Assembly: GCF_030252345.1 (NCBI RefSeq)
Contig: NZ_CP126980.1
Location: 6,339,501 to 6,403,500, forward strand
Source: Actinoplanes oblitus
GTDB lineage: Bacteria > Actinomycetota > Actinomycetes > Mycobacteriales > Micromonosporaceae
Direction of reading: 5' to 3'
DNA length: 64,000 bases
In this document: piece after piece, positions 1 to 64,000 of the stretch
How the letters are laid out: each line of letters opens with the position of its first letter
How positions within the stretch are numbered: the stretch's first letter is position 1
Program-made: the position numbers and the translations under genes
The notes under the pieces: model-generated
The model's database searches: none
Told to the model about the DNA's origin: nothing
What the model saw: the letters and a program-made list of their open reading frames with translations, nothing else

Positions 1-181
1 CGATCGACGCCGCGTCGTTGCTCAGCTCGAGGGCGACCTGATGTCGCTGGATCTCCCGGACCGCCACCCACGCGCCGCCCGCGACAGCCACCATGGCCGC
101 CCCGACCGCGACCGTGACCAGCAGCGACAGCCGCGCGTGCAGGGTGCGCGCCCGCCACCACCGAACCGGCCCGAACCTCAC
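1..181 (-). CDS. sensor histidine kinase, N-terminal part (runs off left edge)
   Basis: Only about 60 codons are present. The minus strand reads from a GTG at 181 into an Arg-rich cytoplasmic start, then a hydrophobic membrane helix (LLVTVAVGAAMVAVAGGAW) and the beginning of an extracytoplasmic region (EIQRHQVALELSNDA). This is the usual start of a two-component sensor kinase. A strong purine run (GGGGGAGG) at about 188-196 favours the GTG at 181 over the one at 187. It follows the response regulator stop by about 55 nt on the same strand. The kinase domain is outside the window, so the call rests on the N-terminal topology and the partner gene. Confidence 0.7.
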   Translation of the reverse strand, partial: MRFGPVRWWRARTLHARLSLLVTVAVGAAMVAVAGGAWVAVREIQRHQVALELSNDAASI

Positions 182-236
182 CGCCACCCCTCCCCCACAG
201 CCCCGCCCGCAGGACGAGACCGATGACCAGAAGCGC

Positions 237-947
237 TCACAACGGCTCCTCCCGCAGGACGAAGCCGACTCCGCGCACGGTGTGCAGCAGCCGCGGCTCC
301 CCCTGCGCCTCCAGCTTGCGCCGCAGATAACCCAGGTAGACGTGCAGGCTGTTGGACTGCTCGCCGAAGTCGTAACCCCAGACCTGCTCGAACAGGGCGG
401 CCCGGCTCAGCACCTGGCGCGGGTGCCGCAGGAACGCCTCGAGGATGTCGAACTCGGTGCGGGTCAGCCGCACCGCCCGGCCGCCTCGCTGGACCTCCCG
501 GGTGCGGGGGTGGAGGCGTACGTCGGAGAACCCCAGCCACTCGCCCGCCTCCGCCTCGCCGGGGATCGTGCCGGGTGGCGTGGCCAGCGCCGAGCGGCGC
601 AGCAGCGCGCGGATCCGGGCCAGCAGCTCCTGCAGGGCGAACGGTTTGACCAGGTAGTCATCGGCGCCGGCGTCCAGGCCGGCGACCCGGTCGCCGACGC
701 TGTCGCGGGCGGTGAGCATCAGCACCGGCAGGAAGACGCCGTCGGCGCGCAGCCGGCGGCAGGCCTCCAGGCCGTCCATCCGCGGCATGCTCACGTCCAG
801 GATCAGCGCGTCCGGCTCACCGGCGCGGACCGCGTCGAGGGCCTGCAGCCCGTCGCCGGCGATCTCCACCTGATAGCCCTCGAAGCGCAGCGTGCGCGCC
901 AGCGAGTCACGCACCGCCGCATCGTCCTCCACCACCAGGATCCGCAT
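237..947 (-). CDS. OmpR/PhoB-family response regulator
   Basis: A 236-aa DNA-binding response regulator. The receiver domain (about 1-118) has the acidic pocket EDD at 7-9, the phospho-acceptor D51 in [12 protein letters not shown], the conserved T in LTARD and the switch lysine in YLVKPF. The C-terminal winged helix (about 135-235) ends in the typical [10 protein letters not shown] hairpin. The ATG at 947 is preceded by GGGTGGAG at 5 nt, so the upstream in-frame codon at 977 is rejected. It sits between the FMN-binding/ferric-reductase-like genes and the kinase on one strand. It probably regulates that redox module; an 11-bp direct repeat upstream of the reductase (2805-2826) is a candidate site. 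Confidence 0.93.
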
Positions 948-980
948 GCTCTCCACCCTGCCAGCACCCCCCGGCAACGA

Positions 981-1400
981 TCAGCCCAGGTGCGCGGCGT
1001 CGAGCGCGGACTGCAGCGACCGCAGATATCCGTCGCTGGTCACGGTGGCCCCGGAGACCGTGTCGATGTCGGCGCTCTGCGCGTCCAGGGTCTCCCGCAC
1101 GAGCGTCGGGATGGCGTACGCGTTGATCTCCTGGTCCTTGTGGTTCCCGGTCGGGTAGACCGGCACGGTGACCTGCGTGATCTTGCCGCCGGCCACGGTG
1201 ATCTCCACCTGCACGTCACCCCACCGGGTCGACACCGTCGAGCCGGTGTAGTTCTTCCCACTGGAGGAAGAGGAGTCGGAACCGCCGGAGACGGGCGCCA
1301 CCGCCGCCACCGGCTCAGCGCCATTGGTGCTGGTCCGATAGCTGAACAGGAGCACGAGCACGGCAACGGTGGAAAGCAGCCACAGAGTGATACGACGCAT
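981..1400 (-). CDS. FMN-binding domain protein
   Basis: A 139-aa protein with an N-terminal membrane anchor (LWLLSTVAVLVLLFSY), a Ser-rich linker (residues about 40-50) and an FMN_bind domain. That domain ends in DTVSGATVTSDGYLRSLQSA. The SGATVTS segment matches the D(S)GA(T)xT motif in which the Thr can carry covalent FMN, as in NqrC/RnfG-like proteins. It starts 8 nt after the reductase stop, so the two are co-transcribed. A likely role is a small extracytoplasmic flavin electron carrier working with the reductase; the direction of electron flow cannot be read from sequence. Confidence 0.88.
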   Translation of the reverse strand: MRRITLWLLSTVAVLVLLFSYRTSTNGAEPVAAVAPVSGGSDSSSSSGKNYTGSTVSTRWGDVQVEITVAGGKITQVTVPVYPTGNHKDQEINAYAIPTLVRETLDAQSADIDTVSGATVTSDGYLRSLQSALDAAHLG

Positions 1401-1408
1401 CGGATTCC

Positions 1409-2764
1409 TTACCAGGAGAAGAGTTCGGTGTGCAGGCGGTCGGCGGCGACCCCGGCCTCCAGCGCGGCGCCCCGCACCGACGCGGCCCACGCCCGCGGCC
1501 CACAGACGTACAGATGGGAATCGGCGATCCGGGGCACCAGCTGCCGCAACGTCTCGGCGTCCCGGTGCCCGGCCAGACCGGCCGGCAGCCAACCGGGGCG
1601 GTCGGCGCGCGGCCCGAGCAGCGTCACCACCCGCACCCCGCGGTGCTGGGCGAACCACTCCAGCTCCGACCGGAAGGCCAGCTCCGCCTCGCCGCGCGCC
1701 CGGTAGATCAGCGTCGCCTCGCCGGGCCGGTAGGGCAGTTCGCCGAGCAGCGACAGCAGCGGTGTGACGCCGATCCCGCAGGCCACCATCACCACCGGCC
1801 CACCGGTGTAGGTCTCCCCGGTCAGCTTCCCGTACGGCCCCTCGAACAGCACCCGCGTTCCCGGCCGCAGCCCGGCCACCCGGGAGCTGCCGTCCCCGAG
1901 GTTCTTCACGGTGATCCGGAGCTGATCGCCGTGCGGCGTGGCGGAGAGCGAGTACGGGTTGGCCCGGCTCCACCCCGCTCCGTCCAGGAACCGCCACTGG
2001 AAGAACTGCCCGGCCCGCACCGGCAGCTCCCCGAGCCGTTCCCCGCGCAGGTACACCGAGGTCAGCCCGGGCCCTTCGGACACCACCCGGGTCACCACCA
2101 GCCGGTGCCGCCAGTTGCGCCAGGCGGGCAACCCCACCCGGTACGCCAGCACCGCGCCCGCGGACACCCCGTACAGCGTCCACCAGTACACCGTGGCGGC
2201 CGTCGAGCCGGTGAAGTCCGTGCCGGTCCAGAGCTGATGCGGCAGGGCCAGCCCGACCCCGAGGTACGCGTACAGGTGCAGCAGGTGCCACGACTCGTAC
2301 CGAAGCTTGCGCCGAGCGGCCCGGATCGACGTCACCACCACCATGACCAGCGCCAGGGTCCCCGCGGCGGCGAGCAACATCCCGGGGTAGTTCCAGATCA
2401 TGTCCCAGAGCTCGGTGAGCAGACCGGTGATCGTCACGATGTGCACCACCATCAGCCAGAACGAGCCGAACCCGGCCCACCGGTGCCACCGCGCCAGCCG
2501 GTCCTGCCCGAACGCCCGCTCCACCAGGGGGATCCGGGCCATCAGCAGCACCTGGAGCAGCATCAGGTCGGAGGCGAGCAGCCCGGTCAGCCGTCCCCAG
2601 GCGGACAGGGTGACGACCTGCCGGACGCCGCCGTCGCTGACCCAGAGCGCCACCACCACCAGGAGGCTGAGCGCCGCGATCGAGCCGCCCACGTCGGCGT
2701 ACCAGCGCGGCGTGGCGGACGGGCGGGTGCGGGGCGCCCGGGTGGGCACGGCTGTCGCTGTCAT
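1409..2764 (-). CDS. membrane ferric-reductase-like flavin oxidoreductase
   Basis: A 451-aa protein with about six N-terminal membrane helices (about 25-200) of the ferric reductase type, including His residues positioned for haem (RWHRWAGF, MVVHIV, WHLLHLYAY). A ferredoxin-NADP-reductase-like half follows. It has a flavin-binding NPYSLSA motif (R/N-x-Y-S type), a GPYG loop, the pyridine nucleotide motif ACGIGVTPLLSLL and a terminal YVCGP. It should move electrons from NAD(P)H through FAD and haem across the membrane. It is the first gene of the minus-strand set reductase, FMN-binding protein, response regulator, kinase. The ATG at 2764 begins MTATAVP, and an upstream extension is Pro/Gly-rich and unlikely. 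Confidence 0.9.
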   Translation of the reverse strand: MTATAVPTRAPRTRPSATPRWYADVGGSIAALSLLVVVALWVSDGGVRQVVTLSAWGRLTGLLASDLMLLQVLLMARIPLVERAFGQDRLARWHRWAGFGSFWLMVVHIVTITGLLTELWDMIWNYPGMLLAAAGTLALVMVVVTSIRAARRKLRYESWHLLHLYAYLGVGLALPHQLWTGTDFTGSTAATVYWWTLYGVSAGAVLAYRVGLPAWRNWRHRLVVTRVVSEGPGLTSVYLRGERLGELPVRAGQFFQWRFLDGAGWSRANPYSLSATPHGDQLRITVKNLGDGSSRVAGLRPGTRVLFEGPYGKLTGETYTGGPVVMVACGIGVTPLLSLLGELPYRPGEATLIYRARGEAELAFRSELEWFAQHRGVRVVTLLGPRADRPGWLPAGLAGHRDAETLRQLVPRIADSHLYVCGPRAWAASVRGAALEAGVAADRLHTELFSW

Positions 2765-2804
2765 GCCCCCAAGATTCGGCACCTCACCTAAGACCTGGAC
2801 CACC

Positions 2805-2826
2805 GGAAACGTAAGGAATCGCTAAG
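2805..2826 (-). promoter_or_regulatory. candidate response-regulator box upstream of the reductase operon
   Basis: On the minus strand two adjacent 11-bp half sites read CTTAGCGATTC and CTTACGTTTCC. OmpR/PhoB-family regulators bind head-to-tail direct repeats with about 11-bp period, and such a regulator is encoded in the downstream operon. The repeat lies about 40-60 bp upstream of the reductase start. Autoregulation is inferred. Confidence 0.4.
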
Positions 2827-2927
2827 AGACACGGCTCTCAGACCCGGAACAGACGAGCCACAGCTTCCACCCAGGCGCCGGACCGCCAATGGGGAACACC
2901 ACATGAACCCCGTCTGAAGGAAACCTC

Positions 2928-3497
2928 GTGAATGCTCTGTTCGCCGCGGCCGCGGATCTCCTGGCGATCGGCCTCCTGACGTTCGGCGTCTACTTCCCCC
3001 GGCACCACCGGCGCGACCTGGTCGCCGCGTTCCTGGGGGTGAACATCGGGGTGCTCGCCGTGTCGACGGTGCTCGGCGCCGAGAACGTCGGGGCCGGCCT
3101 GGGCCTGGGCCTGTTCGGCGTCCTGTCGATCATCCGGTTGCGCTCCGACGAGATCACCCAGCACGAGGTGGCCTACTACTTCGCGGCGCTCGCGCTGGGC
3201 CTGCTCAGCGGCCTGGGCGGCCTCGACCCGATCACCGGCGCGCTGATGGTCCTGATCATCGCGGCGCTCTGGATCGGCGACCACCCCGGCCTGTTCCACA
3301 GATACCGGCACCAGACCCTCCGGCTGGACACCGCGCACACCGACGAGACCGGGCTGCGCGCCCACCTGGAGCGCCTGCTCGGCGGGACCGTCGTCAACCT
3401 GTCGATCAAGCAGGTGGACCTGGTCAACGACAGCACCCTGGTCGAGGTCCGCTACCTGGCCCCGGCTGGCCGCGCCGCACGGGTGCCGGCCGCGTGA
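2928..3497 (+). CDS. DUF4956 domain membrane protein
   Basis: A 189-aa protein with three to four N-terminal membrane helices (about 1-110) and a soluble C-terminal tail. The segment LFGVLSIIRLRSDEITQHEVAYYF is the conserved core of DUF4956. It starts at a GTG with GAAGG 7 nt upstream and ends in a 4-nt overlap with the VTC-domain gene, implying coupled translation. In many bacteria DUF4956, a VTC-domain protein and a Cthe_2159-like secreted protein are neighbours, exactly as here. No biochemical role is established for DUF4956; a membrane partner of the VTC protein is a reasonable inference. Confidence 0.88.
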   Translation: MNALFAAAADLLAIGLLTFGVYFPRHHRRDLVAAFLGVNIGVLAVSTVLGAENVGAGLGLGLFGVLSIIRLRSDEITQHEVAYYFAALALGLLSGLGGLDPITGALMVLIIAALWIGDHPGLFHRYRHQTLRLDTAHTDETGLRAHLERLLGGTVVNLSIKQVDLVNDSTLVEVRYLAPAGRAARVPAA

Positions 3498-4255
3498 TCG
3501 CCACCTTCGCCCCGATCTCGCTCGACGGCCTGGTCGCCGCGGCCGAGTTGCTCACCCGGGTCGACCGCAAGTACCTGCTGCCCGCCGCGCTGCTCCCGGC
3601 GCTGATGGCCGAGCTGCCACCGGAGGTCCGCGCGCTGGAGATCGACGGCCGCCGCGACTTCGGCTACCGCTCGGTCTACTTCGACACCGAGCGCCTGGAC
3701 AGCTACCTCGGCGCGGCACACCGGCGGCGCCGCCGCTTCAAGGTCCGCATCCGCACCTACCTGGAGACCGGCGCTCGCTTCGTCGAGGTCAAGACCCGCG
3801 GTTCCCGCGGGACCACGATCAAGAACCGGCTCGCGTACGCCGGGAACGGTCACCTCCTGGGCGCCGCGGGCCAGGCCCACCTCGAGCACGTCCTGTCCGG
3901 CGCCGGCATCGTCCCGACCGGCCACACCTTCCACCCGGTGCTCGCCACCCACTACCGGCGGCACACGCTCTACCTGCCCGGATGCGGCAGCCGGGTCACC
4001 ATCGACACGGACCTGAGCTGGTCCCTCCCGGACGGCACCGCACTGAGCATGCCGGGCCACGTGGTGCTGGAGACCAAGTCCGCCGGTGGCCGCTGCGACG
4101 TGGACCGGCTGCTCCGGCGGCACCGGCACCGCCCCGTCCCGATCTCCAAGTACGCCACCGGCCTCGCCGCGCTGCGCCCCGAACTCCCCGCCAACCGCTG
4201 GCACCCGGTCCTGCACCGCCACTTCTCCCCGAGGAACCACCATGAGACTGCGTAA
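3494..4255 (+). CDS. VTC-domain (polyphosphate polymerase-like) protein
   Basis: A 253-aa protein matching the VTC tunnel domain. The N-terminal TRVDRKYLLP supplies a basic strand. YRSVYFDTERLDSY is followed by an Arg-rich stretch (HRRRRRFKVRIRTY) and EVKTRGSRGTTIKNR, the alternating basic and acidic residues that line the triphosphate tunnel. The C-terminal KYATGLAALRP is also typical. In yeast Vtc4 this fold makes polyphosphate from ATP; activity is not proven for short bacterial homologues. It overlaps DUF4956 upstream by 4 nt and the secreted lipoprotein gene downstream by 14 nt, so the three genes form one translationally coupled unit. Confidence 0.88.
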   Translation: MIATFAPISLDGLVAAAELLTRVDRKYLLPAALLPALMAELPPEVRALEIDGRRDFGYRSVYFDTERLDSYLGAAHRRRRRFKVRIRTYLETGARFVEVKTRGSRGTTIKNRLAYAGNGHLLGAAGQAHLEHVLSGAGIVPTGHTFHPVLATHYRRHTLYLPGCGSRVTIDTDLSWSLPDGTALSMPGHVVLETKSAGGRCDVDRLLRRHRHRPVPISKYATGLAALRPELPANRWHPVLHRHFSPRNHHETA

Positions 4256-6062
4256 GAAGTTCGTCGCCGCCGTCAGCTCGGCCGCGCTGGCGGCCGTCCT
4301 GCTCGCCGGCTGCTCCGGCGGCACCGGCGCGACAGCCGCCGAGGCGGCCACCGCCACCGCGGCGGTCAGCACTGTCGACGGCACCCAGAAGGCGTCCGCC
4401 GTACTCGCCGCCGACAAGACCGCCACCACCGTGGGTGACGTGTCCACCGGCGACGCGTCGGTCGTCACGCTGGCCGGGGGTTCGGCGTCGAGCGACGCCG
4501 GCGGCGTCACGGTGAACGGGTCGACGGTGACCATCTCGAAGGCCGGTACCTACCGGATCACCGGGACGCTGACGGACGGGCAGATCGTGGTGGACGCCGC
4601 CGGCGCCACCGTCACGCTGATCCTGGACAACGCCTCGATCAGCAGCTCGACCACCGCCGCTGTCGCCGCCACCGCCGTGGACTCGCTGGTCGTCATGCTC
4701 GCCGACGGGACCACGAACACGCTGGCCGACGCCGCGTCGTACGCCGATGACGCGGACGTGAACGCGGCCCTGTTCAGCGCCGGCGACCTGGGCATCACCG
4801 GGACCGGGTCGCTGACCGTGACCGGGAACGGCAACGACGGCATCACCGCCAAGGACGGCCTGGTGATCCGATCCGGGACGGTCGCGGTCACCGCGAAGGA
4901 CGACGGGATCCGCGGCAAGGACTACGTGGTGGTCGACGGCGGCACGATCACGGTCACCGCCGGCGGCGACGGGATCAAGGCGGACGACACCGAGGACGCC
5001 GACTCCGGCTACGTGGCGATCGCCGGCGGGACGGTGACGCTGACCGCCGCCGGCGACGGCGTCGACGCGGCCACCGACATCGTGCTCACCGGCGGCGACC
5101 TGACGGTACGGGCGGGCGGCGGGCACGGCGTCACGGCCGCCGGCGACACCTCGGCGAAGGGCCTCAAGTCCGGGGTGATCACCGTGCTGGAGGGCGGCAG
5201 CACGACGATCGACGCCGCCGACGACGCGATCCACAGCGACGGCGCCGTCCACTTCACCGGCGCGAAGGTCACCGTGGCCAGCGGCGGCGACGGCGTGCAC
5301 GCCGAGGGCCAGCAGATCGTCGACGGCGGCTCGCTCGACGTGACCACGTCCGACGAGGGCCTGGAGGCGGCCGACTTCGTCCTCAACTCGGGCACCGTGC
5401 ACGTCGTCGCCAGCGACGACGGCGTCAACGCGGCCGGTGGCTCCGGCACCACCACCGCCGGCACCGGTGGCGGGGGCGGCGGCTTCGGGGGCGGGCCGGG
5501 CGGGGGCGGCGACGAGGTCGGACCGTACAAGTGGACGGTGAACGGCGGCACCCTGATCGTCGACGCGGGCGGGGACGGGCTGGACTCCAACGGGACGGCC
5601 TCGATCACCGGCGGGACCGTCGTCGTCAACGGGCCGGAGGGCAACGGCAACGGGGCGCTCGACGTGAACGGCACCTTCACGATCAGTGGCGGCACCCTGC
5701 TGGCGGCGGGCAGCGCGGGCATGGTGGTCTCGCCGGGCACCGACTCCGCGCAGGGCTGGATCTCCGCGTCGCTGGCCAGCGCGGTGCCGGCCGGCACCAC
5801 CGTGCAGATCGCGGACGGTGACGGGAACCTGATCGCCACCTATGTGACGAGCAAGACCATCCAGAGCGTGGTCTTCTCCTCCTCGAAGATCAGGAGTGGT
5901 TCCGGCTACACCGTCTACACCGGTGGCAGCGCGAGCGGCAGCAGCACCGGTGGGCTGTCCGCGGGCGGCACGCTCGGCGCGGCCACCAAGATCACCACGG
6001 TGACCGCGGACCAGGCGGCGGCCGGGGGCGGCGGGTTCGGGGGCGGGCACGGGCCGCGCTGA
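4242..6062 (+). CDS. Cthe_2159-like carbohydrate-binding beta-helix lipoprotein
   Basis: A 606-aa secreted lipoprotein. The signal sequence runs through VLLAGC, giving a lipobox Cys at about residue 24. The body is a run of short repeats of the pattern G-T-V-T-V-T-A-x-x-D-G-I/V with recurring DDGI, GDGIKADD, GDGVDA and SDDGV. This is the right-handed beta-helix repeat of the Cthe_2159 family, whose founding member binds acidic polysaccharide and calcium. Gly-rich linkers lie near residues 410-425 and at the extreme C-terminus. It is coupled to the VTC and DUF4956 genes. It probably sits outside the membrane and binds an acidic polymer; the ligand here is unknown. Confidence 0.85.
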   Translation: MRLRKKFVAAVSSAALAAVLLAGCSGGTGATAAEAATATAAVSTVDGTQKASAVLAADKTATTVGDVSTGDASVVTLAGGSASSDAGGVTVNGSTVTISKAGTYRITGTLTDGQIVVDAAGATVTLILDNASISSSTTAAVAATAVDSLVVMLADGTTNTLADAASYADDADVNAALFSAGDLGITGTGSLTVTGNGNDGITAKDGLVIRSGTVAVTAKDDGIRGKDYVVVDGGTITVTAGGDGIKADDTEDADSGYVAIAGGTVTLTAAGDGVDAATDIVLTGGDLTVRAGGGHGVTAAGDTSAKGLKSGVITVLEGGSTTIDAADDAIHSDGAVHFTGAKVTVASGGDGVHAEGQQIVDGGSLDVTTSDEGLEAADFVLNSGTVHVVASDDGVNAAGGSGTTTAGTGGGGGGFGGGPGGGGDEVGPYKWTVNGGTLIVDAGGDGLDSNGTASITGGTVVVNGPEGNGNGALDVNGTFTISGGTLLAAGSAGMVVSPGTDSAQGWISASLASAVPAGTTVQIADGDGNLIATYVTSKTIQSVVFSSSKIRSGSGYTVYTGGSASGSSTGGLSAGGTLGAATKITTVTADQAAAGGGGFGGGHGPR

Positions 6063-6074
6063 TTCCGGTACGCC

Positions 6075-6111
6075 ACGGGCCGCTCCCTCGCCAGGCGGGG
6101 GAGCGGCCCGT
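6075..6111 (+). terminator. intrinsic-type terminator after the lipoprotein gene
   Basis: A perfect 13-bp stem (ACGGGCCGCTCCC with its complement) closes a loop of about 11 nt, 12 nt after the stop codon. There is no U-tract, which is common for actinobacterial terminators. It ends the DUF4956-VTC-lipoprotein unit. Confidence 0.75.
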
Positions 6112-6215
6112 CGCGTACCCGAAAAGGTGTTGATCCTCGGCAATCGCGATCAACCGCGGCATCCGGCGTGCGAGTATCCGCGAGCCGGACAAAAGCGGAG
6201 CATCTGGGAGGTCTC

Positions 6216-7286
6216 GTGGGCCGGATCGGGAAACGCCGCACGCCGCTGTGGGCTCGGCTCGGCATCGCCGTCGGCAGCCTCCTGCTCGCGCCGGCCCTGG
6301 TCACCGGCCAGGCGGCGGCCGGTTCCGGCGGTCCGGCGGCGGCGACCGGGTTCACCGGGCCGCTGAACCTGCTGCTCGTCGGCATCGACCCGCGCGACGA
6401 TCACACCGCCCCGCTCGCCGACTCGATCATCGTGGCGCACATCCCGGCGGACCGGCACGGCGCGTTCCTCTTCTCGATCCCGCGCGACCTGGTCGTGACG
6501 ATCCCGGCGTTCGCGGCATCCGGGACACCCGCCCAGCGCAGCAAGATCAACGCGGCGATGGCGCTGGGCAGCCGGCTCGGCGGCGACCGGTTCAGCCCGG
6601 CGCAGGGCTTCGCACTGCTGGCGCGGACCGTCGGCGACGTCACCGGCATCCGGCGGTTCGACGCCGGCGCGGTGCTGAACTTCGGCGGCTTCACCAAGAT
6701 GGTCGAGGCGGTCGGCGGCCTGTCCATGCCGATCGACCAGACGGTCGTCTCCGAGCACCGCAAACCCGACGGCACCCCGCGGGACCGGCTGCCGGAGTGC
6801 CCCGGCCACGACAACTGCCACCGGCCCTACACCGGTCCGCAGAAGGTCTACCCGCGCAGCCTCCGGCCGGTGCACCTGCGGCCGTGGGAGGCGCTCGACT
6901 TCGTCCGGCAGCGCTACGGCCTGCCGCACTCCGACTACGACCGGCAGCGGCACCAGCGCCAGTTCCTCAAGGCCCTGGCCAAGAAGGTGAAGCGGACGGT
7001 GCTGACCAGCCCGGGCGGCCTGCTGCACACCACCGGCGTCATCGGCGACTCGCTGACCTTCGTCGGCGGCGGCCACAGCCTGAGCGAGTGGGCCACCGAG
7101 CTCGCCGGCCTGCACCTCAACGCGATGCGGACGCTCGGCCTGCCCGGCTCCGCCCTCTTCGAGAACGGCACCTACCTCGGCGAACAGTTCCCACCAGCGG
7201 TCACCACGTTCTTCACGGCGGTGGCCACCGACCGGATCCCGCGGTATCTCCTGGCCCATCCCGGCGTGGTCACCGTCGACGGCTGA
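6216..7286 (+). CDS. LytR-CpsA-Psr (LCP) family protein
   Basis: A 356-aa protein: short basic N-terminus, one signal-anchor helix (about 14-35) and an extracytoplasmic LCP domain. The domain shows LNLLLVGIDPRDD, ADSIIVAHIP, FSIPRDLVVTIP, KINAAMALG, LSMPIDQTV and DFVRQRYGLPHSDYDRQRHQ, which contain the conserved Asp/Arg residues that hold a polyprenyl pyrophosphate. LCP enzymes attach wall polymers to peptidoglycan. The GTG at 6216 has GGGAGG about 5 nt upstream; an in-frame start at 6168 lacks a ribosome site. It stands alone after the terminator at 6075-6111. The polymer it transfers is not evident. Confidence 0.9.
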   Translation: MGRIGKRRTPLWARLGIAVGSLLLAPALVTGQAAAGSGGPAAATGFTGPLNLLLVGIDPRDDHTAPLADSIIVAHIPADRHGAFLFSIPRDLVVTIPAFAASGTPAQRSKINAAMALGSRLGGDRFSPAQGFALLARTVGDVTGIRRFDAGAVLNFGGFTKMVEAVGGLSMPIDQTVVSEHRKPDGTPRDRLPECPGHDNCHRPYTGPQKVYPRSLRPVHLRPWEALDFVRQRYGLPHSDYDRQRHQRQFLKALAKKVKRTVLTSPGGLLHTTGVIGDSLTFVGGGHSLSEWATELAGLHLNAMRTLGLPGSALFENGTYLGEQFPPAVTTFFTAVATDRIPRYLLAHPGVVTVDG

Positions 7287-7331
7287 CCCCTCCCCCGGAC
7301 ACCGGCGCGGGCCGCCGGGCAGAATCGGGGT

Positions 7332-7952
7332 ATGCGGCAGGCACGGGTGGATCACGGTGTGGTCAGTGGGACGTTCAGCCTCGACGGGCAGACCTTCGAC
7401 GTCGACAACAACGTCTGGGTGGTCGGCGACGACACCGAGTGCGTGGTGATCGACGCGCCCCACGACGTCGACGCCATCCTGGCGATCGTCGGCGACCGGC
7501 GGGTCACCGCCATCGTCTGCACCCACGCCCACGACGACCACGTCCGGGTCGCGCCGGCGCTGCGCGAGCGGACCGGCGCACCGATCCTGCTGCATCCGGC
7601 CGAGCTGCCGCTCTGGGAGCTGACGCACGGCACCGGCGTCACCTGGGACCGGGACCTGTCCGACGGCGACCGGGTCGAGGTGGCCGGCATCGGCCTGACC
7701 GTGCTGCACACGCCGGGGCACGCGCCTGGCGCGGTCTGCCTCCACGCCCCCGATCTGGGGTGCGTCTTCACCGGCGACACCCTCTTCCAGGGCGGCCCGG
7801 GCGCGACCGGCCGGTCGTACTCGGACGGCGACCTGATCGTCGCCTCGATCCGGGCGAGACTGTTCGCCCTGCCCGGCGAGACGGTGGTGCACACCGGCCA
7901 CGGCCCGGACACCACCATCGCCGCCGAGCGGACCGCCCTGACCCGGTCCTGA
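7332..7952 (+). CDS. MBL-fold metallo-hydrolase
   Basis: A 206-aa single-domain metallo-beta-lactamase-fold hydrolase. The zinc motif THAHDDH is at about 58-64. The second-shell HTPGHAPGAVCL, the bridging Asp in CVFTGDTLF and the C-terminal HTGHGPDTTI supply the other ligands. Size and motifs resemble glyoxalase II-like hydrolases, but the substrate is not determined by sequence. The ATG at 7332 lies 45 nt after the LCP gene. It is probably an independent housekeeping hydrolase. Confidence 0.88.
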   Translation: MRQARVDHGVVSGTFSLDGQTFDVDNNVWVVGDDTECVVIDAPHDVDAILAIVGDRRVTAIVCTHAHDDHVRVAPALRERTGAPILLHPAELPLWELTHGTGVTWDRDLSDGDRVEVAGIGLTVLHTPGHAPGAVCLHAPDLGCVFTGDTLFQGGPGATGRSYSDGDLIVASIRARLFALPGETVVHTGHGPDTTIAAERTALTRS

Positions 7953-8072
7953 CCCGTCGACGGTCCCGGCGGGCGGCGCAGGCGGTCCTGACTGCTTGAT
8001 CGCGGCCGGGTCGACAGTCGGTCGACTGCCGCATCACAGTCCCGGAACAGGCAACGCCGCTTCACTCTGCTC

Positions 8073-9020
8073 GTGACCAGTGAAAACACTTCGAAGAAGC
8101 GACTCTCCCGGCGGGGTTTCCTGGGCGGTGGGCTGGGCGTGCTGGCCGCCGCCGCGGGTGGCGGCGGATGGGCGCTCAACCGCTATGTCATCGATCACGT
8201 CGAGGTGTCCGGCGCCTCCGCGCTGACCGCCGCCAACGTCGTGCAGGCGCGGGCGGCGACCGACGGCACGGCCACCGCGACGTCCTACACCAGCGGCACC
8301 GCGAAGATCGCGATCAGCACGGTGAGCACCGGGTCCGGTGGCGACAAGGTGACCTACTTCGTGGCCGACATCCAGGTCGGGGACGCCACCATCGTGCGGT
8401 CGGCGTTCGCCGGCGACCAGTTCGGCGAGAACATCACAGCGAACCCGTCGACGATCGCGGCGAGCGTGAACGCGGTGCTGGCGATCAACGGGGACTACTA
8501 CGGTTTCCGGGACACCGGGATCGTGATCCGCAACGGGGTCAAGTTCCGGGACGCCGGGGCGCGGCAGGGGCTGGCGTTCTACGCCGACGGCAGCGCCAAG
8601 CTCTACGACGAGACGGCGACCAGCGCGGACGAGCTGATCGCGGCCGGGGTGTGGAACACGCTGTCGTTCGGGCCGGGACTGGTCGAGGACGGCAAGGTGC
8701 TCGACGGGATCGACCGGGTGGAGGTGGACACCAACTTCGGCAACCACTCGATCCAGGGCGACCAGCCGCGTACCGGGGTCGGCCTGATCGACGAGAACCA
8801 CCTGCTCTGGATCGTGGTGGACGGGCGCAGCAGCGGGTACAGCCGGGGCGTCACGATGACCGAGTTCGCCCAGATCTTCGCGGACCGGGGCGCGCGGGTG
8901 GCGTACAACATCGACGGCGGCGGGTCCTCGGCGATGGTGTTCCGCGACAAGCTGGTCAACAACCCGCTCGGCCGGGGCCAGGAGCGCGGCACCAGCGACA
9001 TCCTGTACGTGGCCGGGTGA
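8073..9020 (+). CDS. Tat-exported phosphodiester glycosidase (NAGPA-domain) protein
   Basis: A 315-aa protein with a twin-arginine signal, LSRRGFLGGG at about residues 10-19, then a hydrophobic stretch. The mature part matches the phosphodiester glycosidase/NAGPA domain: AINGDYYGFRDTGIVIRNG, SFGPGLVEDG, QPRTGVGLID and the terminal YNIDGGGSSAMVFRD. Related enzymes remove N-acetylglucosamine 1-phosphodiesters or act on wall teichoic polymers and capsules. The start is a GTG. The stop overlaps the GTG of the glycosyltransferase by 4 nt, so the two act in one unit. tatA and tatC are encoded at about 50 kb. Confidence 0.88.
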   Translation: MTSENTSKKRLSRRGFLGGGLGVLAAAAGGGGWALNRYVIDHVEVSGASALTAANVVQARAATDGTATATSYTSGTAKIAISTVSTGSGGDKVTYFVADIQVGDATIVRSAFAGDQFGENITANPSTIAASVNAVLAINGDYYGFRDTGIVIRNGVKFRDAGARQGLAFYADGSAKLYDETATSADELIAAGVWNTLSFGPGLVEDGKVLDGIDRVEVDTNFGNHSIQGDQPRTGVGLIDENHLLWIVVDGRSSGYSRGVTMTEFAQIFADRGARVAYNIDGGGSSAMVFRDKLVNNPLGRGQERGTSDILYVAG

Positions 9021-10126
9021 TCGCGATGCTCGTACTGATCCCCGCCTACCAGCCGGACGGGCGGCTGGCCGAGCTGGTCCGCGCGCTGGACCGGCACCAC
9101 GTGCTCGTGGTGGACGACGGGAGCGGGCCGGCGTACGCCGAGTTCTTCGACGCGGCGCGGCGGGCCGGCGCCGAGGTGATCGCGCTGGACCGCAACCGGG
9201 GCAAGGGGTTCGCGCTGCGCGCCGGGTTCGCGCACGCGGCGGCCCGCCATCCCGGGCACGACGTGGTCTGCGCGGACAGCGACGGGCAGCACCGGCCGGC
9301 CGACATCGAGGCGGTGGCGGCCCGGACCGCGCTCACCGGCGCGGCGATGGTGCTCGGGGTGCGCCGGTTCACCGGGCCGGTGCCGGCCCGCAGCCGGTTC
9401 GGCAACGCCGCGACCCGGGTGTTGTTCCGGCTGGTCACCGGCCTGGCGGTGACCGACACGCAGACCGGCCTGCGGGGCTATCCGGCGCGGACGCTGGACT
9501 GGCTGGGCCGGGTCCCCGGCGATCGTTTCGAATATGAGCTGCGGCTGCTGCTGCGCGCGGCCCGGGAACGGCTGCCGGTCGAGGAGGTCGGGATCGCCAC
9601 CGTCTACCTGGACGGGAACCGGTCGTCGCACTTCCGGCCGTTGCGCGACTCGGCGCGCGTCTACCGGCCGCTGCTCGGGTTCGCGGCGTCGTCACTGCTG
9701 GCGTTCGCGGTGGACGCCGGGCTGCTCGCGGCGCTGGTGACCGTCACCGGTCAGCTGACGCTGTCGGCGGTGCTGGCCCGGATGGTCAGCGCGACGCTCA
9801 ACTACTCGGTGAACCGGGCCACCGTCTTCGCGCCGGTGCCGCATCGGCGGGCGGCGCCGCGCTATGCCGCGCTGGCCCTGCTGTCGCTGACCGCCAACGT
9901 GCTGCTGCTCGGCTGGCTGAGCGGCGTGCTGGGTTCGCTGGTGCTGGCCAAACCGATCACCGAGGTGGCGCTGTTCGCCGCCGGGTTCCTCGCGCAGCGC
10001 GCGTTCGTCTTCGGCCGGGAGCGGCAGCCGCGCGGCGCTCAGGTGGTCCCGGTGCGCTTTCCGGTACGGCGGGAACGCGCTCGCGGCGGGACGGTCGCCA
10101 CGGCGTACCGGAGATCCGGGCGGTGA
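9017..10126 (+). CDS. GT2 glycosyltransferase fused to GtrA-like membrane domain
   Basis: A 369-aa two-domain protein. The N-terminal GT-A domain (about 1-215) has VLVVDDGSG, the lipid-sugar synthase signature RNRGKGFALRAGF and the metal motif DSDGQHRPADIE. This is the dolichyl/polyprenyl-phosphate mannose synthase type. The C-terminal half (about 220-340) has four hydrophobic segments typical of GtrA flippase-like proteins, including NYSVNRATVF. It starts at a GTG overlapping the glycosidase stop by 4 nt. It likely makes and/or flips a polyprenyl-phosphate sugar for a surface polymer that the LCP and glycosidase neighbours may handle; that link is inference. Confidence 0.87.
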   Translation: MIAMLVLIPAYQPDGRLAELVRALDRHHVLVVDDGSGPAYAEFFDAARRAGAEVIALDRNRGKGFALRAGFAHAAARHPGHDVVCADSDGQHRPADIEAVAARTALTGAAMVLGVRRFTGPVPARSRFGNAATRVLFRLVTGLAVTDTQTGLRGYPARTLDWLGRVPGDRFEYELRLLLRAARERLPVEEVGIATVYLDGNRSSHFRPLRDSARVYRPLLGFAASSLLAFAVDAGLLAALVTVTGQLTLSAVLARMVSATLNYSVNRATVFAPVPHRRAAPRYAALALLSLTANVLLLGWLSGVLGSLVLAKPITEVALFAAGFLAQRAFVFGRERQPRGAQVVPVRFPVRRERARGGTVATAYRRSGR

Positions 10127-10127
10127 C

Positions 10128-10153
10128 GCGGCCGGCGATCGGCCACCGGCCGC
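10128..10153 (+). terminator. terminator-like hairpin after the GT2-GtrA gene
   Basis: An 8-bp perfect stem (GCGGCCGG with its complement) with a 10-nt loop starts 2 nt after the stop codon. It ends the glycosidase-glycosyltransferase pair and could also act on the opposite strand, where the MFS remnant ends. Confidence 0.5.
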
Positions 10154-10168
10154 ATCACGTTCCCGGTA

Positions 10169-10345
10169 CTACTCGGGAAGCGCGGCGTCGGCGGTCGCCG
10201 CGTGCTTCGGGATGAGCAGCGCCAGCAGGGCGGCGAGCACCGCGGCCCAGGCGCACAGCCCGAACAGCAGCTGGTAGGCGCCGAGCGTGGGCAGCTCGTG
10301 CCCGCCGAGGACCTCGGCGAGATCCTGGACGCGGCCGGCACCTGA
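10169..10345 (-). pseudogene. C-terminal remnant of an MFS transporter
   Basis: The minus strand encodes about 55 residues ending in a TAA/TAG-type stop: a polar LAEVLGGHELPTLGAYQ segment, then one hydrophobic helix (LLFGLCAWAAVLAALLALLI) and a short tail. This is how the last helix of drug-exporter-type MFS proteins looks. Upstream the frame runs into a GC-rich tandem duplication with no further membrane helices, so the rest of the gene is gone. A free-standing small membrane protein is possible but no start or ribosome site supports it. Confidence 0.45.
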
Positions 10346-10360
10346 CCGGCGCCGGGCCCG

Positions 10361-10428
10361 CGCGCCTCGCACTACCGCGCGGCCGAGGGGTCCACGCGCC
10401 TCGCAAGCACCGCGCGGCCGAGCGGTCC
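10361..10428. repeat. two-copy 34-bp tandem repeat
   Basis: Two imperfect copies begin at 10361 and 10395 with CGCGCCTCGCA and share CCGCGCGGCCGAG. They occupy the gap between the MFS remnant and the diguanylate cyclase gene, and may mark the rearrangement that removed the transporter. Nothing else is evident in the gap. Confidence 0.65.
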
Positions 10429-10497
10429 GGCCGCCGGCACCCGAGCCGCACCCGTGCGGGTCCGGCCCGGGCACCGGCCGCGGCCGAGAGTGTCCCG

Positions 10498-11940
10498 GTG
10501 ACATCTCGACGGCCGTCCGCATGGACCCTCGTGCTCGCCGCCGCCCCGGTGGTGATCGCGGTCTACTACTGGCTGGTGACGCACGACCTGTGGCCGGGCG
10601 CCCAAGTCGGCCTCTACGTCAGCGCGAACGGCGCGTTCGCCGCCGCCTGCCTGGTCGTCGGGGCGCGCCACCGCGACCTGCGGCCGGTGATGCTCTGCCT
10701 CGCCGCGGCCGGCGCCTGGGGTATGGTCGCCGACCTGCTGTTCTACCTCCTGGCGCTGGTCTACGACGACGTCACCTACCCGAGCGTGGCCGACCTCGGC
10801 TACCTGGCCGCCTATCCGACGATGGCGGCCGGGCTGCTGATGATCGTCCGGCGGCGCACGCCGGGCTGGGACGGCGCCAGCGGCATCGACGCGGCGATCG
10901 TCGCGGTCGGCGCCGGGTACCTGGCCTACGAGTTCCTGATCGCCCCGACCGTCAACGTGACCACCGGAAACCTGGCCACGCTGGTGTCCGTCGCCTACCC
11001 GCTGGGCGACCTGATGCTGATCATGGTGGGTGCCCGGCTGGTGCTCGGCGCCGGCCCGCGCAGCCCGTCGCTCTACCTGATCGCCGCCTACCTGGGCTGC
11101 GCCCTGTACGCCGACACGGTCTACACCATCCAGTCGCTGGACGGCACCTACCAGCCCGGGAACTACCTGGACGCGCTCTGGATGGCGGGCGGCTACCTGT
11201 TCGCGGCGGCCGTGCTGCACCCGTCGGCGGCCAAGATGATCGCGCTGTCCCAGGTCACCACCCCGGACGCCACCCCGGCCCGGCTGACCGTCCTGGCGAT
11301 CGCCGCGATCACCGCGCCGACCTCGCTGCTGATCCAGTACGCCCGCGGCGGCGAACCGCACGTGATCGCCGCCGGGATCGCCTGCAACGCGATGTTCCTG
11401 CTGGTGCTGGCCCGGATGGCGGGCCTGGTCCGGGCGCAGCGGCTGGCCGCGATCACCGACGGGCTGACCGGGCTGCGCAGCCGGCGGTACTTCGAGGAGA
11501 CGCTGCGGCACGAGGTGGAGCGGGCCGCCCGGCACGGTGAGCCGCTGGGCCTGCTGCTGCTCGACATCGACCACTTCAAGCGGGTGAACGACACCTACGG
11601 GCACGGCGGCGGGGACCGGGTGCTGATCGAGGTCACCCACCGGCTGAGCCAGCTGGTCCGGCCGGGTGACCTGGCGGCCCGGTACGGCGGCGAGGAGTTC
11701 GCGATGCTGCTGCCCGGCGCGACCCCGGAGGAGACCCTGGCAGTCGCCGAGCGGATCCGCCGCGGCGTGGCGGCCGCCCCGATCGCGGTCTCCGAGGACG
11801 TCCTGTGCCACGTCACCGTGTCGATCGGCGCGGCCGGCGTGCCCGCGCTGCGCGACGTCGACGAGCTGGTGCTGGCGGCCGACCGGGCGCTGTACGCCGC
11901 CAAGAACGCCGGCCGCGACCGCGTCGCGGCCGCCGCCTGA
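10498..11940 (+). CDS. membrane diguanylate cyclase (GGDEF)
   Basis: A 480-aa protein with nine or so hydrophobic helices in the N-terminal 310 residues and a C-terminal GGDEF domain. The active site reads RYGGEEFAMLLPG. An inhibitory-site motif RPGD lies exactly five residues before GGEEF, so product feedback by cyclic di-GMP is expected. LLLDIDHFKRVND supplies the first metal Asp. The start is a GTG; the ribosome site is weak. A paralogue with the same layout is at 56523-57968. The membrane part is not a known sensor domain that I can name, so the input signal is unknown. Confidence 0.9.
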   Translation: MTSRRPSAWTLVLAAAPVVIAVYYWLVTHDLWPGAQVGLYVSANGAFAAACLVVGARHRDLRPVMLCLAAAGAWGMVADLLFYLLALVYDDVTYPSVADLGYLAAYPTMAAGLLMIVRRRTPGWDGASGIDAAIVAVGAGYLAYEFLIAPTVNVTTGNLATLVSVAYPLGDLMLIMVGARLVLGAGPRSPSLYLIAAYLGCALYADTVYTIQSLDGTYQPGNYLDALWMAGGYLFAAAVLHPSAAKMIALSQVTTPDATPARLTVLAIAAITAPTSLLIQYARGGEPHVIAAGIACNAMFLLVLARMAGLVRAQRLAAITDGLTGLRSRRYFEETLRHEVERAARHGEPLGLLLLDIDHFKRVNDTYGHGGGDRVLIEVTHRLSQLVRPGDLAARYGGEEFAMLLPGATPEETLAVAERIRRGVAAAPIAVSEDVLCHVTVSIGAAGVPALRDVDELVLAADRALYAAKNAGRDRVAAAA

Positions 11941-12070
11941 GGCAAGCCCGGTGGGCGCACCGGACCTCCTGATGCGCTCCACACCCGGCGCGCTGCGCAC
12001 TGAGCACGCTCAGACCCGGCGCGCTCAGACCCGGCGCGCTCCGCATCCGGAAGGCGCACGCTGGTTTTGA

Positions 12071-12194
12071 TCTCCGGAAGCACCCACGGGCAATGAAGAG
12101 GGCGGCGATCGCTCTGGACGCGCAGCGGCCAGATCGCCGCCCTCGGCCCGCGCGGGAGCATGCGATCCGCACCCCGCAGGGCCCGCGTACATGA
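12071..12194 (+). repeat. dispersed hairpin element, copy A (candidate structured RNA)
   Basis: This 124-bp segment matches 59091-59214 base for base in register. Conserved parts are the 5' block CACCCACGG-CAATGAAG (12081-12098), the loop TGGACGCGCAGCGGCCA (12115-12131) and a 3' block at 12145-12173. The 13-bp stem (12098-12110 with 12132-12144) is perfectly paired here. It differs from copy B at five positions, all compensated. An open frame of 33 codons (12093-12194) spans it, but its changes follow the stem, not the amino acids. It lies between a diguanylate cyclase and a convergent gene. Confidence 0.7.
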
Positions 12195-12204
12195 GGATTC
12201 TGCC

Positions 12205-13314
12205 CTATCCCCAGACTTCCGCGGCCGTCTCGACGATCAGGCGCAATTTGGCCACCTGTTCGTCATAGGTCAGCACATTCCCCTCGACGGTCGAGGAGAA
12301 GCCGCACTGCGGCGACAGGCAGATCTGCTCGAGCGGCACATGTTTCGCCGCCTCGTCGATGCGCCGCTTGAGCGTGTCCTTCGATTCGAGCGTGCCGCGC
12401 TTCGTGGTCACGAGTCCGAGAACGACCATCTTCCCCGGCGGCACGAAACGGAGTGGCGCGAACCCGCCCGACCGTTCGTCGTCGAACTCCAGGAAGAACC
12501 CGTCCACCGCGAGCTCGCTGAACAGCGCCTCGGCGACGAAGTCATAGCCGCCCTCGGCCGCCCACGACGAGCGGAAGTTGCCCCGGCACATGTGCGTGGT
12601 GACGCGCAGGCCGGCCGGCCGATCGGCGATCGCCGCGTTGATCTGCCGGATGTAGCGCAGGTGCTGGTGCTCGGCGTCGTCGCCGCGGTCGGCGAGCAGG
12701 CGGCGCTGGTCCGGGTCGTTGAGATAGGCCAGGCTGGTGTCGTCCAGCTGCAGGTAGCGGCAGCCGAGCGCGTGCACCCGGCGAACCTGCTCGGCGTAAG
12801 CGGCGCTCAGGTCTGTCCAGAACTGATCCTCGTCCGGATAGACCGCCGGATCGATGGCCGCCCGGCCGCCCCGGTAGTGGACCATGCTCGGCGACGGGAT
12901 GGTCAGTTTCGCCGTGACGTCCGGACCCACCGCGGCGTCGAGGAACGTGAAGTCGTCGCCGAAGATCGTCTCGGTGAGCCGGATCGGGGCGTCGACGGCG
13001 AGCGCCGCCGACTCGAAGTCCAGTTCCCCGTCCGCGTTGCGGAAGTGGACCTGGATCTTGTCGTCGGTCGGGTGGATGCCGCCCAGCCGGTAGATGAAGT
13101 CCATGTGCCAGGCGGTACGGCGGAACTCGCCGTCGGTCGCCGAACGCAGGCCGACGTCGCGCTGCATCCGGACCACGTCACGGATCGCGTCGTCCTCGAT
13201 CGCGCGGAGCTCGTCCGCGCCGATCTCGCCGGTGGCGTGCTTGGTGCGGGCGTCGAGGAGCCGGGGCGGGCGGAGCAGGCTGCCGACATGATCCGCCCGG
13301 AAAGGTGGGGTCAT
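12205..13314 (-). CDS. MetE-like cobalamin-independent methyltransferase family protein
   Basis: A 369-aa protein corresponding to the C-terminal catalytic barrel of methionine synthase II (YxjG-like), without the N-terminal half of full MetE. It shows HVGSLLRP at the start, TDGEFRR, QLDDTSLAYL, the zinc-binding region THMCRGNF, EFDDERSGGF and the last Cys ligand in LSPQCGFSST. Such short forms may methylate homocysteine or other thiols from an unidentified donor. I took the ATG at 13314; a GTG at 13329 is possible. The gene is isolated, convergent with the repeat element at 12071-12194. Confidence 0.85.
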   Translation of the reverse strand: MTPPFRADHVGSLLRPPRLLDARTKHATGEIGADELRAIEDDAIRDVVRMQRDVGLRSATDGEFRRTAWHMDFIYRLGGIHPTDDKIQVHFRNADGELDFESAALAVDAPIRLTETIFGDDFTFLDAAVGPDVTAKLTIPSPSMVHYRGGRAAIDPAVYPDEDQFWTDLSAAYAEQVRRVHALGCRYLQLDDTSLAYLNDPDQRRLLADRGDDAEHQHLRYIRQINAAIADRPAGLRVTTHMCRGNFRSSWAAEGGYDFVAEALFSELAVDGFFLEFDDERSGGFAPLRFVPPGKMVVLGLVTTKRGTLESKDTLKRRIDEAAKHVPLEQICLSPQCGFSSTVEGNVLTYDEQVAKLRLIVETAAEVWG

Positions 13315-13335
13315 CCCCCCACTCAACACCCCGGC

Positions 13336-13824
13336 TCAGCCGTTGGAAAGAACTTCGTCGATCTGACCGAGGGCCAGCCGCATGCCCTCCCGCATGCCCA
13401 TCCGGTCCAGCCGCTCCAGCTGCGCGGCGTCGGCGAAGTGGGTCACCACTGTCATCCGGGTGCCGCCGCCCACCTCGTCGAGCGTCACCACGGCGTGCAC
13501 CGGCTGGTCCTCCGTGATCGGCTCGCCGTGCTTGTCGGCGAACCCGTCGTCGAACTCCAGCCGGTGCGGTGCCTCGATCGCGGTGATCGTCCACCAGCCG
13601 TGCGACAGCGTCCCGTCCGGACCGGTCATGTGGTAGCGCACCGCGCCGCCGGCCACGAACTCGTGCCGGGTGACGGTGGCCGGCCAGGTCGGCGGGCCCC
13701 ACCAGCGCTCCAGCCGGCGCGGATCGGCCCAGACCTGCCAGACCCGGTCGATCGGCGCCGGGAAGTCGGTCACGAAGGTGAGGGTCAACGCCTCGATGTC
13801 CTTGATCGTCTCGGTGACTGTCAC
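13336..13824 (-). CDS. SRPBCC (AHSA1-like) domain protein
   Basis: A 162-aa START/AHSA1-fold protein: FPAPIDRVWQVWADPRRLERWWGPP is the signature of this family, followed by the hydrophobic-cavity strands (YHMTGPDGTLSHGWWTITAIEAP, TRMTVVTHFA) and a C-terminal helix. It starts at a GTG overlapping the stop of the ArsR gene by 4 nt. ArsR plus AHSA1 pairs are very common in actinobacteria, where the regulator controls the ligand-binding partner. The ligand is not known. Confidence 0.88.
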   Translation of the reverse strand: MTVTETIKDIEALTLTFVTDFPAPIDRVWQVWADPRRLERWWGPPTWPATVTRHEFVAGGAVRYHMTGPDGTLSHGWWTITAIEAPHRLEFDDGFADKHGEPITEDQPVHAVVTLDEVGGGTRMTVVTHFADAAQLERLDRMGMREGMRLALGQIDEVLSNG

Positions 13825-14174
13825 GATCCCTCCTCCTGCTCCTCCGCACGAAGCATCTCGGTGATCCGGTCGGCCCGCTGCCGCCAGATCCGCTCATAGG
13901 CGTCCATCAGCCCGCCGACGACGCCGCGCAGCGCCTCCGGCCGGCCGTGGACGATCTGCTCCCGGCCGCGCCGCTCCTTGGTCACCAGGTCGGCCCGCTC
14001 CAATATCGCGACGTGTTTCTGCACCGCCGCGAAGCTCATCGGGTAGAGCCGGGCCAGGGCGGAGACGGACTGTCCGTCCCTGATCACCCGCGCCAGGATG
14101 TCGCGCCGGGTGGCGTCGGCGAGCGCCTGGAAGACGCGGTCCGCGTCCCCGCCAACGTTCTCACCTACAACCAT
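13821..14174 (-). CDS. ArsR-family winged-helix regulator
   Basis: A 117-aa regulator. VFQALADATRRDILARVIRDG begins the winged helix, and LYPMSFAAVQKHVAILERADLV is the recognition helix. No metal-site Cys pair (CVC) is present, so it belongs to the non-metal ArsR group often paired with SRPBCC proteins. Its GTGA overlap with the SRPBCC gene shows coupling. The short divergent gap to the DUF1028 gene contains a 6-bp inverted repeat (GGTTGC ... GCAACC, 14177-14213) that could be an operator; this is weak. Confidence 0.88.
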   Translation of the reverse strand: MVVGENVGGDADRVFQALADATRRDILARVIRDGQSVSALARLYPMSFAAVQKHVAILERADLVTKERRGREQIVHGRPEALRGVVGGLMDAYERIWRQRADRITEMLRAEEQEEGS

Positions 14175-14228
14175 GTGGTTGCACGTTACTTGGCGCCGTT
14201 CGTGATCGCAACCGGGTAGCGTGCCGCC

Positions 14229-15056
14229 ATGACGTTCTCGATCGTGGGCCGGTCCGCCGACGGCACAGCCCTGGGTGTCGCGGTGGCCAGCAAGTTCCTC
14301 GGGGTCGGCGCGGCGGTGCCGGCCGCCCTGGCCGACGTCGGCGCGGTGGCCACCCAGTCCTACGCCAACCTCGCCTACCGGCCGCAGTCCCTCGCGCTGC
14401 TGGGCACCGGGGTGGCCGCGCCGGAGGTGGTCAAGGCGCTGATCGCCGGGGACGCCGGCCCGGTCGGGCACCGGCAGGTCGGGGTGGTCGGCGCCACCGG
14501 CCCGGGCGCGACGTACACCGGGGCGGACTGCCACGACTGGGCCGGCGGGACGGCCGGCGACGGCTACGCCATCCAGGGCAACATGCTGGCCGGACCGGCC
14601 GTGACCGGCGACATGGAGCGCGGCTGGCTGGGGTCCGCCGCCGAGCCCCGGCTGGCGTATCGGCTGCTGGCGGCACTGCGCGCCGGCGACCGGGCGGGCG
14701 GCGACCGGCGCGGCCGGCAGAGCGCCGCGTTGCTGGTCGTCGCGAAGGGCCTGGGATACGGCGGCACCAGCGACGTCCTGGTGGACCTCCGGGTCGACGA
14801 CCACCCGGACCCGGTGACCGAGTTGGGCCGGCTGCTGGAGATGCACACCCTGTACTTCGAACGCCCCGACCCGGCGACCCTGCTGCCGCTGACCGATGCG
14901 CTCGCCCGCGAGGTGCGCCAGCGGCTGACCGATCTCGGCCATGTGGACGCGGACCTGGACGAGGCGCTGGCGTCCTGGGCCGGCGTCGAGAACCTGGAGA
15001 TGCGGATCGTCCCCGGCGCCATCGATCCGCTGGTCCTGGCACATCTGCGAGCCTGA
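14229..15056 (+). CDS. DUF1028 family protein
   Basis: A 275-aa protein with the DUF1028 hallmark MTFSIVGRSADGTALGVAVAS at the start and the conserved blocks VGAVATQSYAN, YTGADCHDWAG, YAIQGNML, RQSAALLVV and VDLRVDDHPDPVTELGRL. The N-terminal half resembles Ntn-hydrolases, and the family is often annotated as putative peptidoglycan-binding or hydrolase-like without proof. It is divergent from the ArsR/SRPBCC pair, 54 nt apart. No operon partner is seen downstream, where GC-rich repeats begin. Confidence 0.88.
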   Translation: MTFSIVGRSADGTALGVAVASKFLGVGAAVPAALADVGAVATQSYANLAYRPQSLALLGTGVAAPEVVKALIAGDAGPVGHRQVGVVGATGPGATYTGADCHDWAGGTAGDGYAIQGNMLAGPAVTGDMERGWLGSAAEPRLAYRLLAALRAGDRAGGDRRGRQSAALLVVAKGLGYGGTSDVLVDLRVDDHPDPVTELGRLLEMHTLYFERPDPATLLPLTDALAREVRQRLTDLGHVDADLDEALASWAGVENLEMRIVPGAIDPLVLAHLRA

Positions 15057-15127
15057 CCGCGGTCCGCTTCGGTCCGGGCCGTCATCATTTGGTACGGCTG
15101 TGGTGTCCCGCCGTGGGCAGGGGCGGG

Positions 15128-15220
15128 GAGGCGGGGCCGGGTCGAGGCCGCCGCGCGCCGCCGGGTGCCGGGCGCGGGCGCGAGGCGGGCCCGGGTCAAG
15201 GCCGCCGCGCGCCGCCGGGT
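15128..15220. repeat. two-copy GC-rich direct repeat
   Basis: Two near-identical 39-bp copies (15128-15166 and 15182-15220) share GTCRAGGCCGCCGCGCGCCG and are 54 bp apart. They fill the gap (15057-15377) after the DUF1028 gene. The rest of that gap (15262-15377) is noticeably less GC-rich and probably carries the promoter of the next gene. Confidence 0.65.
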
Positions 15221-15377
15221 GGTCGCGAGGCCGGGCCGGGGTAGGCACGCGGGCTTGGCGTACCGATGGTCATTAGTTTCGGCAACGTGAGTATTTACGG
15301 CAAAAGGGCCTTCCAGTCCCTTCTGTCCTGCGATGATCATTTATGGGACGTACGTGGTCGGGGACGATGGGACGAAA

Positions 15378-15971
15378 ATGGGACACGAGGAGCGTGCCGG
15401 CGCGCCGGTGCTGAGCCGCCGCAACATCATCACGCTGGACTTCCCGGGACCGGCGGCGGCCGTCTGCCAGCTGCGCCCGGCCGGCACTTCCGCGCCGGAC
15501 CCGTTCACCACTGACCGTTTCGTGGTCCGGCGCGAGCTGGCGCCCGCCGACTCCGGCGTGCCGATGATGCTGCGGGTACGGGTCCTCGACGCGGTCGACC
15601 GCCCGCTGCCGAACGCCGTCCTGGAGATCGTCCACCCCGCCCCGGACCCGGCCGCCCCGACGCTGCACGGCGCCCAGCTGACCGACCCGCACGGCTACGC
15701 CGAGTTCAAGACCGTCTTCCCGGGCTGGTCCGCCGACCGCCCGGCCGGCCTGGACGTGACCCTGCACCTGGCCGGCACCCGCGACACCGGGCGCTTCCAC
15801 TTCCCGGCGCAGGTCACCGCCCAGGTGGCGGCACTCCCGGGCTATCGCGCCAACCCGAGCCCGCCGCCCCCGCCGGACCAGCCGGCCGGCATCCTGCACG
15901 TGGTCCCGCGCGACCGCTACGACCTCACCGCCGGCCTGCTCGCCACCATCAACGCGGTAACCGACCGCTGA
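15378..15971 (+). CDS. intradiol-dioxygenase-fold protein lacking iron ligands
   Basis: A 197-aa protein whose core follows the intradiol dioxygenase C-terminal fold: LRVRVLDAVDRPLPNAVLEIVH, QLTDPHGYAEFKTVFPGW, then a strand and RFHFPAQV. In active enzymes iron is held by two Tyr and two His, in PG-x-Y and R-x-x-H-I-H type motifs. Here PG-W-S replaces the Tyr motif and RPAGLDVTLH replaces the HxH motif, so classic ring cleavage is unlikely. The ATG at 15378 is chosen over the one at 15333 because a GGGA lies just upstream and homologous N-termini begin MGHEER-like; either is possible. Confidence 0.65.
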   Translation: MGHEERAGAPVLSRRNIITLDFPGPAAAVCQLRPAGTSAPDPFTTDRFVVRRELAPADSGVPMMLRVRVLDAVDRPLPNAVLEIVHPAPDPAAPTLHGAQLTDPHGYAEFKTVFPGWSADRPAGLDVTLHLAGTRDTGRFHFPAQVTAQVAALPGYRANPSPPPPPDQPAGILHVVPRDRYDLTAGLLATINAVTDR

Positions 15972-15977
15972 GGCTCG

Positions 15978-16385
15978 CTACCACCGGCCTGCTCGCGCCC
16001 AGTCCTCGGCACCGAGCGTCGGGCTCTGGTGCGGCTTGCGATGGTCGTGCTGGACGCTACCCAGGTCGGGCATGCCGTTGGCGGCCAGCTCCACCTTCGA
16101 GATGGCACCCTCGATCTTGACCTGCTCGGCAAGGACTCCTTCCAGGGATGAGGCCATGTCGGCCATCAAGGAGATGAGTTCGCCGCCGGCGTCGAACACC
16201 TTGCCGTCGAAGAGGTGGAACAGGAAGTTGCTGCCGCTGGAGATCCAGTCGTTGAACTCCCTGTGCAGATTGATGATCGCCTCGATCTGGGCGTAGCCGA
16301 TCTGGGCGAAACTGTTCCGGATGGTGCGGATCGTCACGGCGCACTGCTTCCCGGCGGTGCCCAGCCAGGTCGCCTCTTCGCCCAC
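15978..16385 (-). CDS. hypothetical helical protein (WXG100-like size)
   Basis: A 135-aa mostly helical protein with no signal peptide or membrane helix. The stretch NDWISSGSNFLFHLFDGKVFDAGG and the length recall ESX/WXG100-type helical hairpins, but the WXG motif itself is absent. The GTG at 16385 overlaps the preceding YbaB-like gene by 52 nt in another frame; a later GTG (VTIRTIRNSF) would shorten the overlap. It is last in a minus-strand trio with a YbaB-like protein and a lipoprotein. I do not recognise the family. Confidence 0.6.
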   Translation of the reverse strand: MGEEATWLGTAGKQCAVTIRTIRNSFAQIGYAQIEAIINLHREFNDWISSGSNFLFHLFDGKVFDAGGELISLMADMASSLEGVLAEQVKIEGAISKVELAANGMPDLGSVQHDHRKPHQSPTLGAEDWARAGRW

Positions 16386-16576
16386 ATGGCGTCACCGACC
16401 GCGCGAGTGATCTTCGCTGCCAGCCGCTCCTCGGTGACTTCGCGCAACGCTCCGGGGCGCAACCTGACCTCGATGTCGCCGGTCCCGCCGATCAGCACGG
16501 ACACCGTTCCGTCAGCGCTCTCCGCACGCGCCTCGAACCGGCTGACCTCCTCCTCGAATTGCTGCAGACGTCCCAT
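16334..16576 (-). CDS. YbaB/EbfC-like small protein
   Basis: An 80-aa protein: MGRLQQFEEEVSRFEARAESADGTVSVLIGG is the N-terminal helix and first strand of the YbaB fold, followed by IEVRLRPGALREVTEERLAAKITRAVGDA. YbaB proteins are small DNA- or nucleoid-associated dimers; actinobacteria also carry divergent copies near ESX-like genes. It starts 13 nt after the lipoprotein stop and overlaps the next gene, so the three form one operon. Confidence 0.65.
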   Translation of the reverse strand: MGRLQQFEEEVSRFEARAESADGTVSVLIGGTGDIEVRLRPGALREVTEERLAAKITRAVGDAMWAKRRPGWAPPGSSAP

Positions 16577-16589
16577 CTCGCTCTCCCCG

Positions 16590-17222
16590 TCAGCTCAGTT
16601 CGTCGAGGGTCTTCTGGGCAATCGTCCGTGCCGCCGCCTCGGCTGCGGTCCGGTGCCGGGTGGTGACCACTTCGCCGTCGGTGGCGGCGACGTCGGCGGC
16701 AGCGAAGGCGCCATCCGCCACCAGGCCGGCGCCGCTGCGGAGTTCCCCGCTCTCGTTGGTGCAGACCAGCGTGGTACCTACCCTGTGTGGCGATTCGGCA
16801 CAGGTGGTGGTGACCACGTCGGTCGTCGGCCGGGTCGCGCTCTCGTCGGCGGTCCGGCCGTCGATGCCATCGACGAACCGCCCGTATCGCACCACCACCA
16901 CCACCACCAGCTTGTGTCCGCCCTCGGCCGAGGGCGCGTCGAAGACGCAATGGTCCTGGACGGTGAATACGGCGTTGCCGTAATACGGCGTCTCGGACAT
17001 GTTGCCGGCGCCGGGCAGCGCCTGCCGGACGAGCCGTTGCACCTGGGCGCACTTCGGGACGGCGGCCAGCGCCGGAGCGGCCGAGGCCGGCGGATCGGGC
17101 GACAGGGCCGGATGCGGACCGGACGGCGGATCGGGATGGTCCTCGCAGGCGGCGACCGCACCGCCGAGCGCCGCACAGATCAGGACCGCCAGGCAGCGAC
17201 CGGTGAACTGATATCCACTCAC
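16590..17222 (-). CDS. lipoprotein of unknown function
   Basis: A 210-aa exported lipoprotein. The signal peptide (LAVLICAALGGAVAACED) has a lipobox Cys at about residue 26. A Pro-rich linker follows (about 28-50), then a globular domain with Cys residues that could form disulfides (PKCAQVQ, DHCVFDAP, TTTCAES, LVCTNES). The shape resembles DUF3558-type actinobacterial lipoproteins, but the match is not firm. It heads the trio with the YbaB-like and helical proteins. Confidence 0.72.
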   Translation of the reverse strand: MSGYQFTGRCLAVLICAALGGAVAACEDHPDPPSGPHPALSPDPPASAAPALAAVPKCAQVQRLVRQALPGAGNMSETPYYGNAVFTVQDHCVFDAPSAEGGHKLVVVVVVRYGRFVDGIDGRTADESATRPTTDVVTTTCAESPHRVGTTLVCTNESGELRSGAGLVADGAFAAADVAATDGEVVTTRHRTAAEAAARTIAQKTLDELS

Positions 17223-17432
17223 GTCATCGTCTACGCCGAAATCGGGGCGGCCGGTTCAGCGGCACCCGATGCCGACTTTCCGCAGCTCAGGTGATCTTCG
17301 AGCAGTCGGTGACGCGGGCAGCGCCCGGCCTCCCGGCAGGGGGTGCCGCCCGGGTCGAGGCGGGGCGGCGCCGGCGGTGGCCGCAACCTGGTGGCGGTGC
17401 CGCGCCGGGCGCGGGCCGGCGCGGCGTGACAC

Positions 17433-17531
17433 CGGTCAGCCGGTGCGCGGCGAGTTGAAGCGGCGAGTTGAAACGGCGAGTTGAAACGGCGGGTTGAAGC
17501 GGCGCCCGGCGGTCAGCCGGTGCGCTGCGGG
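17433..17531. repeat. short tandem repeats duplicating the 3' end of the EAL-HDOD gene
   Basis: The block carries four tandem copies of a unit close to CGGCGAGTTGAAA, flanked by two copies (near 17433 and 17510) of GGTCAGCCGGTGCGC. The latter includes the stop codon of the gene at 17513-18715. The gene's last codons appear copied downstream. The rest of the gap 17223-17432 holds no recognisable element. Confidence 0.6.
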
Positions 17532-18715
17532 TTGAAGCGGTGCGCGGCGGTCAGCGTCCGGGTCGACCAGCGCATGGCATCCAGGGCCGGGCCGGCGAGA
17601 TCGGCCGACCCGGCCTCGCCGGCCTCGTAGGCGGAGACCGCGTTCAGCACCTGGCCGAGCCGGCCGGTGCCGCTGGTCAGGGCGTCCGCCACGTCGGCGG
17701 TGAGCGGCAGCTGCTCGGCCATCGCCGACGGGGTGCTGCCCATCAACCGGGCCATGCCGGTGACCAGGCCGGCCACGAACGCGGCACCCTGGTCGGCGCC
17801 GAACCGGGCGGCCAGGTTCTCGCAGAGCCGGGCCTGGGTCAGCGCGGTGAGCAACTGCTCCTCGGGGGCCTCGGCGACGTCGTCGACCACCATCAGGGTG
17901 GCCCAGCGGCGGATCCGGGTGAGCCCGACCAGCATCACCGCCTGGCGGACCGAGGAGATCCGGCTGACCACGCCGGCCGCCACCGAGTTGCTGACCCGCA
18001 GCACGCGCAGGGCCAGCGCCGGGTCGCTGACGATGATCGAGGTGATCTTCTCGAGCGGGACGTCCGGGGACATCAGGGCGGCGACCAGCTCCAGGCGGCG
18101 CAGCCGGGACGGGGAGAGGCTGGGGGTGCTGAGCACCTGGGGCCGGCTCAGCCAGTACCCCTGGCGCAGCTCCATGCCGTAGCGGTCGGCGATGGCGACC
18201 TGCTCGGCGGTCTCCAGGCGCTCGGCGACCAGTTGCAGACCGGGGTGCCGGCGGCAGGCCGCGACGATCTCGTCGAGCCGGCTCAGGTCGCCGTCCAGCA
18301 GGTCGAGCTTGACGTAGGAGGCCAGCCCGAGCAGCTGCTCGTGGCCGGAGCCCCAGACGAAGTCGTCCAGGGCGATCCGGTAGCCGGCGCCGGCCAGCGC
18401 GGTGATCCCCTCGATCACCTCGTCGTCCACCGTCACCGTCTCCAGCACCTCCAGCACCACCTGCTCCGGCCCGAACGGCAGGGGCAGCCGGCCGGTGAGG
18501 AACTCGCGGGTGAGGTTGATGAAGCACGGCCGGTTGCCGGCCACCTCGGCGATCCCGAACTCGGTGAAGGCGTTGATCATGACGGTGCTCGTCGCATAGG
18601 TGTCCTGCCGGCCGGACGCGACGGAGTCCATCCGGCCGCGGAAGAGCAGCTCGAAGGCCACCACCGTGCCCTGGGCGTCAAAGATCGGCTGACGACCGAC
18701 GTGCACCGCATCCAT
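17513..18715 (-). CDS. EAL-HDOD (YuxH-type) signalling protein
   Basis: A 400-aa protein with an N-terminal EAL domain (about 1-200) and a C-terminal HDOD domain (about 205-385). The EAL part keeps ELLFR (motif ExLxR), FINLT, VVLEVLE, ALDDF, VKLDLL, AERLET and RQGYWLSRP. It lacks the GTG loop after DDF, which reads VWGSGHE, so cyclic di-GMP hydrolysis is doubtful. YuxH-type proteins are usually regarded as degenerate effectors. The ATG at 18715 (MDAVHVGRQPIF) fits the family start. It is divergent from the acyl-CoA ligase. Confidence 0.87.
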   Translation of the reverse strand: MDAVHVGRQPIFDAQGTVVAFELLFRGRMDSVASGRQDTYATSTVMINAFTEFGIAEVAGNRPCFINLTREFLTGRLPLPFGPEQVVLEVLETVTVDDEVIEGITALAGAGYRIALDDFVWGSGHEQLLGLASYVKLDLLDGDLSRLDEIVAACRRHPGLQLVAERLETAEQVAIADRYGMELRQGYWLSRPQVLSTPSLSPSRLRRLELVAALMSPDVPLEKITSIIVSDPALALRVLRVSNSVAAGVVSRISSVRQAVMLVGLTRIRRWATLMVVDDVAEAPEEQLLTALTQARLCENLAARFGADQGAAFVAGLVTGMARLMGSTPSAMAEQLPLTADVADALTSGTGRLGQVLNAVSAYEAGEAGSADLAGPALDAMRWSTRTLTAAHRFNPQRTG

Positions 18716-18867
18716 CACCGGGATTCCCACGTCGCTGCCATCGGCAAAAAACCGGGCGACCTGACGAATCGGGGCAGGGAAACACAACCGGAACGGCCGG
18801 TTCCGCGGAAAGACCACTCATGTTGAGATGAGACCGCCGTCACAGCGCTTCGAAAGGGAACCACCTG

Positions 18868-20415
18868 ATGCTCAACCTCGCCATCCTGCTGGAGGACAGC
18901 GCCCGCCGTTACCCGGAGCGCGCCGCGGTGGTGCTCGGCCCGCAGCGCCTGAGTTACGCCCAGGTGGACGCGGCGGCCAGCCAGGTGGCGAGCATGCTGG
19001 TGGCCCGGGGCATCCAGCCCGGCGACAAGGTGGCGCTCTCCTGCCCCAACCTGCCGTACTTCCCGATCGTGTACTACGGGATCCTCAAGGCGGGCGCCGT
19101 CGTCGTACCGCTGAACGTGCTGCTCAAGGGCCGGGAGATCACCTACCACCTGAACGACTCGCAGGCCAAGGCGTACTTCTGCTTCCAGGGCACCCCGGAG
19201 CTGCCGATGGGCGCCGAGGGCAAGGCCGGATTCGACGCCGCCGAGGGCTGCGAGCACTTCTTCCTGATCACCGCGGACCCGGCGGCCGCCTCGACGGTCG
19301 ACGGCGCCGAGACGCTGGGCCAGGCCCTCGCCGGGCAGTCGCCGGTCTTCGAGACGGTGCAGCGCGCCGAGACCGACGCCGCCGTCATCCTCTACACCAG
19401 CGGCACCACCGGCCAGGCCAAGGGCGCCGAGCTGTCCCACTCGAACCTGGTGCTCAACGCGCTCACCTGCAACCGGCTCTTCGCCTCGCAGCCGGCCACC
19501 GACACCCACCTGCTGGTGCTGCCGCTGTTCCACTCGTTCGGCGCGACGGTGAACATGAACGCCGGCTTCTCGGTGGCGGCCACCCTGGTGCTGCTGCCCC
19601 GCTTCGAGGCGAACGCCGCGGTGCAGCTGTTGCAGAGCGAGGACGTGACGTTCTTCGCCGGCGTGCCGACCATGTACTGGGGCCTGCTCAACGCGCTGGA
19701 CGAGAACGTCGACGTGGAGCGGATCGCCCGCAACATGCGGGTCGCCGTGGCCGGCGGCTCGAGCCTCCCCGTGGAGATCATCAAGGCGGTCAAGGAGCGG
19801 TTCGGCGTCACCATCCTGGAGGGGTACGGCCTCTCCGAGACCTCGCCGGTGGCCACCTTCAGCGACCCGGACGCCGAGCCCCGGCCCGGCTCGATCGGCA
19901 TCCCGATCTGGGGTGTCGAGGTCAGGCTGATCGACCCGGAGTGGAACACGATCGGTGGCGCCGACGAGATCGGTGAGATCGCCATTCGCGGCCACAACAT
20001 CATGAACGGCTACTACAACCGGCCGGCGGCGACCGCCGAGGTGATGCGGGACGGCTGGTTCCGCACCGGCGACCTGGCCCGCCGGGACAAGGACGGCTAC
20101 TACTACATCGTCGACCGGGCCAAGGACATGATCATCCGCGGTGGCTTCAACGTCTACCCACGGGAGATCGAGGAGGTGCTGCTCACCCACGAGGCGGTCT
20201 CGCTGACCGCGGTGATCGGCGTGCCGCACCCCAGCCACGGCGAGGAGGTCAAGGCGTTCGTGATCCTCAAGCCGGGCGCCACCGTGACCGAGGACGAGCT
20301 GGTCGCCTGGAGCAGGGAGCAGATGGCCTCGTACAAGTACCCGCGTATCGTGCGCATCGTCGAGTCGCTGCCCATGACCGCCACCGGCAAGCTGCTCAAA
20401 CGCGAGCTCAGCTGA
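18868..20415 (+). CDS. long-chain fatty acid-CoA ligase
   Basis: A 515-aa ANL-superfamily adenylating enzyme. It has the P-loop YTSGTTGQAKGAELSH, LPLFHSFG, the aromatic motif EGYGLSETSPV, the ATP-binding WFRTGDLARRDKDGYYYIVDRAKDMI and the C-terminal lysine in TATGKLLKREL. It activates a fatty or related acid to an acyl-adenylate and then the CoA thioester. Chain length is not evident. A single-gene unit with its own terminator (20438-20472). Confidence 0.93.
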   Translation: MLNLAILLEDSARRYPERAAVVLGPQRLSYAQVDAAASQVASMLVARGIQPGDKVALSCPNLPYFPIVYYGILKAGAVVVPLNVLLKGREITYHLNDSQAKAYFCFQGTPELPMGAEGKAGFDAAEGCEHFFLITADPAAASTVDGAETLGQALAGQSPVFETVQRAETDAAVILYTSGTTGQAKGAELSHSNLVLNALTCNRLFASQPATDTHLLVLPLFHSFGATVNMNAGFSVAATLVLLPRFEANAAVQLLQSEDVTFFAGVPTMYWGLLNALDENVDVERIARNMRVAVAGGSSLPVEIIKAVKERFGVTILEGYGLSETSPVATFSDPDAEPRPGSIGIPIWGVEVRLIDPEWNTIGGADEIGEIAIRGHNIMNGYYNRPAATAEVMRDGWFRTGDLARRDKDGYYYIVDRAKDMIIRGGFNVYPREIEEVLLTHEAVSLTAVIGVPHPSHGEEVKAFVILKPGATVTEDELVAWSREQMASYKYPRIVRIVESLPMTATGKLLKRELS

Positions 20416-20437
20416 CCCCGGTCGAACAACGGCGACA

Positions 20438-20472
20438 ACCGGCGCCCGGCGGGTATCCCGCCGGGCGCCGGT
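20438..20472 (+). terminator. strong hairpin terminator after the acyl-CoA ligase
   Basis: A perfect 16-bp stem (ACCGGCGCCCGGCGGG with its complement) closes a 3-nt loop TAT, 22 nt after the stop codon. It separates the ligase from the glnX operon. Confidence 0.85.
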
Positions 20473-20577
20473 GCTCCCTAGACTCGCACGCAACACCCGC
20501 CCGCCCGGGGTCGATGATCGCTTGCATCGGTGACGCACAGTGGACGGGCAGGCACCCCTGGCGTACGGAGGCACAGC

Positions 20578-21885
20578 GTGACCACAGCCCTGGCGCACCG
20601 GTCCCCGGCGAACGCGTCATCCGCCCCGCCGGCGGCCGGTCTGCTGCGCCGGGTGGGCAACCTCCGGCACCACTCCCCCGGCCGCCTGCAGCTGATCCTC
20701 GCCGCGCTGCTCACCCTCGGCCTGCTCACCGGCCTGGTCGCCGGGCTGACCGCGCACGCCGCCTCGTCCGGCACCACCGACCTCGGTGGCCGCGCCCAGC
20801 CGCTGCTCGCCGAGTCCGAGCAGATCTACACCTCACTGGCCGACGCGGACACCACCGCCGCCCAGGCGTTCCTGGCCGGCGGGCTGGAGCCGGCGGCGCT
20901 GACCCGCCGCTACGACGACGACCTGGCCCGGGCCGGCACCGCGCTGACCCGCGCGGCCCGGCTGGTCCCGGCCGACAGCGAGGCCGGCAAGGCGGTCGAG
21001 GCGCTCTCCACCGGCATGGCGCGGTACTCGGCGCTGGTCGCCACCGCCCGGGCCACCAACCGGCAGGGCCTGCCGATCGGCGCGTCCTACCTGTCCGCCG
21101 CCTCCCAGCTCAACCGGGACACCCTGCAGCCGCAGGCGCAGCAGCTGTTCCGGACGGCCGGCACCGAACTGGGCGACAGCTACGACGCGGCCCGCAGCTC
21201 GTGGTGGCTGATGCTGCTGCTGGTGCTCTTCGTGGCCCTGGGCGTCGCGCTGTTCTGGAGCCAGGCCTACCTGAGCCGCACCACGCACCGCACCTTCAAC
21301 GTCCCGCTGGTCGCCGCCACCGCCCTGATCGGCGTGCTGGCCCTGGTCACCGGCGGCGTCTTCGCCAACCAGCGATCCCACCTGGCCAGCGCGGACGCCG
21401 AGGGCTCGCGCCCGGTCGCGGCGCTCGCCGAGATGCGGATCCTGATGCTCAGCGAGCGGGCCGACGAGGCGCTCACCCTGGCCGCCCGCGGCGCCGCCGA
21501 CCACGAGGGCGACTTCAAGGCCGCCAGCGGCGGGATCGACTTCAACGACCCCCGGCTGACCTACGCGCGGGCGAGGGTGGTCGAGGCGGCCCGCCTGCAC
21601 AACGACTACCTGACGCTGCACGACCAGGTGCGGCGGCTGAACGAGCGCGGTGACTACGACGGCGCGGTCAAACTGGCGATCAGCGACGAGACCGGCAAGC
21701 GGTTCACCGAGCTGACCGACACCATGGGCGCGGCGATCGGCGACCGGACCGACGCCTTCACCGGCCAGGTCGAGGACGCCGGTGACGGGCTGGACCTGCT
21801 GACCGTGCTCGGGCCGCTGCTCGCGCTGGCCGCCTGCGCGCTCTTCGTGATCGGTATCCGTGCCCGCCTGGAGGAGTACCGGTGA
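20578..21885 (+). CDS. glnX: GlnX-like membrane sensor protein
   Basis: A 435-aa membrane protein: one helix near 40-62, an extracytoplasmic helical domain (about 65-205), two close helices (about 208-262), a second extracytoplasmic helical domain and a last helix (about 405-425) before a short basic tail. The layout and its place before glnH and pknG match mycobacterial GlnX, which relays amino-acid binding by GlnH across the membrane to PknG. The GTG at 20578 has GGAGG 8 nt upstream. It overlaps glnH by 4 nt. Assignment rests mainly on synteny and topology. Confidence 0.82.
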   Translation: MTTALAHRSPANASSAPPAAGLLRRVGNLRHHSPGRLQLILAALLTLGLLTGLVAGLTAHAASSGTTDLGGRAQPLLAESEQIYTSLADADTTAAQAFLAGGLEPAALTRRYDDDLARAGTALTRAARLVPADSEAGKAVEALSTGMARYSALVATARATNRQGLPIGASYLSAASQLNRDTLQPQAQQLFRTAGTELGDSYDAARSSWWLMLLLVLFVALGVALFWSQAYLSRTTHRTFNVPLVAATALIGVLALVTGGVFANQRSHLASADAEGSRPVAALAEMRILMLSERADEALTLAARGAADHEGDFKAASGGIDFNDPRLTYARARVVEAARLHNDYLTLHDQVRRLNERGDYDGAVKLAISDETGKRFTELTDTMGAAIGDRTDAFTGQVEDAGDGLDLLTVLGPLLALAACALFVIGIRARLEEYR

Positions 21886-22871
21886 TGCGTACCCGACTCG
21901 CCCTGATCGCCACCGTCGCCCTGCTGCTGGGCACCGCCGGTTGTGCCGGCGACTCCGCACCGCGTTACGACGCCACCCCCGCGCCCACGGCCACCGGCCG
22001 GGGCCTCGAGCAGGGCGCCGAGCCCGCCGGGACGGCGCCCGCGGCGCCCGCCGACACCTCGTGCAACCCGCGGGCCAGCCTGCGCCCGTCCGGCGCGCTG
22101 CCGCAGCCGGGGCGGATGCCGGCCGGCACGCTGATGGCGGACATCCAGAAACGCGGCCGGCTGATCCTCGGCACCAGCCAGGACACCCTGCTGTTCAGCT
22201 CGCGCAACCCGTTCACCGGCAAGGTGGAGGGCTTCGACGTGGACATGGGCCGGCTGATCGCCGGCGCGATCTTCGGTGACCCGGACAAGCTGCAGATCAC
22301 GGTCATCGGGTACGACCAGCGGGTCAACTCGGTGCTGCAGGGCAAGGTGGACGTGGTCGCCGACACGATGACCGCGAACTGCGACCGGTGGAAGGACGTC
22401 AACTTCTCCTCGATCTACTACGAGGCCGGGCAGAAGGTGCTGGTCAGCAAGAACTCGAAGGCGGCGAGCCTGGAGGACCTGGGCGGCAAGCGGATCTGCT
22501 CGGCGGCGGGGTCGACGTCGTACGACAACATCGGCAAGGTGCGGAGCAACCCGCCGCCGGTCGCGGTGTCCCGGGCGACCTTCGGCGACTGCCTGGTGGC
22601 GTTCCAGCAGAACGAGGTGGACGCGATCTCCACCGACGACACCATCCTGGCCGGGATGGCCGCCCAGGACCCGTACGCGAAGGTGGTCGGCCCGCGGCAC
22701 ACCCAGGAGCCGTACGGGATGGCGCTGAACCGGGACCACCCGGAGTTCACCCAGTTCGTCAACGCGGTGCTGGAGAAGGCCCGGCGGGACGGCACCTGGA
22801 AGCGGACGTACGAGAAATGGCTCGGCCGGTTCGGTCCGGCCCCGCAGCCACCGGCGGCACAGTACCGATGA
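21882..22871 (+). CDS. glnH: GlnH-like amino-acid-binding lipoprotein
   Basis: A 329-aa solute-binding lipoprotein. The signal ends in LLGTAGC, with the lipobox Cys near residue 22, followed by a Pro/Ala-rich linker. The binding domain shows RGRLILGTSQDTLLFS, GFDVDMGRLIAGAIFGD, VNSVLQGKVDVVADTMT and EVDAISTDDTILAG, as in polar amino-acid family 3 proteins. No permease or ATPase genes are adjacent, which fits a sensory role with GlnX. GTG 21882 and ATG 21885 are both usable after GAGGAG. It overlaps the next gene as ATGA. Confidence 0.9.
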   Translation: MMRTRLALIATVALLLGTAGCAGDSAPRYDATPAPTATGRGLEQGAEPAGTAPAAPADTSCNPRASLRPSGALPQPGRMPAGTLMADIQKRGRLILGTSQDTLLFSSRNPFTGKVEGFDVDMGRLIAGAIFGDPDKLQITVIGYDQRVNSVLQGKVDVVADTMTANCDRWKDVNFSSIYYEAGQKVLVSKNSKAASLEDLGGKRICSAAGSTSYDNIGKVRSNPPPVAVSRATFGDCLVAFQQNEVDAISTDDTILAGMAAQDPYAKVVGPRHTQEPYGMALNRDHPEFTQFVNAVLEKARRDGTWKRTYEKWLGRFGPAPQPPAAQYR

Positions 22872-24061
22872 CGGCCCCCTCGGTAGCCCCCGCCGACGCC
22901 GAACTGGCGCGCCTCGAAACCGCCGTGCAGGTGATCTCGCGCAACCTCGTCGAGCTCGACGAGATGCCCGCTCGCAAGGACCTGGACGGCAAGCAGCTGA
23001 CCGGCCGGACCGCCCGGGAATGGGCCGACGCCAGCGTCGCGATGGCCACCCTCTGGGACGGCTACCGGATGCTCAGCGAGTCGATCGTGCGCGCCCAGTC
23101 GCTGCGCGGGCAGCGCCGGTTCAACGACGCCGACCGGGCGAAATACCTGCACGAGGTGCTCGGCTCGTCGATCCTGCTCTCCACCACCACGGTGCCGCTG
23201 GCCCAGCGCGGGCTGCTCGGCGCCGGCCAGATCACCACCACCTGCACGCCGGGCGAGTTGCTCGCCGCGATGGAACTGTCGTTCACCACGGCCGTCGACG
23301 TGGCCAGCCGGGCCGCCGAGCGGTGGCAGAAACTCCTCCCCGCGGCCGCCGACGCGGCCGCCGCCCTCGATCAGGCCCGCGAGCTGTCCCGCCGGGTCGG
23401 TGCCCCGACCACCCTGCTGGACCAGGCCGACCGGCTGCTCGGCGACCTGACCGGCACGCTGGCCACCGACCCGCTCGGCACCGACCCGTCGATCCTGGAC
23501 CGGGTCCGTGACCTGATCCGCCGCTCCGACGCGGAGCGCACCTCGGCCGCCGAGCTGCGCGACTCGCTGCACCGGCGGCTGGCCGAGGCCCGGGACCGGG
23601 CCGACGAGCTGGACCGGGCCGCCAGCGCCGCGCAGCAGGCGCACGCCCGGGTCACCGGCCGGTTCCCGGACTCGCAGATCGCCACGGTGCGCGCGGTGAA
23701 CCTGCGGCCCGACCTGGCCGCGGTGGAGGCACTGGCCACCGCCGGGCAGTGGGCGCTGATCAGCCCGCGGCTGGCGCAGTGGTCGCGGGCGGCCCGCGAG
23801 CGGCTGGCCGCGCTCTCGGTGGTCACCTCGCACAACGACAAGTTGCTCGCCGAGCGCGACGAGCTGCGCGGCCGGCTCAGCGCCTACCAGGCCAAGGCGC
23901 TGCGGCACGGGCTCGGCGAGCATCCCCGGCTGACCCCGCTCGCCGAGCGGGCCCGCACCCTTCTGCACACCGCGCCGTGCGAGCTGGACCAGGCTCGGGC
24001 GGCCGTCAACGCGTACCAGGAAGCGCTCACCGCCACGATCGCGAAGGATGCCCGGTCATGA
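22868..24061 (+). CDS. coiled-coil protein of the glnX-pknG operon, unknown function
   Basis: A 397-aa soluble, strongly helical protein without signal peptide or membrane segment. The region ELRDSLHRRLAEARDRADELDRAASAAQQ and the following helices predict coiled coil (about 230-330). ATGA overlaps on both sides, with glnH and with pknG, indicate tight co-translation. Homologues accompany glnX/glnH/pknG in filamentous actinobacteria but not in mycobacteria. A cytoplasmic adaptor between the membrane sensor and PknG is an attractive inference; nothing in the sequence shows an enzymatic site. Confidence 0.75.
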   Translation: MTAPSVAPADAELARLETAVQVISRNLVELDEMPARKDLDGKQLTGRTAREWADASVAMATLWDGYRMLSESIVRAQSLRGQRRFNDADRAKYLHEVLGSSILLSTTTVPLAQRGLLGAGQITTTCTPGELLAAMELSFTTAVDVASRAAERWQKLLPAAADAAAALDQARELSRRVGAPTTLLDQADRLLGDLTGTLATDPLGTDPSILDRVRDLIRRSDAERTSAAELRDSLHRRLAEARDRADELDRAASAAQQAHARVTGRFPDSQIATVRAVNLRPDLAAVEALATAGQWALISPRLAQWSRAARERLAALSVVTSHNDKLLAERDELRGRLSAYQAKALRHGLGEHPRLTPLAERARTLLHTAPCELDQARAAVNAYQEALTATIAKDARS

Positions 24062-26379
24062 AATGCCAGCGGAACTGCCCCGGGACCATCGAGGACGGCT
24101 ACTGCGACACCTGCGGGATGGCCCCGGCCGGCAAACCGGTCGCCGCCCCGCCGGAAGCCGGGAGACCCGGCATCGGTACGTGCCGGCGGGACGGCTGCGG
24201 CGGCACGATCGAGGACGGCTACTGCGACACCTGCGGGCTCGCGCCGGTGGCCACGAGCGCCCCGGTGCCCCAGCAACGGGCCGCGACCAGCAACACCGGC
24301 ACGCAGGGCTCGACGCGTGGCAGTGCGCTCTCCACGCGTACCGGTGGGAGCCGGCGCGGCAGCGGCCGCACCTCGTCCAGCCGCCGTTTCGGCAGCGGCC
24401 TGGTGGAGATCGCCCCGATCGCCAAGGTCGACCCGGCCACCACGATCATGGCCGACGCGCAGGTGCCGGAGTCCAAGCGGTACTGCGCCAAGTGCAACAA
24501 CCCGGTCGGCCGGTCCCGCGGTGACCGGCCGGGCCGCACCTCGGGCTTCTGCCCGCACTGCGGCGAGGCGTTCAACTTCACCCCCAAGCTGGTCAAGGGC
24601 GACGTCGTCGGCGGCCAGTACGAGGTGGCCGGCGCTCTCGCCCACGGCGGCCTGGGCTGGGTCTACCTGGCCGTCGACCTGAACGTCTCGAAACGCTGGG
24701 TGGTGCTCAAGGGCCTGCTCAACTCGCAGGACGAGGACGCGCTCGCCGCCGCCCTGGCCGAGCAGCGGTTCCTGGCCGAGGTCGAGCACCCCAACATCGT
24801 CAAGATCTACAACTTCGTCGAGCACGACGGCGCCGGCTACATCGTGATGGAGTACGTCGGCGGCAAGTCCCTCAAGGACATGCTCAAGCAGCGCCGCGAG
24901 GCGAACGGCGGGAACACCGACCCGCTGCCGCTGGACCAGGCGCTGGAATTCCTGATCGAGATCATGCCGGCGTTCAGCTACCTGCACGAGCGCGGGCTGA
25001 TCTTCTGCGACTTCAAGCCGGACAACGTGATCCAGTCCGGCGACCAGATGAAGCTGATCGACCTCGGTGGCGTCGTGCACATCGACGACCAGGAGGCGGC
25101 GATCTACGGCACCGTCGGTTACCAGGCGCCGGAGATGGCGACCGACGGCCCGTCGGTCGCCTCCGACCTCTACACCATCGGCCGGACCCTGGCGGTGCTG
25201 ACCACCGACTTCCGCGGCTACCAGACCACCTTCAAGGAGAGCCTGCCCAGCCGCGACGAGTTCGAGGTCTACACCCGGCACGAGTCGTTCTACCGGCTGG
25301 TCCAGCGGGCCACCCGGCCCCGCCCGGACGAGCGGTTCGTGGACGCCGCCGAGATGCAGGAGCAGATGCTCGGCGTGCTGCGTCAGGTGGTGGCCGCGCA
25401 GGGCGCGCCGAAACCGGCGCCGTCCAAGGTGTTCACCGGCGAGCTGCGCACCGACCTCAGGTCGGAGGCGCCGCGCTGGCAGGACCTGCCCACCCCGCTG
25501 ATCGACCTGACCGACCCGGCGGCCGGCTTCCTCGCCTCGATCACCCTGACCGACCCGGCCGAGGTGCTCGCCCTGCTCAAGCACGCGCCGCAGGAGACCG
25601 TCGAGGTGCGGCTGCGGGCGCTGCGGGCGGAGATCGACTTGGGCACCCGGCACGGGTCCTTCGACGACGCCCGCAAGGCGCGGGACCGGTTCGCCGCGCT
25701 GGACGGCGCCGACTGGCGGCTGGCCTGGTACGACGGGCTGCTCGCGCTGGCCACCCAGGACTGGGCCACGGCCCGCGCCCGGTTCGACGCGGTCTACTCG
25801 GTGCTGCCCGGCGAGCTGGCCCCGCAGCTGGCGCTCGGCTTCACCGAGGAGCTGGCCGGGCCGGACCGGATGCCGGTCGCTGCCGGGTACTACGACGTGG
25901 TCAGCCGGACCGACCCGTCGTACACCACGGCCGCCGCCGGGCTGGCCCGCTGCCGGCTGGCCGGCGGCGACCGGGCCGGCGCGGTGGAGGCCTACCAGCG
26001 GGTGCCCGGCACGTCCTCGGCGTACGCGATCTCCCAGGTCGGCGCGGTGCGGGCGCTGGTGCACGCGCACCCGGACGCCAAGGTCGACGTGCAGGCGCTG
26101 ACCGAGGCGGCGGCCCTGCTCGAACGGCTGGAGGTGGAGCGGGCGCAGCTCGCCGAGCTCCGGGCCGAGCTGCTGAAACAGGCGCTGTCCTCGATGCGCG
26201 GCGGGCTGCGGGTGCCGGCCGCGGTGCTCGGCGGCGGGCGTACCGGCGACACCGGGGAGAAGGACGTGCGGTTCGCGTTGGAGGACGCGTACCGCGAGAT
26301 GGCCCGCGCCGCGCACGGTCCCGAGAAGATCCGCCTGGTCGACATGGCGAACGCGGCGCGGCCGCGGACCCGCACCTGA
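24058..26379 (+). CDS. pknG: serine/threonine protein kinase PknG
   Basis: A 773-aa kinase. It begins with two zinc-ribbon-like repeats (CPGTIEDGYCDTCG at about 7-20 and CGGTIEDGYCDTCG at about 47-60). A linker follows, then the PknG rubredoxin module (CAKC ... FCPHCGEAF, about 141-180). The kinase domain is at about 185-440, with VVLKG as ATP lysine, non-RD catalytic loop LIFCDFKPDNV and LIDLGGVVHI. A C-terminal TPR domain runs to about 760. In mycobacteria PknG phosphorylates the FHA protein GarA/OdhI to control 2-oxoglutarate and glutamate metabolism. Coupled by ATGA to the coiled-coil gene. Confidence 0.93.
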   Translation: MKCQRNCPGTIEDGYCDTCGMAPAGKPVAAPPEAGRPGIGTCRRDGCGGTIEDGYCDTCGLAPVATSAPVPQQRAATSNTGTQGSTRGSALSTRTGGSRRGSGRTSSSRRFGSGLVEIAPIAKVDPATTIMADAQVPESKRYCAKCNNPVGRSRGDRPGRTSGFCPHCGEAFNFTPKLVKGDVVGGQYEVAGALAHGGLGWVYLAVDLNVSKRWVVLKGLLNSQDEDALAAALAEQRFLAEVEHPNIVKIYNFVEHDGAGYIVMEYVGGKSLKDMLKQRREANGGNTDPLPLDQALEFLIEIMPAFSYLHERGLIFCDFKPDNVIQSGDQMKLIDLGGVVHIDDQEAAIYGTVGYQAPEMATDGPSVASDLYTIGRTLAVLTTDFRGYQTTFKESLPSRDEFEVYTRHESFYRLVQRATRPRPDERFVDAAEMQEQMLGVLRQVVAAQGAPKPAPSKVFTGELRTDLRSEAPRWQDLPTPLIDLTDPAAGFLASITLTDPAEVLALLKHAPQETVEVRLRALRAEIDLGTRHGSFDDARKARDRFAALDGADWRLAWYDGLLALATQDWATARARFDAVYSVLPGELAPQLALGFTEELAGPDRMPVAAGYYDVVSRTDPSYTTAAAGLARCRLAGGDRAGAVEAYQRVPGTSSAYAISQVGAVRALVHAHPDAKVDVQALTEAAALLERLEVERAQLAELRAELLKQALSSMRGGLRVPAAVLGGGRTGDTGEKDVRFALEDAYREMARAAHGPEKIRLVDMANAARPRTRT

Positions 26380-26397
26380 GCAACGAGAGAAGGCACG

Positions 26398-27621
26398 TTG
26401 ATTCTGACCGAGTGCGACTCCTGCGCCGAGGGGCGCGCCACCGGCGCGTCGTTCTGTGAGGCGTGCGGGCGCAGGCTGACCGACACCGCGTCGGTCGGCG
26501 CCGCCGGCGAGACCGAGGCGACGCCGGCCGACGCCCCCGGCCCGGGCCGGAGCACCGGCCTGGCCGGCCGGGACTGCCCGCACTGCGCCGCGGTGGGCGC
26601 GGTCGCCGCCGACGGGTACTGCGAGGAGTGCGGGATGCTGGCCGGCCGGCCGCGCGACCACACCGAGGCGGACGGCGACCTGATGGCGGCGGCGGTCAGC
26701 GACCGGGGTCGCCGGCACCACCGCAATGAGGACGCGATGTGGCTGGCCGTCGGCAGCGACGCCGTCGACGTGGTGGTCTGCGACGGCGTCTCGGCGTCGT
26801 TCGACCCGGATGTCGCCTCCGAGGTGGCCGCGAAGGCGGCCGGTGAGTTGCTGGCCCGCGCCCAGCACCCGGGCCACGCCGCGGCGGGACCCGCGGACCG
26901 GCCCGGGACGCGGCCCGACGAGGCCACCGCCCCGGACACCGGTGAGGAGCCGACCGAGCCGGTCGAGCCGGACGAGCCCGCGCTGCCGATCGCCGAGGTG
27001 GTCGGCCGGGCGATCCAGGGTGCCGGCGAGGCGGTCGCCCAGCTGGCCGGCACCGGCGACCCGCGCCGGGCCACCTCCAACCCGGCCTGCACGATCGTCG
27101 CGGCGGCGGTACGCGGCCCGCACGTCGGGTTCGGCTGGGTCGGCGACAGCCGGGTCTACTGGATCCCCGCCACCGGGCCGGCCGAGCAGCTCAGCGAGGA
27201 CGACTCGTGGGCCCGGCACGTGATCGCGATGGGCGCCGACCCGCGGGTCGCGATGAACGATCCGAAGGCCCACGCGATCACCGCCTGGCTGGGCGCGGAC
27301 GCCGGCCGGATCAGCCCGCGGGTGGGCGCGTTCACCGCGGGGGCGCCCGGGCACCTGGTGCTCTGCAGCGACGGGCTGTGGAACTACCTGACCGACCCGG
27401 CGGACTTCGGCGACGCCGTCCGGTCCGCGCTGCGCGTCGCCACCGGGCCCCGCCCCCTGCTCGAGGCGGCGCGCGCGCTGGTGGCGTACGCGAACTCCGC
27501 CGGAGGCGCGGACAACATCACGGTCGCCATCGTGCCTGTGCCACCGCAAACCGACGCGGACATGGCGGAAGCCGAAGGCGACGCCGTAACCGACAGTGAC
27601 AACGAGACCAGCGAAGCATAA
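26398..27621 (+). CDS. PP2C phosphatase with N-terminal zinc ribbons
   Basis: A 407-aa protein. Two Cys-x-x-Cys ribbons precede the catalytic domain: CDSCAEG ... FCEACG and CPHCAAVGAVAADGYCEECG. The phosphatase (about 98-390) has RRHHRNEDA, VVCDGVSAS, WVGDSRVYW, LCSDGLWNYL and GGADNITVAIV, the metal-binding motifs of PPM/PP2C enzymes; an acidic Pro-rich insert lies near 160-200. The start is TTG with GAGAGAAGG upstream. It is the natural counter-enzyme to PknG in this operon. Its ribbon GYCEECG resembles those of PknG and the FHA protein. Confidence 0.9.
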   Translation: MILTECDSCAEGRATGASFCEACGRRLTDTASVGAAGETEATPADAPGPGRSTGLAGRDCPHCAAVGAVAADGYCEECGMLAGRPRDHTEADGDLMAAAVSDRGRRHHRNEDAMWLAVGSDAVDVVVCDGVSASFDPDVASEVAAKAAGELLARAQHPGHAAAGPADRPGTRPDEATAPDTGEEPTEPVEPDEPALPIAEVVGRAIQGAGEAVAQLAGTGDPRRATSNPACTIVAAAVRGPHVGFGWVGDSRVYWIPATGPAEQLSEDDSWARHVIAMGADPRVAMNDPKAHAITAWLGADAGRISPRVGAFTAGAPGHLVLCSDGLWNYLTDPADFGDAVRSALRVATGPRPLLEAARALVAYANSAGGADNITVAIVPVPPQTDADMAEAEGDAVTDSDNETSEA

Positions 27622-27631
27622 GGAGTCCCGA

Positions 27632-28897
27632 GTGTCCTACAGCGCCGAGGCTTTCCAGAACGAGTACCTCGCCATGGGCGCCAGCGAGGTGAACGCGATC
27701 GTCACCGTCACCTCGTCGGGCGGCGAGGGCGGCCGCCGCAGCGCCGGGGCGACCGAGATCATCATCGTCGACGCGTCCGGATCCATGCAGGCCGAGGGCC
27801 GGATGGCGGCCGCCCGGCAGGCTGCCAAGGCCGCGGTGAACTGCATCGACGACGGCGTGCGGTTCGCCATCATCGCCGGGGTCAGCACCGCGCAGCAGCT
27901 GTTCCCGGACCCGGGCCAGCTGGCCGAGGCGTCGCCGCAGTCGCGGGCCGACGCGCTGCGGGCGATCGACCGGCTGCAGGCCAGCGGCGGCACCGCGATG
28001 GGCGCCTGGCTGCTGCTCGCCGCCCAGCTGTTCGATCAGCGGCCGGGCGACATCAAGCACGCCATTCTGCTCACCGACGGTGACAACGGCGAGCGGTTCG
28101 GCTATCTGGAGAGCGTGCTGGAGCAGATCGCCGGCCGGTTCGTCTGCGACTGCCGCGGCGTCGGCACGAACTGGAAGGTCTCCGAGCTTCGCAAGATCGC
28201 CACGGCGATGCTGGGCACCGTCGACATCGTGGCCCGGCCGGAGGGGCTGACCGCAGCCTTCGAGCAGATGATCACCGGGGCGATGGGCAAGACCGCCGCC
28301 GACGTGCAGCTCAAGGTGTGGACGCCGGTGAACGCCACGGTTCGCTTCGTCAAACAGGTGGAACCACAGGTGATGGACCTGACCGGCAAGCGGGTCGAGG
28401 ACGGGCCGCGGGCCGGGCGCTATCCGCTGGGTTCCTGGGGGCAGGAGAGCCGCGACTACCACGTCTGCATCGACGTGCCGTCCGGCAAGGCCGGCGACGA
28501 GATGCTGGCCGCCCGGATCTCGGTGGTCGAGGGCGACACCGTGCACGCGCAGTCGCTGGTCCGCGCGGTGTGGACCGAGGACACCGCGCTGTCCACCCGG
28601 ATCAACCGGCAGGTGGCGCACTACACCGGGCAGGCCGAGCTGGCCCAGACGATCCAGGACGGCATCGCGGCCCGGGAGGCCGGCGACGAGCGGACCGCGA
28701 CGATCAAGTTCGGCCGGGCCGCGCAGCTCGCCCACGAGAGCGGCAACAAGGCCACCGAGGAGCTGCTCTCCAAGGTGGTGGAGATCGAGGACGCGGCGAC
28801 CGGCACGGTCCGGTTGCGCCGCAAGGTCAACGCGGCGGACGAGATGGCGCTGGACACGCAGAGCACCAAGACGGTCCGGGTCGGGCGGTCGCAGTGA
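27632..28897 (+). CDS. VWA domain protein of the pknG operon
   Basis: A 421-aa soluble protein with a von Willebrand factor A domain: the metal site DASGSM at about residue 48, GGTAMGAWL and LLTDGDNGE complete the MIDAS. A beta-rich middle region and a C-terminal helical part (TIQDGIAAREAGDERTATIKFG) follow. The GTG at 27632 has AAGGAGT upstream. Its stop overlaps the FHA gene as GTGA. VWA proteins often scaffold complexes or bind phosphorylated partners; here it may assemble the kinase, phosphatase and FHA protein. Specific role unknown. Confidence 0.85.
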   Translation: MSYSAEAFQNEYLAMGASEVNAIVTVTSSGGEGGRRSAGATEIIIVDASGSMQAEGRMAAARQAAKAAVNCIDDGVRFAIIAGVSTAQQLFPDPGQLAEASPQSRADALRAIDRLQASGGTAMGAWLLLAAQLFDQRPGDIKHAILLTDGDNGERFGYLESVLEQIAGRFVCDCRGVGTNWKVSELRKIATAMLGTVDIVARPEGLTAAFEQMITGAMGKTAADVQLKVWTPVNATVRFVKQVEPQVMDLTGKRVEDGPRAGRYPLGSWGQESRDYHVCIDVPSGKAGDEMLAARISVVEGDTVHAQSLVRAVWTEDTALSTRINRQVAHYTGQAELAQTIQDGIAAREAGDERTATIKFGRAAQLAHESGNKATEELLSKVVEIEDAATGTVRLRRKVNAADEMALDTQSTKTVRVGRSQ

Positions 28898-29529
28898 GCT
28901 CCTACACGTGCCCGAACGGGCATGTCTCCACCGAGGCGGACTACTGCGACACCTGCGGGGCGAAGATCGGTGGCGCGCCGGTGGAGGCGCCCGCCACGCC
29001 CGTCGCCGACTCGCCGAAAGGCGAGGAGTGCCCGCATTGCGGCACCCCGCGGGCCGGGTCGGCGCGGTTCTGTGAGGACTGTGGGTACGACCACACCACC
29101 GGCAAGGTGCCGCAGCTCACCGAGGTGCTGCCGGAGCCGGTGGCGGCCGGCGAGTGGACCGCGACGCTCTTCGCCGACCCGGCCTACTTCGCGCTCAACG
29201 AGGTGGAGGGGGTCACCTTCCCGGCCGACACCGGCGAGCGGACCATCACGCTGACCCCGCCGCAGGTCCGGATCGGGCGGGGCAGCGCCTCGAAGGGGAC
29301 CAGCCCGGAGGTGGATCTGGCCGACACCGACCCGGGCGCCTCGCACAACCACGCGCTGCTGACGCTGAACGTGGACGGGGTGTGGCTGGTCACCGACCTG
29401 GGATCGACCAACGGGACCTACCTCAACGACGAGGATCAGCCGTTGACGGCGGGGCAGTCGCGGGTGCTCAAGGACGGCGACCAGGTCCACGTGGGAGTCT
29501 GGACGACGCTTACCATGCACGCTCCGTGA
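28894..29529 (+). CDS. zinc-ribbon plus FHA domain protein
   Basis: A 211-aa protein. Two Cys-x-x-Cys ribbons (ADYCDTCGAK, EECPHCGTP ... FCEDCGYD) are followed by a Forkhead-associated domain (about 115-205) with RIGRGSAS, DPGASHNHALL and DLGSTNGTYLND, the phosphothreonine-binding residues. FHA proteins are the known outputs of PknG in other actinobacteria (GarA/OdhI), but this one carries ribbons instead of the short N-terminal phospho-site helix (no ETTS motif seen). It is last in the operon; its 3' end overlaps the convergent snapalysin gene by 20 nt. Confidence 0.88.
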   Translation: MSSYTCPNGHVSTEADYCDTCGAKIGGAPVEAPATPVADSPKGEECPHCGTPRAGSARFCEDCGYDHTTGKVPQLTEVLPEPVAAGEWTATLFADPAYFALNEVEGVTFPADTGERTITLTPPQVRIGRGSASKGTSPEVDLADTDPGASHNHALLTLNVDGVWLVTDLGSTNGTYLNDEDQPLTAGQSRVLKDGDQVHVGVWTTLTMHAP

Positions 29530-30028
29530 AGTAACCGGCCGGCACCGTGACCGAGGTGCCGAACAGACGGTTGACGGTGGCCGCCTCGGTGCTGCTCGGA
29601 TTCGCGTTCGTGCAGCTCACCGGGGCGCTGCTGCCGGACATCAGGTCACCGCACAGGCCGGTGCGGCGGTCCGGCAGGCCGAGGATGTGACCGAACTCGT
29701 GCGCGGCGATCCGCGGCGGGTAGTAGCCGTCGTCGACCGCCTCCCGGCCCATGTACCAGCGGCCGTTGCCCAGCGAGGTGGTGTAGGTGCGGGGCCAGCC
29801 GTTGTCGGCGTAGACCCGGATGTTCGGGGTGCGGCCGGCCGGAACCGGCTCCAGCCGGACGTTGGTGACCCGACTGTTCCAGATCTGCGCGCCCTGGTTG
29901 ACCACGGCGACGAACTCCTGCGCCTGGCTGGCGTCGTAGTAGAGCACCCGGGCCGCGGCCTGGGCGGGGGTGGCCCAGCCGAGTGCGAACACGAGGACCA
30001 GCGCGGCGGCGATTCTCTTCCACATCAT
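29510..30028 (-). CDS. snapalysin-family secreted zinc metalloprotease
   Basis: A 172-aa secreted protease. Signal peptide with AQA cleavage region (about residues 1-25), then the catalytic motif HEFGHILGLPD (HExxHxxGxxD, snapalysin/M7 type) and the met-turn-like DLMSG. The two Cys (LCGD, VSCTN) can form the family disulfide. Start ATGATG at 30028/30025. It is divergent from a STAND regulator at 120 bp. In Streptomyces the related protease gene is divergent from a LysR-type activator, so a regulatory pairing with a different regulator type is plausible here. Confidence 0.92.
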   Translation of the reverse strand: MMWKRIAAALVLVFALGWATPAQAAARVLYYDASQAQEFVAVVNQGAQIWNSRVTNVRLEPVPAGRTPNIRVYADNGWPRTYTTSLGNGRWYMGREAVDDGYYPPRIAAHEFGHILGLPDRRTGLCGDLMSGSSAPVSCTNANPSSTEAATVNRLFGTSVTVPAGYFTERAW

Positions 30029-30148
30029 GGTCCGACGCTAGGCCTGACAACGATGAATATCGATGTCTCGGCTCATATCACTTGGCACCTCGGACTTACG
30101 TGATGCCCGCCGCTGCGCGCGGCCGCCCCGGTGTGGTCTCGTCGTGCC

Positions 30149-32380
30149 GTGTCGGAGTTCGGAAGCAGGCTGCGCGAGTTACGGCGAGCCGCGGGACTGA
30201 CCATGGAGCAGCTCGCCGAGGCGTCCGGGGTGAGCGCCCGCGCGATCAGCGACATGGAGCGCGGGCACAGCCGGACCCCGCAGGCCCGCACCCTGGCCGC
30301 ACTCGCCGCCGGGCTCGGCCTCGGCCCGGGCCAGCTCGGCGACCTCGAGGACGCCGTCCGCCAGCAGCGCGTCCAGGCCGTCGGCCGGCCCCAGCTGTGC
30401 GAGCCGCCCCGCGCCGTCAAGGACTTCGTCGGGCGGGCCGGCGAGCTGGACCGGATGCGCCGGCACGCGCTGGCCGGGTTCGGGCCGGCGCCGGTCGCCG
30501 TGGTGCACGGGCAGGCCGGGCTGGGCAAGACCGCCCTCGCGGTACGCCTCGCCGACCAGCTGCGCGACCACTACCCGGGTGGCCGGTTCTATCTGGACCT
30601 GCGCGGCACCGACCCGGAACCGATGGCGGCCGGCGACGCCCTGGTCCGGCTGCTGCGCGCCCTCGAGGTGAACGCCCGGACGATCGGCGAGACCGACGAC
30701 GAACGCTCCAGCCAGCTGCGCGCGGTGCTCCGGGACCGCCGCTGCCTGCTGGTGCTGGACAACGCCGGCAGCGAGGCGCAGGTCCGGCCGCTGCTGCCCA
30801 GCGAGGGCGCGAGCCTGGCCGTGGTGACCAGCCGCCGGGTGCTCGGCGGCCTGGAGGGCGTGGCCCGGATCGCCCTGGCCCCGCTCGGCCCGGACGAGTC
30901 GGCAGCCCTGCTGCGGGCGATCGCGGCGCAGGCCGCCGACCCGCGCGCGGCCGCCGGGGTGGAGGCGGTGGCCCGGCTCTGCGGGCACCTGCCGCTCGCC
31001 CTGCGGATCGCCGGGACCCGGCTGGCCACCCGACCGGCGTGGACCGTCGACCATCTGGTCGCCCGGCTCGCCGACGCCGACCGGCGACTCGCCACCCTGT
31101 CCACCGGCGATCTCGGGGTGGCCACCGCGTTCGCCCTCTCGCACGCCCAGCTGTCGCACCCGGCCCGGGAGCTGTTCCGGCGGCTCGCGCACGTGCCCGG
31201 CGTGGACTTCGCGCCCACCTTGGCGGCGGTGCTCACCGGCGCGCACCCGGACGACGCCGCGGACGGCCTGGACGAACTGGTCGACCTGGGCCTGTTGCAG
31301 CAGTCCGGGCCGGATCGCTACCGCTTCCACGACCTGATCCGGCTCTTCGCCGGGGAACGCCTGCGGATCGAGGAACCGGCCGGCACCCGGGCCGCGACCG
31401 CCAAGCGGATGGCCGACTGGCTGCTGGAGACCGCTGTCGTGGCCGGCCGCTGGTTCGAGCCGGGCTACGGCTGCCTGCCCGCCGGCTATGCCGGGCTGGT
31501 GCCGCTGGCCACCGCCGACGAGGCGGACGCCTGGTTACAGGCCGAGCGGAACAACTGGCTGGGGGCGCTGCGCTCGGCCTCCCGCGGCGGGCAGTACCAG
31601 CTCGTGGTGGACGTGGCCGAGGCGATGCACTGGTACTCCGACAAGTACGTACGCGCCGAATACTGGTACGACGTCTACGCCCGGTCCCGGGCCGCCGCCG
31701 CGCGCCTGCCGGACCGGCGGCAGGAGGTCACCCACATCAACTACTTCTCCTGGGCGGCCACCCAGTGCGCCCGCCGGCCGGACGAGGGCGCCCGGATCGC
31801 GATGGACGCCCACCGGGTGGCCGTCGACCTGGGCGACGTCAAGGAGCAGGCGTGGGCCCTGCGGTACGCCGGTGACGCGTGGCGGCAGGCCGGTGACCCG
31901 TCGGCCGCGCTGGACAGCTACCGCCGCGGGGCGGAGCTGTCCGACCTGGCCGGTGACCACGACGGTTACGTCCTGCTGCGGTCCGGGATCGCGCAGGCCC
32001 TGACCGAGCTGGGCCGGCACGCGGATGCGCTGACCGAGTGCCGGGCCACCCTGCGTGAGGCCGAGGACCGTCCGATGGCACCGCGGCCGGCGCTTGCCGC
32101 ACTGGTCAATGTGCACCTCACCATGGCCGCGGCGCGGTGCGGGCTGGGCGACTGGGCCGAGGCGCTGCGGGTGGCCGAGCGCGCACTGCCGGCCGCCGTC
32201 GAGTACGGCTACGCCGGCTACCTGGCCGAGACGCACCTCACCATCGGCCGGGCCCGGCTCGCGCTGGGCGCCCCGGAGGCCGCCCGGTCCTCCGTGCACC
32301 TGGCCCGTGACCTGCTGGAAGACCTGCCGCACGGCCGGCTGAAGACGCTCGCCGGGGAGGTCATGCAGGCTTTGCCCTGA
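30149..32380 (+). CDS. XRE-NB-ARC-TPR (STAND) transcriptional regulator
   Basis: A 743-aa regulator. The N-terminal helix-turn-helix is Xre-like ([26 protein letters not shown]). The NTPase domain (about 85-340) has [11 protein letters not shown], the Walker [14 protein letters not shown] and the Walker [11 protein letters not shown] winged-helix part and C-terminal TPR-like repeats follow (about 500-740). The GTG at 30149 gives the usual VSEFGSRL start; a GTG at 30131 adds six residues. Such proteins couple ligand and ATP binding to promoter activation. Divergent from the snapalysin gene, its likely target. Confidence 0.88.
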
Positions 32381-32480
32381 CAGTTCTGCGTGTTGTTCTG
32401 CGTGGTCAGGGGACATTCACGTTGGTTGCATGGGCTCACGGACACGCCGCCCGGCGTGGACCCGGTGTGAAAGGACTCCC

Positions 32481-33314
32481 ATGGGCTACGTGACCACCTC
32501 CGACGGCACGAACATCTACGTCAAGGACTGGGGCGCCGGCCGTCCGGTCGTGCTCAGCCACGGGTGGCCGCTGAACGCGGACAGCTGGGAGGCGCAGCAG
32601 CTCTTCCTCGCCCAGCACGGCTACCGGGTGATCGCGCACGACCGCCGCGGCCACGGCCGGTCCGACCAGACCTGGCACGGCAACGAGATGGACACCTACG
32701 CCGCCGACCTGGCCGCCGTGATCGAGACGCTGGACCTGCGGGACATCACCCTGGTCGGCTTCTCCACCGGCGGTGGCGAGATCGCCCGCTACATCGGCAA
32801 CCACGGCACCGCCCGGGTGGCGCAGGCGGTGCTGGTCTCCGCGGTGCCGCCGCTGATGCTGCGGACCGACGACAACCCGGGCGGCCTGCCGATCTCGGTG
32901 TTCGACGGCATCCGGGCCGGCTCGCTCGCCGACCGCTCGCAGCTGTACAAGGACTTCGCGGCCGGCCCGTTCTTCGGTGCCAACCGGCCCGGCGCCACCG
33001 TGTCGCAGGGCATGCGGGACGCGTTCTGGCTGCAGGGCATGACCGCCGGGCACCACAACACCTACGAGTGCGTCGCCGCGTTCTCGGCCACCGACTTCCG
33101 CGGCGACCTGGCCAAGTTCGACGTGCCGACGCTCGTCATCCACGGTGACGACGACCAGGTCGTGCCGTTCGAGGTGGGCGGCAAGGCGTCGGCCGCACTG
33201 GTCGAGGGCGCCGAGCTGAAGGTGTACCCGGGCGCGCCGCACGGCATCACCGACACCCACAAGGAGCAGCTGAGCCGGGACCTCCTGGCGTTCCTGAACA
33301 GCTACGCGGCCTGA
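32481..33314 (+). CDS. alpha/beta hydrolase (non-haem chloroperoxidase-like)
   Basis: A 277-aa alpha/beta hydrolase. The oxyanion region is [12 protein letters not shown], the nucleophile elbow GFSTGGGE, the acid GDDDQVVPF and the catalytic His in [10 protein letters not shown]. This pattern is that of cofactor-free bacterial chloroperoxidases/esterases. The ATG at 32481 follows AAAGGA; the upstream in-frame start lacks a ribosome site. A hairpin terminator follows at 33322-33347. Natural substrate unknown. Confidence 0.92.
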
Positions 33315-33321
33315 TTCCGGG

Positions 33322-33347
33322 GCCGGGGAGGCGCTATGCTTCCCCGG
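33322..33347 (+). terminator. hairpin terminator after the hydrolase gene
   Basis: An 11-bp stem with one G-T pair (GCCGGGGAGGC / GCTTCCCCGGC) closes a short loop 7 nt after the stop codon. The 3' arm overlaps a TATGCT that could serve as a -10 for the downstream transcript. Confidence 0.65.
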
Positions 33348-33375
33348 CACTGTCGTCGATGCGAAAGGGATGGGC

Positions 33376-33429
33376 ATGCGCCTCGACATGGACACGGTCT
33401 CCGCCTCGCCGCGAGAGAGCGCCCACTAG
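33376..33429 (+). CDS. possible 17-aa leader peptide upstream of the MFS exporter
   Basis: An ATG at 33376 preceded by GAAAGGGATGG opens a 17-codon frame (MRLDMDTVSASPRESAH) ending in TAG at 33429, 61 nt before the exporter start. Good ribosome site, small size and position before an efflux gene fit a translational attenuator. No obvious competing stem-loop covering the exporter's ribosome site was found, so it may simply be a short translated ORF. Confidence 0.4.
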   Translation: MRLDMDTVSASPRESAH

Positions 33430-33490
33430 CACGTTCCTCGCCGCGGGCGGTCCTTCCTCACGACCGTTCATCTTGGCTCGAGGAGCACTT

Positions 33491-34717
33491 TTGCATGCCC
33501 TTCAGGGCCCGTTGCGGACAACGGGCTTCGCACGACTCTGGACCGCTTCGGCGGTCTCCAACCTGGGCGACGGGGTCACCATGGTGGCCGGCCCACTGCT
33601 GCTGGCCGGGATCACCGACGATCCCGCGCTGATCGCCGGCGGCGCCTTCGCCGGCCAACTGCCGTGGCTGTTGTTCGCCCTGATCAGCGGCGCCTTCGTG
33701 GACCGGCTGGACCGGCGGCGGCTGGTCGTCACGGTGAACCTGCTGCGCGGCGCGGTCCTCGCCGCTCTGGCCGCGGCGATCGCCACCGGGCACGTCACGG
33801 TGCCGCTGGTCTATCTGGCGTCGTTCCTGCTCGGCGTCGGGGAGACCCTCGCCGACACGGCGTACGGGGCGCTGCTGCCCGCGGTGGTCGCGCCGGACCA
33901 CCTGGAGCGGGCCAACGCGCGGCTCACGGCGACGTTCACCGTCGCCAACCAGTTCGCCGCCAAACCGTTCGGGGCCTGGCTCTACGGGGTGGCGGCGGCG
34001 CTGCCGTTCGGGCTGGACGCGGCGAGTTTCGTGGCCGCGGCGGTGCTCATCGCGGGGCTGCCGGCGGTGGGCGTACCGGAGACCCCGGCGGCGAAGCGTG
34101 ACCTGCGGGCGGACATCGCCGAGGGATTGCGCTGGCTCTGGCGGCACCGCCTGCTGCGGACCCTGGCCGCGGCGATGGGCGTCGCGAACATCGCGTTCTG
34201 CGCGGCGTTCGCGACGTTCGTGCTCTATGCCGGTGATCGCCTCGGCCTGTCCGCCGTCGGCTACGGCTTCCTGCTGACCATGTTCGCGGTCGGCGGCCTG
34301 GCCGGCACCGCCGTCGCGAGCCGGCTGTCTCGCCGGTTCGGCACCGGCACCGTGTTGCGGGCCGGGCTGATCGTCGAGATCGTCACCCACCTGACCCTGG
34401 CGATCACCACGAACCCGCTGGTGGCCGGCGGGATCATCGTGCTCTTCGGGGTGCACACCACGGTGTGGGGTGTGCTGGTGGCCACGATCCGGCAGCGGGC
34501 CGTCCCGGACCCGTTGCGCGGGCGGGTGGGCAGCGTGCACGCCCTGCTGGAGACCGGTGGGGCGGCGGTGGGCTGGCTGCTCGGCGCGGTCTTCAGCCGG
34601 CTGTTCGGGCTGACCATGCCGTTCTGGATCGCGGCGTGCGCGATGGTCGCGGTCGCGGCCTGGCGTCCGCTCGCCGAGGTCACCACCATTTCCGGTACGC
34701 CCACCGCCCGCACCTGA
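33491..34717 (+). CDS. MFS efflux transporter
   Basis: A 408-aa membrane protein with about twelve helices. The N-terminal pattern FARLWTASAVSNLGDGV, the loop FVDRLDRRRLVV after helix 2 and GVGETLADTAYGALLPAVV are typical of the MFS group that includes macrolide exporters. LRGRVGSVHALL lies in the second half. I place the start at TTG 33491 because GAGGAG sits 5 nt upstream and the residues before it are not transporter-like. It shares a bidirectional terminator with the convergent HupE-like gene. Drug specificity cannot be read from sequence. Confidence 0.87.
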   Translation: MHALQGPLRTTGFARLWTASAVSNLGDGVTMVAGPLLLAGITDDPALIAGGAFAGQLPWLLFALISGAFVDRLDRRRLVVTVNLLRGAVLAALAAAIATGHVTVPLVYLASFLLGVGETLADTAYGALLPAVVAPDHLERANARLTATFTVANQFAAKPFGAWLYGVAAALPFGLDAASFVAAAVLIAGLPAVGVPETPAAKRDLRADIAEGLRWLWRHRLLRTLAAAMGVANIAFCAAFATFVLYAGDRLGLSAVGYGFLLTMFAVGGLAGTAVASRLSRRFGTGTVLRAGLIVEIVTHLTLAITTNPLVAGGIIVLFGVHTTVWGVLVATIRQRAVPDPLRGRVGSVHALLETGGAAVGWLLGAVFSRLFGLTMPFWIAACAMVAVAAWRPLAEVTTISGTPTART

Positions 34718-34724
34718 TCGACGC

Positions 34725-34756
34725 CGGCGTGCCCGGTCCCGGGGCCGGGCACGCCG
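34725..34756. terminator. bidirectional terminator between the MFS and HupE-like genes
   Basis: A perfect 12-bp stem (CGGCGTGCCCGG with its complement) with an 8-nt loop lies 7 nt after the MFS stop and 7 nt before the convergent HupE-like stop, serving both. Confidence 0.8.
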
Positions 34757-34763
34757 CATCCGG

Positions 34764-36128
34764 TCAGACGGTCTTCGGGGTGACCTGGCGGCGGGCGATC
34801 AGCAGCGCCCATCCGGCCGCCGCCACGGTCACCAGGACCAGGCCGATCAGCAGCAGCACCGGGTGCGCACCGGCCCGGTCGGCCGCGGCACCGACCGGAT
34901 TCGGCCAGCCGAGGCGGTCGGCCAGCCAGCCCGCCGCGGCCAGCGCGGCACCGGACGCGCCGAGCACCCGCACCTGGGGCTGGATCGGGAGGCGGACGGC
35001 CAGGACCAGAGCGGGCAGGGCCAGGGCGACCAGGAGGAGTTGCCCGGCTTCGATGCCCAGGTTGAATCCGAGCAGGCTGAGGGCGAGCTGCCCGGTGGAC
35101 AGGCGCATCTCGGCCAAGGTGACCGAGAACGCCATGCCGTGTCCCAGGCCGAACAGGCAGGCGACCAGGGCTTCCCGGTCCGGGAAGAGCGGGCGGATCG
35201 CATGCAGCGCGCTGACCAGGACACTGGCGGCGATGAACGCCTCGATCGGCGGCACCGGGAGCCGGGCGTGGCCCAGCGCGGAGGCGGCCAGCGCGACCGA
35301 GTGCCCGACGGTGAAGGCGAGGGTCACCGCGGCGATCCGGCGCGCGGCCCGGCGCGGGCCGATCTGCCCGCGCCAGCGGCCCCGATGCGCCCGCAGCGCC
35401 GCCGGCAGCAGCAGGACCAGCAGGAACAGCAGGTGATCGGGGCCCGCCAGGATGTGCTGGCCGCCGAGCCGGACCATCGCCAGGAACCCGCGCCACGCAC
35501 TTCCCGCCGCCAGGTCGACGGTCAGATCCGGAACGGTCATCGTGCGCGGATCGACCCGGATCACCCCGACCTCGGCCCGACCACCGGCCGCGGCTGCGGC
35601 GGGGGAGGCGGCGCCCGACGGGGCGAGCCGACCGGCGGCCCAGTCGGCACGGACGGAGACCAGGATGGTATGGGTCACCACCTGGTGGATGACCGCGTCG
35701 TACCCGAGCCGGAAATGCCGGACATCGCCGCCCGGCGGTGGCGTGAGGGTGGCGGAGGCGGTCAGTTCGCGGTGGCTGCCGCGCTGCGCGTCCGCACCGA
35801 ACGCCACCTTCCCGATCCGCACCCGCCACGCCCGCCCGTCGACCGCCGCCGGGCGGAAATGCGCCGCCAGATAGACCCGCACCCGCTCGGCGGCCGAGGC
35901 GGATGCCGCCGGGACCGCGGAAGCGGACGGCGCCGGAGACGGGGCCGCGGCCAGGTCGATACCGCTGGCCAGGGTGAGATCCTGGGCCGGGATCCGCAGC
36001 TCGGCCACCACCGACCCCGGGTGGACGTCCAGGCTGATCACGGTGTCCGGCATCGGATCGGCACCGGCCGGCGACGCCCCGAACACCAGCGCCGCCAGCA
36101 TCGTCCCGGTGAGCAACGAACGGATCAT
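34764..36128 (-). CDS. HupE/UreJ_2-family membrane protein
   Basis: A 454-aa protein. Signal peptide (about 1-25), an extracytoplasmic N-terminal domain (about 26-245) with an Ala/Pro/Ser-rich linker, then six to seven helices. The first transmembrane block carries GGQHILAGPDHLLFLLVLLLP, the HupE/UreJ_2 signature with its H-x-x-x-G-x-D-H cluster; FTVGHSVAL and FGLGHGMAFS add further His. Related proteins are thought to handle nickel or cobalt, but the long exported domain is typical of a separate uncharacterised branch. Its ATG overlaps an upstream TGA (ATGA), though no complete upstream gene is present. Confidence 0.83.
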   Translation of the reverse strand: MIRSLLTGTMLAALVFGASPAGADPMPDTVISLDVHPGSVVAELRIPAQDLTLASGIDLAAAPSPAPSASAVPAASASAAERVRVYLAAHFRPAAVDGRAWRVRIGKVAFGADAQRGSHRELTASATLTPPPGGDVRHFRLGYDAVIHQVVTHTILVSVRADWAAGRLAPSGAASPAAAAAGGRAEVGVIRVDPRTMTVPDLTVDLAAGSAWRGFLAMVRLGGQHILAGPDHLLFLLVLLLPAALRAHRGRWRGQIGPRRAARRIAAVTLAFTVGHSVALAASALGHARLPVPPIEAFIAASVLVSALHAIRPLFPDREALVACLFGLGHGMAFSVTLAEMRLSTGQLALSLLGFNLGIEAGQLLLVALALPALVLAVRLPIQPQVRVLGASGAALAAAGWLADRLGWPNPVGAAADRAGAHPVLLLIGLVLVTVAAAGWALLIARRQVTPKTV

Positions 36129-36220
36129 GAGAAGGCCGCCGTGGCGTCGCCGGCGTTCACCACCCACGGCTTGATCGCGGCCAGGACCAGCCACTTCTCC
36201 GCGGCGCTCAGTCCGGCGCC
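36125..36220 (-). pseudogene. short 3' gene remnant coupled to the HupE-like start
   Basis: The minus frame ending at TGA 36125-36127 reads SAAEKWLVLAAIKPWVV, then NAGDATAAFS. It looks protein-like and overlaps the HupE-like ATG by 4 nt, the arrangement of a coupled operon partner. An in-frame stop lies about 40 nt further upstream with no ATG, GTG or TTG between, so it cannot be translated as it stands. It may be the tail of a lost gene, or chance. Confidence 0.3.
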
Positions 36221-36300
36221 ACCGCGCGGTCGAGCGCATCACGACCACCCCATTCAGCGAAGGAAGCACCTCCGGATCACATTAAGACCGAAAAAACGCC

Positions 36301-37098
36301 TTACGGTACGGTTTGAGCGTTTTGTCCCTTAAGGAGCCGCCACGCGTCGTCCAGCAGCTCGGGACTGCTCGCGAAGACGAATGCCCCGCTCCCCGGCCTC
36401 TCCTGTCCGTTCAGCCCGCGGAAGCACCCGCCCGCCTCCGGGAGGATCACCGAGCTGGCCGCGAAGTCCCAGATCTGCCCGCCGGTCTGCACCGCCACGT
36501 CCAGATCGCCCTGCGCCACCAGCAGCGGCGGATGCACCGGCCACGGCTCCTCGGCGGCCACCGCGATCAACGGCGCGGCGATCTCCCGCCCCCAGTCCAG
36601 CGGCACCACCCCGAGCCGGCTGCCGGCCACCCCGGCCGGCGGCGGCGCCACGTGGATCCGCTCCCCCGCCACGATCGCGCCGTCCACCACCTGCCCGCGG
36701 TAGGCACCGCCGCCACGGGTGGCCCACCACACGAGCCCCTGCACCGGCACGACCTGCACGCCGACGGTGACCTCCCCGTCCACTTCCAGGGCGATCAGCA
36801 CCAGCCACCGGCCGTCCCCGCGGACGAACAGCGCCGTCCCGTCGATCGGGTCGATGATCCACCGGCGCCCGTTCCCGCTCGCCGTCTCGCCGTGCTCCTC
36901 CCCGAGGATGGCGTCGTCCGGTCGCGCCTCGGTCAGCACGGCCCGGATGGCGTGCTCGACAGCCCGGTCGGCGAGCGTCACCACGGTGCCGTCCTTCTTG
37001 GTCTCCCGCGGCAGGTCGGCGATGACCGCGAAGTGGCGGAGCGCCTCGGCGGCGCCGGTCAGTGCGGCCCGCTGGGCCAGTTCGAGATCCGTCTCCAC
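36301..37098 (-). CDS. inositol monophosphatase-family phosphatase (HisN-like)
   Basis: A 265-aa metal-dependent phosphatase. Motifs: ILGEEHGE (first metal Glu), WIIDPIDGTALFVRG (core DPIDGT), GAYRG and IWDFAASSVILPEAGG (WD-x-A-A signature). Enzymes of this family hydrolyse inositol phosphates, histidinol phosphate, fructose bisphosphate or PAP. The GTG at 37098 is chosen because conserved helices begin there; a TTG at 37173 would add a Pro-rich stretch. It is divergent from the TetR-FadD pair. Confidence 0.87.
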   Translation of the reverse strand: METDLELAQRAALTGAAEALRHFAVIADLPRETKKDGTVVTLADRAVEHAIRAVLTEARPDDAILGEEHGETASGNGRRWIIDPIDGTALFVRGDGRWLVLIALEVDGEVTVGVQVVPVQGLVWWATRGGGAYRGQVVDGAIVAGERIHVAPPPAGVAGSRLGVVPLDWGREIAAPLIAVAAEEPWPVHPPLLVAQGDLDVAVQTGGQIWDFAASSVILPEAGGCFRGLNGQERPGSGAFVFASSPELLDDAWRLLKGQNAQTVP

Positions 37099-37162
37099 GG
37101 ATCCATCCTGCCGGGTCGGGGCAGCGGGGTTGCCGGGTGACGCGGTAACGTGGTCGAAAGCT

Positions 37163-37191
37163 TTGAGTAACAATGCGTACTCCGATACATT
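37163..37191 (+). promoter_or_regulatory. candidate promoter and overlapping operator of the tetR-fadD unit
   Basis: TTGAGT (37163-37168) and TACATT (37186-37191) are separated by 17 nt, a plausible -35/-10 pair facing the TetR gene. An inverted repeat GAGTA-N8-TACTC (37165-37182) overlaps it, as expected for autorepression by the TetR protein. The leader to the start codon is about 110 nt and contains proline-codon-like CCCG repeats without a clear gene. Confidence 0.45.
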
Positions 37192-37305
37192 CAGCCTGCC
37201 CAGACCTTCAGCCCGCCCAGACCCTCGGCCCGCCCCGACCGTTCCGCCGGCCCGGATTCGCCAGCCGGCTCCGACACCTCAGCCAGCGCAGACAGGACAT
37301 CGCCC

Positions 37306-37926
37306 GTGAAGCCGGACCGGATCACCAGCGGGGTGGTCTTCACCGTGCCGCCGTCGCTGCCCCGTGGCCGGCACGAGCTGCCCCGCGAGCAGGTGGTCGC
37401 CGCGCAGCGGGAACGGATGCTGATCGCCGCCACCGAGCTGCTGGCCGGCGCGGGCTATCGCGGATTCGGGGTCCGGGAGATCTGCGCCCGGGCGGCGGTG
37501 TCCCGGGCCGCGTTCTACGAGTGCTTCGCCGACAAGGACGCGTGTGTCGACGCCGCCTACGACCGGTTCATCGCGGTGTTCCTGGAGCGGCTCGGCAGCG
37601 AGGACGGCGTGGGCGGCTTCGTCACGTCGTACCTCGAAACCTTGAGCAGCGACCGTGTCGCGGCCCGGGCCTTCCAGGTGGAGATGGACGCCCTCGGGCG
37701 GCCGGCGCGGCAGCGCCGCCGGCAGGCCATCGAGCGGCTCGCCCAGCTGATCCGCGACCTGCTCCCCGGTGGCTCGGCGGTGCCGCTCAGCGCCTGCGTC
37801 GGTGCGATATACGCGCTGCGGCAGATCGCCTCGGACGCGCTGGACAGTGACGACGATCCCGATCTGCTGGCGCTCGCGCCGGAACTGACGACCTGGTTGA
37901 CCCGGATGGTGGAGGACCCCGCATGA
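37306..37926 (+). CDS. TetR-family regulator
   Basis: A 206-aa repressor with the N-terminal TetR helix-turn-helix (RMLIAATELLAGAGYRGFGVREICARAAVSRAAFYECFADKD, about 37-80) and a helical ligand domain. A 35-residue extension precedes the DNA-binding part. It overlaps the acyl-CoA synthetase gene by 4 nt (ATGA), so the ligand may be an acyl-CoA or related lipid. A matching inverted repeat lies in its promoter region. Confidence 0.9.
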   Translation: MKPDRITSGVVFTVPPSLPRGRHELPREQVVAAQRERMLIAATELLAGAGYRGFGVREICARAAVSRAAFYECFADKDACVDAAYDRFIAVFLERLGSEDGVGGFVTSYLETLSSDRVAARAFQVEMDALGRPARQRRRQAIERLAQLIRDLLPGGSAVPLSACVGAIYALRQIASDALDSDDDPDLLALAPELTTWLTRMVEDPA

Positions 37927-39701
37927 CCCAGACCTGCACCGCGCCGGCGGCTGAGCACGAGCTCCTCGCCGCACTGCGCGCCGATGAGCACCCCTCGTTC
38001 GGGGCGATGTTCCTGCACCGGGCGCAGGCGCAGCCCGAGGCGACCGCCTACCTGCGGCCCGGCCCGGACGGCTCCTGGCAGGCGCAGAGCTGGGCGGCGA
38101 CCGCCACCGCCGTCACCGAGATCGCGGCCGGGCTGCTCGCGCTCGGTCTGCGGCCGGAAGACCGGGTGGCGATCGCGAGCGGCACCCGGGTCGAGTGGAT
38201 CGAGGCGGACTTCGGCGTGATGTGCGCCGGCGGGGCGACCACCACCGTCTACCCGTCGTCGTCACCGGACGAGGTGGCGCACATCCTCACCGACTCCGGC
38301 AGCCGCTTCGCCGTCGCCGAGAACGAGAGCTTCGTCGCCAAGCTGCTCTTCGACGGCACCCCTGTCGAGTGGGTGATCCTGATCGACGGCGTGCCGGGCG
38401 ACGACCCGCGCGTGCTCACCCTGGCCCAGCTGCGCGAACGCGGCCGGGCCGGCGAGCCCGGCGCTGTCGAGGCGGCGGTGGCCCGGGTCCGGCCCGACGA
38501 CCTGGCCACGCTGATCTACACCTCCGGCACCACCGGCCTGCCCAAGGGTGTCCGGATCGCCCACCGCGCCTGGGTCTACCAGGGCCTGGCGATCCAGGCG
38601 ATGGGCATCGTGCAGCCCGACGACCTGGGCTATCTCTGGCTGCCGCTGTCCCACGCGTTCGGCAAGGCGCTGCTGAGCTGTCAGCTCTCGGTCGGGTTCG
38701 CGTTCGCTGTGGACGGCGACGTGAGCAAGGTCGTGCAGCGGCTCGGCGAGGTGCGGCCGACGGTGATGCCGGCGGTGCCACGGATCTTCGAAAAGGTCTA
38801 CGCCGCGGTGAGCGGGGCTACGGGCGTACAGAAAATGCTGTTGGACTGGGCCGTGAGCGTGGCCGGGAAGCGAAAGTCGGGATTGCGGTTCCGCGTCGCG
38901 GACCGCCTGGTCCTCGCGAAGATCCGGGCGCGTTTCGGCGGCCGGATGCGGTATTTCATCTCCGGCGCGGCGGGGCTGTCCCCGGACATCGCGCGGTGGT
39001 TCGACGCGGTCGGGCTGCCGATCGCCGAGGGTTACGGGCTCACCGAGTCGTCGGCCACGTCGATGTTCAACCGCCCGGACGACCTGGAGTACGGCACTGT
39101 CGGCCGCCCGGTGCCCGGGACCGAGGTGCGGATCGCCGAGGACGGGGAGATCCTGCTCAGCGGGCCGGGGCTGATGGACGGTTACCACAATCTGGACTCC
39201 AGCGCGACACTGCGGGACGGCTGGCTGCACACCGGCGACATCGGCGAGATCACCGAGCGCGGCTCGCTGCGGATCACCGACCGCAAGAAGGACCTCATCA
39301 AGACGTCGAACGGCAAATATGTCGCGCCCCAGGTGATCGAGTCCCGGTTCAAGGCGATCTGCCCGCTCGCCGGGCAATTCGTGGTGCACGGCGAGAAGCG
39401 GAAATTCATCACCGCGCTGATCGACCTCGACCCCGACGAGACCCGGAAATGGGCCTCGGCCCACGGCCTCGGCGACGCGACGCACGCCGACATCGCCCGG
39501 TCCGCTCCCCTGCGGGAGGCGATTGCGGGGTACGTCGAGCAGCTCAACGCCACGCTCAACTCCTGGGAGACGATCAAGAAGTTCGCCGTGCTGGAGCAGA
39601 ATCTCGGGGTGGAGAGCGGCGAGCTGACGGCGTCGCTCAAGCTGCGCCGGCGGGTGATCGAGGAGCGCTATCGGCCCCTGCTGGACGATCTCTACGCGTA
39701 A
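37923..39701 (+). CDS. long-chain acyl-CoA synthetase (FAA1-like)
   Basis: A 592-aa AMP-forming ligase of the long FAA1 type. Motifs: LIYTSGTTGLPKGVRIAH (P-loop), LPLSHAFG, FISGAAGLSPDIARWF, EGYGLTESSATS, WLHTGDIGEI, ITDRKKDLIKTSNGKYVAPQ and a C-terminal acceptor region. It lies 4 nt inside the TetR gene's end, forming a two-gene unit. Distinct in sequence and size from the ligase at 18868. Substrate chain length unknown. Confidence 0.92.
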   Translation: MTQTCTAPAAEHELLAALRADEHPSFGAMFLHRAQAQPEATAYLRPGPDGSWQAQSWAATATAVTEIAAGLLALGLRPEDRVAIASGTRVEWIEADFGVMCAGGATTTVYPSSSPDEVAHILTDSGSRFAVAENESFVAKLLFDGTPVEWVILIDGVPGDDPRVLTLAQLRERGRAGEPGAVEAAVARVRPDDLATLIYTSGTTGLPKGVRIAHRAWVYQGLAIQAMGIVQPDDLGYLWLPLSHAFGKALLSCQLSVGFAFAVDGDVSKVVQRLGEVRPTVMPAVPRIFEKVYAAVSGATGVQKMLLDWAVSVAGKRKSGLRFRVADRLVLAKIRARFGGRMRYFISGAAGLSPDIARWFDAVGLPIAEGYGLTESSATSMFNRPDDLEYGTVGRPVPGTEVRIAEDGEILLSGPGLMDGYHNLDSSATLRDGWLHTGDIGEITERGSLRITDRKKDLIKTSNGKYVAPQVIESRFKAICPLAGQFVVHGEKRKFITALIDLDPDETRKWASAHGLGDATHADIARSAPLREAIAGYVEQLNATLNSWETIKKFAVLEQNLGVESGELTASLKLRRRVIEERYRPLLDDLYA

Positions 39702-39710
39702 GGTCGGACC

Positions 39711-40091
39711 ATGCATCGAAGCCGGTTGTTCGGAGTCCTGATCGACACCCCGGCCGGGGAGGCCGACGCGGCCGTCTCCTTCTGGGCGACCGCGCTCGGC
39801 GGCCGGTCCCGGCCGGCGCCGGGTGAGCCGGAGTTCACCGGGATCACCGGCGCGGTCCCCGGCGTGGCGGTGGTGGTGCAGTCGGTCGACGACGCGGCTC
39901 GCTACCACATGGACATCGAGACGGACGACGTCGAGGCGGAGACCGCGCGGTTGATCCGGGCGGGGGCGAGCGTGGTCACGGACAACGGCGGTCACAAGAT
40001 CTTGCGGGCGCCTGGGGGTCACCTGTTGTGCGTGGTGCCGGTGCAGAGTTCCGAGCACCTCTTCGCCACGGATTCCAAGGTTTGGCCCTGA
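39711..40091 (+). CDS. VOC-family (glyoxalase/bleomycin-resistance fold) protein
   Basis: A 126-aa protein with the paired beta-alpha-beta units of the VOC superfamily: VLIDTPAGEADAAVSFWATALGG, YHMDIETDDVEAETARLIRAGA and ILRAPGGHLLCVVPVQ. The metal-binding set is incomplete, so it may be a ligand-binding protein. It begins 9 nt after the synthetase stop and is likely the third gene of that unit. C-rich repeats follow. Confidence 0.82.
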   Translation: MHRSRLFGVLIDTPAGEADAAVSFWATALGGRSRPAPGEPEFTGITGAVPGVAVVVQSVDDAARYHMDIETDDVEAETARLIRAGASVVTDNGGHKILRAPGGHLLCVVPVQSSEHLFATDSKVWP

Positions 40092-40138
40092 TCGGGCTCG
40101 ACGCGCTTCGCACCCGGGCCGTCTCGACACCGGCCCGG

Positions 40139-40270
40139 TTCGATCCCGGCTGCCTTGATCCCGGCCCGGTTCGATCGCGGCTGCCTTGACCTTGGCCGAT
40201 TCGATCCCGGCTGCCTTGACCTCGGCCGGTTCGATCCCGGCTGTCTTGGTCGGGGCCCGATTTGATCTCG
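40139..40270. repeat. 30-31-bp tandem repeat, about four copies
   Basis: Units starting TTCGATCCCGGCTGCCTTGA begin at 40139, 40170, 40200 and 40230, with a degenerate start at 40261. They fill most of the gap between the convergent VOC and NTF2-like genes (40092-40320). No gene or hairpin is evident besides them. Confidence 0.75.
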
Positions 40271-40320
40271 GCCCGCCGCGGGCCCGGCTCGCTTTGCCCG
40301 GCTGGCCCCGGCCCCGACGG

Positions 40321-40695
40321 CTACGAGCGCAGGGCCGCGGTGATCGCTCCGTGGTCGTGATAGTCACGCGACTCCACGATCAGCCCGTCCCGGATCCGCA
40401 GCACCTGGATGTTCGCCACCCGGAAGCCCGGCCCGGCATAGTCGTACTCCGCCACGATCACCTCCGGATCCGCCGTCTCGTGCACCCGCACGTTCTCCGG
40501 GCTGAGCCGGATGGGCATCGACGCCGCCGCAGCGAAGCGCCGGGCCACCTCGTCCCGCCCGCGCAACCGGGTCCGCTGCGGGTCGAACGGCATCACCACC
40601 TCGGCATCCGGCGCGTAGAGCTCGCCGAGCGTGTCCCACTCGCCGCGCCCGATACCGCCGGAGAGCCTGGCGAAGACCTCGCGGGGTGTATCCAT
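40321..40695 (-). CDS. SnoaL/NTF2-like fold protein
   Basis: A 124-aa cone-shaped NTF2-like protein: DTPREVFARLSGGIGRGEWDTLGELYAPDAEV, RGRDEVARRFA and the terminal strand pair YDYAGPGFRVANIQVLRIRDGLIVESRDYHD. Such proteins bind or modify small hydrophobic molecules. It is divergent from a TetR gene across two inverted-repeat operators, so it is probably that regulator's target. ATG at 40695; the upstream ATG at 40740 would run across the operators. Confidence 0.85.
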   Translation of the reverse strand: MDTPREVFARLSGGIGRGEWDTLGELYAPDAEVVMPFDPQRTRLRGRDEVARRFAAAASMPIRLSPENVRVHETADPEVIVAEYDYAGPGFRVANIQVLRIRDGLIVESRDYHDHGAITAALRS

Positions 40696-40716
40696 GGTCC
40701 ACCTCCGTGCAGAATA

Positions 40717-40730
40717 GGAGTCTGTACTCC
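40717..40730. promoter_or_regulatory. TetR operator candidate 1
   Basis: Inverted repeat GGAGT-CTGT-ACTCC, followed by GTTTA. Together with the matching site at 40742-40757 it lies in the divergent gap between the NTF2-like and TetR genes. Centre-to-centre distance is 26 bp. Confidence 0.6.
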
Positions 40731-40741
40731 GTTTAAGCATA

Positions 40742-40757
40742 CGGAGTGGTTACTCCG
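40742..40757. promoter_or_regulatory. TetR operator candidate 2
   Basis: Inverted repeat CGGAGT-GGTT-ACTCCG, followed by TTTA as in site 1. It ends 18 nt before the TetR GTG. Two copies of the same palindrome suggest cooperative binding and control of both divergent genes. Confidence 0.65.
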
Positions 40758-40775
40758 TTTAGGAAGGGGACCGGC

Positions 40776-41294
40776 GTGCCACGTGCCGACGCACAGCGCA
40801 ACCGGGCACGGCTGCTGGAGGTCGCCGAGGAGGTCTTCGCCGAGCGAGGCACCACCGTCGCCACCGAGGAGATCGCCCGCGCGGCCGGCGTCGGGATCGG
40901 CACCCTGTTCCGGCACTTCCCCACCAAGGAGGCCCTGCTCCAGGCGGTCTATCTGGCTCGCCTGCGCCGCCTCACCGACGACGCCGCCACCTCACCGTCG
41001 CTCACCGACTGGATCCGGCACGCCGTCGAACAGTCCCGCGTCAAGAACGCCTTCGCCGAAGCCCTGACCGAAGCCGGCATCGACCCCCGGGGCGCCGCCG
41101 CCGAGGTGCACCGCGACCTGCTCGCCGCGATCGACACCATGCTCCGCCGCGACCAGTCGGCCGGCACCGTCCGCCCCGACCTCCAGGTCCCCGACGTCAT
41201 AGCCCTGCTGGCCGGCGCCTCGCGGGCCGTCGAGGTCTCCCCCACGAGCCAGTCCCAGGTCCTCAACGTCCTCTTCGCCGGCCTCCGGCCCTGA
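40776..41294 (+). CDS. TetR-family regulator of the NTF2-like divergon
   Basis: A 172-aa repressor: helix-turn-helix RLLEVAEEVFAERGTTVATEEIARAAGVGIGTLFRHFPTKEALL (about 12-55) and a helical C-terminal domain. The GTG at 40776 has GGAAGGGG about 8 nt upstream; the in-frame ATG at 40746 lies inside an operator palindrome. Divergent from the SnoaL-like gene. The ligand is unknown. Confidence 0.9.
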   Translation: MPRADAQRNRARLLEVAEEVFAERGTTVATEEIARAAGVGIGTLFRHFPTKEALLQAVYLARLRRLTDDAATSPSLTDWIRHAVEQSRVKNAFAEALTEAGIDPRGAAAEVHRDLLAAIDTMLRRDQSAGTVRPDLQVPDVIALLAGASRAVEVSPTSQSQVLNVLFAGLRP

Positions 41295-41353
41295 CCCCCC
41301 AGTCCCCGTCGCAGCCGCAACGCCTTCCCGCCCGCGCCGCACCCCACCTCCGT

Positions 41354-41440
41354 CTCACCCCTGCCACACCTCGTCTCGCCGTTACCCCGCCTCCCTCTCA
41401 CCCCTGCCACACCTCGCCTCGCCGTTACCCCGCCTCTCCC
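41354..41440. repeat. 43-bp tandem repeat, two copies
   Basis: Copies starting at 41354 and 41397 share CTCACCCCTGCCACACCTCG and TCGCCGTTACCCCGCCT. They lie in the long gap (41295-42204) after the TetR gene. No gene is convincing here: open frames are only by-products of low-complexity sequence. Confidence 0.75.
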
Positions 41441-41595
41441 TCGCCCCCTCCGGGTGCCGCCCGGCGCGAGCACCCGGGCCACCTCGGCCCAGTTGGTGGG
41501 CCCGCTTCGTCGTCACCCGCTCCGCAGATCTCGCCTCACCCACCTCGCCGCGCCTCGTCCCGTCGGCACCGCCACCTGCCCACCCCGCACCACCC

Positions 41596-42047
41596 GGCTG
41601 GCCGTCACGGCCCTATCCCGGCCCGAGACACCACCGTGAGCACCAGCCCGGCAAACCCGGCTGGCCGTGACGGTCCCATCCCAGCCCCGGACACCACCGT
41701 CAGCACCAGCCCCGCCCCGGCTGGCCGCCACGGCCCCATCCCAGCCCCGGACACCACCGTCAGCACCAGCCCCGCAAACCCGGCTCGCCGCCACAGCCCC
41801 ATCCCAGCCCCCGACACCACGTCAGCACGAGCCCCCAACACCCAGCTGGCCGTCACGGCCCCATCCCAGCCCCGGACACCACCGTCAGCACCAGCCCCGC
41901 CAACCCGGCTGGCCGTGACGGCCCCATCCCAGCCCCGGACACCACCGTCAGCACCAGCCCCGCCAACCCGGCTGGCCGTGACGGTCCCATCCCAGCCCGG
42001 GACACCACCGTGAGCACCAGCCCGAACACCCGGCTGGGCGTCACCGC
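41596..42047. repeat. 63-bp C-rich tandem repeat, seven copies
   Basis: Seven consecutive units plus a partial one begin GGCTGGCCGTGACGG and continue CCCCATCCCAGCCCCGGACA. Most are 63 bp, some 60-62 bp. Because 63 is a multiple of three, long open frames appear on both strands and encode a 21-residue repeat. There is no start with a ribosome site and no function is assigned. The region lies between convergent TetR and STAS genes. Confidence 0.85.
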
Positions 42048-42204
42048 CCTGTCCAGGGCGGGGACAGGGCCGCAGCGGTGACCCGCTTTCGGCGGTGGCC
42101 GCGACGGGACCGCTGCGGGCGTACCGGAAAGCGGCAACCGCAAGCCGCAGCGGACCGCGGGCGGAAAGCGGACCGTGCGAAAAGCGCGGACCGGCGGCGG
42201 GCGG

Positions 42205-42558
42205 TCAGTCGAGGCGGAACAGGTCGCCGGCCTGCGTGGCGGTCAGCAGCCAGCGCAGGTGGGGCTGCGGGTTGCGCAGGTGGCAGGTCGCGTCGCGGGC
42301 GCCGGCCACGCTGCGGGCCGCGACCAGCATGCGCAGGCCGGCGGCGTCGCAGAAGTCGACACGGCCGACGTCGATGTGGATGTGGCGGACCGGGGCGCCG
42401 AGGCCGAGCAGGTCGTAGACCCGGGTGAGGTCGTAGAGCTGGGTCTGCAGGGCGGTGACCGACATCGCGTCCAGGCTGCCCCACAGTTCGATCATCAGGC
42501 GGTCGCCGTGCCGGGCGCCGGCGATCCTGGTGCCCGCGAACGCTGGTTCAGTGCTCAT
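42205..42558 (-). CDS. STAS-domain anti-sigma-factor antagonist-like protein
   Basis: A 117-aa STAS domain: HGDRLMIELWGSLDAMSVTALQTQLYDL, then HIHIDVGRVDFCDAAGLRMLVAARSVA. The phospho-acceptor position of SpoIIAA/RsbV proteins is Ser/Thr; here it is Cys-Asp (DFCDAAG), so regulation by phosphorylation is questionable. It shares one base with the stop of the upstream STAS-HATPase gene (TGATG) and is its probable partner. Confidence 0.83.
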   Translation of the reverse strand: MSTEPAFAGTRIAGARHGDRLMIELWGSLDAMSVTALQTQLYDLTRVYDLLGLGAPVRHIHIDVGRVDFCDAAGLRMLVAARSVAGARDATCHLRNPQPHLRWLLTATQAGDLFRLD

Positions 42559-43385
42559 CACGGCACCTCCGGCCGGTTGCGCAGGATCGCCCACACCAGT
42601 TTCCCGCCGCGGGCCGGCATCGCCCCCCACGCCGAGGCGGCCGCCCCGACGATCCGCAGGCCCAGGCCGCGGTCGGTGAGCGACGGGCCGAGCGGGCCGG
42701 GCACCGGGTCGCGGACCTGCGGCAGCGCCGGGTTCCCGTCGTAGACGGCGAGGTGCAGTGCGGCGGTGGCGCCCTCGCCGCGCGGCGAGGCGATTATCTC
42801 GATGTCCGTGCCGGCGTGCTCGGCCGCGTTCACCACCAGCTCGGACGCCACCAGCCGGCCGCGCTCACCGAGGTGCGCCAGGTCCCAGCCCTGGCAGGCG
42901 TCGCTGACCAGGGAACGGGCCAGGGTCGCGGCGGCCGGGTCGGGGGGCAGTGCCAGGTGCATCCGATCGATCAGCGGGCGCCGGTGCGCCAGGGCGGTCC
43001 GGGCCTGCTGCACCGACGCGTACATGACCAGCCAGTCCCGGGCGCCGAGCCGGCGTAACCGGCGGGCCAGCGGAACCGGGGCCGGCAGGCACACCCCGAT
43101 CGCGATCGGCGGCTGCATGGCGGCGCCCTGCGCGCACAGGGTCAGCCAGAGCGGGGCGCTGACCGCCCGCGGGTCGTTGAGCCGGTGCAGGTCGACGATC
43201 AGGCCGGTCGGGTGCTCAGCCAGGCACTTGTCCAGCACGGTACGGGCCTGCCAGGACAGCTGCCTGTCCCACGGCCCGCACAGGGTCACCTCGATGACGG
43301 CGGTGTCCGGATCGATGACAGCCAGCACCGGCTCGGCTGGCGCGCCCGCAGTCCAGTCGATCAGGTGCGGCGAGTCCGTGGCCAT
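42558..43385 (-). CDS. STAS-like plus HATPase (anti-sigma kinase-like) fusion
   Basis: A 275-aa protein. The N-terminal half (about 15-140) has STAS-like strands (DPDTAVIEVTLCGPWDRQL, GLIVDLHRLNDPRAVSAPLW). The C-terminal half (about 150-270) is a GHKL ATPase with the N-box VASELVVNAAEHAGT and the G-box LTDRGLGLRIVG, as in RsbW/SpoIIAB-type kinases. The combination suggests a partner-switching regulator acting with the following STAS protein. Start ATG at 43385 with GAAGGGG upstream. No sigma factor gene is adjacent. Confidence 0.85.
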   Translation of the reverse strand: MATDSPHLIDWTAGAPAEPVLAVIDPDTAVIEVTLCGPWDRQLSWQARTVLDKCLAEHPTGLIVDLHRLNDPRAVSAPLWLTLCAQGAAMQPPIAIGVCLPAPVPLARRLRRLGARDWLVMYASVQQARTALAHRRPLIDRMHLALPPDPAAATLARSLVSDACQGWDLAHLGERGRLVASELVVNAAEHAGTDIEIIASPRGEGATAALHLAVYDGNPALPQVRDPVPGPLGPSLTDRGLGLRIVGAAASAWGAMPARGGKLVWAILRNRPEVP

Positions 43386-43435
43386 GACCCCTTCCCCTGG
43401 CGAACGCACTCAGTGTCATCGATGGTGCCGCCGAC

Positions 43436-43465
43436 ATTCTTGATTTGTCCCAAAGACACCGTCAA
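43436..43465 (-). promoter_or_regulatory. candidate promoter of the STAS/HATPase operon
   Basis: On the minus strand TTGACG (43465-43460) and AAGAAT (43441-43436) are 18 nt apart, about 50 nt upstream of the start codon. Reasonable match to a housekeeping-type promoter; low information. Confidence 0.35.
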
Positions 43466-43514
43466 CGGGGATTCACCATCCGCGACGACCGCCCGGCAAC
43501 ACGGTCACCCGCTG

Positions 43515-44204
43515 TCACGGGGTCAGCCGCTCCAGCAGAGCGCGGGCGGCCGGGCCGCGATAGCTCTCCGTCAGCACCTCGGCGAGTTCGTCACGCACCT
43601 CCGGATCGGGGTGCTCGGCGAGGAAGGCGAAGTCGGCGACCTCGCCCCGGCCGCCCAGGCTCCAGAGTGCCCAGCGGACCTCGTCCGGGTCGTCGGAGCG
43701 CAGGCCGGCCAGCAACTCCGCATAGCCCTGCCGGGCGCCGTCCTCGCCCAGCCGCCGCCGCAGCCGGGCCGCGCCGATCTGGCCGCGGCCCAGACAGCCG
43801 GGGCACGCGCAGGGCCGGCGGCCGTGCGCGGCCGGCATGTACCGCCAGCCGGTCACGCGCGGAGCGGGGCGGATGGTGCGCACCTCGCGGGCGGTGACCC
43901 GGCGCGGGACGACCACCTCGTAGCCCCGCGGGTCGGGCATGGTCCGCAGGATCGCCACCGCCCGGGCCGCGGTGACCCGCTCGGGTGGCTTGCCGTAGTG
44001 CCCGACGTCGACCGGCTCGGAGTCCGGCAGCACGAACGTGACGGCGACGAACTCGCGCGCCCCGCGCCGGCGCAGCTCACGCGCCCACTGGTAGGTGAGC
44101 GTGTGCGAGGGCAGCACCGGGAAGCAGTAGACCGGGGCGCCCAGACCGCCGCGGCGCACCGTGGCGGTCAGCCGCGCCGGGGTGAGGTGCACGAAACGGC
44201 TCAC
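43515..44204 (-). CDS. hypothetical protein with HEAT-like C-terminus
   Basis: A 229-aa soluble protein. The N-terminal part (about 1-120) is unfamiliar. A Cys cluster CACPGCLGRGQIG (about 132-144) could bind zinc. The C-terminal 80 residues form HEAT-type helical repeats (DPDEVRWALWSLGGRGEVADF, DPEVRDELAEVL). The GTG start overlaps the helY stop by 4 nt, so it is co-translated with the helicase. The gene pair order is conserved in related genomes as far as I recall, but the role is unknown. Confidence 0.72.
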   Translation of the reverse strand: MSRFVHLTPARLTATVRRGGLGAPVYCFPVLPSHTLTYQWARELRRRGAREFVAVTFVLPDSEPVDVGHYGKPPERVTAARAVAILRTMPDPRGYEVVVPRRVTAREVRTIRPAPRVTGWRYMPAAHGRRPCACPGCLGRGQIGAARLRRRLGEDGARQGYAELLAGLRSDDPDEVRWALWSLGGRGEVADFAFLAEHPDPEVRDELAEVLTESYRGPAARALLERLTP

Positions 44205-46960
44205 AAGCCACCCTGGTACGCCAGGACGCCGCGGTTGACAGCGGTGATCGCCTTGCGGGCGGTCTCCTTGACGCCGGGTGAGGCGGCCGACGCCTCCCGG
44301 ATCTGGCCGAGCAGGTCGAGCACCTGCCGCGCCCAGCGGACGAAGTCACCGGCCGGCATGTCCGCGTCGTAGTTGTGCCCGCTGGCCAGCACCTTGGCCA
44401 GCGGCTCACCGCGGGCCCAGCGGAACATCGGCCAGACGAAGCCCGGGTCGGGCTCGCGGGTCAGCGACAGCCCGTGCTCGCTCTCCTCCACGGCGATCTC
44501 GGACCACAGCTTGGCGCAGGCGTCGACGGCGCCGCTGATCGGGCCCTTCGGCACCGAGGCACGGTCCTCACCCTCACGGCGCGACTCGTAGAGCACCATG
44601 GAGACCGCGGCGGCCAGCTCCTCGGGCTCCAGACCGTCCCAGACGCCCTGCCGCACGCACTCGGCGACCAGCAGGTCGGCCTCCGACCAGATCCGCCCGA
44701 GCATCCGGCCGGCCTCGCTCACCTCACCGTCGGCCGACAGGTAGCCGCGCGCGGTCAGCACCGCGCAGACCTGGTCGAACGTACGCGCCAGCGACCCGGT
44801 CCGCCCGGCCACCTTGGCCCGCAGCTGGTCGGTGTCGCGCAGCAGCCGGTGCCGGCGCTCGGCCCAGCGGGCGTGGTCCTCCCGCTCCGGGCAGGCGTGG
44901 CACGGGTGCTGGCGCATCTGCACCTTGAGCAGGGCGATCTCGGCGTCCTCGCCGGGGCTCGCCTTGCTGCGCCCGGATCGGCGCCGATCCGGGTGCCGGT
45001 CCAGCCCGGTCCCGCTGACCTGGGCGGCCAGATCGCGGCGGGCACCCGGGGAACGGTGGTTGAAGTTTTTCGGCACCCGCACGCGGGCCAGCACCTCGAT
45101 CTCGCCGCCGAAGTCGGCCGGGCTGACCCGGCCGGCCCAGCGGTCCTGGGTGAGCACCAGCGGGCGCGGCTCGCCGAACCCGCCGGCCGCCGGCTCCAGC
45201 ACCACGGCCAGGCCGGCGCGGCGGCCCTGCGGCACCCGGATCACGTCGCCGATGCGCAGTTTCGCCAGGGAGTCGTTGGCGGCCGAGCGGCGCTGGGCGA
45301 CACCCTGGCGGGCCAGTGATTTCTCCCGGTCGGCGATGGCCACCCGGATGGCGAAGTACTCGTCGAAGTCGCCGTGGTGGCAGGCGGCGTCCTCCCCGTA
45401 CGACTGCATGGTGTCGACGTTGCGCTGCACCTGGCGGGCCAGCCCGACCACCGAGCGGTCCGCCTGGAACTGGGCGAACGACGACTCCAGCAGCTCGCGG
45501 GATTTCTCCGCGCCGACGGTGCCGACCAGGTTGACCGCCATGTTGTAGGACGGGCGGAACGACGAGCGCAGCGGATACGTGCGGGTGGAGGCGAGACCGG
45601 CCACGTGCCGCGGGTCCACCTCGGGGCTCCAGAGCACCACGGCGTGCCCCTCGACGTCGATGCCGCGGCGCCCGGCCCGGCCGGTGAGCTGCGTGTACTC
45701 CCCCGGGGTCAGGTCGACGTGCGCCTCGCCGTTGAACTTGACCAGGCGTTCGAGGACGACACAGCGGGCCGGCATGTTGATGCCCAGGGCCAGGGTCTCG
45801 GTGGCGAAGACCGCTTTGACCAGCCCGTTGACGAAGCACTCCTCGACCGCCTCCTTGAAGGCGGGCAGCATGCCGGCGTGGTGCGCGGCGATGCCCCGTT
45901 CCAGGCCGTCGAGCCACTCCCAGTAACCCAGCACGGACAGGTCCTCGGCCGGGATGGCAGCGACCTTGGCCTGGGCGATCCGGCGGATCTCGGCGCGCTC
46001 CTCCGGGCCGGTCAGGCGCAGGCCGGCGCCGAGGCACTGCTGCACGGCGGCGTCGCAACCGGCCCGGCTGAAGATGAACAGGATGGCCGGTAGCAGCCCG
46101 GCGCGCTCCAGCCGGTCGACCACCTCGGCGCGCGGCGGCGGCTGCCAGCGGCGGCCGCGGCCGCCGCGCTGGTTCCACCCGCCGGCGCGCTCGCCCAGGT
46201 CCAGGCGGCGCTCCATCTCGCGGGTGTAGCGCAGCAGCTCGGGGTGCACGTCGTGTTTGCGGGCCGCGTCGGCGTCGTGGAACAGGTCGAACATCCGGCG
46301 GCCGACCAGCATGTGCTGCCAGAGCGGGACCGGCCGGTGCTCGCTGACCACCACCTCGGTCTTGCCCCGGACGGTGACCAGCCAGTCGGCGAACTCCTCG
46401 TAGTTGCTGACCGTGGCGGAGAGCGAGACCAGGGTGACCGAGGCCGGGAGGTGGATGATCACCTCTTCCCAGACCGCGCCGCGGAACCGGTCGGCGAGGT
46501 AGTGCACCTCGTCCATCACCACGTACGCCAGGTTTTTCAGCTGGGCCGACCCGGAGTAGAGCATGTTGCGCAGGACCTCGGTGGTCATCACCACCACCGG
46601 GGCGTCCGCGTTGATCACGTTGTCACCGGTGAGCAGGCCGACCTTGTCCGGGCCGTAGCGCTCGACCAGGTCGTGGAACTTCTGGTTGGACAGCGCCTTG
46701 ATCGGGGTGGTGTAGAAGCACTTGCGCTCGCCCGAGCGCAGCGCCAGGTGCACGGCGAACTCACCGACGACGGTCTTGCCGGCCCCGGTCGGCGCGCACA
46801 CCAGCACGCCGTTGCCCCGCTCGACCACCTCACACGCGGCACGCTGGAAGTCGTCGAGGTCGAAGCCGACGTCGAGCATGAAGTCGTCGAGCGCCGGGAA
46901 CTCGGCGGCTCGCGCCGCCCGCCGCTGGGATGCCGCATACCGTTCGGCGGGACTAGTCAT
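44201..46960 (-). CDS. helY: Ski2/HelY-like DEAD/DEAH-box RNA helicase
   Basis: A 919-aa superfamily 2 helicase. Motifs: APTGAGKTVVGEFAVHLAL (Walker A), TTPIKALSNQK, MDEVHYLAD (DEVH), VSLSATVSN (SAT), ATETLALGINMPAR and QLTGRAGRRGID. A Gly/Arg-rich insert (WNQRGGRGRRW) lies between the helicase lobes, and the C-terminal DSHCT domain (about 730-919) is intact. It belongs to the actinobacterial HelY group related to Mtr4/Ski2, probably involved in RNA processing. ATG at 46960; an ATG two codons earlier is possible. Near tatC-tatA-pafC-pafB, as in other actinobacteria. Confidence 0.93.
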   Translation of the reverse strand: MTSPAERYAASQRRAARAAEFPALDDFMLDVGFDLDDFQRAACEVVERGNGVLVCAPTGAGKTVVGEFAVHLALRSGERKCFYTTPIKALSNQKFHDLVERYGPDKVGLLTGDNVINADAPVVVMTTEVLRNMLYSGSAQLKNLAYVVMDEVHYLADRFRGAVWEEVIIHLPASVTLVSLSATVSNYEEFADWLVTVRGKTEVVVSEHRPVPLWQHMLVGRRMFDLFHDADAARKHDVHPELLRYTREMERRLDLGERAGGWNQRGGRGRRWQPPPRAEVVDRLERAGLLPAILFIFSRAGCDAAVQQCLGAGLRLTGPEERAEIRRIAQAKVAAIPAEDLSVLGYWEWLDGLERGIAAHHAGMLPAFKEAVEECFVNGLVKAVFATETLALGINMPARCVVLERLVKFNGEAHVDLTPGEYTQLTGRAGRRGIDVEGHAVVLWSPEVDPRHVAGLASTRTYPLRSSFRPSYNMAVNLVGTVGAEKSRELLESSFAQFQADRSVVGLARQVQRNVDTMQSYGEDAACHHGDFDEYFAIRVAIADREKSLARQGVAQRRSAANDSLAKLRIGDVIRVPQGRRAGLAVVLEPAAGGFGEPRPLVLTQDRWAGRVSPADFGGEIEVLARVRVPKNFNHRSPGARRDLAAQVSGTGLDRHPDRRRSGRSKASPGEDAEIALLKVQMRQHPCHACPEREDHARWAERRHRLLRDTDQLRAKVAGRTGSLARTFDQVCAVLTARGYLSADGEVSEAGRMLGRIWSEADLLVAECVRQGVWDGLEPEELAAAVSMVLYESRREGEDRASVPKGPISGAVDACAKLWSEIAVEESEHGLSLTREPDPGFVWPMFRWARGEPLAKVLASGHNYDADMPAGDFVRWARQVLDLLGQIREASAASPGVKETARKAITAVNRGVLAYQGGL

Positions 46961-47045
46961 GACCACAGGCTAGTTCGACCGTATGACAATTTGCGACAAG
47001 GTATGGGCCGTGGGGACGGTCAAACGGCATCGGTAAGGTGCACGA

Positions 47046-47771
47046 GTGCCGCATGCCACCGAACCTCCCCAGTCCGCGCGGCTCGTGGAAGCTGTGCTGT
47101 TCGACTTCCACGGCACTCTCGCCCAGGTCGAGGATCCGGTCACCTGGGTCGTGGCGGCCGCCGCGGCCTGCGGCGCCGAGCTCGACCGGGCCAAGGCCAC
47201 GATCCTCGCCGACCGGCTGGTCACCGCCGGGCGGGCCGGTGGCCCGCTGCCGCACCGGGTGCCGCCGCAGCTGGCCGAGCACTGGGCCGACCGGGACCTC
47301 TACGCGCACAGCCACCGGGCCGCCTACACCGGGCTGGCCGCGACCGTGCACACCGACGTCGAGGGGCTGGCCGACGCGCTCTACGACCGGCTGCTGAGCG
47401 CCGACGGCTGGTTGCCGTACCCGGACACCGAGCCGACGCTGCGCCGCCTGCACCAGGCCGGGATCAAGGTCGCGGTGGTCAGCAACATCGGCTTCGACAT
47501 CCGCCCGCACTTCGCCCACTGGGGTCTGGACGGGCTCGTCGACGCGTTCGCGCTGAGCTACGAGGTGGGCCGGACCAAGCCGGACCCGGCGATCTTCCTG
47601 CGCGCCTGCGGGATGCTGGGCGCCGATCCGGAGCGGACCCTGATGGTGGGTGACACGCCCGCCGACGCGGGCGCGGTCAAGGCCGGCTGTGCCGCCCTGG
47701 TGCTGCCGGCCGCCGAGGCCGGCCGCAACAACGGCCTGGGCGCGACGCTCGCGCTGGCCGGTTGCGGGTGA
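47046..47771 (+). CDS. HAD-superfamily hydrolase, altered motif I
   Basis: A 241-aa HAD-IA-like protein. Motif I reads VLFDFHGTLA: the nucleophile Asp is present but the usual second Asp (D-x-D) is His. Motif II is VVSNIG, motif III lysine is in VGRTKPDPAIF, and motif IV is MVGDTPADAGAV. The second Asp normally acts as acid/base, so phosphatase activity may be low or chemistry altered; His at this site occurs in some HAD subfamilies. GTG start, divergent from helY. Confidence 0.87.
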   Translation: MPHATEPPQSARLVEAVLFDFHGTLAQVEDPVTWVVAAAAACGAELDRAKATILADRLVTAGRAGGPLPHRVPPQLAEHWADRDLYAHSHRAAYTGLAATVHTDVEGLADALYDRLLSADGWLPYPDTEPTLRRLHQAGIKVAVVSNIGFDIRPHFAHWGLDGLVDAFALSYEVGRTKPDPAIFLRACGMLGADPERTLMVGDTPADAGAVKAGCAALVLPAAEAGRNNGLGATLALAGCG

Positions 47772-47775
47772 AAGG

Positions 47776-47967
47776 TCAGACGTAACGGTCGAGCAGGGTG
47801 CCGCGGCGCCCCTTGCCCGCGGTCGCCTCGGTGGCCCGCGCGGTGCTGGGCTCGGTGCTGACCGCGGCGTCGGCCATCGCCTTGAGGGCCTGGCGGGCGT
47901 TGCCGAAGACCGAGGTCGCCATCGACGTGAGCGAGGACGTGTTACCGGAAACCGAGTTCATCGCCAT
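47776..47967 (-). CDS. small hypothetical protein, Ser/Ala/Thr-rich
   Basis: A 63-aa protein starting MAMNSVSGNTSSLTSMATSV, with a helical Ala-rich middle (NARQALKAMADAA) and a basic C-terminus GKGRRGTLLDRYV. ATGAGGG lies just upstream of the ATG. No signal peptide or membrane helix. It fills the gap between a HAD gene and a convergent-orientation lipid kinase gene. Not recognised; coding status is supported by composition and ribosome site only. Confidence 0.5.
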   Translation of the reverse strand: MAMNSVSGNTSSLTSMATSVFGNARQALKAMADAAVSTEPSTARATEATAGKGRRGTLLDRYV

Positions 47968-48008
47968 GCCCTCATGTTCGGCCGTTCCCGGCGAATCTGA
48001 CGGCCGGG

Positions 48009-48908
48009 TCAGCGGAGCAACCGAATCGCACCCGGCACAACTTTTATGTCCAGCGGCAGCGGGCCGAGCCGCTCCCCGTCCGCGTACCCGACGATCCCCT
48101 CGGCGTGCACCCGCACGTGCCGGGCGCGCCGCACGGTGACCCGCGGATCGGTGACGTGCGTGCCCTGCCGCAGCCGCGGCTTGAGCCGGACCAGGCCGCC
48201 GCGTCCGAGCGGACTCGCGTAGATCACGTCGAGCAGCCCGTCGACCGGGTCGGCGGCCGGCAGGATCCGCATGCCGCCGCCGTAACTGGCCGCGTTCCCG
48301 ACCGCCACCACCTCGGCCGGCACGGTCAGCGTCTCACCGTCGATCTCCAGGGTGTAGCTGCGGGCCCGCAGCCGGGCCAGCTCCAGCATGATCGCCAGGT
48401 CGTAGCGGCGCGGGCCGCGCGGCCACCGCATCCGGTTGGCGCGTTCGTTGACCAGGGCGTCGAATCCGGCCGCGAGCACCGCGCAGAACCAGCGTTCCCG
48501 CCCGGCCGCGTCGGCCGCCAGGGCGGCATCGATCCGCTGGTCCCGGCCCGCTGCGAGACTCGCGGCGATCCCGGCCGCGGCGTCGAGAGGATTTCCCGGT
48601 ACGGCGACCGCGCCCGCGAAGTCGTTACCCGTCCCAGCGGGCACCACCCCGAACCCGACCGGCTGCCCGGCGGCGGCCTGCAGCACCCGGTGCACGGTGC
48701 CGTCCCCGCCGACCGCGACCAGCGCCACCGCCCCGTCCCCGACCGCCCGGTGGCAGGCCTGCTCGGCGCCGGTCCCGCTACCCGCCTCCAGCAGCCGCAC
48801 CGGATGCCCGGCAGCGCCCAGCGCCCGCACCACCTCGGGAAGCAGACCGCGGTGCCGGCCACGCCCCGCCCGGGGATTGGCCAGCACCGCGATGAAGTCC
48901 CTCGTCAC
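48009..48908 (-). CDS. diacylglycerol kinase-family lipid kinase
   Basis: A 299-aa DAGK-catalytic-domain protein (YegS/LCB5 type). FIAVLANPRAGRGRH begins the fold, VAVGGDGTVHRVLQAA is the nucleotide-binding GGDGT motif, and VPAGTGNDFAGAVAVP supplies the phosphate-binding loop. The C-terminal beta-sandwich ends DGERLGPLPLDIKVVPGAIRLL. It phosphorylates a lipid such as diacylglycerol. I start at GTG 48908; ATG at 48947 is the alternative, neither with a strong ribosome site. Confidence 0.88.
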   Translation of the reverse strand: MTRDFIAVLANPRAGRGRHRGLLPEVVRALGAAGHPVRLLEAGSGTGAEQACHRAVGDGAVALVAVGGDGTVHRVLQAAAGQPVGFGVVPAGTGNDFAGAVAVPGNPLDAAAGIAASLAAGRDQRIDAALAADAAGRERWFCAVLAAGFDALVNERANRMRWPRGPRRYDLAIMLELARLRARSYTLEIDGETLTVPAEVVAVGNAASYGGGMRILPAADPVDGLLDVIYASPLGRGGLVRLKPRLRQGTHVTDPRVTVRRARHVRVHAEGIVGYADGERLGPLPLDIKVVPGAIRLLR

Positions 48909-49155
48909 AGCCGCCGAGGGTATCGGCACCCGGAGCGGCTGCGACATCGGGCGTTGCCCGGCACCGGCGCATCGACAGCCCACCATCCTGTTGACAATTA
49001 ATCCCGGGAGTTCTCATCGATATCACCGCCGCGCCTCGCCTCGGCCACGCGAATACCATTTGCCACCTCCGCGACAACCCCGCACAGATGGACAGCGCGG
49101 CGGCGTCCACTTGCTACTGACGAATCGGCGTTATACGTTCTAGGCCGAACATCGA

Positions 49156-49175
49156 CAAGCGGCATTGTCCGCTTG
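49156..49175 (+). promoter_or_regulatory. hairpin just upstream of the ribosome site of the secreted-protein gene
   Basis: CAAGCGG-CATTGT-CCGCTTG forms a perfect 7-bp stem ending 5 nt before GGGGAGG. A stable hairpin abutting the ribosome site can protect the mRNA end or control access. An upstream TATACG near 49132 may be the -10. The rest of the gap 48909-49192 is comparatively AT-rich and has no gene. Confidence 0.4.
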
Positions 49176-49192
49176 ACACGGGGAGGTATTCG

Positions 49193-49576
49193 ATGACATT
49201 CAGTCGTCGCCTGGCGGCAGCCGGCGGAGTCGCCACGGTGCTCGTGTTCGGCCTGGCCGCTCCCGCACTGGCACACGACGTCCGCCTGGGCGGCCCCAAC
49301 GGCTGCGGGGCGACAAAGCTGCAGAGTTGTGGGTATGTGCAGGTCAGGTCCAACCACACCATCGTCGACGCCTGCGACACCAAGCAGGACGGCACCGGCT
49401 ACGCGGCCACCTACAAGCTCAAGAACGGCACCACGGGGATGGTTTCCGACGGGAACGGCGCCGCGTCCGGATGCGGCATCATCCAGGCCGGAACGTCGAG
49501 CAATCCGGTCACCCAGCTGGCCGGCTGCTACTACTTCGGCGGCGCGTGGCTCTGCAACCCGCTGACCGCGGTCTGA
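49193..49576 (+). CDS. small secreted Cys-containing protein
   Basis: A 127-aa exported protein. Signal peptide about 1-27 (VATVLVFGLAAPALA-HD). The mature part has six Cys (GCGATK, QSCGYV, DACDTK, SGCGII, AGCYYF, LCNPL), so three disulfides are likely. No enzyme motif. Strong ribosome site GGGGAGG. A 12-bp hairpin terminator follows, so it is a single-gene unit. The fold is not recognised. Confidence 0.82.
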   Translation: MTFSRRLAAAGGVATVLVFGLAAPALAHDVRLGGPNGCGATKLQSCGYVQVRSNHTIVDACDTKQDGTGYAATYKLKNGTTGMVSDGNGAASGCGIIQAGTSSNPVTQLAGCYYFGGAWLCNPLTAV

Positions 49577-49632
49577 TCACGCGGTTTCATTACCGGCATT
49601 CCATTACGGCCCCGTACCGGCCGTGATGCATT

Positions 49633-49660
49633 GTTGCCGGCGGCTTTTGCCGCCGGCAAC
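49633..49660 (+). terminator. terminator after the secreted-protein gene
   Basis: A perfect 12-bp stem (GTTGCCGGCGGC with its complement) and TTTT loop, about 56 nt after the stop. Confidence 0.8.
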
Positions 49661-49716
49661 TTCGCATTTACCGGTGTGAATTGAACTGGCACGTCACGCC
49701 GACCCCGGAAACACCT

Positions 49717-49757
49717 GTGGTGCCGGCCGTTCTCCGTGCGGAGCCGGCCGGCACCAC
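49717..49757 (-). terminator. terminator after tatC
   Basis: A perfect 12-bp stem (GTGGTGCCGGCC with its complement) lies 22 nt downstream of the tatC stop on the minus strand. Confidence 0.75.
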
Positions 49758-49778
49758 GGGTGCGTCACGATCGGATCG

Positions 49779-50738
49779 TCAGGTCATGTCGTCGAAGCGG
49801 CGCTCGATCGGGCGTGGCGTCTCCACCGGGGTGGGCGCCTCGATCGGGGTCGGAGCGGCGATCGGGTCGGACGCGCCGACCGGGACCCGCTCCTCCTCGA
49901 GCGTGGAGATCGCGTCGTCGTCGAGGCCCTCGTAGATCTCCTTGCCACGGCCCCGGCGCTTGTCGTTGATGAAGGACACGCCGACAGCCACGAAGTAGAG
50001 GGCACTGATGCACGCCGCCAGCAGCGTCATCCCGAACGGACCGGGGTCCGGCGTGGCGATGGCCGCGAACGCGAACGACAGGAACACCACGGCGCGCCAC
50101 CAGCTGAGCAGCCGGCGGGCCGAGACCACGCCGGTGAAGTTCAGCATCAGCAACAACAGCGGGAACTCGAACGCGACGCCGAACAGCATGAGCATGTTCA
50201 TCACGAAGCCGACGTACGACGTCAGCTCGAGTTTCGTCGGCTCGCCCAGGACGCCGGCTTCCATGATGAAGCGCAGGCTGTGACCGACCACGAAGTAGGC
50301 AAGCACCACGCCGGCGGTGAACAGCGGCATGGCGATGCTGACGAAGACGTACGCCCACTTGCGCTCGTGGCGGTGCAGGCCGGGGGCGACGAAGGCCCAC
50401 AGCTGGTAGAGCCACACCGGGGACCCGACGACCAGGCCGACCCACAGCGCGATCTTCAGGCGCATGATCAGCTGGTCGGTGACCGCCAGGGAGATGAACT
50501 CACAGTGGCCGGTGTTCGGATTGAGCGAACTCGGCAGGACGCAGTAGGGCCGCTTGAGGAGGTCGAACACCCACAGCGAGATGATGAAGCCGACGATCAG
50601 GCCGACGACGATGCCGAGGGAGGCGATGAAGAGCCGGTTGCGCAGCTCACGGACGTGCTCGACAAGGGTCATCGAGCCGTCGGACGCCTGCTGGAACTTG
50701 CTCGGCCCCTTGTTGCGGCGCAGGCTCAGAGAAGCCAT
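49779..50738 (-). CDS. tatC: Sec-independent translocase protein TatC
   Basis: A 319-aa membrane protein with six helices. Signature segments: MTLVEHVRELRNRLFIA near the N-terminus (signal-binding Glu), SPVWLYQLWAFVAPGLHRHER, the periplasmic FIMEAG and FGVAFEFPLLLL. The C-terminal tail (about 250-319) is long and charged with Pro/Glu/Thr repeats, common in actinobacteria. With TatA it exports folded proteins such as the RRGFLG protein at 8073. It follows tatA by 9 nt. Confidence 0.95.
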   Translation of the reverse strand: MASLSLRRNKGPSKFQQASDGSMTLVEHVRELRNRLFIASLGIVVGLIVGFIISLWVFDLLKRPYCVLPSSLNPNTGHCEFISLAVTDQLIMRLKIALWVGLVVGSPVWLYQLWAFVAPGLHRHERKWAYVFVSIAMPLFTAGVVLAYFVVGHSLRFIMEAGVLGEPTKLELTSYVGFVMNMLMLFGVAFEFPLLLLMLNFTGVVSARRLLSWWRAVVFLSFAFAAIATPDPGPFGMTLLAACISALYFVAVGVSFINDKRRGRGKEIYEGLDDDAISTLEEERVPVGASDPIAAPTPIEAPTPVETPRPIERRFDDMT

Positions 50739-50747
50739 CGTCCCAGA

Positions 50748-51137
50748 TCAGCGGTCGTTGGTGCGCTGCACCGGGTCGACGTAGGGCTGCGCCGGGGGCT
50801 GCTGCGGCTGCTGGTAACCCGGCTGCGGCTGCTGGTAACCCTGCGGGGCCTGCTGGTAGCCACCCGGCGGGGGCTGCTGCTGGTAACCCGGCTGCGGCTG
50901 GTAACCGGGCTGCTGCACGTCACCCTGCAGCGGCTGGCGCGAGTACTGCGCGTCGGCCTTCTCCGCCAGGTTGTCGTTGTCCTTGCCCTCGTCGACGAGG
51001 CCCTTGGTCTCCGCCTTGATGATCCGCAGCGAGCGGCCCAGCGAGCGCGCCGCGTCCGGCAGCCGCTTCGCACCGAACAGCAGCACGAGCACGACGACGA
51101 GAAGAATGAGGTGCCATGGCTTGAAGGCGCCGCTCAT
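50748..51137 (-). CDS. tatA: twin-arginine translocase subunit TatA
   Basis: A 129-aa protein: one N-terminal helix ([13 protein letters not shown]), the [21 protein letters not shown] hinge plus amphipathic helix, then a long Gln/Pro/Gly-rich tail with repeated GYQQPQ units (about 75-120). The tail is longer than in E. coli TatA but usual in this order. Forms the Tat pore with TatC. Upstream lies a small membrane protein. Confidence 0.94.
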
Positions 51138-51273
51138 GGGATGACTCCAGACGGTGGGATCAGGTTGCGGGGTCCATCGTACGTGTCAGTTCCGGCGAAG
51201 TGACATGCCGGAACCCGCGAGATTCTTACGCATCGGCTTTACATCCTGGACAACGGGGCGGGAACGGCACAGT

Positions 51274-51516
51274 TCACTTGCCCAGCCCGGCCTTGATCTG
51301 TTCCACCTGCTCCTGCGCCTGCTCGGCACGCTGCTGCAGGCCGAGCACGGTCTGCTCCAGCCTCGCGGCGCCGGCCTGCAGGCGCATCGCCTCATGCTGC
51401 CGGCGCTGCAGCTTGCCGGCCGCCCGGCGCAACTCGGACAACCGGCTGAGCAGCCGCACCCCGGCGAAGACCAGCACGACCAGCGCGACCACCACCACGG
51501 CGATCCAGACCCACAT
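51274..51516 (-). CDS. small membrane-anchored coiled-coil protein
   Basis: An 80-aa protein with one N-terminal helix (WVWIAVVVVALVVLVFAGV) and a cytoplasmic coiled coil (LRRAAGKLQRRQHEAMRLQ ... LQQRAEQAQEQVEQIK). It lies between pafC and tatA on the same strand. Related small proteins occur at this locus in other actinobacteria. Function unknown; it could tether or organise the Tat or Paf proteins. Confidence 0.75.
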   Translation of the reverse strand: MWVWIAVVVVALVVLVFAGVRLLSRLSELRRAAGKLQRRQHEAMRLQAGAARLEQTVLGLQQRAEQAQEQVEQIKAGLGK

Positions 51517-51566
51517 CAGCACGGCAGCCACCCTATCGGGCCGGGGCCCGGTCCGCCGCACACGAC

Positions 51567-52523
51567 CTAGCTCGGCGCGGCGTACTGGTCCAGGGCCTCG
51601 TGGGCGGCGGCGCGGATCTGCTCGACCAGCTCGGGCGGGCCGGCCACCGTCACGTCCGGGCGGCCGACCAGGAAGCGCCGGGCCCAGACCAGGTCGGTGA
51701 CCCGCATCGTGACCAGCCACTCACCGGGTTCCTTGACCACCTGCTCGACCGGGTAGTACTCGGTGATCCACCGGCCGCCGCGGCCCACCCGCAGGGTGAC
51801 CAGTGGCAGCTCCGGGCCGGGCCGGAAGACGCCGTCGGTGACGTCGTGCGGTACCGCCTCGACCGGCGGCCGGGACGGCTCGGCGAGCTCGCTGAACGCG
51901 TCGATCCGGTCGATCCGGAACAGCCGGGTCGCCTCGGCCCGGCGGCACCACGCCTCCAAATACGCGAACGTGCCAACGGTCAGCATCCGCATCGGGTCCA
52001 CCACCCGGTCGGTGGTCTCGTCCCGGGCCGCCGTGTAATACGTCAGCCGCAGCGCGTGACCGGAGTCCACCGCGGCGCGCACCTTGGCCAGCTTCTCCTG
52101 ATTGGCCGGGAGCTTCACGGCCACCGGGGCGTCGGCCAGGTCACCGGCCGCGCTCTCGATCTTGGCGAGGGCCCGCTCGATGGCGTCCCGGGAGCCGATG
52201 CCGGGTGTCTCGGCGAGCATCCGCAGCGCCACCACCAGGGCCAGCGCCTCGTCCGGGTTGAGCCGCAGCGGCTTGTCGATGCCGGCGTCGTGGCTGATCG
52301 TCACCCGGTCGCCGTCGAACGCCATGTCGATCAGGTCGCCCGGGCCGTAACCGGGCAGCCCGCACACCCAGAGCAGCTCCAGGTCCTCGCGCAGCTGTTT
52401 CGGGGTGACGCCCAGGTCGGCGGCCGCCTCGGCGATCAGGATGCCGGGGCGGGCCAGCAGGTACGGCACCAGGTTGAGCAGCCGGCCGAGGCGGTCGGCG
52501 GACGGGGTACGCGGCGCGGTCAC
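51567..52523 (-). CDS. pafC: WYL-domain transcriptional regulator PafC
   Basis: A 318-aa regulator: N-terminal winged helix (LNLVPYLLARPGILIAEAAADLGVT), central WYL domain (LTYYTAARDETTDRVVDPMRM, YLEAWCRRAEATRLFRIDRI) and the WCX C-terminal extension. PafB and PafC form the activator of the recA-independent DNA-damage response in mycobacteria, with the WYL domain as the presumed nucleic-acid ligand site. GTG start overlaps pafB by 4 nt. Not adjacent to pafA here. Confidence 0.92.
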   Translation of the reverse strand: MTAPRTPSADRLGRLLNLVPYLLARPGILIAEAAADLGVTPKQLREDLELLWVCGLPGYGPGDLIDMAFDGDRVTISHDAGIDKPLRLNPDEALALVVALRMLAETPGIGSRDAIERALAKIESAAGDLADAPVAVKLPANQEKLAKVRAAVDSGHALRLTYYTAARDETTDRVVDPMRMLTVGTFAYLEAWCRRAEATRLFRIDRIDAFSELAEPSRPPVEAVPHDVTDGVFRPGPELPLVTLRVGRGGRWITEYYPVEQVVKEPGEWLVTMRVTDLVWARRFLVGRPDVTVAGPPELVEQIRAAAHEALDQYAAPS

Positions 52524-53509
52524 CGGGCCACCGCCGGAACCTCGTAGCGGGTGACCAGCTCCTTGAGGTGCTGGATCACCGCGTCGCGCAGCTCCGGGGG
52601 ACCGTCCGCGCGGGCGTCCGGCCCGTACCCGGCGATCCGCGCGGCGAGCCACTCCGGGTCCCCGTACGAAATGGTCAGCCGGTCGCCCTCCGCGCCGGGC
52701 ACGATCTCGCTGGCCAGCCGGCGCAGACCGGCGGCCCGGCCGGGCCGGACGGTGACCGTGGCACGCCCGGTGCGGGCGATCGGGCCGGAGCTGACCGCCA
52801 CGTGCTTGATCAGATCGGCGTCCTCGGGCGGGGTGAACGCGCCGGGGCGGCCGGTCGCCTTGACGTCGCCGACGATCCGGGACAGCCGGAAGCAGCGGGC
52901 GGCGTCCCGGTCCCGATCGTGGCCCACCACGTACCACCTGCCGCGCCAGCAGACCACACCCCACGGCTCCAGGCGGCGCACGCTGGGCTCGTCGACCTCG
53001 GGCACCCGGTACTTGAAGGTGACCGCGCGCCGATCGCGGGCCGCCGAGGTCAGCGGGCCGAAAGCCGGATCGACCGTGACCACCGGCTCCACGCCGAGGG
53101 TGGCCTGCGGATCCACCTCGACGCCGGCGGCGCGCAGCTTGGCCAGCCCGGACGACGCGGCGGCGGCCAGCCCGGCGTGCTGCCACAGCCGGGCGGCGAT
53201 GCCGACGGCCGCGGCCTCGTCCGGTTCGAGCAGGATGTCGGGCAACGCGTACTCCCGCTGGGCGATGCGGTAGCCCGGCTCCTGGTCGAAGATGCTGGCG
53301 GTGCCGGTCTCCAGCGGCACGCCGAGCTCGCGCAGCTCGGCCTTGTCCCGCTCGAACTTGCGCTGGAAGGCTTCGTGGTCCCGGGGATCCGAGGGGTCGT
53401 GCTCGTAACCGGGCACGGTCAGGGCGATCTGCGCGGCGGTCAGGAACCGTCGCGTGGACAGCAGGCAGATCACCAGGTTCACCAGGCGCTCGGTACGAGT
53501 GCGTGACAC
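52520..53509 (-). CDS. pafB: WYL-domain transcriptional regulator PafB
   Basis: A 329-aa regulator. ERLVNLVICLLSTRRFLTAAQIALTVPGYE is the family N-terminus with winged helix, EAFQRKFERDKAELRELGVPLE follows, then a WYL domain (PWGVVCWRGRWYVVGHDRDRDAARCFRLSRI) and a WCX region. Partner of PafC in a heterodimeric activator of DNA-repair genes. First gene of the pafB-pafC pair; divergent from the cation transporter. Confidence 0.93.
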   Translation of the reverse strand: MSRTRTERLVNLVICLLSTRRFLTAAQIALTVPGYEHDPSDPRDHEAFQRKFERDKAELRELGVPLETGTASIFDQEPGYRIAQREYALPDILLEPDEAAAVGIAARLWQHAGLAAAASSGLAKLRAAGVEVDPQATLGVEPVVTVDPAFGPLTSAARDRRAVTFKYRVPEVDEPSVRRLEPWGVVCWRGRWYVVGHDRDRDAARCFRLSRIVGDVKATGRPGAFTPPEDADLIKHVAVSSGPIARTGRATVTVRPGRAAGLRRLASEIVPGAEGDRLTISYGDPEWLAARIAGYGPDARADGPPELRDAVIQHLKELVTRYEVPAVAR

Positions 53510-53568
53510 GACACGAAACCTAGCAGCCCGGGTGTCCCGACCGTTAAACGCGAGCGGCGCGGGGAACG

Positions 53569-54585
53569 TTGAGCGGCGTGACCGTCGTACCCGAGCCCGA
53601 GACCACCCCGGCCGGTCTGCCCGACACCGGGCCGCGCGCCGAGACCGAGAGCGTCGGCACCGTGCTCCTGGCCCTGCTGGCCAACCTGGTGATCGCGGTG
53701 GCCAAGCTGGTCGCCGGCCTGATCTCCGGCTCGGCGGCGATGCTCTCCGAGGCCGCCCACTCGCTGGCCGACACGGTGACCGAGGTCTTCCTGTACGTCG
53801 CGTTGCGCCGAGGGCAAAAACCGGCGGACGAGGAACACCCGTTCGGGTACGGCAAGGAGAGTTACGTCTGGGCGTTCATCGCCGCCCTGTTCACCTTCGT
53901 CGGCGGTGCCGGATTCTCCATCTACCACGGGGTCGCGACCATCGCCGGCGGCACCGGCGCCGGCGAGTACCTGCTCTCCTACCTGGTGCTCGCCGTCTCG
54001 TTCGCCGCCGAGGGCGCCTCCTTCCTGAAGGCGCGCCGCCAGGTCCGCGACCAGTCCCGCCGCTGGAACGTCTCGCCGCAACGGTTCCTGCGGCTCACCC
54101 CGGACACCACCGTCAAGGCGGTCTTCTTCGAGGACTCGGCGGCCCTGATCGGCCTGCTGCTGGCCGCCGCCGGCCTCGGCCTGACCCAGCTCACCGGCCA
54201 TGAGCTGTGGGACGGCCTGGCCTCGATCCTGATCGGCTGCCTGCTGCTGGTGGTCGCCTCGGTCCTGGCGCGCAGCAACGTGTCGCTGCTGGTCGGCCGG
54301 GCGGTGCCGCGCCGCGTCCACAACCAGATCGCCGCCGACCTGCGGTCCATCCCGGTGGTCACCGCGGTGCCGACACTGCTGACCATGCAGATCGGGCCGG
54401 GCGACATCCTGGTCGCCGCCAAGGTCGACTTCGACGACAACGTTCCCGGCAGCGCCATCGAGGCCGCCTCGGACGAGGCCGAGCGCCGGTTGCGGGACCG
54501 CTTCCCGGAGATCCGGTACGTCTTCCTGGACCCGACCCGTGGCGAGCCGGGACGCGACCACATCGACGGCGGACTGGACCGATAG
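53569..54585 (+). CDS. cation diffusion facilitator-family transporter
   Basis: A 338-aa CDF protein. Six helices, with GSAAMLSEAAHSLADTVTEV (metal-site Ser/His/Asp on helix 2) and the matching VFFEDSAALIGLLLAA on helix 5. A C-terminal cytoplasmic domain follows (about 245-330). Likely exports Zn(II), Mn(II) or Fe(II) by proton exchange. A TTG at 53569 has GGGGA 4 nt upstream; GTG 53578 is the alternative. Followed by the DUF3866 gene after 9 nt, so probably co-transcribed. Confidence 0.9.
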   Translation: MSGVTVVPEPETTPAGLPDTGPRAETESVGTVLLALLANLVIAVAKLVAGLISGSAAMLSEAAHSLADTVTEVFLYVALRRGQKPADEEHPFGYGKESYVWAFIAALFTFVGGAGFSIYHGVATIAGGTGAGEYLLSYLVLAVSFAAEGASFLKARRQVRDQSRRWNVSPQRFLRLTPDTTVKAVFFEDSAALIGLLLAAAGLGLTQLTGHELWDGLASILIGCLLLVVASVLARSNVSLLVGRAVPRRVHNQIAADLRSIPVVTAVPTLLTMQIGPGDILVAAKVDFDDNVPGSAIEAASDEAERRLRDRFPEIRYVFLDPTRGEPGRDHIDGGLDR

Positions 54586-54594
54586 GGTCCGCAC

Positions 54595-55671
54595 ATGGTG
54601 CGCTGGCGGTCGGGGACGGTTCTTTCGGTACGGCGAAGCTGGCGTGGCGCCGTCGAACTGGATGTCACCACCGAGCGGGGGCCGGTTCGCGCGCTCGCGT
54701 ACCCGGATCTGGTGGGCTCACCGGAACCCGGCGACCGCGTGCTGCTCAACGTCGGCGCCCTCGTGATGGGCCTGGGCACCGGCGGTTACGCGCTGGTGGT
54801 GGCCCTGCCCGACCGGTTGCCCGCGGACCCCGCCGACACCGGCACCACCCGCGACTCGGGACACCTGGTCAAGGCGCGTTACACGCCGCTGCAGCCGATC
54901 CTGCTCGGGGTCGACGAGGAGGCGTCGCCGCACCGGGCCGTGATGGCGGCCGCCGAGTCGCTCGACGGGATGCCGGTGGTCACCGCCGACCTGCACTCCG
55001 CGCTGCCGGCGATCCTGGCCGGCGTGCACGCCGACCGGCCGGACGCCCGGGTCGCCTACGTGATGACCGACGGCGGGGCGCTGCCGGCCTGGTTCTCCCG
55101 CACGCTCGACGGGCTGGCCGGGCACCTGGCCGGGACCGTCACCACCGGGCAGGCGTTCGGCGGGGACCTGGAGGCGGGCACCGTGCACACCGGGCTGCTC
55201 GCCGCCCGGCACGTGCTGCACGCGGACGTGGCAGTCGTGGCGCAGGGCCCGGGCAACCTGGGGACCGGGACGGCCTGGGGCTTCTCCGGGGTGGCCCTCG
55301 GCGAGGCGATCAACGCGGCCGGGGTGCTCGACGGGCGGCCGGTCGGCTCCCTGCGGATCTCCCAGGCGGACGGGCGGGCACGGCACCGCGGGGTGTCACA
55401 TCACAGCCTGACGGCGTACGGAAAAGTCGCCCTGACCCGCGCGGACCTGCCGGTGCCGGTGGGTCTGGAGGCGGCGCTGGCCGCCGATCTCGATTTCCTG
55501 AGCGACCGGCACCGGGTGGTCAGCGTCCCGGTGGACGGCCTCGACGCGGCGCTGCGTGCCTGCCCGGTGCCGCTGTCGACGATGGGCCGCAAACTGGACC
55601 AGGACTACGACTACTTCCTGGCCGCGGCCGTGGCCGGCCGGCACGCCGCCGCCCTGCTGGACGCTCGGTAG
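54595..55671 (+). CDS. DUF3866 family protein
   Basis: A 358-aa soluble protein matching DUF3866: VRWRSGTVLSVRRSW at the start, then GDRVLLNVGALVMGLGTGGYALVVA, the central HLVKARYTPLQPILLGVDEE, DADVAVVAQGPGNLGTGT-like (actual HADVAVVAQGPGNLGTGTAW) and RHRGVSHHSLTAYGK. The family is restricted mostly to actinobacteria and usually sits near pafB/pafC. Function unknown. Confidence 0.9.
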   Translation: MVRWRSGTVLSVRRSWRGAVELDVTTERGPVRALAYPDLVGSPEPGDRVLLNVGALVMGLGTGGYALVVALPDRLPADPADTGTTRDSGHLVKARYTPLQPILLGVDEEASPHRAVMAAAESLDGMPVVTADLHSALPAILAGVHADRPDARVAYVMTDGGALPAWFSRTLDGLAGHLAGTVTTGQAFGGDLEAGTVHTGLLAARHVLHADVAVVAQGPGNLGTGTAWGFSGVALGEAINAAGVLDGRPVGSLRISQADGRARHRGVSHHSLTAYGKVALTRADLPVPVGLEAALAADLDFLSDRHRVVSVPVDGLDAALRACPVPLSTMGRKLDQDYDYFLAAAVAGRHAAALLDAR

Positions 55672-55800
55672 TTGCCGTAGTGGCGCCGGCGGGCGTCCCG
55701 GTCGCCGAGCTGCCTGTCGTAGACGGCCAGTTCATCGAGGGTGCCGGTCTCGGCCGAGGTCAGCGCCCGCCGCCACCTCCGGGTCTCCCCGAGCTGCCGG
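55672..55800 (-). pseudogene. C-terminal remnant of a LamG-like protein
   Basis: The minus strand encodes RRALTSAETGTLDELAVYDRQ followed by LGDRDARRRHYGNY, close to the usual last strand and tail of LamG/concanavalin-like domains (G-T-I-D-E-V-A-V-Y-x-R-x-L-S ... H-Y). Upstream it becomes low-complexity Gly/Thr/Pro, and no start or domain body is present. LamG proteins are frequent neighbours of SipW-type signal peptidases, encoded next door on the other strand. It appears to be a leftover of such a gene. Confidence 0.5.
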
Positions 55801-55935
55801 GTCTGCCCGCCGGACCCCGGTCCCGTCGCTGGCTGCCGGGTTCCTCCGCCGCTCTCGTGCGGAGCGGTCCGGGTGCCACCGCCTAATCCGGGGGAACCCG
55901 CCTGCCGATCGGATCTCCGGGGGACGGAGGGCACC

Positions 55936-56526
55936 GTGACCGCGGCGGAGAAACGCATGGGGGCCTGGTTCGTGTCGTCGCTGCTCGCCCGGATCAGCCT
56001 GGGCACCGCCGCGGTGGCGGTGCTCTGGTCGGTGCTGCTCATCCCGTTCGGCTGGACCAGCGCCGTCGTGGTGTCCGGGTCGATGATGCCGGAGATCCGG
56101 GCCGGCGACGTGGCGATCGCCAGTCCGATCGACCCCGCGGACGTACGCCCCGGTCAGCCGATCCTGGTCGACAACCCGGCGAAGCCGGGCCGGCTGCTGC
56201 TGCACCGCGTGGTGCGCCGCAATCCGGACGGGTCGTTCGTCACCAGGGGCGACGCCAACCGGGTCGACGACTCCCTGCCGGTGCCGCCCGGCTCGGTGCG
56301 CGGCCTGCCCCGGCTGCTGGTGCGCTACGTCGGCCTGCCGGTCTACTGGCACGCCCGGGGCGACTACCGCCACCTGACCGTCACCGCCGGCCTGCTCGTG
56401 ACGCTCGGCCTGCTGGCGGCCAAGCGCCCGGACGAGGACGGCGACGCCGGTCTGCACCGGGCGGGCGGCGGCCACGCCCGATGGCGGCCGGGCCGGCCCG
56501 CGGCGCGGCACGTCCGCCGGGCTTAG
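55936..56526 (+). CDS. SipW/archaeal-type signal peptidase I
   Basis: A 196-aa membrane protease. An N-terminal helix (about 20-42) is followed by VVVSGSMMPEIRAGDVAI with the catalytic Ser, LLLHRVVRR with the His that replaces Lys in this branch, and TRGDANRVDDSLPVP with the Asp. A second helix lies near 152-170 and an Arg/Gly-rich tail ends the protein. Enzymes of this kind process specific exported proteins. GTG at 55936 has GGACGGAGGG upstream. Convergent with, and overlapping by 4 nt, the next gene. Confidence 0.88.
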   Translation: MTAAEKRMGAWFVSSLLARISLGTAAVAVLWSVLLIPFGWTSAVVVSGSMMPEIRAGDVAIASPIDPADVRPGQPILVDNPAKPGRLLLHRVVRRNPDGSFVTRGDANRVDDSLPVPPGSVRGLPRLLVRYVGLPVYWHARGDYRHLTVTAGLLVTLGLLAAKRPDEDGDAGLHRAGGGHARWRPGRPAARHVRRA

Positions 56527-57968
56527 GCCGTGTTCCGGAGTCCGGCCGCGGTCACCTCGATGCGGTTGCGGCCGTGGTCCTTGGCCAGGTACAGCGCCTT
56601 GTCGGCGCGCTGCAGCAGCTCGTCCGAGGTCTCCTCGCCGTCCCAGACGGCCAACCCGGCGGAGAATGTCTGGTCGTGCGGGGTGACCGCCAGCATCCGG
56701 GTCAGCGCCGCGTGGGCGCTGGCCGCGTCGACGCCGGGCAGCAGCACCACGAACTCCTCGCCGCCGTAGCGGGCGATCAGGTCCACCGAGCGCAGCGTGC
56801 CGTGCCAGGCCGCGCTGGCCGCCTTGAGCAGCCGGTCCCCGGCCGGGTGCCCGAACGTGTCGTTGAACCGCTTGAAGTGGTCCAGGTCGACGATCGCGGC
56901 GGCCACCGGCAGGTGATCGCGGCGGGCCCGTTCCAGGGCGCGGGGCACCTCGTCGTTCCAGGCACGGCGGTTCGGCAGGCCGGTCAGCTCGTCGGAGCGG
57001 GCCAGGTCGCGTACCCGCTGCGCCTGCCGCTCCACCTCCCGCAGCAGGCCGGCCATCCGGGCCACGACCAGCAGGAACAGCGCGGTCGAGCCGATCGCGA
57101 TGCTCCAGCCGTCGACCACCCGGCCCTCGTGCACCTGCAGGGCGAGCAGGCCCGGGGCGATCAGGGAGGCGCCGGTCAGCAGCGCCAGCAGGCCGGGGCC
57201 GAGCCGGATGGCGGTCTCCTGGGCAGGTTTCGCCAGCTTGACCGCCGCCGGGTCCAGCGCGGCGACGGCGAACAGCGAGAACGCGGCCAGGAACACCGAC
57301 TCCAGGATCCGGGCGAACCAGGCGGTCTCCTCCAGCGCCAGGCCGGGGGCGCCGAGATTGTCCAGGATCACCCAGGAGCTGTCGCCGAGCAGCAGCGTCC
57401 CGAGTGCGCCGGCCACCCACCAGAGCGCGCCGCCGCGGCTGCCGCCACTGCGCAGCAGCCGGGTCATCATGGCGAGCAGCAGCAGGTCACCGATCGGGTA
57501 GGCGGTCTGGACCGCGTGCGCCAGCCGGTCCATGTGGCTGACCAGGTTGATCGGGGCGATGATGTAGACCCAGGCGAGCAGCCCGAACCCGGTGGTGATG
57601 ATCGCCGCGTCGACCATCGCGGTCCAGTTGGCCCACCGGTCGCGGCGGCGGATCAGCAGGGCGATCCCGGCCGCGCAGGCCGGGTACAGGCCGAGGAAGA
57701 ACGGGTCGGCCGGGGTGGGCAGGTCGACCAGGTTCCAGAGCAGCGCGCAGGACTTGGCGACACCGATGCCGGTGGCGTTGCAGAACACGCCGGCGGCGAT
57801 CAGGTACCAGGGCAGCCGGTCGCCGGGCTCCTGACGGCGGGCGCCGAGCACGATGGCGGCCGTGGCGAGCCAGCCGATGGCGACCTGCCAGCCGGCCAGC
57901 AGCCAGCCGTTGGCCGGCAGGAATTGGTACGCCAGGATCGCGACGGCCGCCGTCATGGCGTATGTCAC
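56523..57968 (-). CDS. membrane diguanylate cyclase (GGDEF), second copy
   Basis: A 481-aa protein with about nine helices (residues 1-315) and a GGDEF domain: LARSDELTGLPNRRAW, AAIVDLDHFKRFNDTFGH and RYGGEEFVVLLPG. An RSVD inhibitory site lies five residues before GGEEF. The membrane half shares blocks such as TAYPIGDLLLL with SVAYPLGDLMLI of the 10498 cyclase, so the two are paralogues. GTG at 57968 preceded by GAGGG; GTG 57995 and ATG 57956 are alternatives. Confidence 0.9.
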   Translation of the reverse strand: MTYAMTAAVAILAYQFLPANGWLLAGWQVAIGWLATAAIVLGARRQEPGDRLPWYLIAAGVFCNATGIGVAKSCALLWNLVDLPTPADPFFLGLYPACAAGIALLIRRRDRWANWTAMVDAAIITTGFGLLAWVYIIAPINLVSHMDRLAHAVQTAYPIGDLLLLAMMTRLLRSGGSRGGALWWVAGALGTLLLGDSSWVILDNLGAPGLALEETAWFARILESVFLAAFSLFAVAALDPAAVKLAKPAQETAIRLGPGLLALLTGASLIAPGLLALQVHEGRVVDGWSIAIGSTALFLLVVARMAGLLREVERQAQRVRDLARSDELTGLPNRRAWNDEVPRALERARRDHLPVAAAIVDLDHFKRFNDTFGHPAGDRLLKAASAAWHGTLRSVDLIARYGGEEFVVLLPGVDAASAHAALTRMLAVTPHDQTFSAGLAVWDGEETSDELLQRADKALYLAKDHGRNRIEVTAAGLRNTA

Positions 57969-58063
57969 CTGGGTCTGCCCTCGCCCGATCGTCACCGCAC
58001 CAGGAGAAGGCCTGCCGGTTGCAGCCGGGGTGCGATCGCGCTGCCGGCCGGTCGCACGTCGGC

Positions 58064-58714
58064 TCAGTCGCGCCGCCGGGCGAGGGTCACGCCGTCCCGG
58101 ACCGGCAGCATCACCGCGTCGACCCGCTCGTCGTGTGCGATCCGGTCGTTGAGCTCGGCCATCACCCGGTCGGCCGGCTCGGTGGGGTGCAGGACCCGGC
58201 CGCCGCGCAGCACGTTGTCCAGGGCCAGCAGGCCACCGGGGCGCAGCCGGGTGACCAGCTCCTCGTAGTACGCCGGATAACTGATCTTGTCGGCGTCGAT
58301 GAAGCCGAAGTCGATCACCGGGTCGGCGGGCAGCGCGCGCAGCGTCTCGACGGCGGGCGCCAGCTTCAGCTCGATCCGGTCGTCGACGCCGGCCTTCACC
58401 CAGTACTCCCGGGCCACCTTGGTCCACTCGGGAGAGACGTCGCAGCACAGCAGCCGCCCGCCGGGGCGCAGGCCGCGGGCGATGCAGATGGACGAGAAGC
58501 CGGTGAAGGTGCCGACCTCCACCGCGTTGCTCGCCCCGGTCAGCCGGACCAGCATGGTGAGCAGGGCGCCCTCGTCCGGGGCGATCTGCATGCCGACATA
58601 CTCCGGTGGCAGCGCGGCGGCGGTCTCGGCGGCGAGCTCGCGCAGCACCGCGTCCGCGGGGGTGCAGTGCGCCAGCAGGTAGTCGTTGATTCCCGGCCCA
58701 AGAATCTCGGTCAT
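58064..58714 (-). CDS. class I SAM-dependent O-methyltransferase
   Basis: A 216-aa caffeoyl-CoA/catechol O-methyltransferase-type enzyme. SAM-binding: AVEVGTFTGFSSICIARGL and LLCCDVSPEWTKVAREYW. Metal-binding Asp: FGFIDADKISYPAYYE and LLALDNVLRGGRV. It methylates a small phenolic or similar hydroxyl group using a divalent cation. ATG at 58714. Stand-alone, upstream of a low-complexity gap. Confidence 0.92.
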   Translation of the reverse strand: MTEILGPGINDYLLAHCTPADAVLRELAAETAAALPPEYVGMQIAPDEGALLTMLVRLTGASNAVEVGTFTGFSSICIARGLRPGGRLLCCDVSPEWTKVAREYWVKAGVDDRIELKLAPAVETLRALPADPVIDFGFIDADKISYPAYYEELVTRLRPGGLLALDNVLRGGRVLHPTEPADRVMAELNDRIAHDERVDAVMLPVRDGVTLARRRD

Positions 58715-58848
58715 ACCGCTTAGCCTTCCGCAATCCCGGCGCGGCCGCAGCCCCTCCCGGCCGACTTCCCCGCTTCCGGCCCATGTTCCACAGCCGACCC
58801 ACCGCGGCCGCCGCGCGCTCGCCCTCGCCCAGCACGGCGGTGCCTCGC

Positions 58849-58990
58849 GTCGCCCTCGCCCTGCACTGTCGCCCCTCGCGGTCGCCCTCGCCTTGCACGG
58901 TCGCCCCTCGCGGTCGCCCTCGCCTTGCACGGTCGCCCCTCGCGGTCGCCCTCGCCCCGCGCGGTCGCCCTGCACGGTCGCGGTCGCCCT
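58849..58990. repeat. 32-bp tandem repeat, about four copies
   Basis: Units starting GTCGCCCTCGCC begin at 58849, 58881, 58913 and 58945, and contain GCACGGTCGCCCCTCGCG. They fill part of the gap 58715-59231. The other recognisable item in the gap is the hairpin element at 59091-59214. Confidence 0.78.
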
Positions 58991-59090
58991 CTCAGCGGCC
59001 CTCGCCCTCGCCACTAAGGGGCGGGCGGATGCCAGCGTGGGAACCCGCTGGCGGGTGCACTGTGCGGAGGCACGGGACTATCCGGTGGGG

Positions 59091-59214
59091 TGTCCGAAAC
59101 CACCCACGGACAATGAAGGGTGGGCTGATCGTCATGGACGCGCAGCGGCCAGATCAGCCCGCCCGGCCCGCGCGGGAGCATGCGATCCGCACCACAGCGG
59201 ACGCGCGAATATGA
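59091..59214 (+). repeat. dispersed hairpin element, copy B (candidate structured RNA)
   Basis: Partner of 12071-12194, same strand, same length. The loop TGGACGCGCAGCGGCCA (59135-59151) and the 3' block (59165-59193) are almost unchanged. The stem GGGTGGGCTGATC (59118-59130) pairs with 59152-59164 through 12 Watson-Crick pairs and one G-T. Five of 13 stem positions differ from copy A and all stay paired. A 33-codon frame (59113-59214) again spans it. It lies between the O-methyltransferase start and the 3' end of a small membrane protein gene. Confidence 0.7.
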
Positions 59215-59231
59215 ATGTCCTGAATTTGATC

Positions 59232-59444
59232 TTATTTAGTAATGATCAAATAAAGCCACCCGGCCAGAAACAGCGCGAGGATCAGCACCATCAACCAGGT
59301 GGGAAAAATCTTGCGACCGGTGCGGGCCGCCTGCACGTCGCGGCGGATGCGCTCCCGGCGACGGTCGGCGCGGCCTCGCGGCGCCGCACCCTCCGGCCTC
59401 GGGCCTCGCGGATCGGCTGACTGGCCGGGATGTGACGTTGTCAT
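59232..59444 (-). CDS. small single-span membrane protein
   Basis: A 70-aa protein: charged Arg/Pro-rich cytoplasmic part (about 1-45, RADRRRERIRRDVQAARTGRK) and one C-terminal helix (TWLMVLILALFLAGWLYLII), so a tail-anchored protein. Its start is 25 nt after the pafA stop, so it may be the last gene of that transcript. Not recognised. Confidence 0.72.
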   Translation of the reverse strand: MTTSHPGQSADPRGPRPEGAAPRGRADRRRERIRRDVQAARTGRKIFPTWLMVLILALFLAGWLYLIITK

Positions 59445-59469
59445 AGCCCGGCCAGCCTACTCCCGCGTG

Positions 59470-60828
59470 TCACATGCTGGCGATCAGGCGCTCCACCCGC
59501 TCGTCGTAGGCGCGGAACGGGTCCTTGCAGAGGACCGTGCGCTGCGCCTGGTCGTTGAGCTTGAGGTGCACCCAGTCGACGGTGAAGTCGCGGCGTTTCT
59601 CCTGGGCGTGCTTGATGAACTCGCCGCGCAGGCGGGCCCGGGTGGTTTGCGGCGGTGTCTCCTTGGCCTCGAAGATCTGCAGGTCGTTGGCGATCCGGTC
59701 GACCTGCTTGCGCTTCTCCATCAGCGCGTAGAGGCCGCGGCCGCGGCGGACGTCGTGGTAGGCCAGGTCGAGCTGGGCGATCCGCGGGTGCGACATCGGG
59801 ATGTCGTGTTTCGCCTGGTAGCGCTCGATGAGCTTGTATTTCGACACCCAGTCGATCTCGCGGGAGACCGGGTCGAGGTCGCCGCTCTCGATGGCGGACA
59901 GCACCCGGCCCCACAGCTCGACGACCCGCTTGGCGACCGGGTCACCGCCGCGGCGCTCGACGAACTCGGTGGCCTTCGCCAGGTACTCCTGCTGGATCTC
60001 CAGGGCGGAGACCTCTTTGTTGTTCGCCAAGCGGATCTTGCGGCGGCCGGTGACGTCGTGGCTGACCTCGCGGATCGCGCGGATCGGGTTCTCCAGCGAC
60101 AGGTCGCGCATCACCACGCCGGCCTCGATCATCCGCAGCACGATGTCCGCACTGCCGACCTTGAGCAGGGTGGTGACCTCGTTCATGTTCGAGTCGCCGA
60201 CGATGACGTGCAGGCGGCGGTACCGCTCCGCGTCGGCGTGCGGCTCGTCGCGGGTGTTGATGATCGGGCGGCTGCGGGTGGTGGCGCTGGAGACGCCCTC
60301 CCAGATGTGCTCGGCGCGCTGGGAGAGGCAGAAGACAGCGCCGCGCGGGGTCTGCAACACCTTGCCGGCCCCGCAGATCAGCTGGCGGGTGACCAGGAAC
60401 GGGATCAGCACGTCGGCGAGACGGCCGAACTCGCCGTGGCGGCTGACCAGGTAATTCTCGTGGCAGCCATAGGAGTTGCCGGCGGAGTCGGTGTTGTTTT
60501 TGAACAGATAGATCTCCCCCGCGATGCCCTCGTCGTGCAGACGCTTCTCCGCGTCGACGAGCAGGCCCTCCAGAATCCGCTCGCCGGCCCGGTCGTGGGC
60601 GACCAGGTCGGTGACGGAGTCACATTCGGGGGTGGCGTACTCCGGGTGGGAACCGACATCGAGGTAGAGGCGAGCGCCGTTACGAAGGAAGACGTTGCTG
60701 CTGCGTCCCCACGACACCACTCGGCGGAACAGGTAGCGGGCCACCTCGTCCGGCGACAGCCGCCGCTGTCCCCGATAGGTGCACGTGACTCCGTACTCGG
60801 TCTCGAGGCCGAAAATTCGCCGTTCCAT
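59470..60828 (-). CDS. pafA: Pup-protein ligase PafA
   Basis: A 452-aa ligase of the glutamine synthetase-like fold. [14 protein letters not shown] is the N-terminal signature with the ATP/Mg Glu. Further blocks are [37 protein letters not shown] and [11 protein letters not shown]. PafA activates the C-terminal Glu of Pup with ATP and attaches it to lysines of target proteins, marking them for the proteasome. Start ATG at 60828. Separated from prcA by 70 nt containing a hairpin terminator. Confidence 0.97.
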
Positions 60829-60858
60829 GACAAGACACTAGCCGCACTTCCGGCCTTT

Positions 60859-60894
60859 CGAAACGGGCGCGGCGGCAAAGCCACGCCCGTTTCG
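60859..60894 (-). terminator. hairpin between prcA and pafA
   Basis: A perfect 11-bp stem (CGAAACGGGCG with its complement) with a 14-nt loop starts 4 nt after the prcA stop. It should reduce read-through from the proteasome genes into pafA, so pafA may have its own promoter or lower dose. Confidence 0.75.
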
Positions 60895-60898
60895 GTGA

Positions 60899-61708
60899 TC
60901 AGTTCCCGGTGCCCTTCTCGGTGTCCTCCGAGGCCGCCGACTCGGTCGGCTTCGCGTCGGCCGGCGCGGGCGGCGCCGCGTCGGTCTCACCCAGATCCGC
61001 GTCGGGCACCGCGTGGTGCCCGAGCAGGGTGGTCAGCGTGGAATCCGCGATCCGCCGGAAGGTCCGGCCGACCCGGCGCCGGTCCAGCACCGCGACCTCG
61101 AGCTGCTTGGCCGCGAGGGTACGGGTCTGCCCGTTCTCCCCGCCCACGCTGCCCAGCGCCTCGGCGGCCAGGGCCAGCGCGGTGGGCAGGTCGGCGGTGA
61201 CGTCGTGCCGCTCGCGCAGCACCGTGGCGATCGCCTCGGCCTGCCCGCCCATCGCCATGAAACCGGGCTCGTCCAGGGCCGAGCCGTCATACATGATCCG
61301 GTAGAGCTCGTCCTGCTCCGGGGTGGCGCCGACCTGCGCGATGCAGATCTCCACCTCGTACGGCTTCTGCGTCTCCGAGAAGATCGCACCGAGCGTCTGG
61401 GTGTACGCGTTCGCCAGCGCCCGGCCGGTCACGTCCCGCCGGTCGTAGGTCAGGCCGGTCATGTCCGCCATCCGCACGCCGGCCCGGCGCAGGCTCTCGA
61501 ACTCGTTGTACCGCCCGACCGCGGCGAAGGCGATCCGGTCGTAGATCTCACTGATCTTGCGAAGGGTGGTGATGTTCTCGGCGACCAGCAGGATGCCGCC
61601 CTCGTAAGACAGAACCACGGCCGAGCGGCCGCGGGCGATGCCCTTGCGGGCGTACTCCGAGCGGTCCCGCTGGACCTGCTCGGGTGATGCGTAGAACTGC
61701 ATGGCCAC
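60899..61708 (-). CDS. prcA: 20S proteasome alpha subunit
   Basis: A 269-aa alpha subunit. It starts [33 protein letters not shown], the gate-forming alpha N-terminus. Conserved blocks include [17 protein letters not shown] and [11 protein letters not shown]. The C-terminal tail (about 225-269) is Asp/Glu/Ala/Pro-rich, as in actinobacterial PrcA, where it helps gate the pore or bind activators. GTG 61708 and ATG 61702 are both plausible. Follows prcB by 32 nt. Confidence 0.96.
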
Positions 61709-61740
61709 GGGTGGCTACTCCTTCATCTCGCGCGTGCGGA

Positions 61741-62583
61741 TCAACCGCCCGGGTTCTCCATGCGTCCGGAGACGACCTGCTCGGCCACCGCGGTGATCTC
61801 AGCGTCGCTGAGCCGGAGGGTGCCGTTCGCCGTAGCGGTCATCACCACCGGGTAGATCTTGCGGGTGAGGTCCGGGCCGCCGGTCGCGGTGTCGTCGTCA
61901 GCGGCGTCGTAGAGCGCCTCCACCGCCAGCCGGATCGCGTCCTCGGTGCTGACGCCCGCCCGGTACTTCTTCTTCAGCGCGGCCTTGGCGAACAGCGAGC
62001 CGGAGCCGATCGCCTCGTAACCGGTCTCCTCGTAGAGACCACCGGCCACGTCGAAGCTGAAGATCCGCCCGGCGCGGCCCGGGTCGGCCGGCGACAGGTC
62101 GAAGCCGGCGAAGAGCGGGACCACGGCCAGGCCCTGCATCGCCGCACCCAGATTGCCGCGGACCATGGCGGCCAGCCGGTTCGCCTTACCGTCGAGGGAC
62201 AGCATGGCCCCCTCGGTCTTCTCGTAGTGCTCCAGCTCCACCTGGAACAGCCGGATCAGCTCGATGCCGATCCCGGCCGTACCGGCGATGCCGATCAGCG
62301 AATACGAATCGGCGGGGTGCACCTTCTTGATGTCCCGGCTGGCGATCAGGTTGCCCATGGTCGCCCGGCGGTCACCGGCCATGACGACACCCTCGGCGGT
62401 CGCGATCGCGACGATCGTGGTGCCGTGCGGGGCGACGTCGCCACCGTTCAGCCCGGGGGGCAGCGGCCGCCGGCCCGGCAGCAGCTCGGGGGCCGCCGCG
62501 CTCAGGAACTGCGTGAAGGAGGACGTCCCCGTGTTGAGAAAGATATCCGGTAGACGCCCGGATGGATCAAAACCCGTCGCCAC
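61741..62583 (-). CDS. prcB: 20S proteasome beta subunit (catalytic)
   Basis: A 280-aa precursor. The propeptide (about 1-54, with [20 protein letters not shown]) ends at HG and the mature chain begins [21 protein letters not shown], so Thr55 is the N-terminal nucleophile after autocleavage; Asp and Lys of the active site lie in AGDRRA and IKKVHP. GTG at 62583. The upstream endonuclease VII-like frame runs on into the prcB start region by about 80 nt. Confidence 0.96.
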
Positions 62584-63187
62584 GTGGTTCCTTTCAGGTA
62601 CGTGATCGCATTGGCGAGGAACACCGGGTCGTCCCGGAACTGTCCCAAGCCGCCGTTGCAGTTGAAGCACAATATCCCGCGCACCCGGCCGGTGCGATGA
62701 TCGTGATCTACGTGTTGCGGGTCGGGCGCGCCACAGATCGGGCAGACGCCACCCTGGTCCGCCAGCATCCGGTCGAAGTCGGCCTGGCCGATGCCATGGC
62801 GGTCCGGCAAGTGATACTCGCGCGTTCCGCCATGGAGCCGCTGCTTCGTTCTCTGCCGCGCGCGTTGTGGCAAGGCTTGCGGTAGCGCCGGTAACCGCCG
62901 CTGTCGTCACGACTGCGGGGAAACTCCGCTAGCAGCTTCGTTTCCCCGCAGTCGGGACGATGACAGTGGCCGTCCGGTACAGCGCGGCGCTGTTGGGCCT
63001 CTCGGCCAGCCTTCTCCAGCAGACGTTTCGCGTAGCTCGTCTTCGAGCGGGCGTTGAAGCATTCCTCGCAGTAGCTTCCGCGCCCAGTAGGCCGCTTACT
63101 GCTGGCACAGAACGGCTCCAACGGTTTCCGCTCTCCGCAGTCGCGACGGCGACGCCGTCCGGCTACATCGTCATTCGAGAGAGGCAT
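62502..63187 (-). pseudogene. endonuclease VII-like gene, frameshifted
   Basis: Two minus-strand frames together make one protein. The first (start ATG 63187) carries zinc ribbons ([36 protein letters not shown]) and reaches KPCHNARGR. The second continues [40 protein letters not shown] and [12 protein letters not shown], the recombination endonuclease VII catalytic zinc domain. They join near 62848-62852, where one base is missing relative to a continuous frame. No slippery site is evident. This family commonly sits between pup and prcB, so it is probably an inactivated or mis-sequenced copy. Confidence 0.75.
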
Positions 63188-63208
63188 GTCCGCTTTAGGG
63201 CTTATGCC

Positions 63209-63424
63209 CTATTGGCCCCCTTTTTGCACGTAACCGCGGACGAATTCCTCTGCGTTTTCCTCGAGGACGGAGTCGATCTCGTCCAGCAGATCGTCCACGT
63301 CCTCGGTGATCTCCGCGTGCCGCTCGGCTACCTCGGGGTTGGCCTCAACGGTGACGTCCTCGATCTCCTGGTCGCTGGAGCTGCGCCCGCTCTGCGACTG
63401 ACCACCTGTGTCTCGGGTTGCCAT
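63209..63424 (-). CDS. pup: prokaryotic ubiquitin-like protein Pup
   Basis: A 71-aa disordered, acidic protein: MATRDTGGQSQSGRSSSDQE at the start, a central helical Mpa/ARC-binding region (EVAERHAEITEDVDDLLDEI), and the end FVRGYVQKGGQ. The C-terminal Gln must be deamidated to Glu by Dop before ligation by PafA. ATG at 63424 with GAAGGGGG upstream. It lies between dop and the endonuclease VII-like gene. Confidence 0.97.
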   Translation of the reverse strand: MATRDTGGQSQSGRSSSDQEIEDVTVEANPEVAERHAEITEDVDDLLDEIDSVLEENAEEFVRGYVQKGGQ

Positions 63425-63496
63425 GGATGTCCCCCTTCTCAGCCACCCGAAGTCCTGCAACATCGGGTACGGAAAACCTACCTCGCGCCTGTGACG

Positions 63497-63521
63497 AAAC
63501 GCCCTGCCGCAACGGGTGTTT
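63497..63521 (-). terminator. weak hairpin after dop
   Basis: An 8-bp stem with one G-T pair (AAACGCCC / GGGTGTTT) begins 2 nt after the dop stop. It is short and lies in the 99-nt dop-pup gap, where it may only attenuate. Confidence 0.4.
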
Positions 63522-63523
63522 TA

Positions 63524-64000
63524 TTACCGACTCGTGATCACTTCAAGAAGGTCCTTGGCGCTCTCACAGGTGTCGAAGAGGGCCCCGACGTGCTTCCGGG
63601 TGCCCCGCTCCGGCTCCATCATCGGCACCCGCACGAGGGACTCGCGCCCCACATCGAAGATCACCGAGTCCCAGCTGGCGGCGACCACTTCGGAGGCGTA
63701 CTGCGCGAGGCAGCGGCCGCGGAAGTAGGCCCGGGTGTCCTCCGGCGGTTCGTACATGGCGCGCTGCGTCTCGTCCGGGTCGAGCAGGGTCTTCATCGAC
63801 CCGCGCGCGACCAGCCGGTGGTAGAGGCCTTTCTCCGGGCGGACGTCGGCGTACTGCAGGTCGACGAGCTGGAGTTTGGGCGAGGACCAGCTGAGGCTCT
63901 CCCGCTCCCGGTAGCCCTCCAGCAGCCGCAGTTTGGCCACCCAGTCCAGGGTGTCCGAGCAGAGCATCGGGTCGCGGCCGAGCTTGTCGAGCGCGTCCTC
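63524..64000 (-). CDS. dop: Pup deamidase/depupylase Dop, C-terminal part (runs off right edge)
   Basis: The last about 158 codons of Dop, open to the right edge. It shares the C-terminal pattern of Paf[41 protein letters not shown] and [17 protein letters not shown]. Dop converts the C-terminal Gln of Pup to Glu and removes Pup from substrates. The next gene, 99 nt downstream, is pup. The catalytic N-terminal part is outside the window. Confidence 0.93.

Follow-up and report, generated by a model that had tools for sequence, protein, structure and literature searches.

REP elements are short palindromes of about 20-40 nt in extragenic space, and RAYT systems carry a Y1 transposase. The ERIC sequences (intergenic repeat units) of enterobacteria are similar in length to the repeat described here, form hairpins, lie between genes and contain no open reading frame; to our knowledge, they have no mobiliser.

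The pneumococcal repeats BOX, RUP and SPRITE, treated in a study that also mentions ERIC, are typically shorter than 200 bp and form stem-loops predicted as RNA; BOX often lies at the 3' ends of genes, all three are over-represented, as are insertion sequences (IS), between convergent genes, and they spread in the past and move little now (PMC3049150, available part of the text). That article nowhere uses the term 'compensatory'. According to the accessible portions of two further sources, extragenic REPs are specific targets of some IS (Tobes and Pareja 2006, PMC1525189) and are treated as target sites of the IS110 element IS621 (PMC11208160).

The genome of Actinoplanes oblitus contains a dispersed repeat for which a literature search, which left out most subscription journals, found no descriptive paper. 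In kind, not as a sequence family, it is an ERIC-like dispersed repeat, with many dispersed, intergenic, non-coding copies of a hairpin. It differs from ERIC in that it keeps the pairing of a variable stem and favours one strand. With REPs it shares the property of being an extragenic hairpin targeted by IS, but it is several times longer. It resembles BOX, RUP and SPRITE, as portrayed in the available part of PMC3049150, in being short and stem-loop-forming, in its excess between convergent genes, in its position at gene 3' ends and in its probable past spread. However, RUP and SPRITE are A+T-rich, which our repeat is not, and BOX is linked to an IS through terminal repeats, whereas we know of no such link here.

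Anatomy and distribution of the repeat

The window, that is, the whole stretch of 64,000 nucleotides analysed (contig NZ_CP126980.1, positions 6,339,501 to 6,403,500), contains two copies. The first-pass annotation had aligned 12071-12194 with 59091-59214 without gaps, and both segments were found at these places. The five compensated differences it reported in a 13-bp stem (A-T/G-C, G-C/T-G, C-G/G-C, G-C/C-G and C-G/T-A) were confirmed in both arms: the 5' arms GAGGGCGGCGATC (12098-12110, copy A) and GGGTGGGCTGATC (59118-59130, copy B) differ at five positions, and the 3' arms GATCGCCGCCCTC (12132-12144, copy A) and GATCAGCCCGCCC (59152-59164, copy B) carry the matching changes. Copy A, with core and tail, occupies 12071-12204 on the + strand (model match 154.6 bits). 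A GGDEF gene (10498-11940, +) lies on its 5' side and a Meth_synt_2 gene (12205-13329, -) on its 3' side, where the end of the copy adjoins the stop codon. After its 5' arm come a 4-nt bulge between the lower stem and the apical helix (12111-12114), the apical helix and loop TGGACGCGCAGCGGCCA (12115-12131) and, beyond the 3' arm, a conserved 3' block GGCCCGCGCGGGAGCATGCGATCCGCACC (12145-12173). Copy B (core and tail at 59091-59231, +, 158.3 bits) abuts with its 3' end the stop codon of a 70-aa ORF (59232-59444, -), beyond which lies a Pup ligase gene; the genes flanking the two copies are unrelated. Its small 5' hairpin TGTCCG...CGGACA (59091-59112) is complete, whereas that of copy A is imperfect; its apical helix and loop lie at 59135-59151, its 3' block at 59165-59193 and a second helix of the consensus fold, GCG.TCCGC ... 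GCGGA..CGC, at 59182-59208. Short imperfect repeats (CTCGCGGTCGCCCTCGCC...) follow one another 5' of copy B, at 58801-59020.

Both copies belong to type I, whose full length of approximately 155-165 bp extends beyond the 124 bp first noted. Its parts are, in order, a 5' lead close to TTTNGATCTCCGG or TTTCGGTGACC, the small hairpin, whose loop contains ACCACCC, the 13-bp main stem with the 4-nt bulge on its 5' side, the apical helix, the 3' block, the second helix and a tail that is richer in A+T and close to AAGATCTTGAAGTTGATCTT. The stretch of 17 nt taken as the 'loop' forms a small apical helix of its own, TGG.CGC/GCG.CCA. The description of this loop as invariant holds nearly for close copies and fails for more distant members, in which the apical helix has changed too. 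By inspection, the 75 matches listed in the own genome comprise 52 of type I (at least 84 bits), 18 of type II and 5 odd or partial ones; type II has a stem of about 16 bp, the same apical part as type I and a related 3' block. One odd copy (G000:C1:7678943-7679036) lacks the main hairpin and keeps both ends. We also folded 16 distant loci, 14 from the genus and 2 from other genera of the family. Eleven had minimum-energy folds of the same plan (long stem, 4-nt bulge on the 5' side, apical helix) built on quite different stems, several of them with a changed apical helix too; the other 5 folded otherwise. The tail was considered as a general gene-end motif and rejected: its octamer TTGATCTT occurs 12 times in a 264-kb stretch, five times in six elements, six times in coding sequence and once elsewhere.

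The repeat, which the annotation had thought possibly abundant, is far more frequent than expected by chance. In the own genome (G000, 9.81 Mb, a single contig), the 21-mer TGGACGCGCAGCGGCCAGATC occurs exactly at 44 places and, with up to three mismatches allowed, at 62; the reversed pattern gave 4. The covariance-model search that had been proposed was carried out with a model built from 31 copies and revealed many further copies with covarying stems: at least 75 matches in G000 (E<=1e-3, best 150 candidates scored) and, in three relatives, at least 95 (G051), 120 (G010) and 51 (G023), counts that may be lower bounds since the best 150 candidates were scored per genome. When 60 genomes of the genus were searched with the DNA around copy B, 26 matched, the own genome included. 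In a draw of 200 genomes from the family, 37 matched the model at 1e-5 under stricter filters; 28 of these were of the genus (own genome included), and the other 9, from five other genera, had one to three weak matches each. The own genome was the sole match in a draw of 249 genomes from the order under stricter filters, and the repeat was not found in the plasmid, phage and viral collections searched. Two exact 21-mers in Chloroflexi MAGs were taken as chance, since the profile fits only around the 21-mer and they read, by eye, as one conserved coding frame. The annotation could assign no known family; likewise, Rfam at the curated gathering score gave no match in the window or in 14 distant-member loci, with sub-threshold rows only.

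Covariation and the folding strand

For the covariation analysis, 94 copies from G000, G051 and G010 were aligned (alignment A3) and scored over 27 pairs of the consensus fold of alignment A2; four pairs of that fold, lying within the 3' block and invariant in A2, were left out. Paired cells made up 98.2% of 2538, against 90.9% after shuffling, and 98.0% of the main-stem cells. Cells changed on both sides numbered 169, against a shuffled mean of 52.2 (0 of 500 shuffles reached 169) and at most 36 with slid partners, and the covariation score was 0.236, against 0.101 when shuffled (reached in 0 of 500) and at most 0.037 in slid structures; the structure was derived from the same sequences, which favours it over the slid control, and the copies are related, so that their cells are not independent. 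Ten pairs changed on both sides (6.4 in shuffles), and further pair types numbered 27 (23.2 in shuffles, 3 of 500 reaching 27).

The main stem was compared separately in 99 of 107 type I elements, the 8 others being dropped because their stem pattern could not be fitted. Among the 54 distinct stems so obtained, 34 were fully paired. The annotation had named unpaired changes in further copies as evidence against selection on pairing; such changes do occur, in that 20 of the 54 stems contain one or more non-standard pairs, but they are rare over the main-stem cells as a whole. Its claim of selection on pairing is thus upheld by the 94 copies, and the predicted folded strand shows the covariation sought in a structured RNA.

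Pair types also point to the strand that folds. Over the 27 pairs, G·U occupied 111 cells and A·C 9 (93 and 9 in the 72 distinct rows); G·U was spread over 11 pair positions, one of which supplied 35 of the 111 cells, and A·C over 7. In the 54 distinct main stems alone, the counts were 33 and 2. Mismatches over the 27 pairs came to 30 cells of G·G and A·G/G·A and 7 of C·C. Since a G·U pair on one strand is an A·C pair on the other, selection on both strands, or template switching, would give approximately equal counts. We therefore read the excess as pointing to folding of the + strand (as the window is read), which may occur as RNA or as single-stranded DNA, bearing in mind that a fold drawn by RNA rules allows G·U and not A·C and so pushes the counts towards the same bias, most of all in the second helix. 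Predicted stability did not single out the + strand (-62.8 kcal/mol for copy A, against -67.5 for the other strand).

Gene context, orthologous sites and IS110 insertions

Just 1 of the 75 own matches shares more than 40 nt with a called gene. Convergent genes flank 44 of the 75 listed and divergent genes 2; the others lie between codirectional genes, which run along the element in 16 cases and against it in 13. These counts include the five odd or partial matches. The 57 of 68 relatives' matches with usable context were distributed similarly (34 convergent, 13 along, 9 against and 1 divergent), as were the 105 type I elements from three genomes for which context could be used (61, 22, 19 and 3), a set that overlaps the other two. 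The copies thus keep away from promoters. As background, the 264-kb stretch has 44 convergent gene pairs (7.7 kb of space) and 45 divergent ones (9.8 kb). Between convergent genes, the 3' end of type I elements was closer than the 5' end to the facing stop codon in 47 of 61 cases (p=2.7e-5), with median distances to the gene end of 23 nt on the 3' side and 217 nt on the 5' side; genes were called by a purpose-made caller, unchecked against annotation, that missed at least one small ORF (beside copy B), and gaps may be overestimated. No orientation was preferred between codirectional genes (22 against 19, p=0.76), which speaks against a signal carried on mRNA. Replication-strand bias was set aside as well, the copies in the own genome being about evenly placed by eye, with no use made of the origin position.

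The 264-kb stretch is largely collinear among G000, G051 and G010, in blocks that are mostly 85-94% identical. For each of the six own copies in it, G051 has a counterpart flanked by the corresponding aligned blocks; G010 has counterparts of four, one of which an IS has split. The intergenic DNA flanking the shared copies aligns poorly. Because most of these sites are shared, movement appears to be rare now. A single presence/absence site was seen, a G010 copy at 8789179 that is absent from G000 and G051, which have 15-18 bp there, and no target duplication was visible at it. Type II copies at G051:C1:1183057 (+) and G010:C1:8813399 (-) seem to lie in the same intergenic region in opposite orientation, as if independently inserted. 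Many G051 copies have, directly on their 5' side, another palindromic repeat of approximately 75 bp (GGCCCTATCC...GGGATAGGGC, with a changing outer stem), which forms a tandem array at locus L194:2000-2560; none was noticed beside the G000 and G010 copies inspected.

At orthologous copies, the loop and 3' block are better kept than fourfold sites. Loop-block identity was 124/126 (six G051 pairs) and 63/63 (three G010 pairs), and that of the 3' block 153/162 and 78/81, whereas fourfold-site identity was 0.795 (G051) and 0.805 (G010). The variable stem, at 77/108 and 46/54, was below the fourfold level against G051 and slightly above it against G010, and the stems mostly stay paired. Orthologous cores are, however, no closer to each other (0.831 identity, 12 pairs) than random copies (0.837-0.854), and the loop type shifts genome by genome: the one-base type is found in 46 of 52 copies in G000, and the two-base type in 30 of 31 in G051 and 14 of 24 in G010. 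Together these two observations indicate that homogenisation or turnover also acts. The pattern at shared sites fits selection on each copy as well as homogenisation, and these sequence comparisons cannot separate the two.

In one relative, G010, the repeat also serves as an IS landing site. An insert of about 1.42 kb breaks three copies of the G010 stretch, always at the same point; the second and third inserts are 91.7 and 93.2% identical to the first, and the inserts encode a protein with DEDD_Tnp_IS110 and Transposase_20 domains. At least 34 left ends of this element were found in G010 (best 40 of 103 candidates scored; for example, 8658636 and 8844303), and all 34 lie immediately after GGCCCGCGC of the repeat. 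Twenty-nine coincide with listed model matches on the same strand at an offset of 95-96; the other five directly follow a repeat 3' arm plus GGCCCGCGC, three of them in copies without the 5' arm or apical part. All six right junctions read (6 of 34) are at CGGGAGC. The equivalent point in copy A is 12153/12154. Matches to the G010 IS end were absent from G051 and only short in G023 and G000. The left end of the IS carries the same nine bases as the target, GGCCCGCGC. In IS110 elements the bridge RNA sits in the left end, and the left target guide of IS621 is nine bases long (PMC11208160, accessible portion), so that we infer that GGCCCGCGC in the IS is a candidate target guide. No words of seven or more bases matching the right half of the target were found in the IS end.

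Possible origin and role

A search for a mobiliser covered two enzyme types. No Y1 transposase (PF01797) was found in G000, G051, G023, G005 or G003 by a search that was positive in 5 of 14 control genomes. There were 5 matches in G010 and 3 in G014, and the six of these eight loci examined had no repeat; mobilisation by a RAYT was therefore rejected, the own genome having no Y1 gene. Membership of the REP/RAYT systems was also rejected, since the unit, though extragenic, is about 155-165 bp long and G000, G051 and G023 lack the gene. Two reverse transcriptases were found in G000 and one in G051, but none in G010 or G023, which argues against retro-mobilisation by a resident enzyme, given at least 120 and 51 copies in the latter two. 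An autonomous version with a gene between copies was likewise discarded: seven loci contain more than one copy or part copy, and at six of them no gene was called in between; the one gene at the seventh (L200, between a full and a part copy) has protein-kinase-like first residues, by eye. A MITE would share terminal inverted repeats with the gene of a resident transposase and be flanked by a target duplication; no such repeats were seen in the copies inspected, and no duplication at the single presence/absence site.

The annotation had suggested a structured RNA family or a hairpin-type mobile repeat. Copy number and covariation support this pair of options, and the choice between them is not yet possible. 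By a modest preference, we consider the repeat to be a genus-level, non-coding dispersed hairpin repeat, like ERIC, BOX or REP, that was multiplied in the past in a single-stranded form. A trans-acting factor would have recognised the hairpin of that form, either single-stranded DNA or RNA, and copies unable to fold would have been neither multiplied nor retained, leaving paired stems of free sequence beside a fixed loop and 3' block. Copies would persist where they are harmless, 3' of genes; today most would pass to descendants at unchanged sites, with a copy gained or lost now and then and the loop type drifting genome-wide. The many copies, their covariation, the bias to one strand, the location at gene ends, the shared positions and the IS110 targeting are all observed, and an orientation untied to host transcription is as expected for an independent element. 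The presence/absence site, the shift of loop type by genome and the unrelated genes beside copies A and B speak for it as well. The better-kept loop and 3' block count against this explanation, since inert copies would need gene conversion to keep them; so do the negative searches for the two enzyme types, the lack of a visible target duplication at the single presence/absence site, the present rarity of movement, the limits of the strand count given above and the similar stability of copy A on its other strand. A more specific reading, which we regard as unlikely, is of a genus-wide mobile or trans-acting RNA or single-stranded DNA element, its stem free in sequence but paired on one strand, whose 3' end would be docked at stop codons by a putative enzyme other than a Y1 transposase or a resident reverse transcriptase, and which would act as a landing pad for bridge-RNA IS110 elements.

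The main rival is a functional structured RNA present in many copies, in which the + strand would be transcribed from its own promoter or an upstream gene, the hairpin would act in the RNA, perhaps in 3'-end processing, in stability or as a protein-binding element, and every copy would be under selection. The G·U excess on the + strand, the conservation of loop and 3' block above fourfold sites beside a stem that varies and mostly stays paired, and the common layout with different stems in distant members all agree with it. Nevertheless, we hold it to be doubtful: an element borne on mRNA should prefer one orientation between codirectional genes, copy number is unequal between sister genomes, and the lack of closeness between orthologous cores gives no sign of locus-specific roles. 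It is improbable that the hairpins serve as transcription barriers, ending transcription before it enters a neighbouring convergent gene. Although convergent placement exceeds divergent placement (44 against 2 of the 75 own matches listed, 61 against 3 of the 105) and the 3' end tends to lie at the facing stop codon, copies between codirectional genes point in both directions at similar frequency, the hairpins of the copies inspected are not followed by a clear T-run, and the convergent gene on the 5' side ends a median of 217 nt away. Moreover, BOX, RUP, SPRITE and IS share the convergent excess (PMC3049150, available part), so that such placement is ordinary for repeats of this kind. Least probable, to the point of being very unlikely, is that folding is not selected and that both arms are rewritten by palindrome repair (template switching in the hairpin) or by gene conversion between copies. 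The shift in loop type and the lack of locus memory do point to some homogenisation, and some stem types are common to several copies; yet many stems found once are fully paired, and strand-blind DNA processes predict similar numbers of G·U and A·C rather than 111 and 9, even though these come from related copies and an RNA-rule fold with one position supplying 35 of the 111.

Whichever reading applies, the copy number and stem variation of this repeat suffice to ask, by comparing G·U with A·C, which strand must fold. The repeat marks spots at gene ends that tolerate insertions, and the 34 IS110 insertions, all at the same position within the repeat, form a natural set for tests of how bridge RNAs choose their targets.
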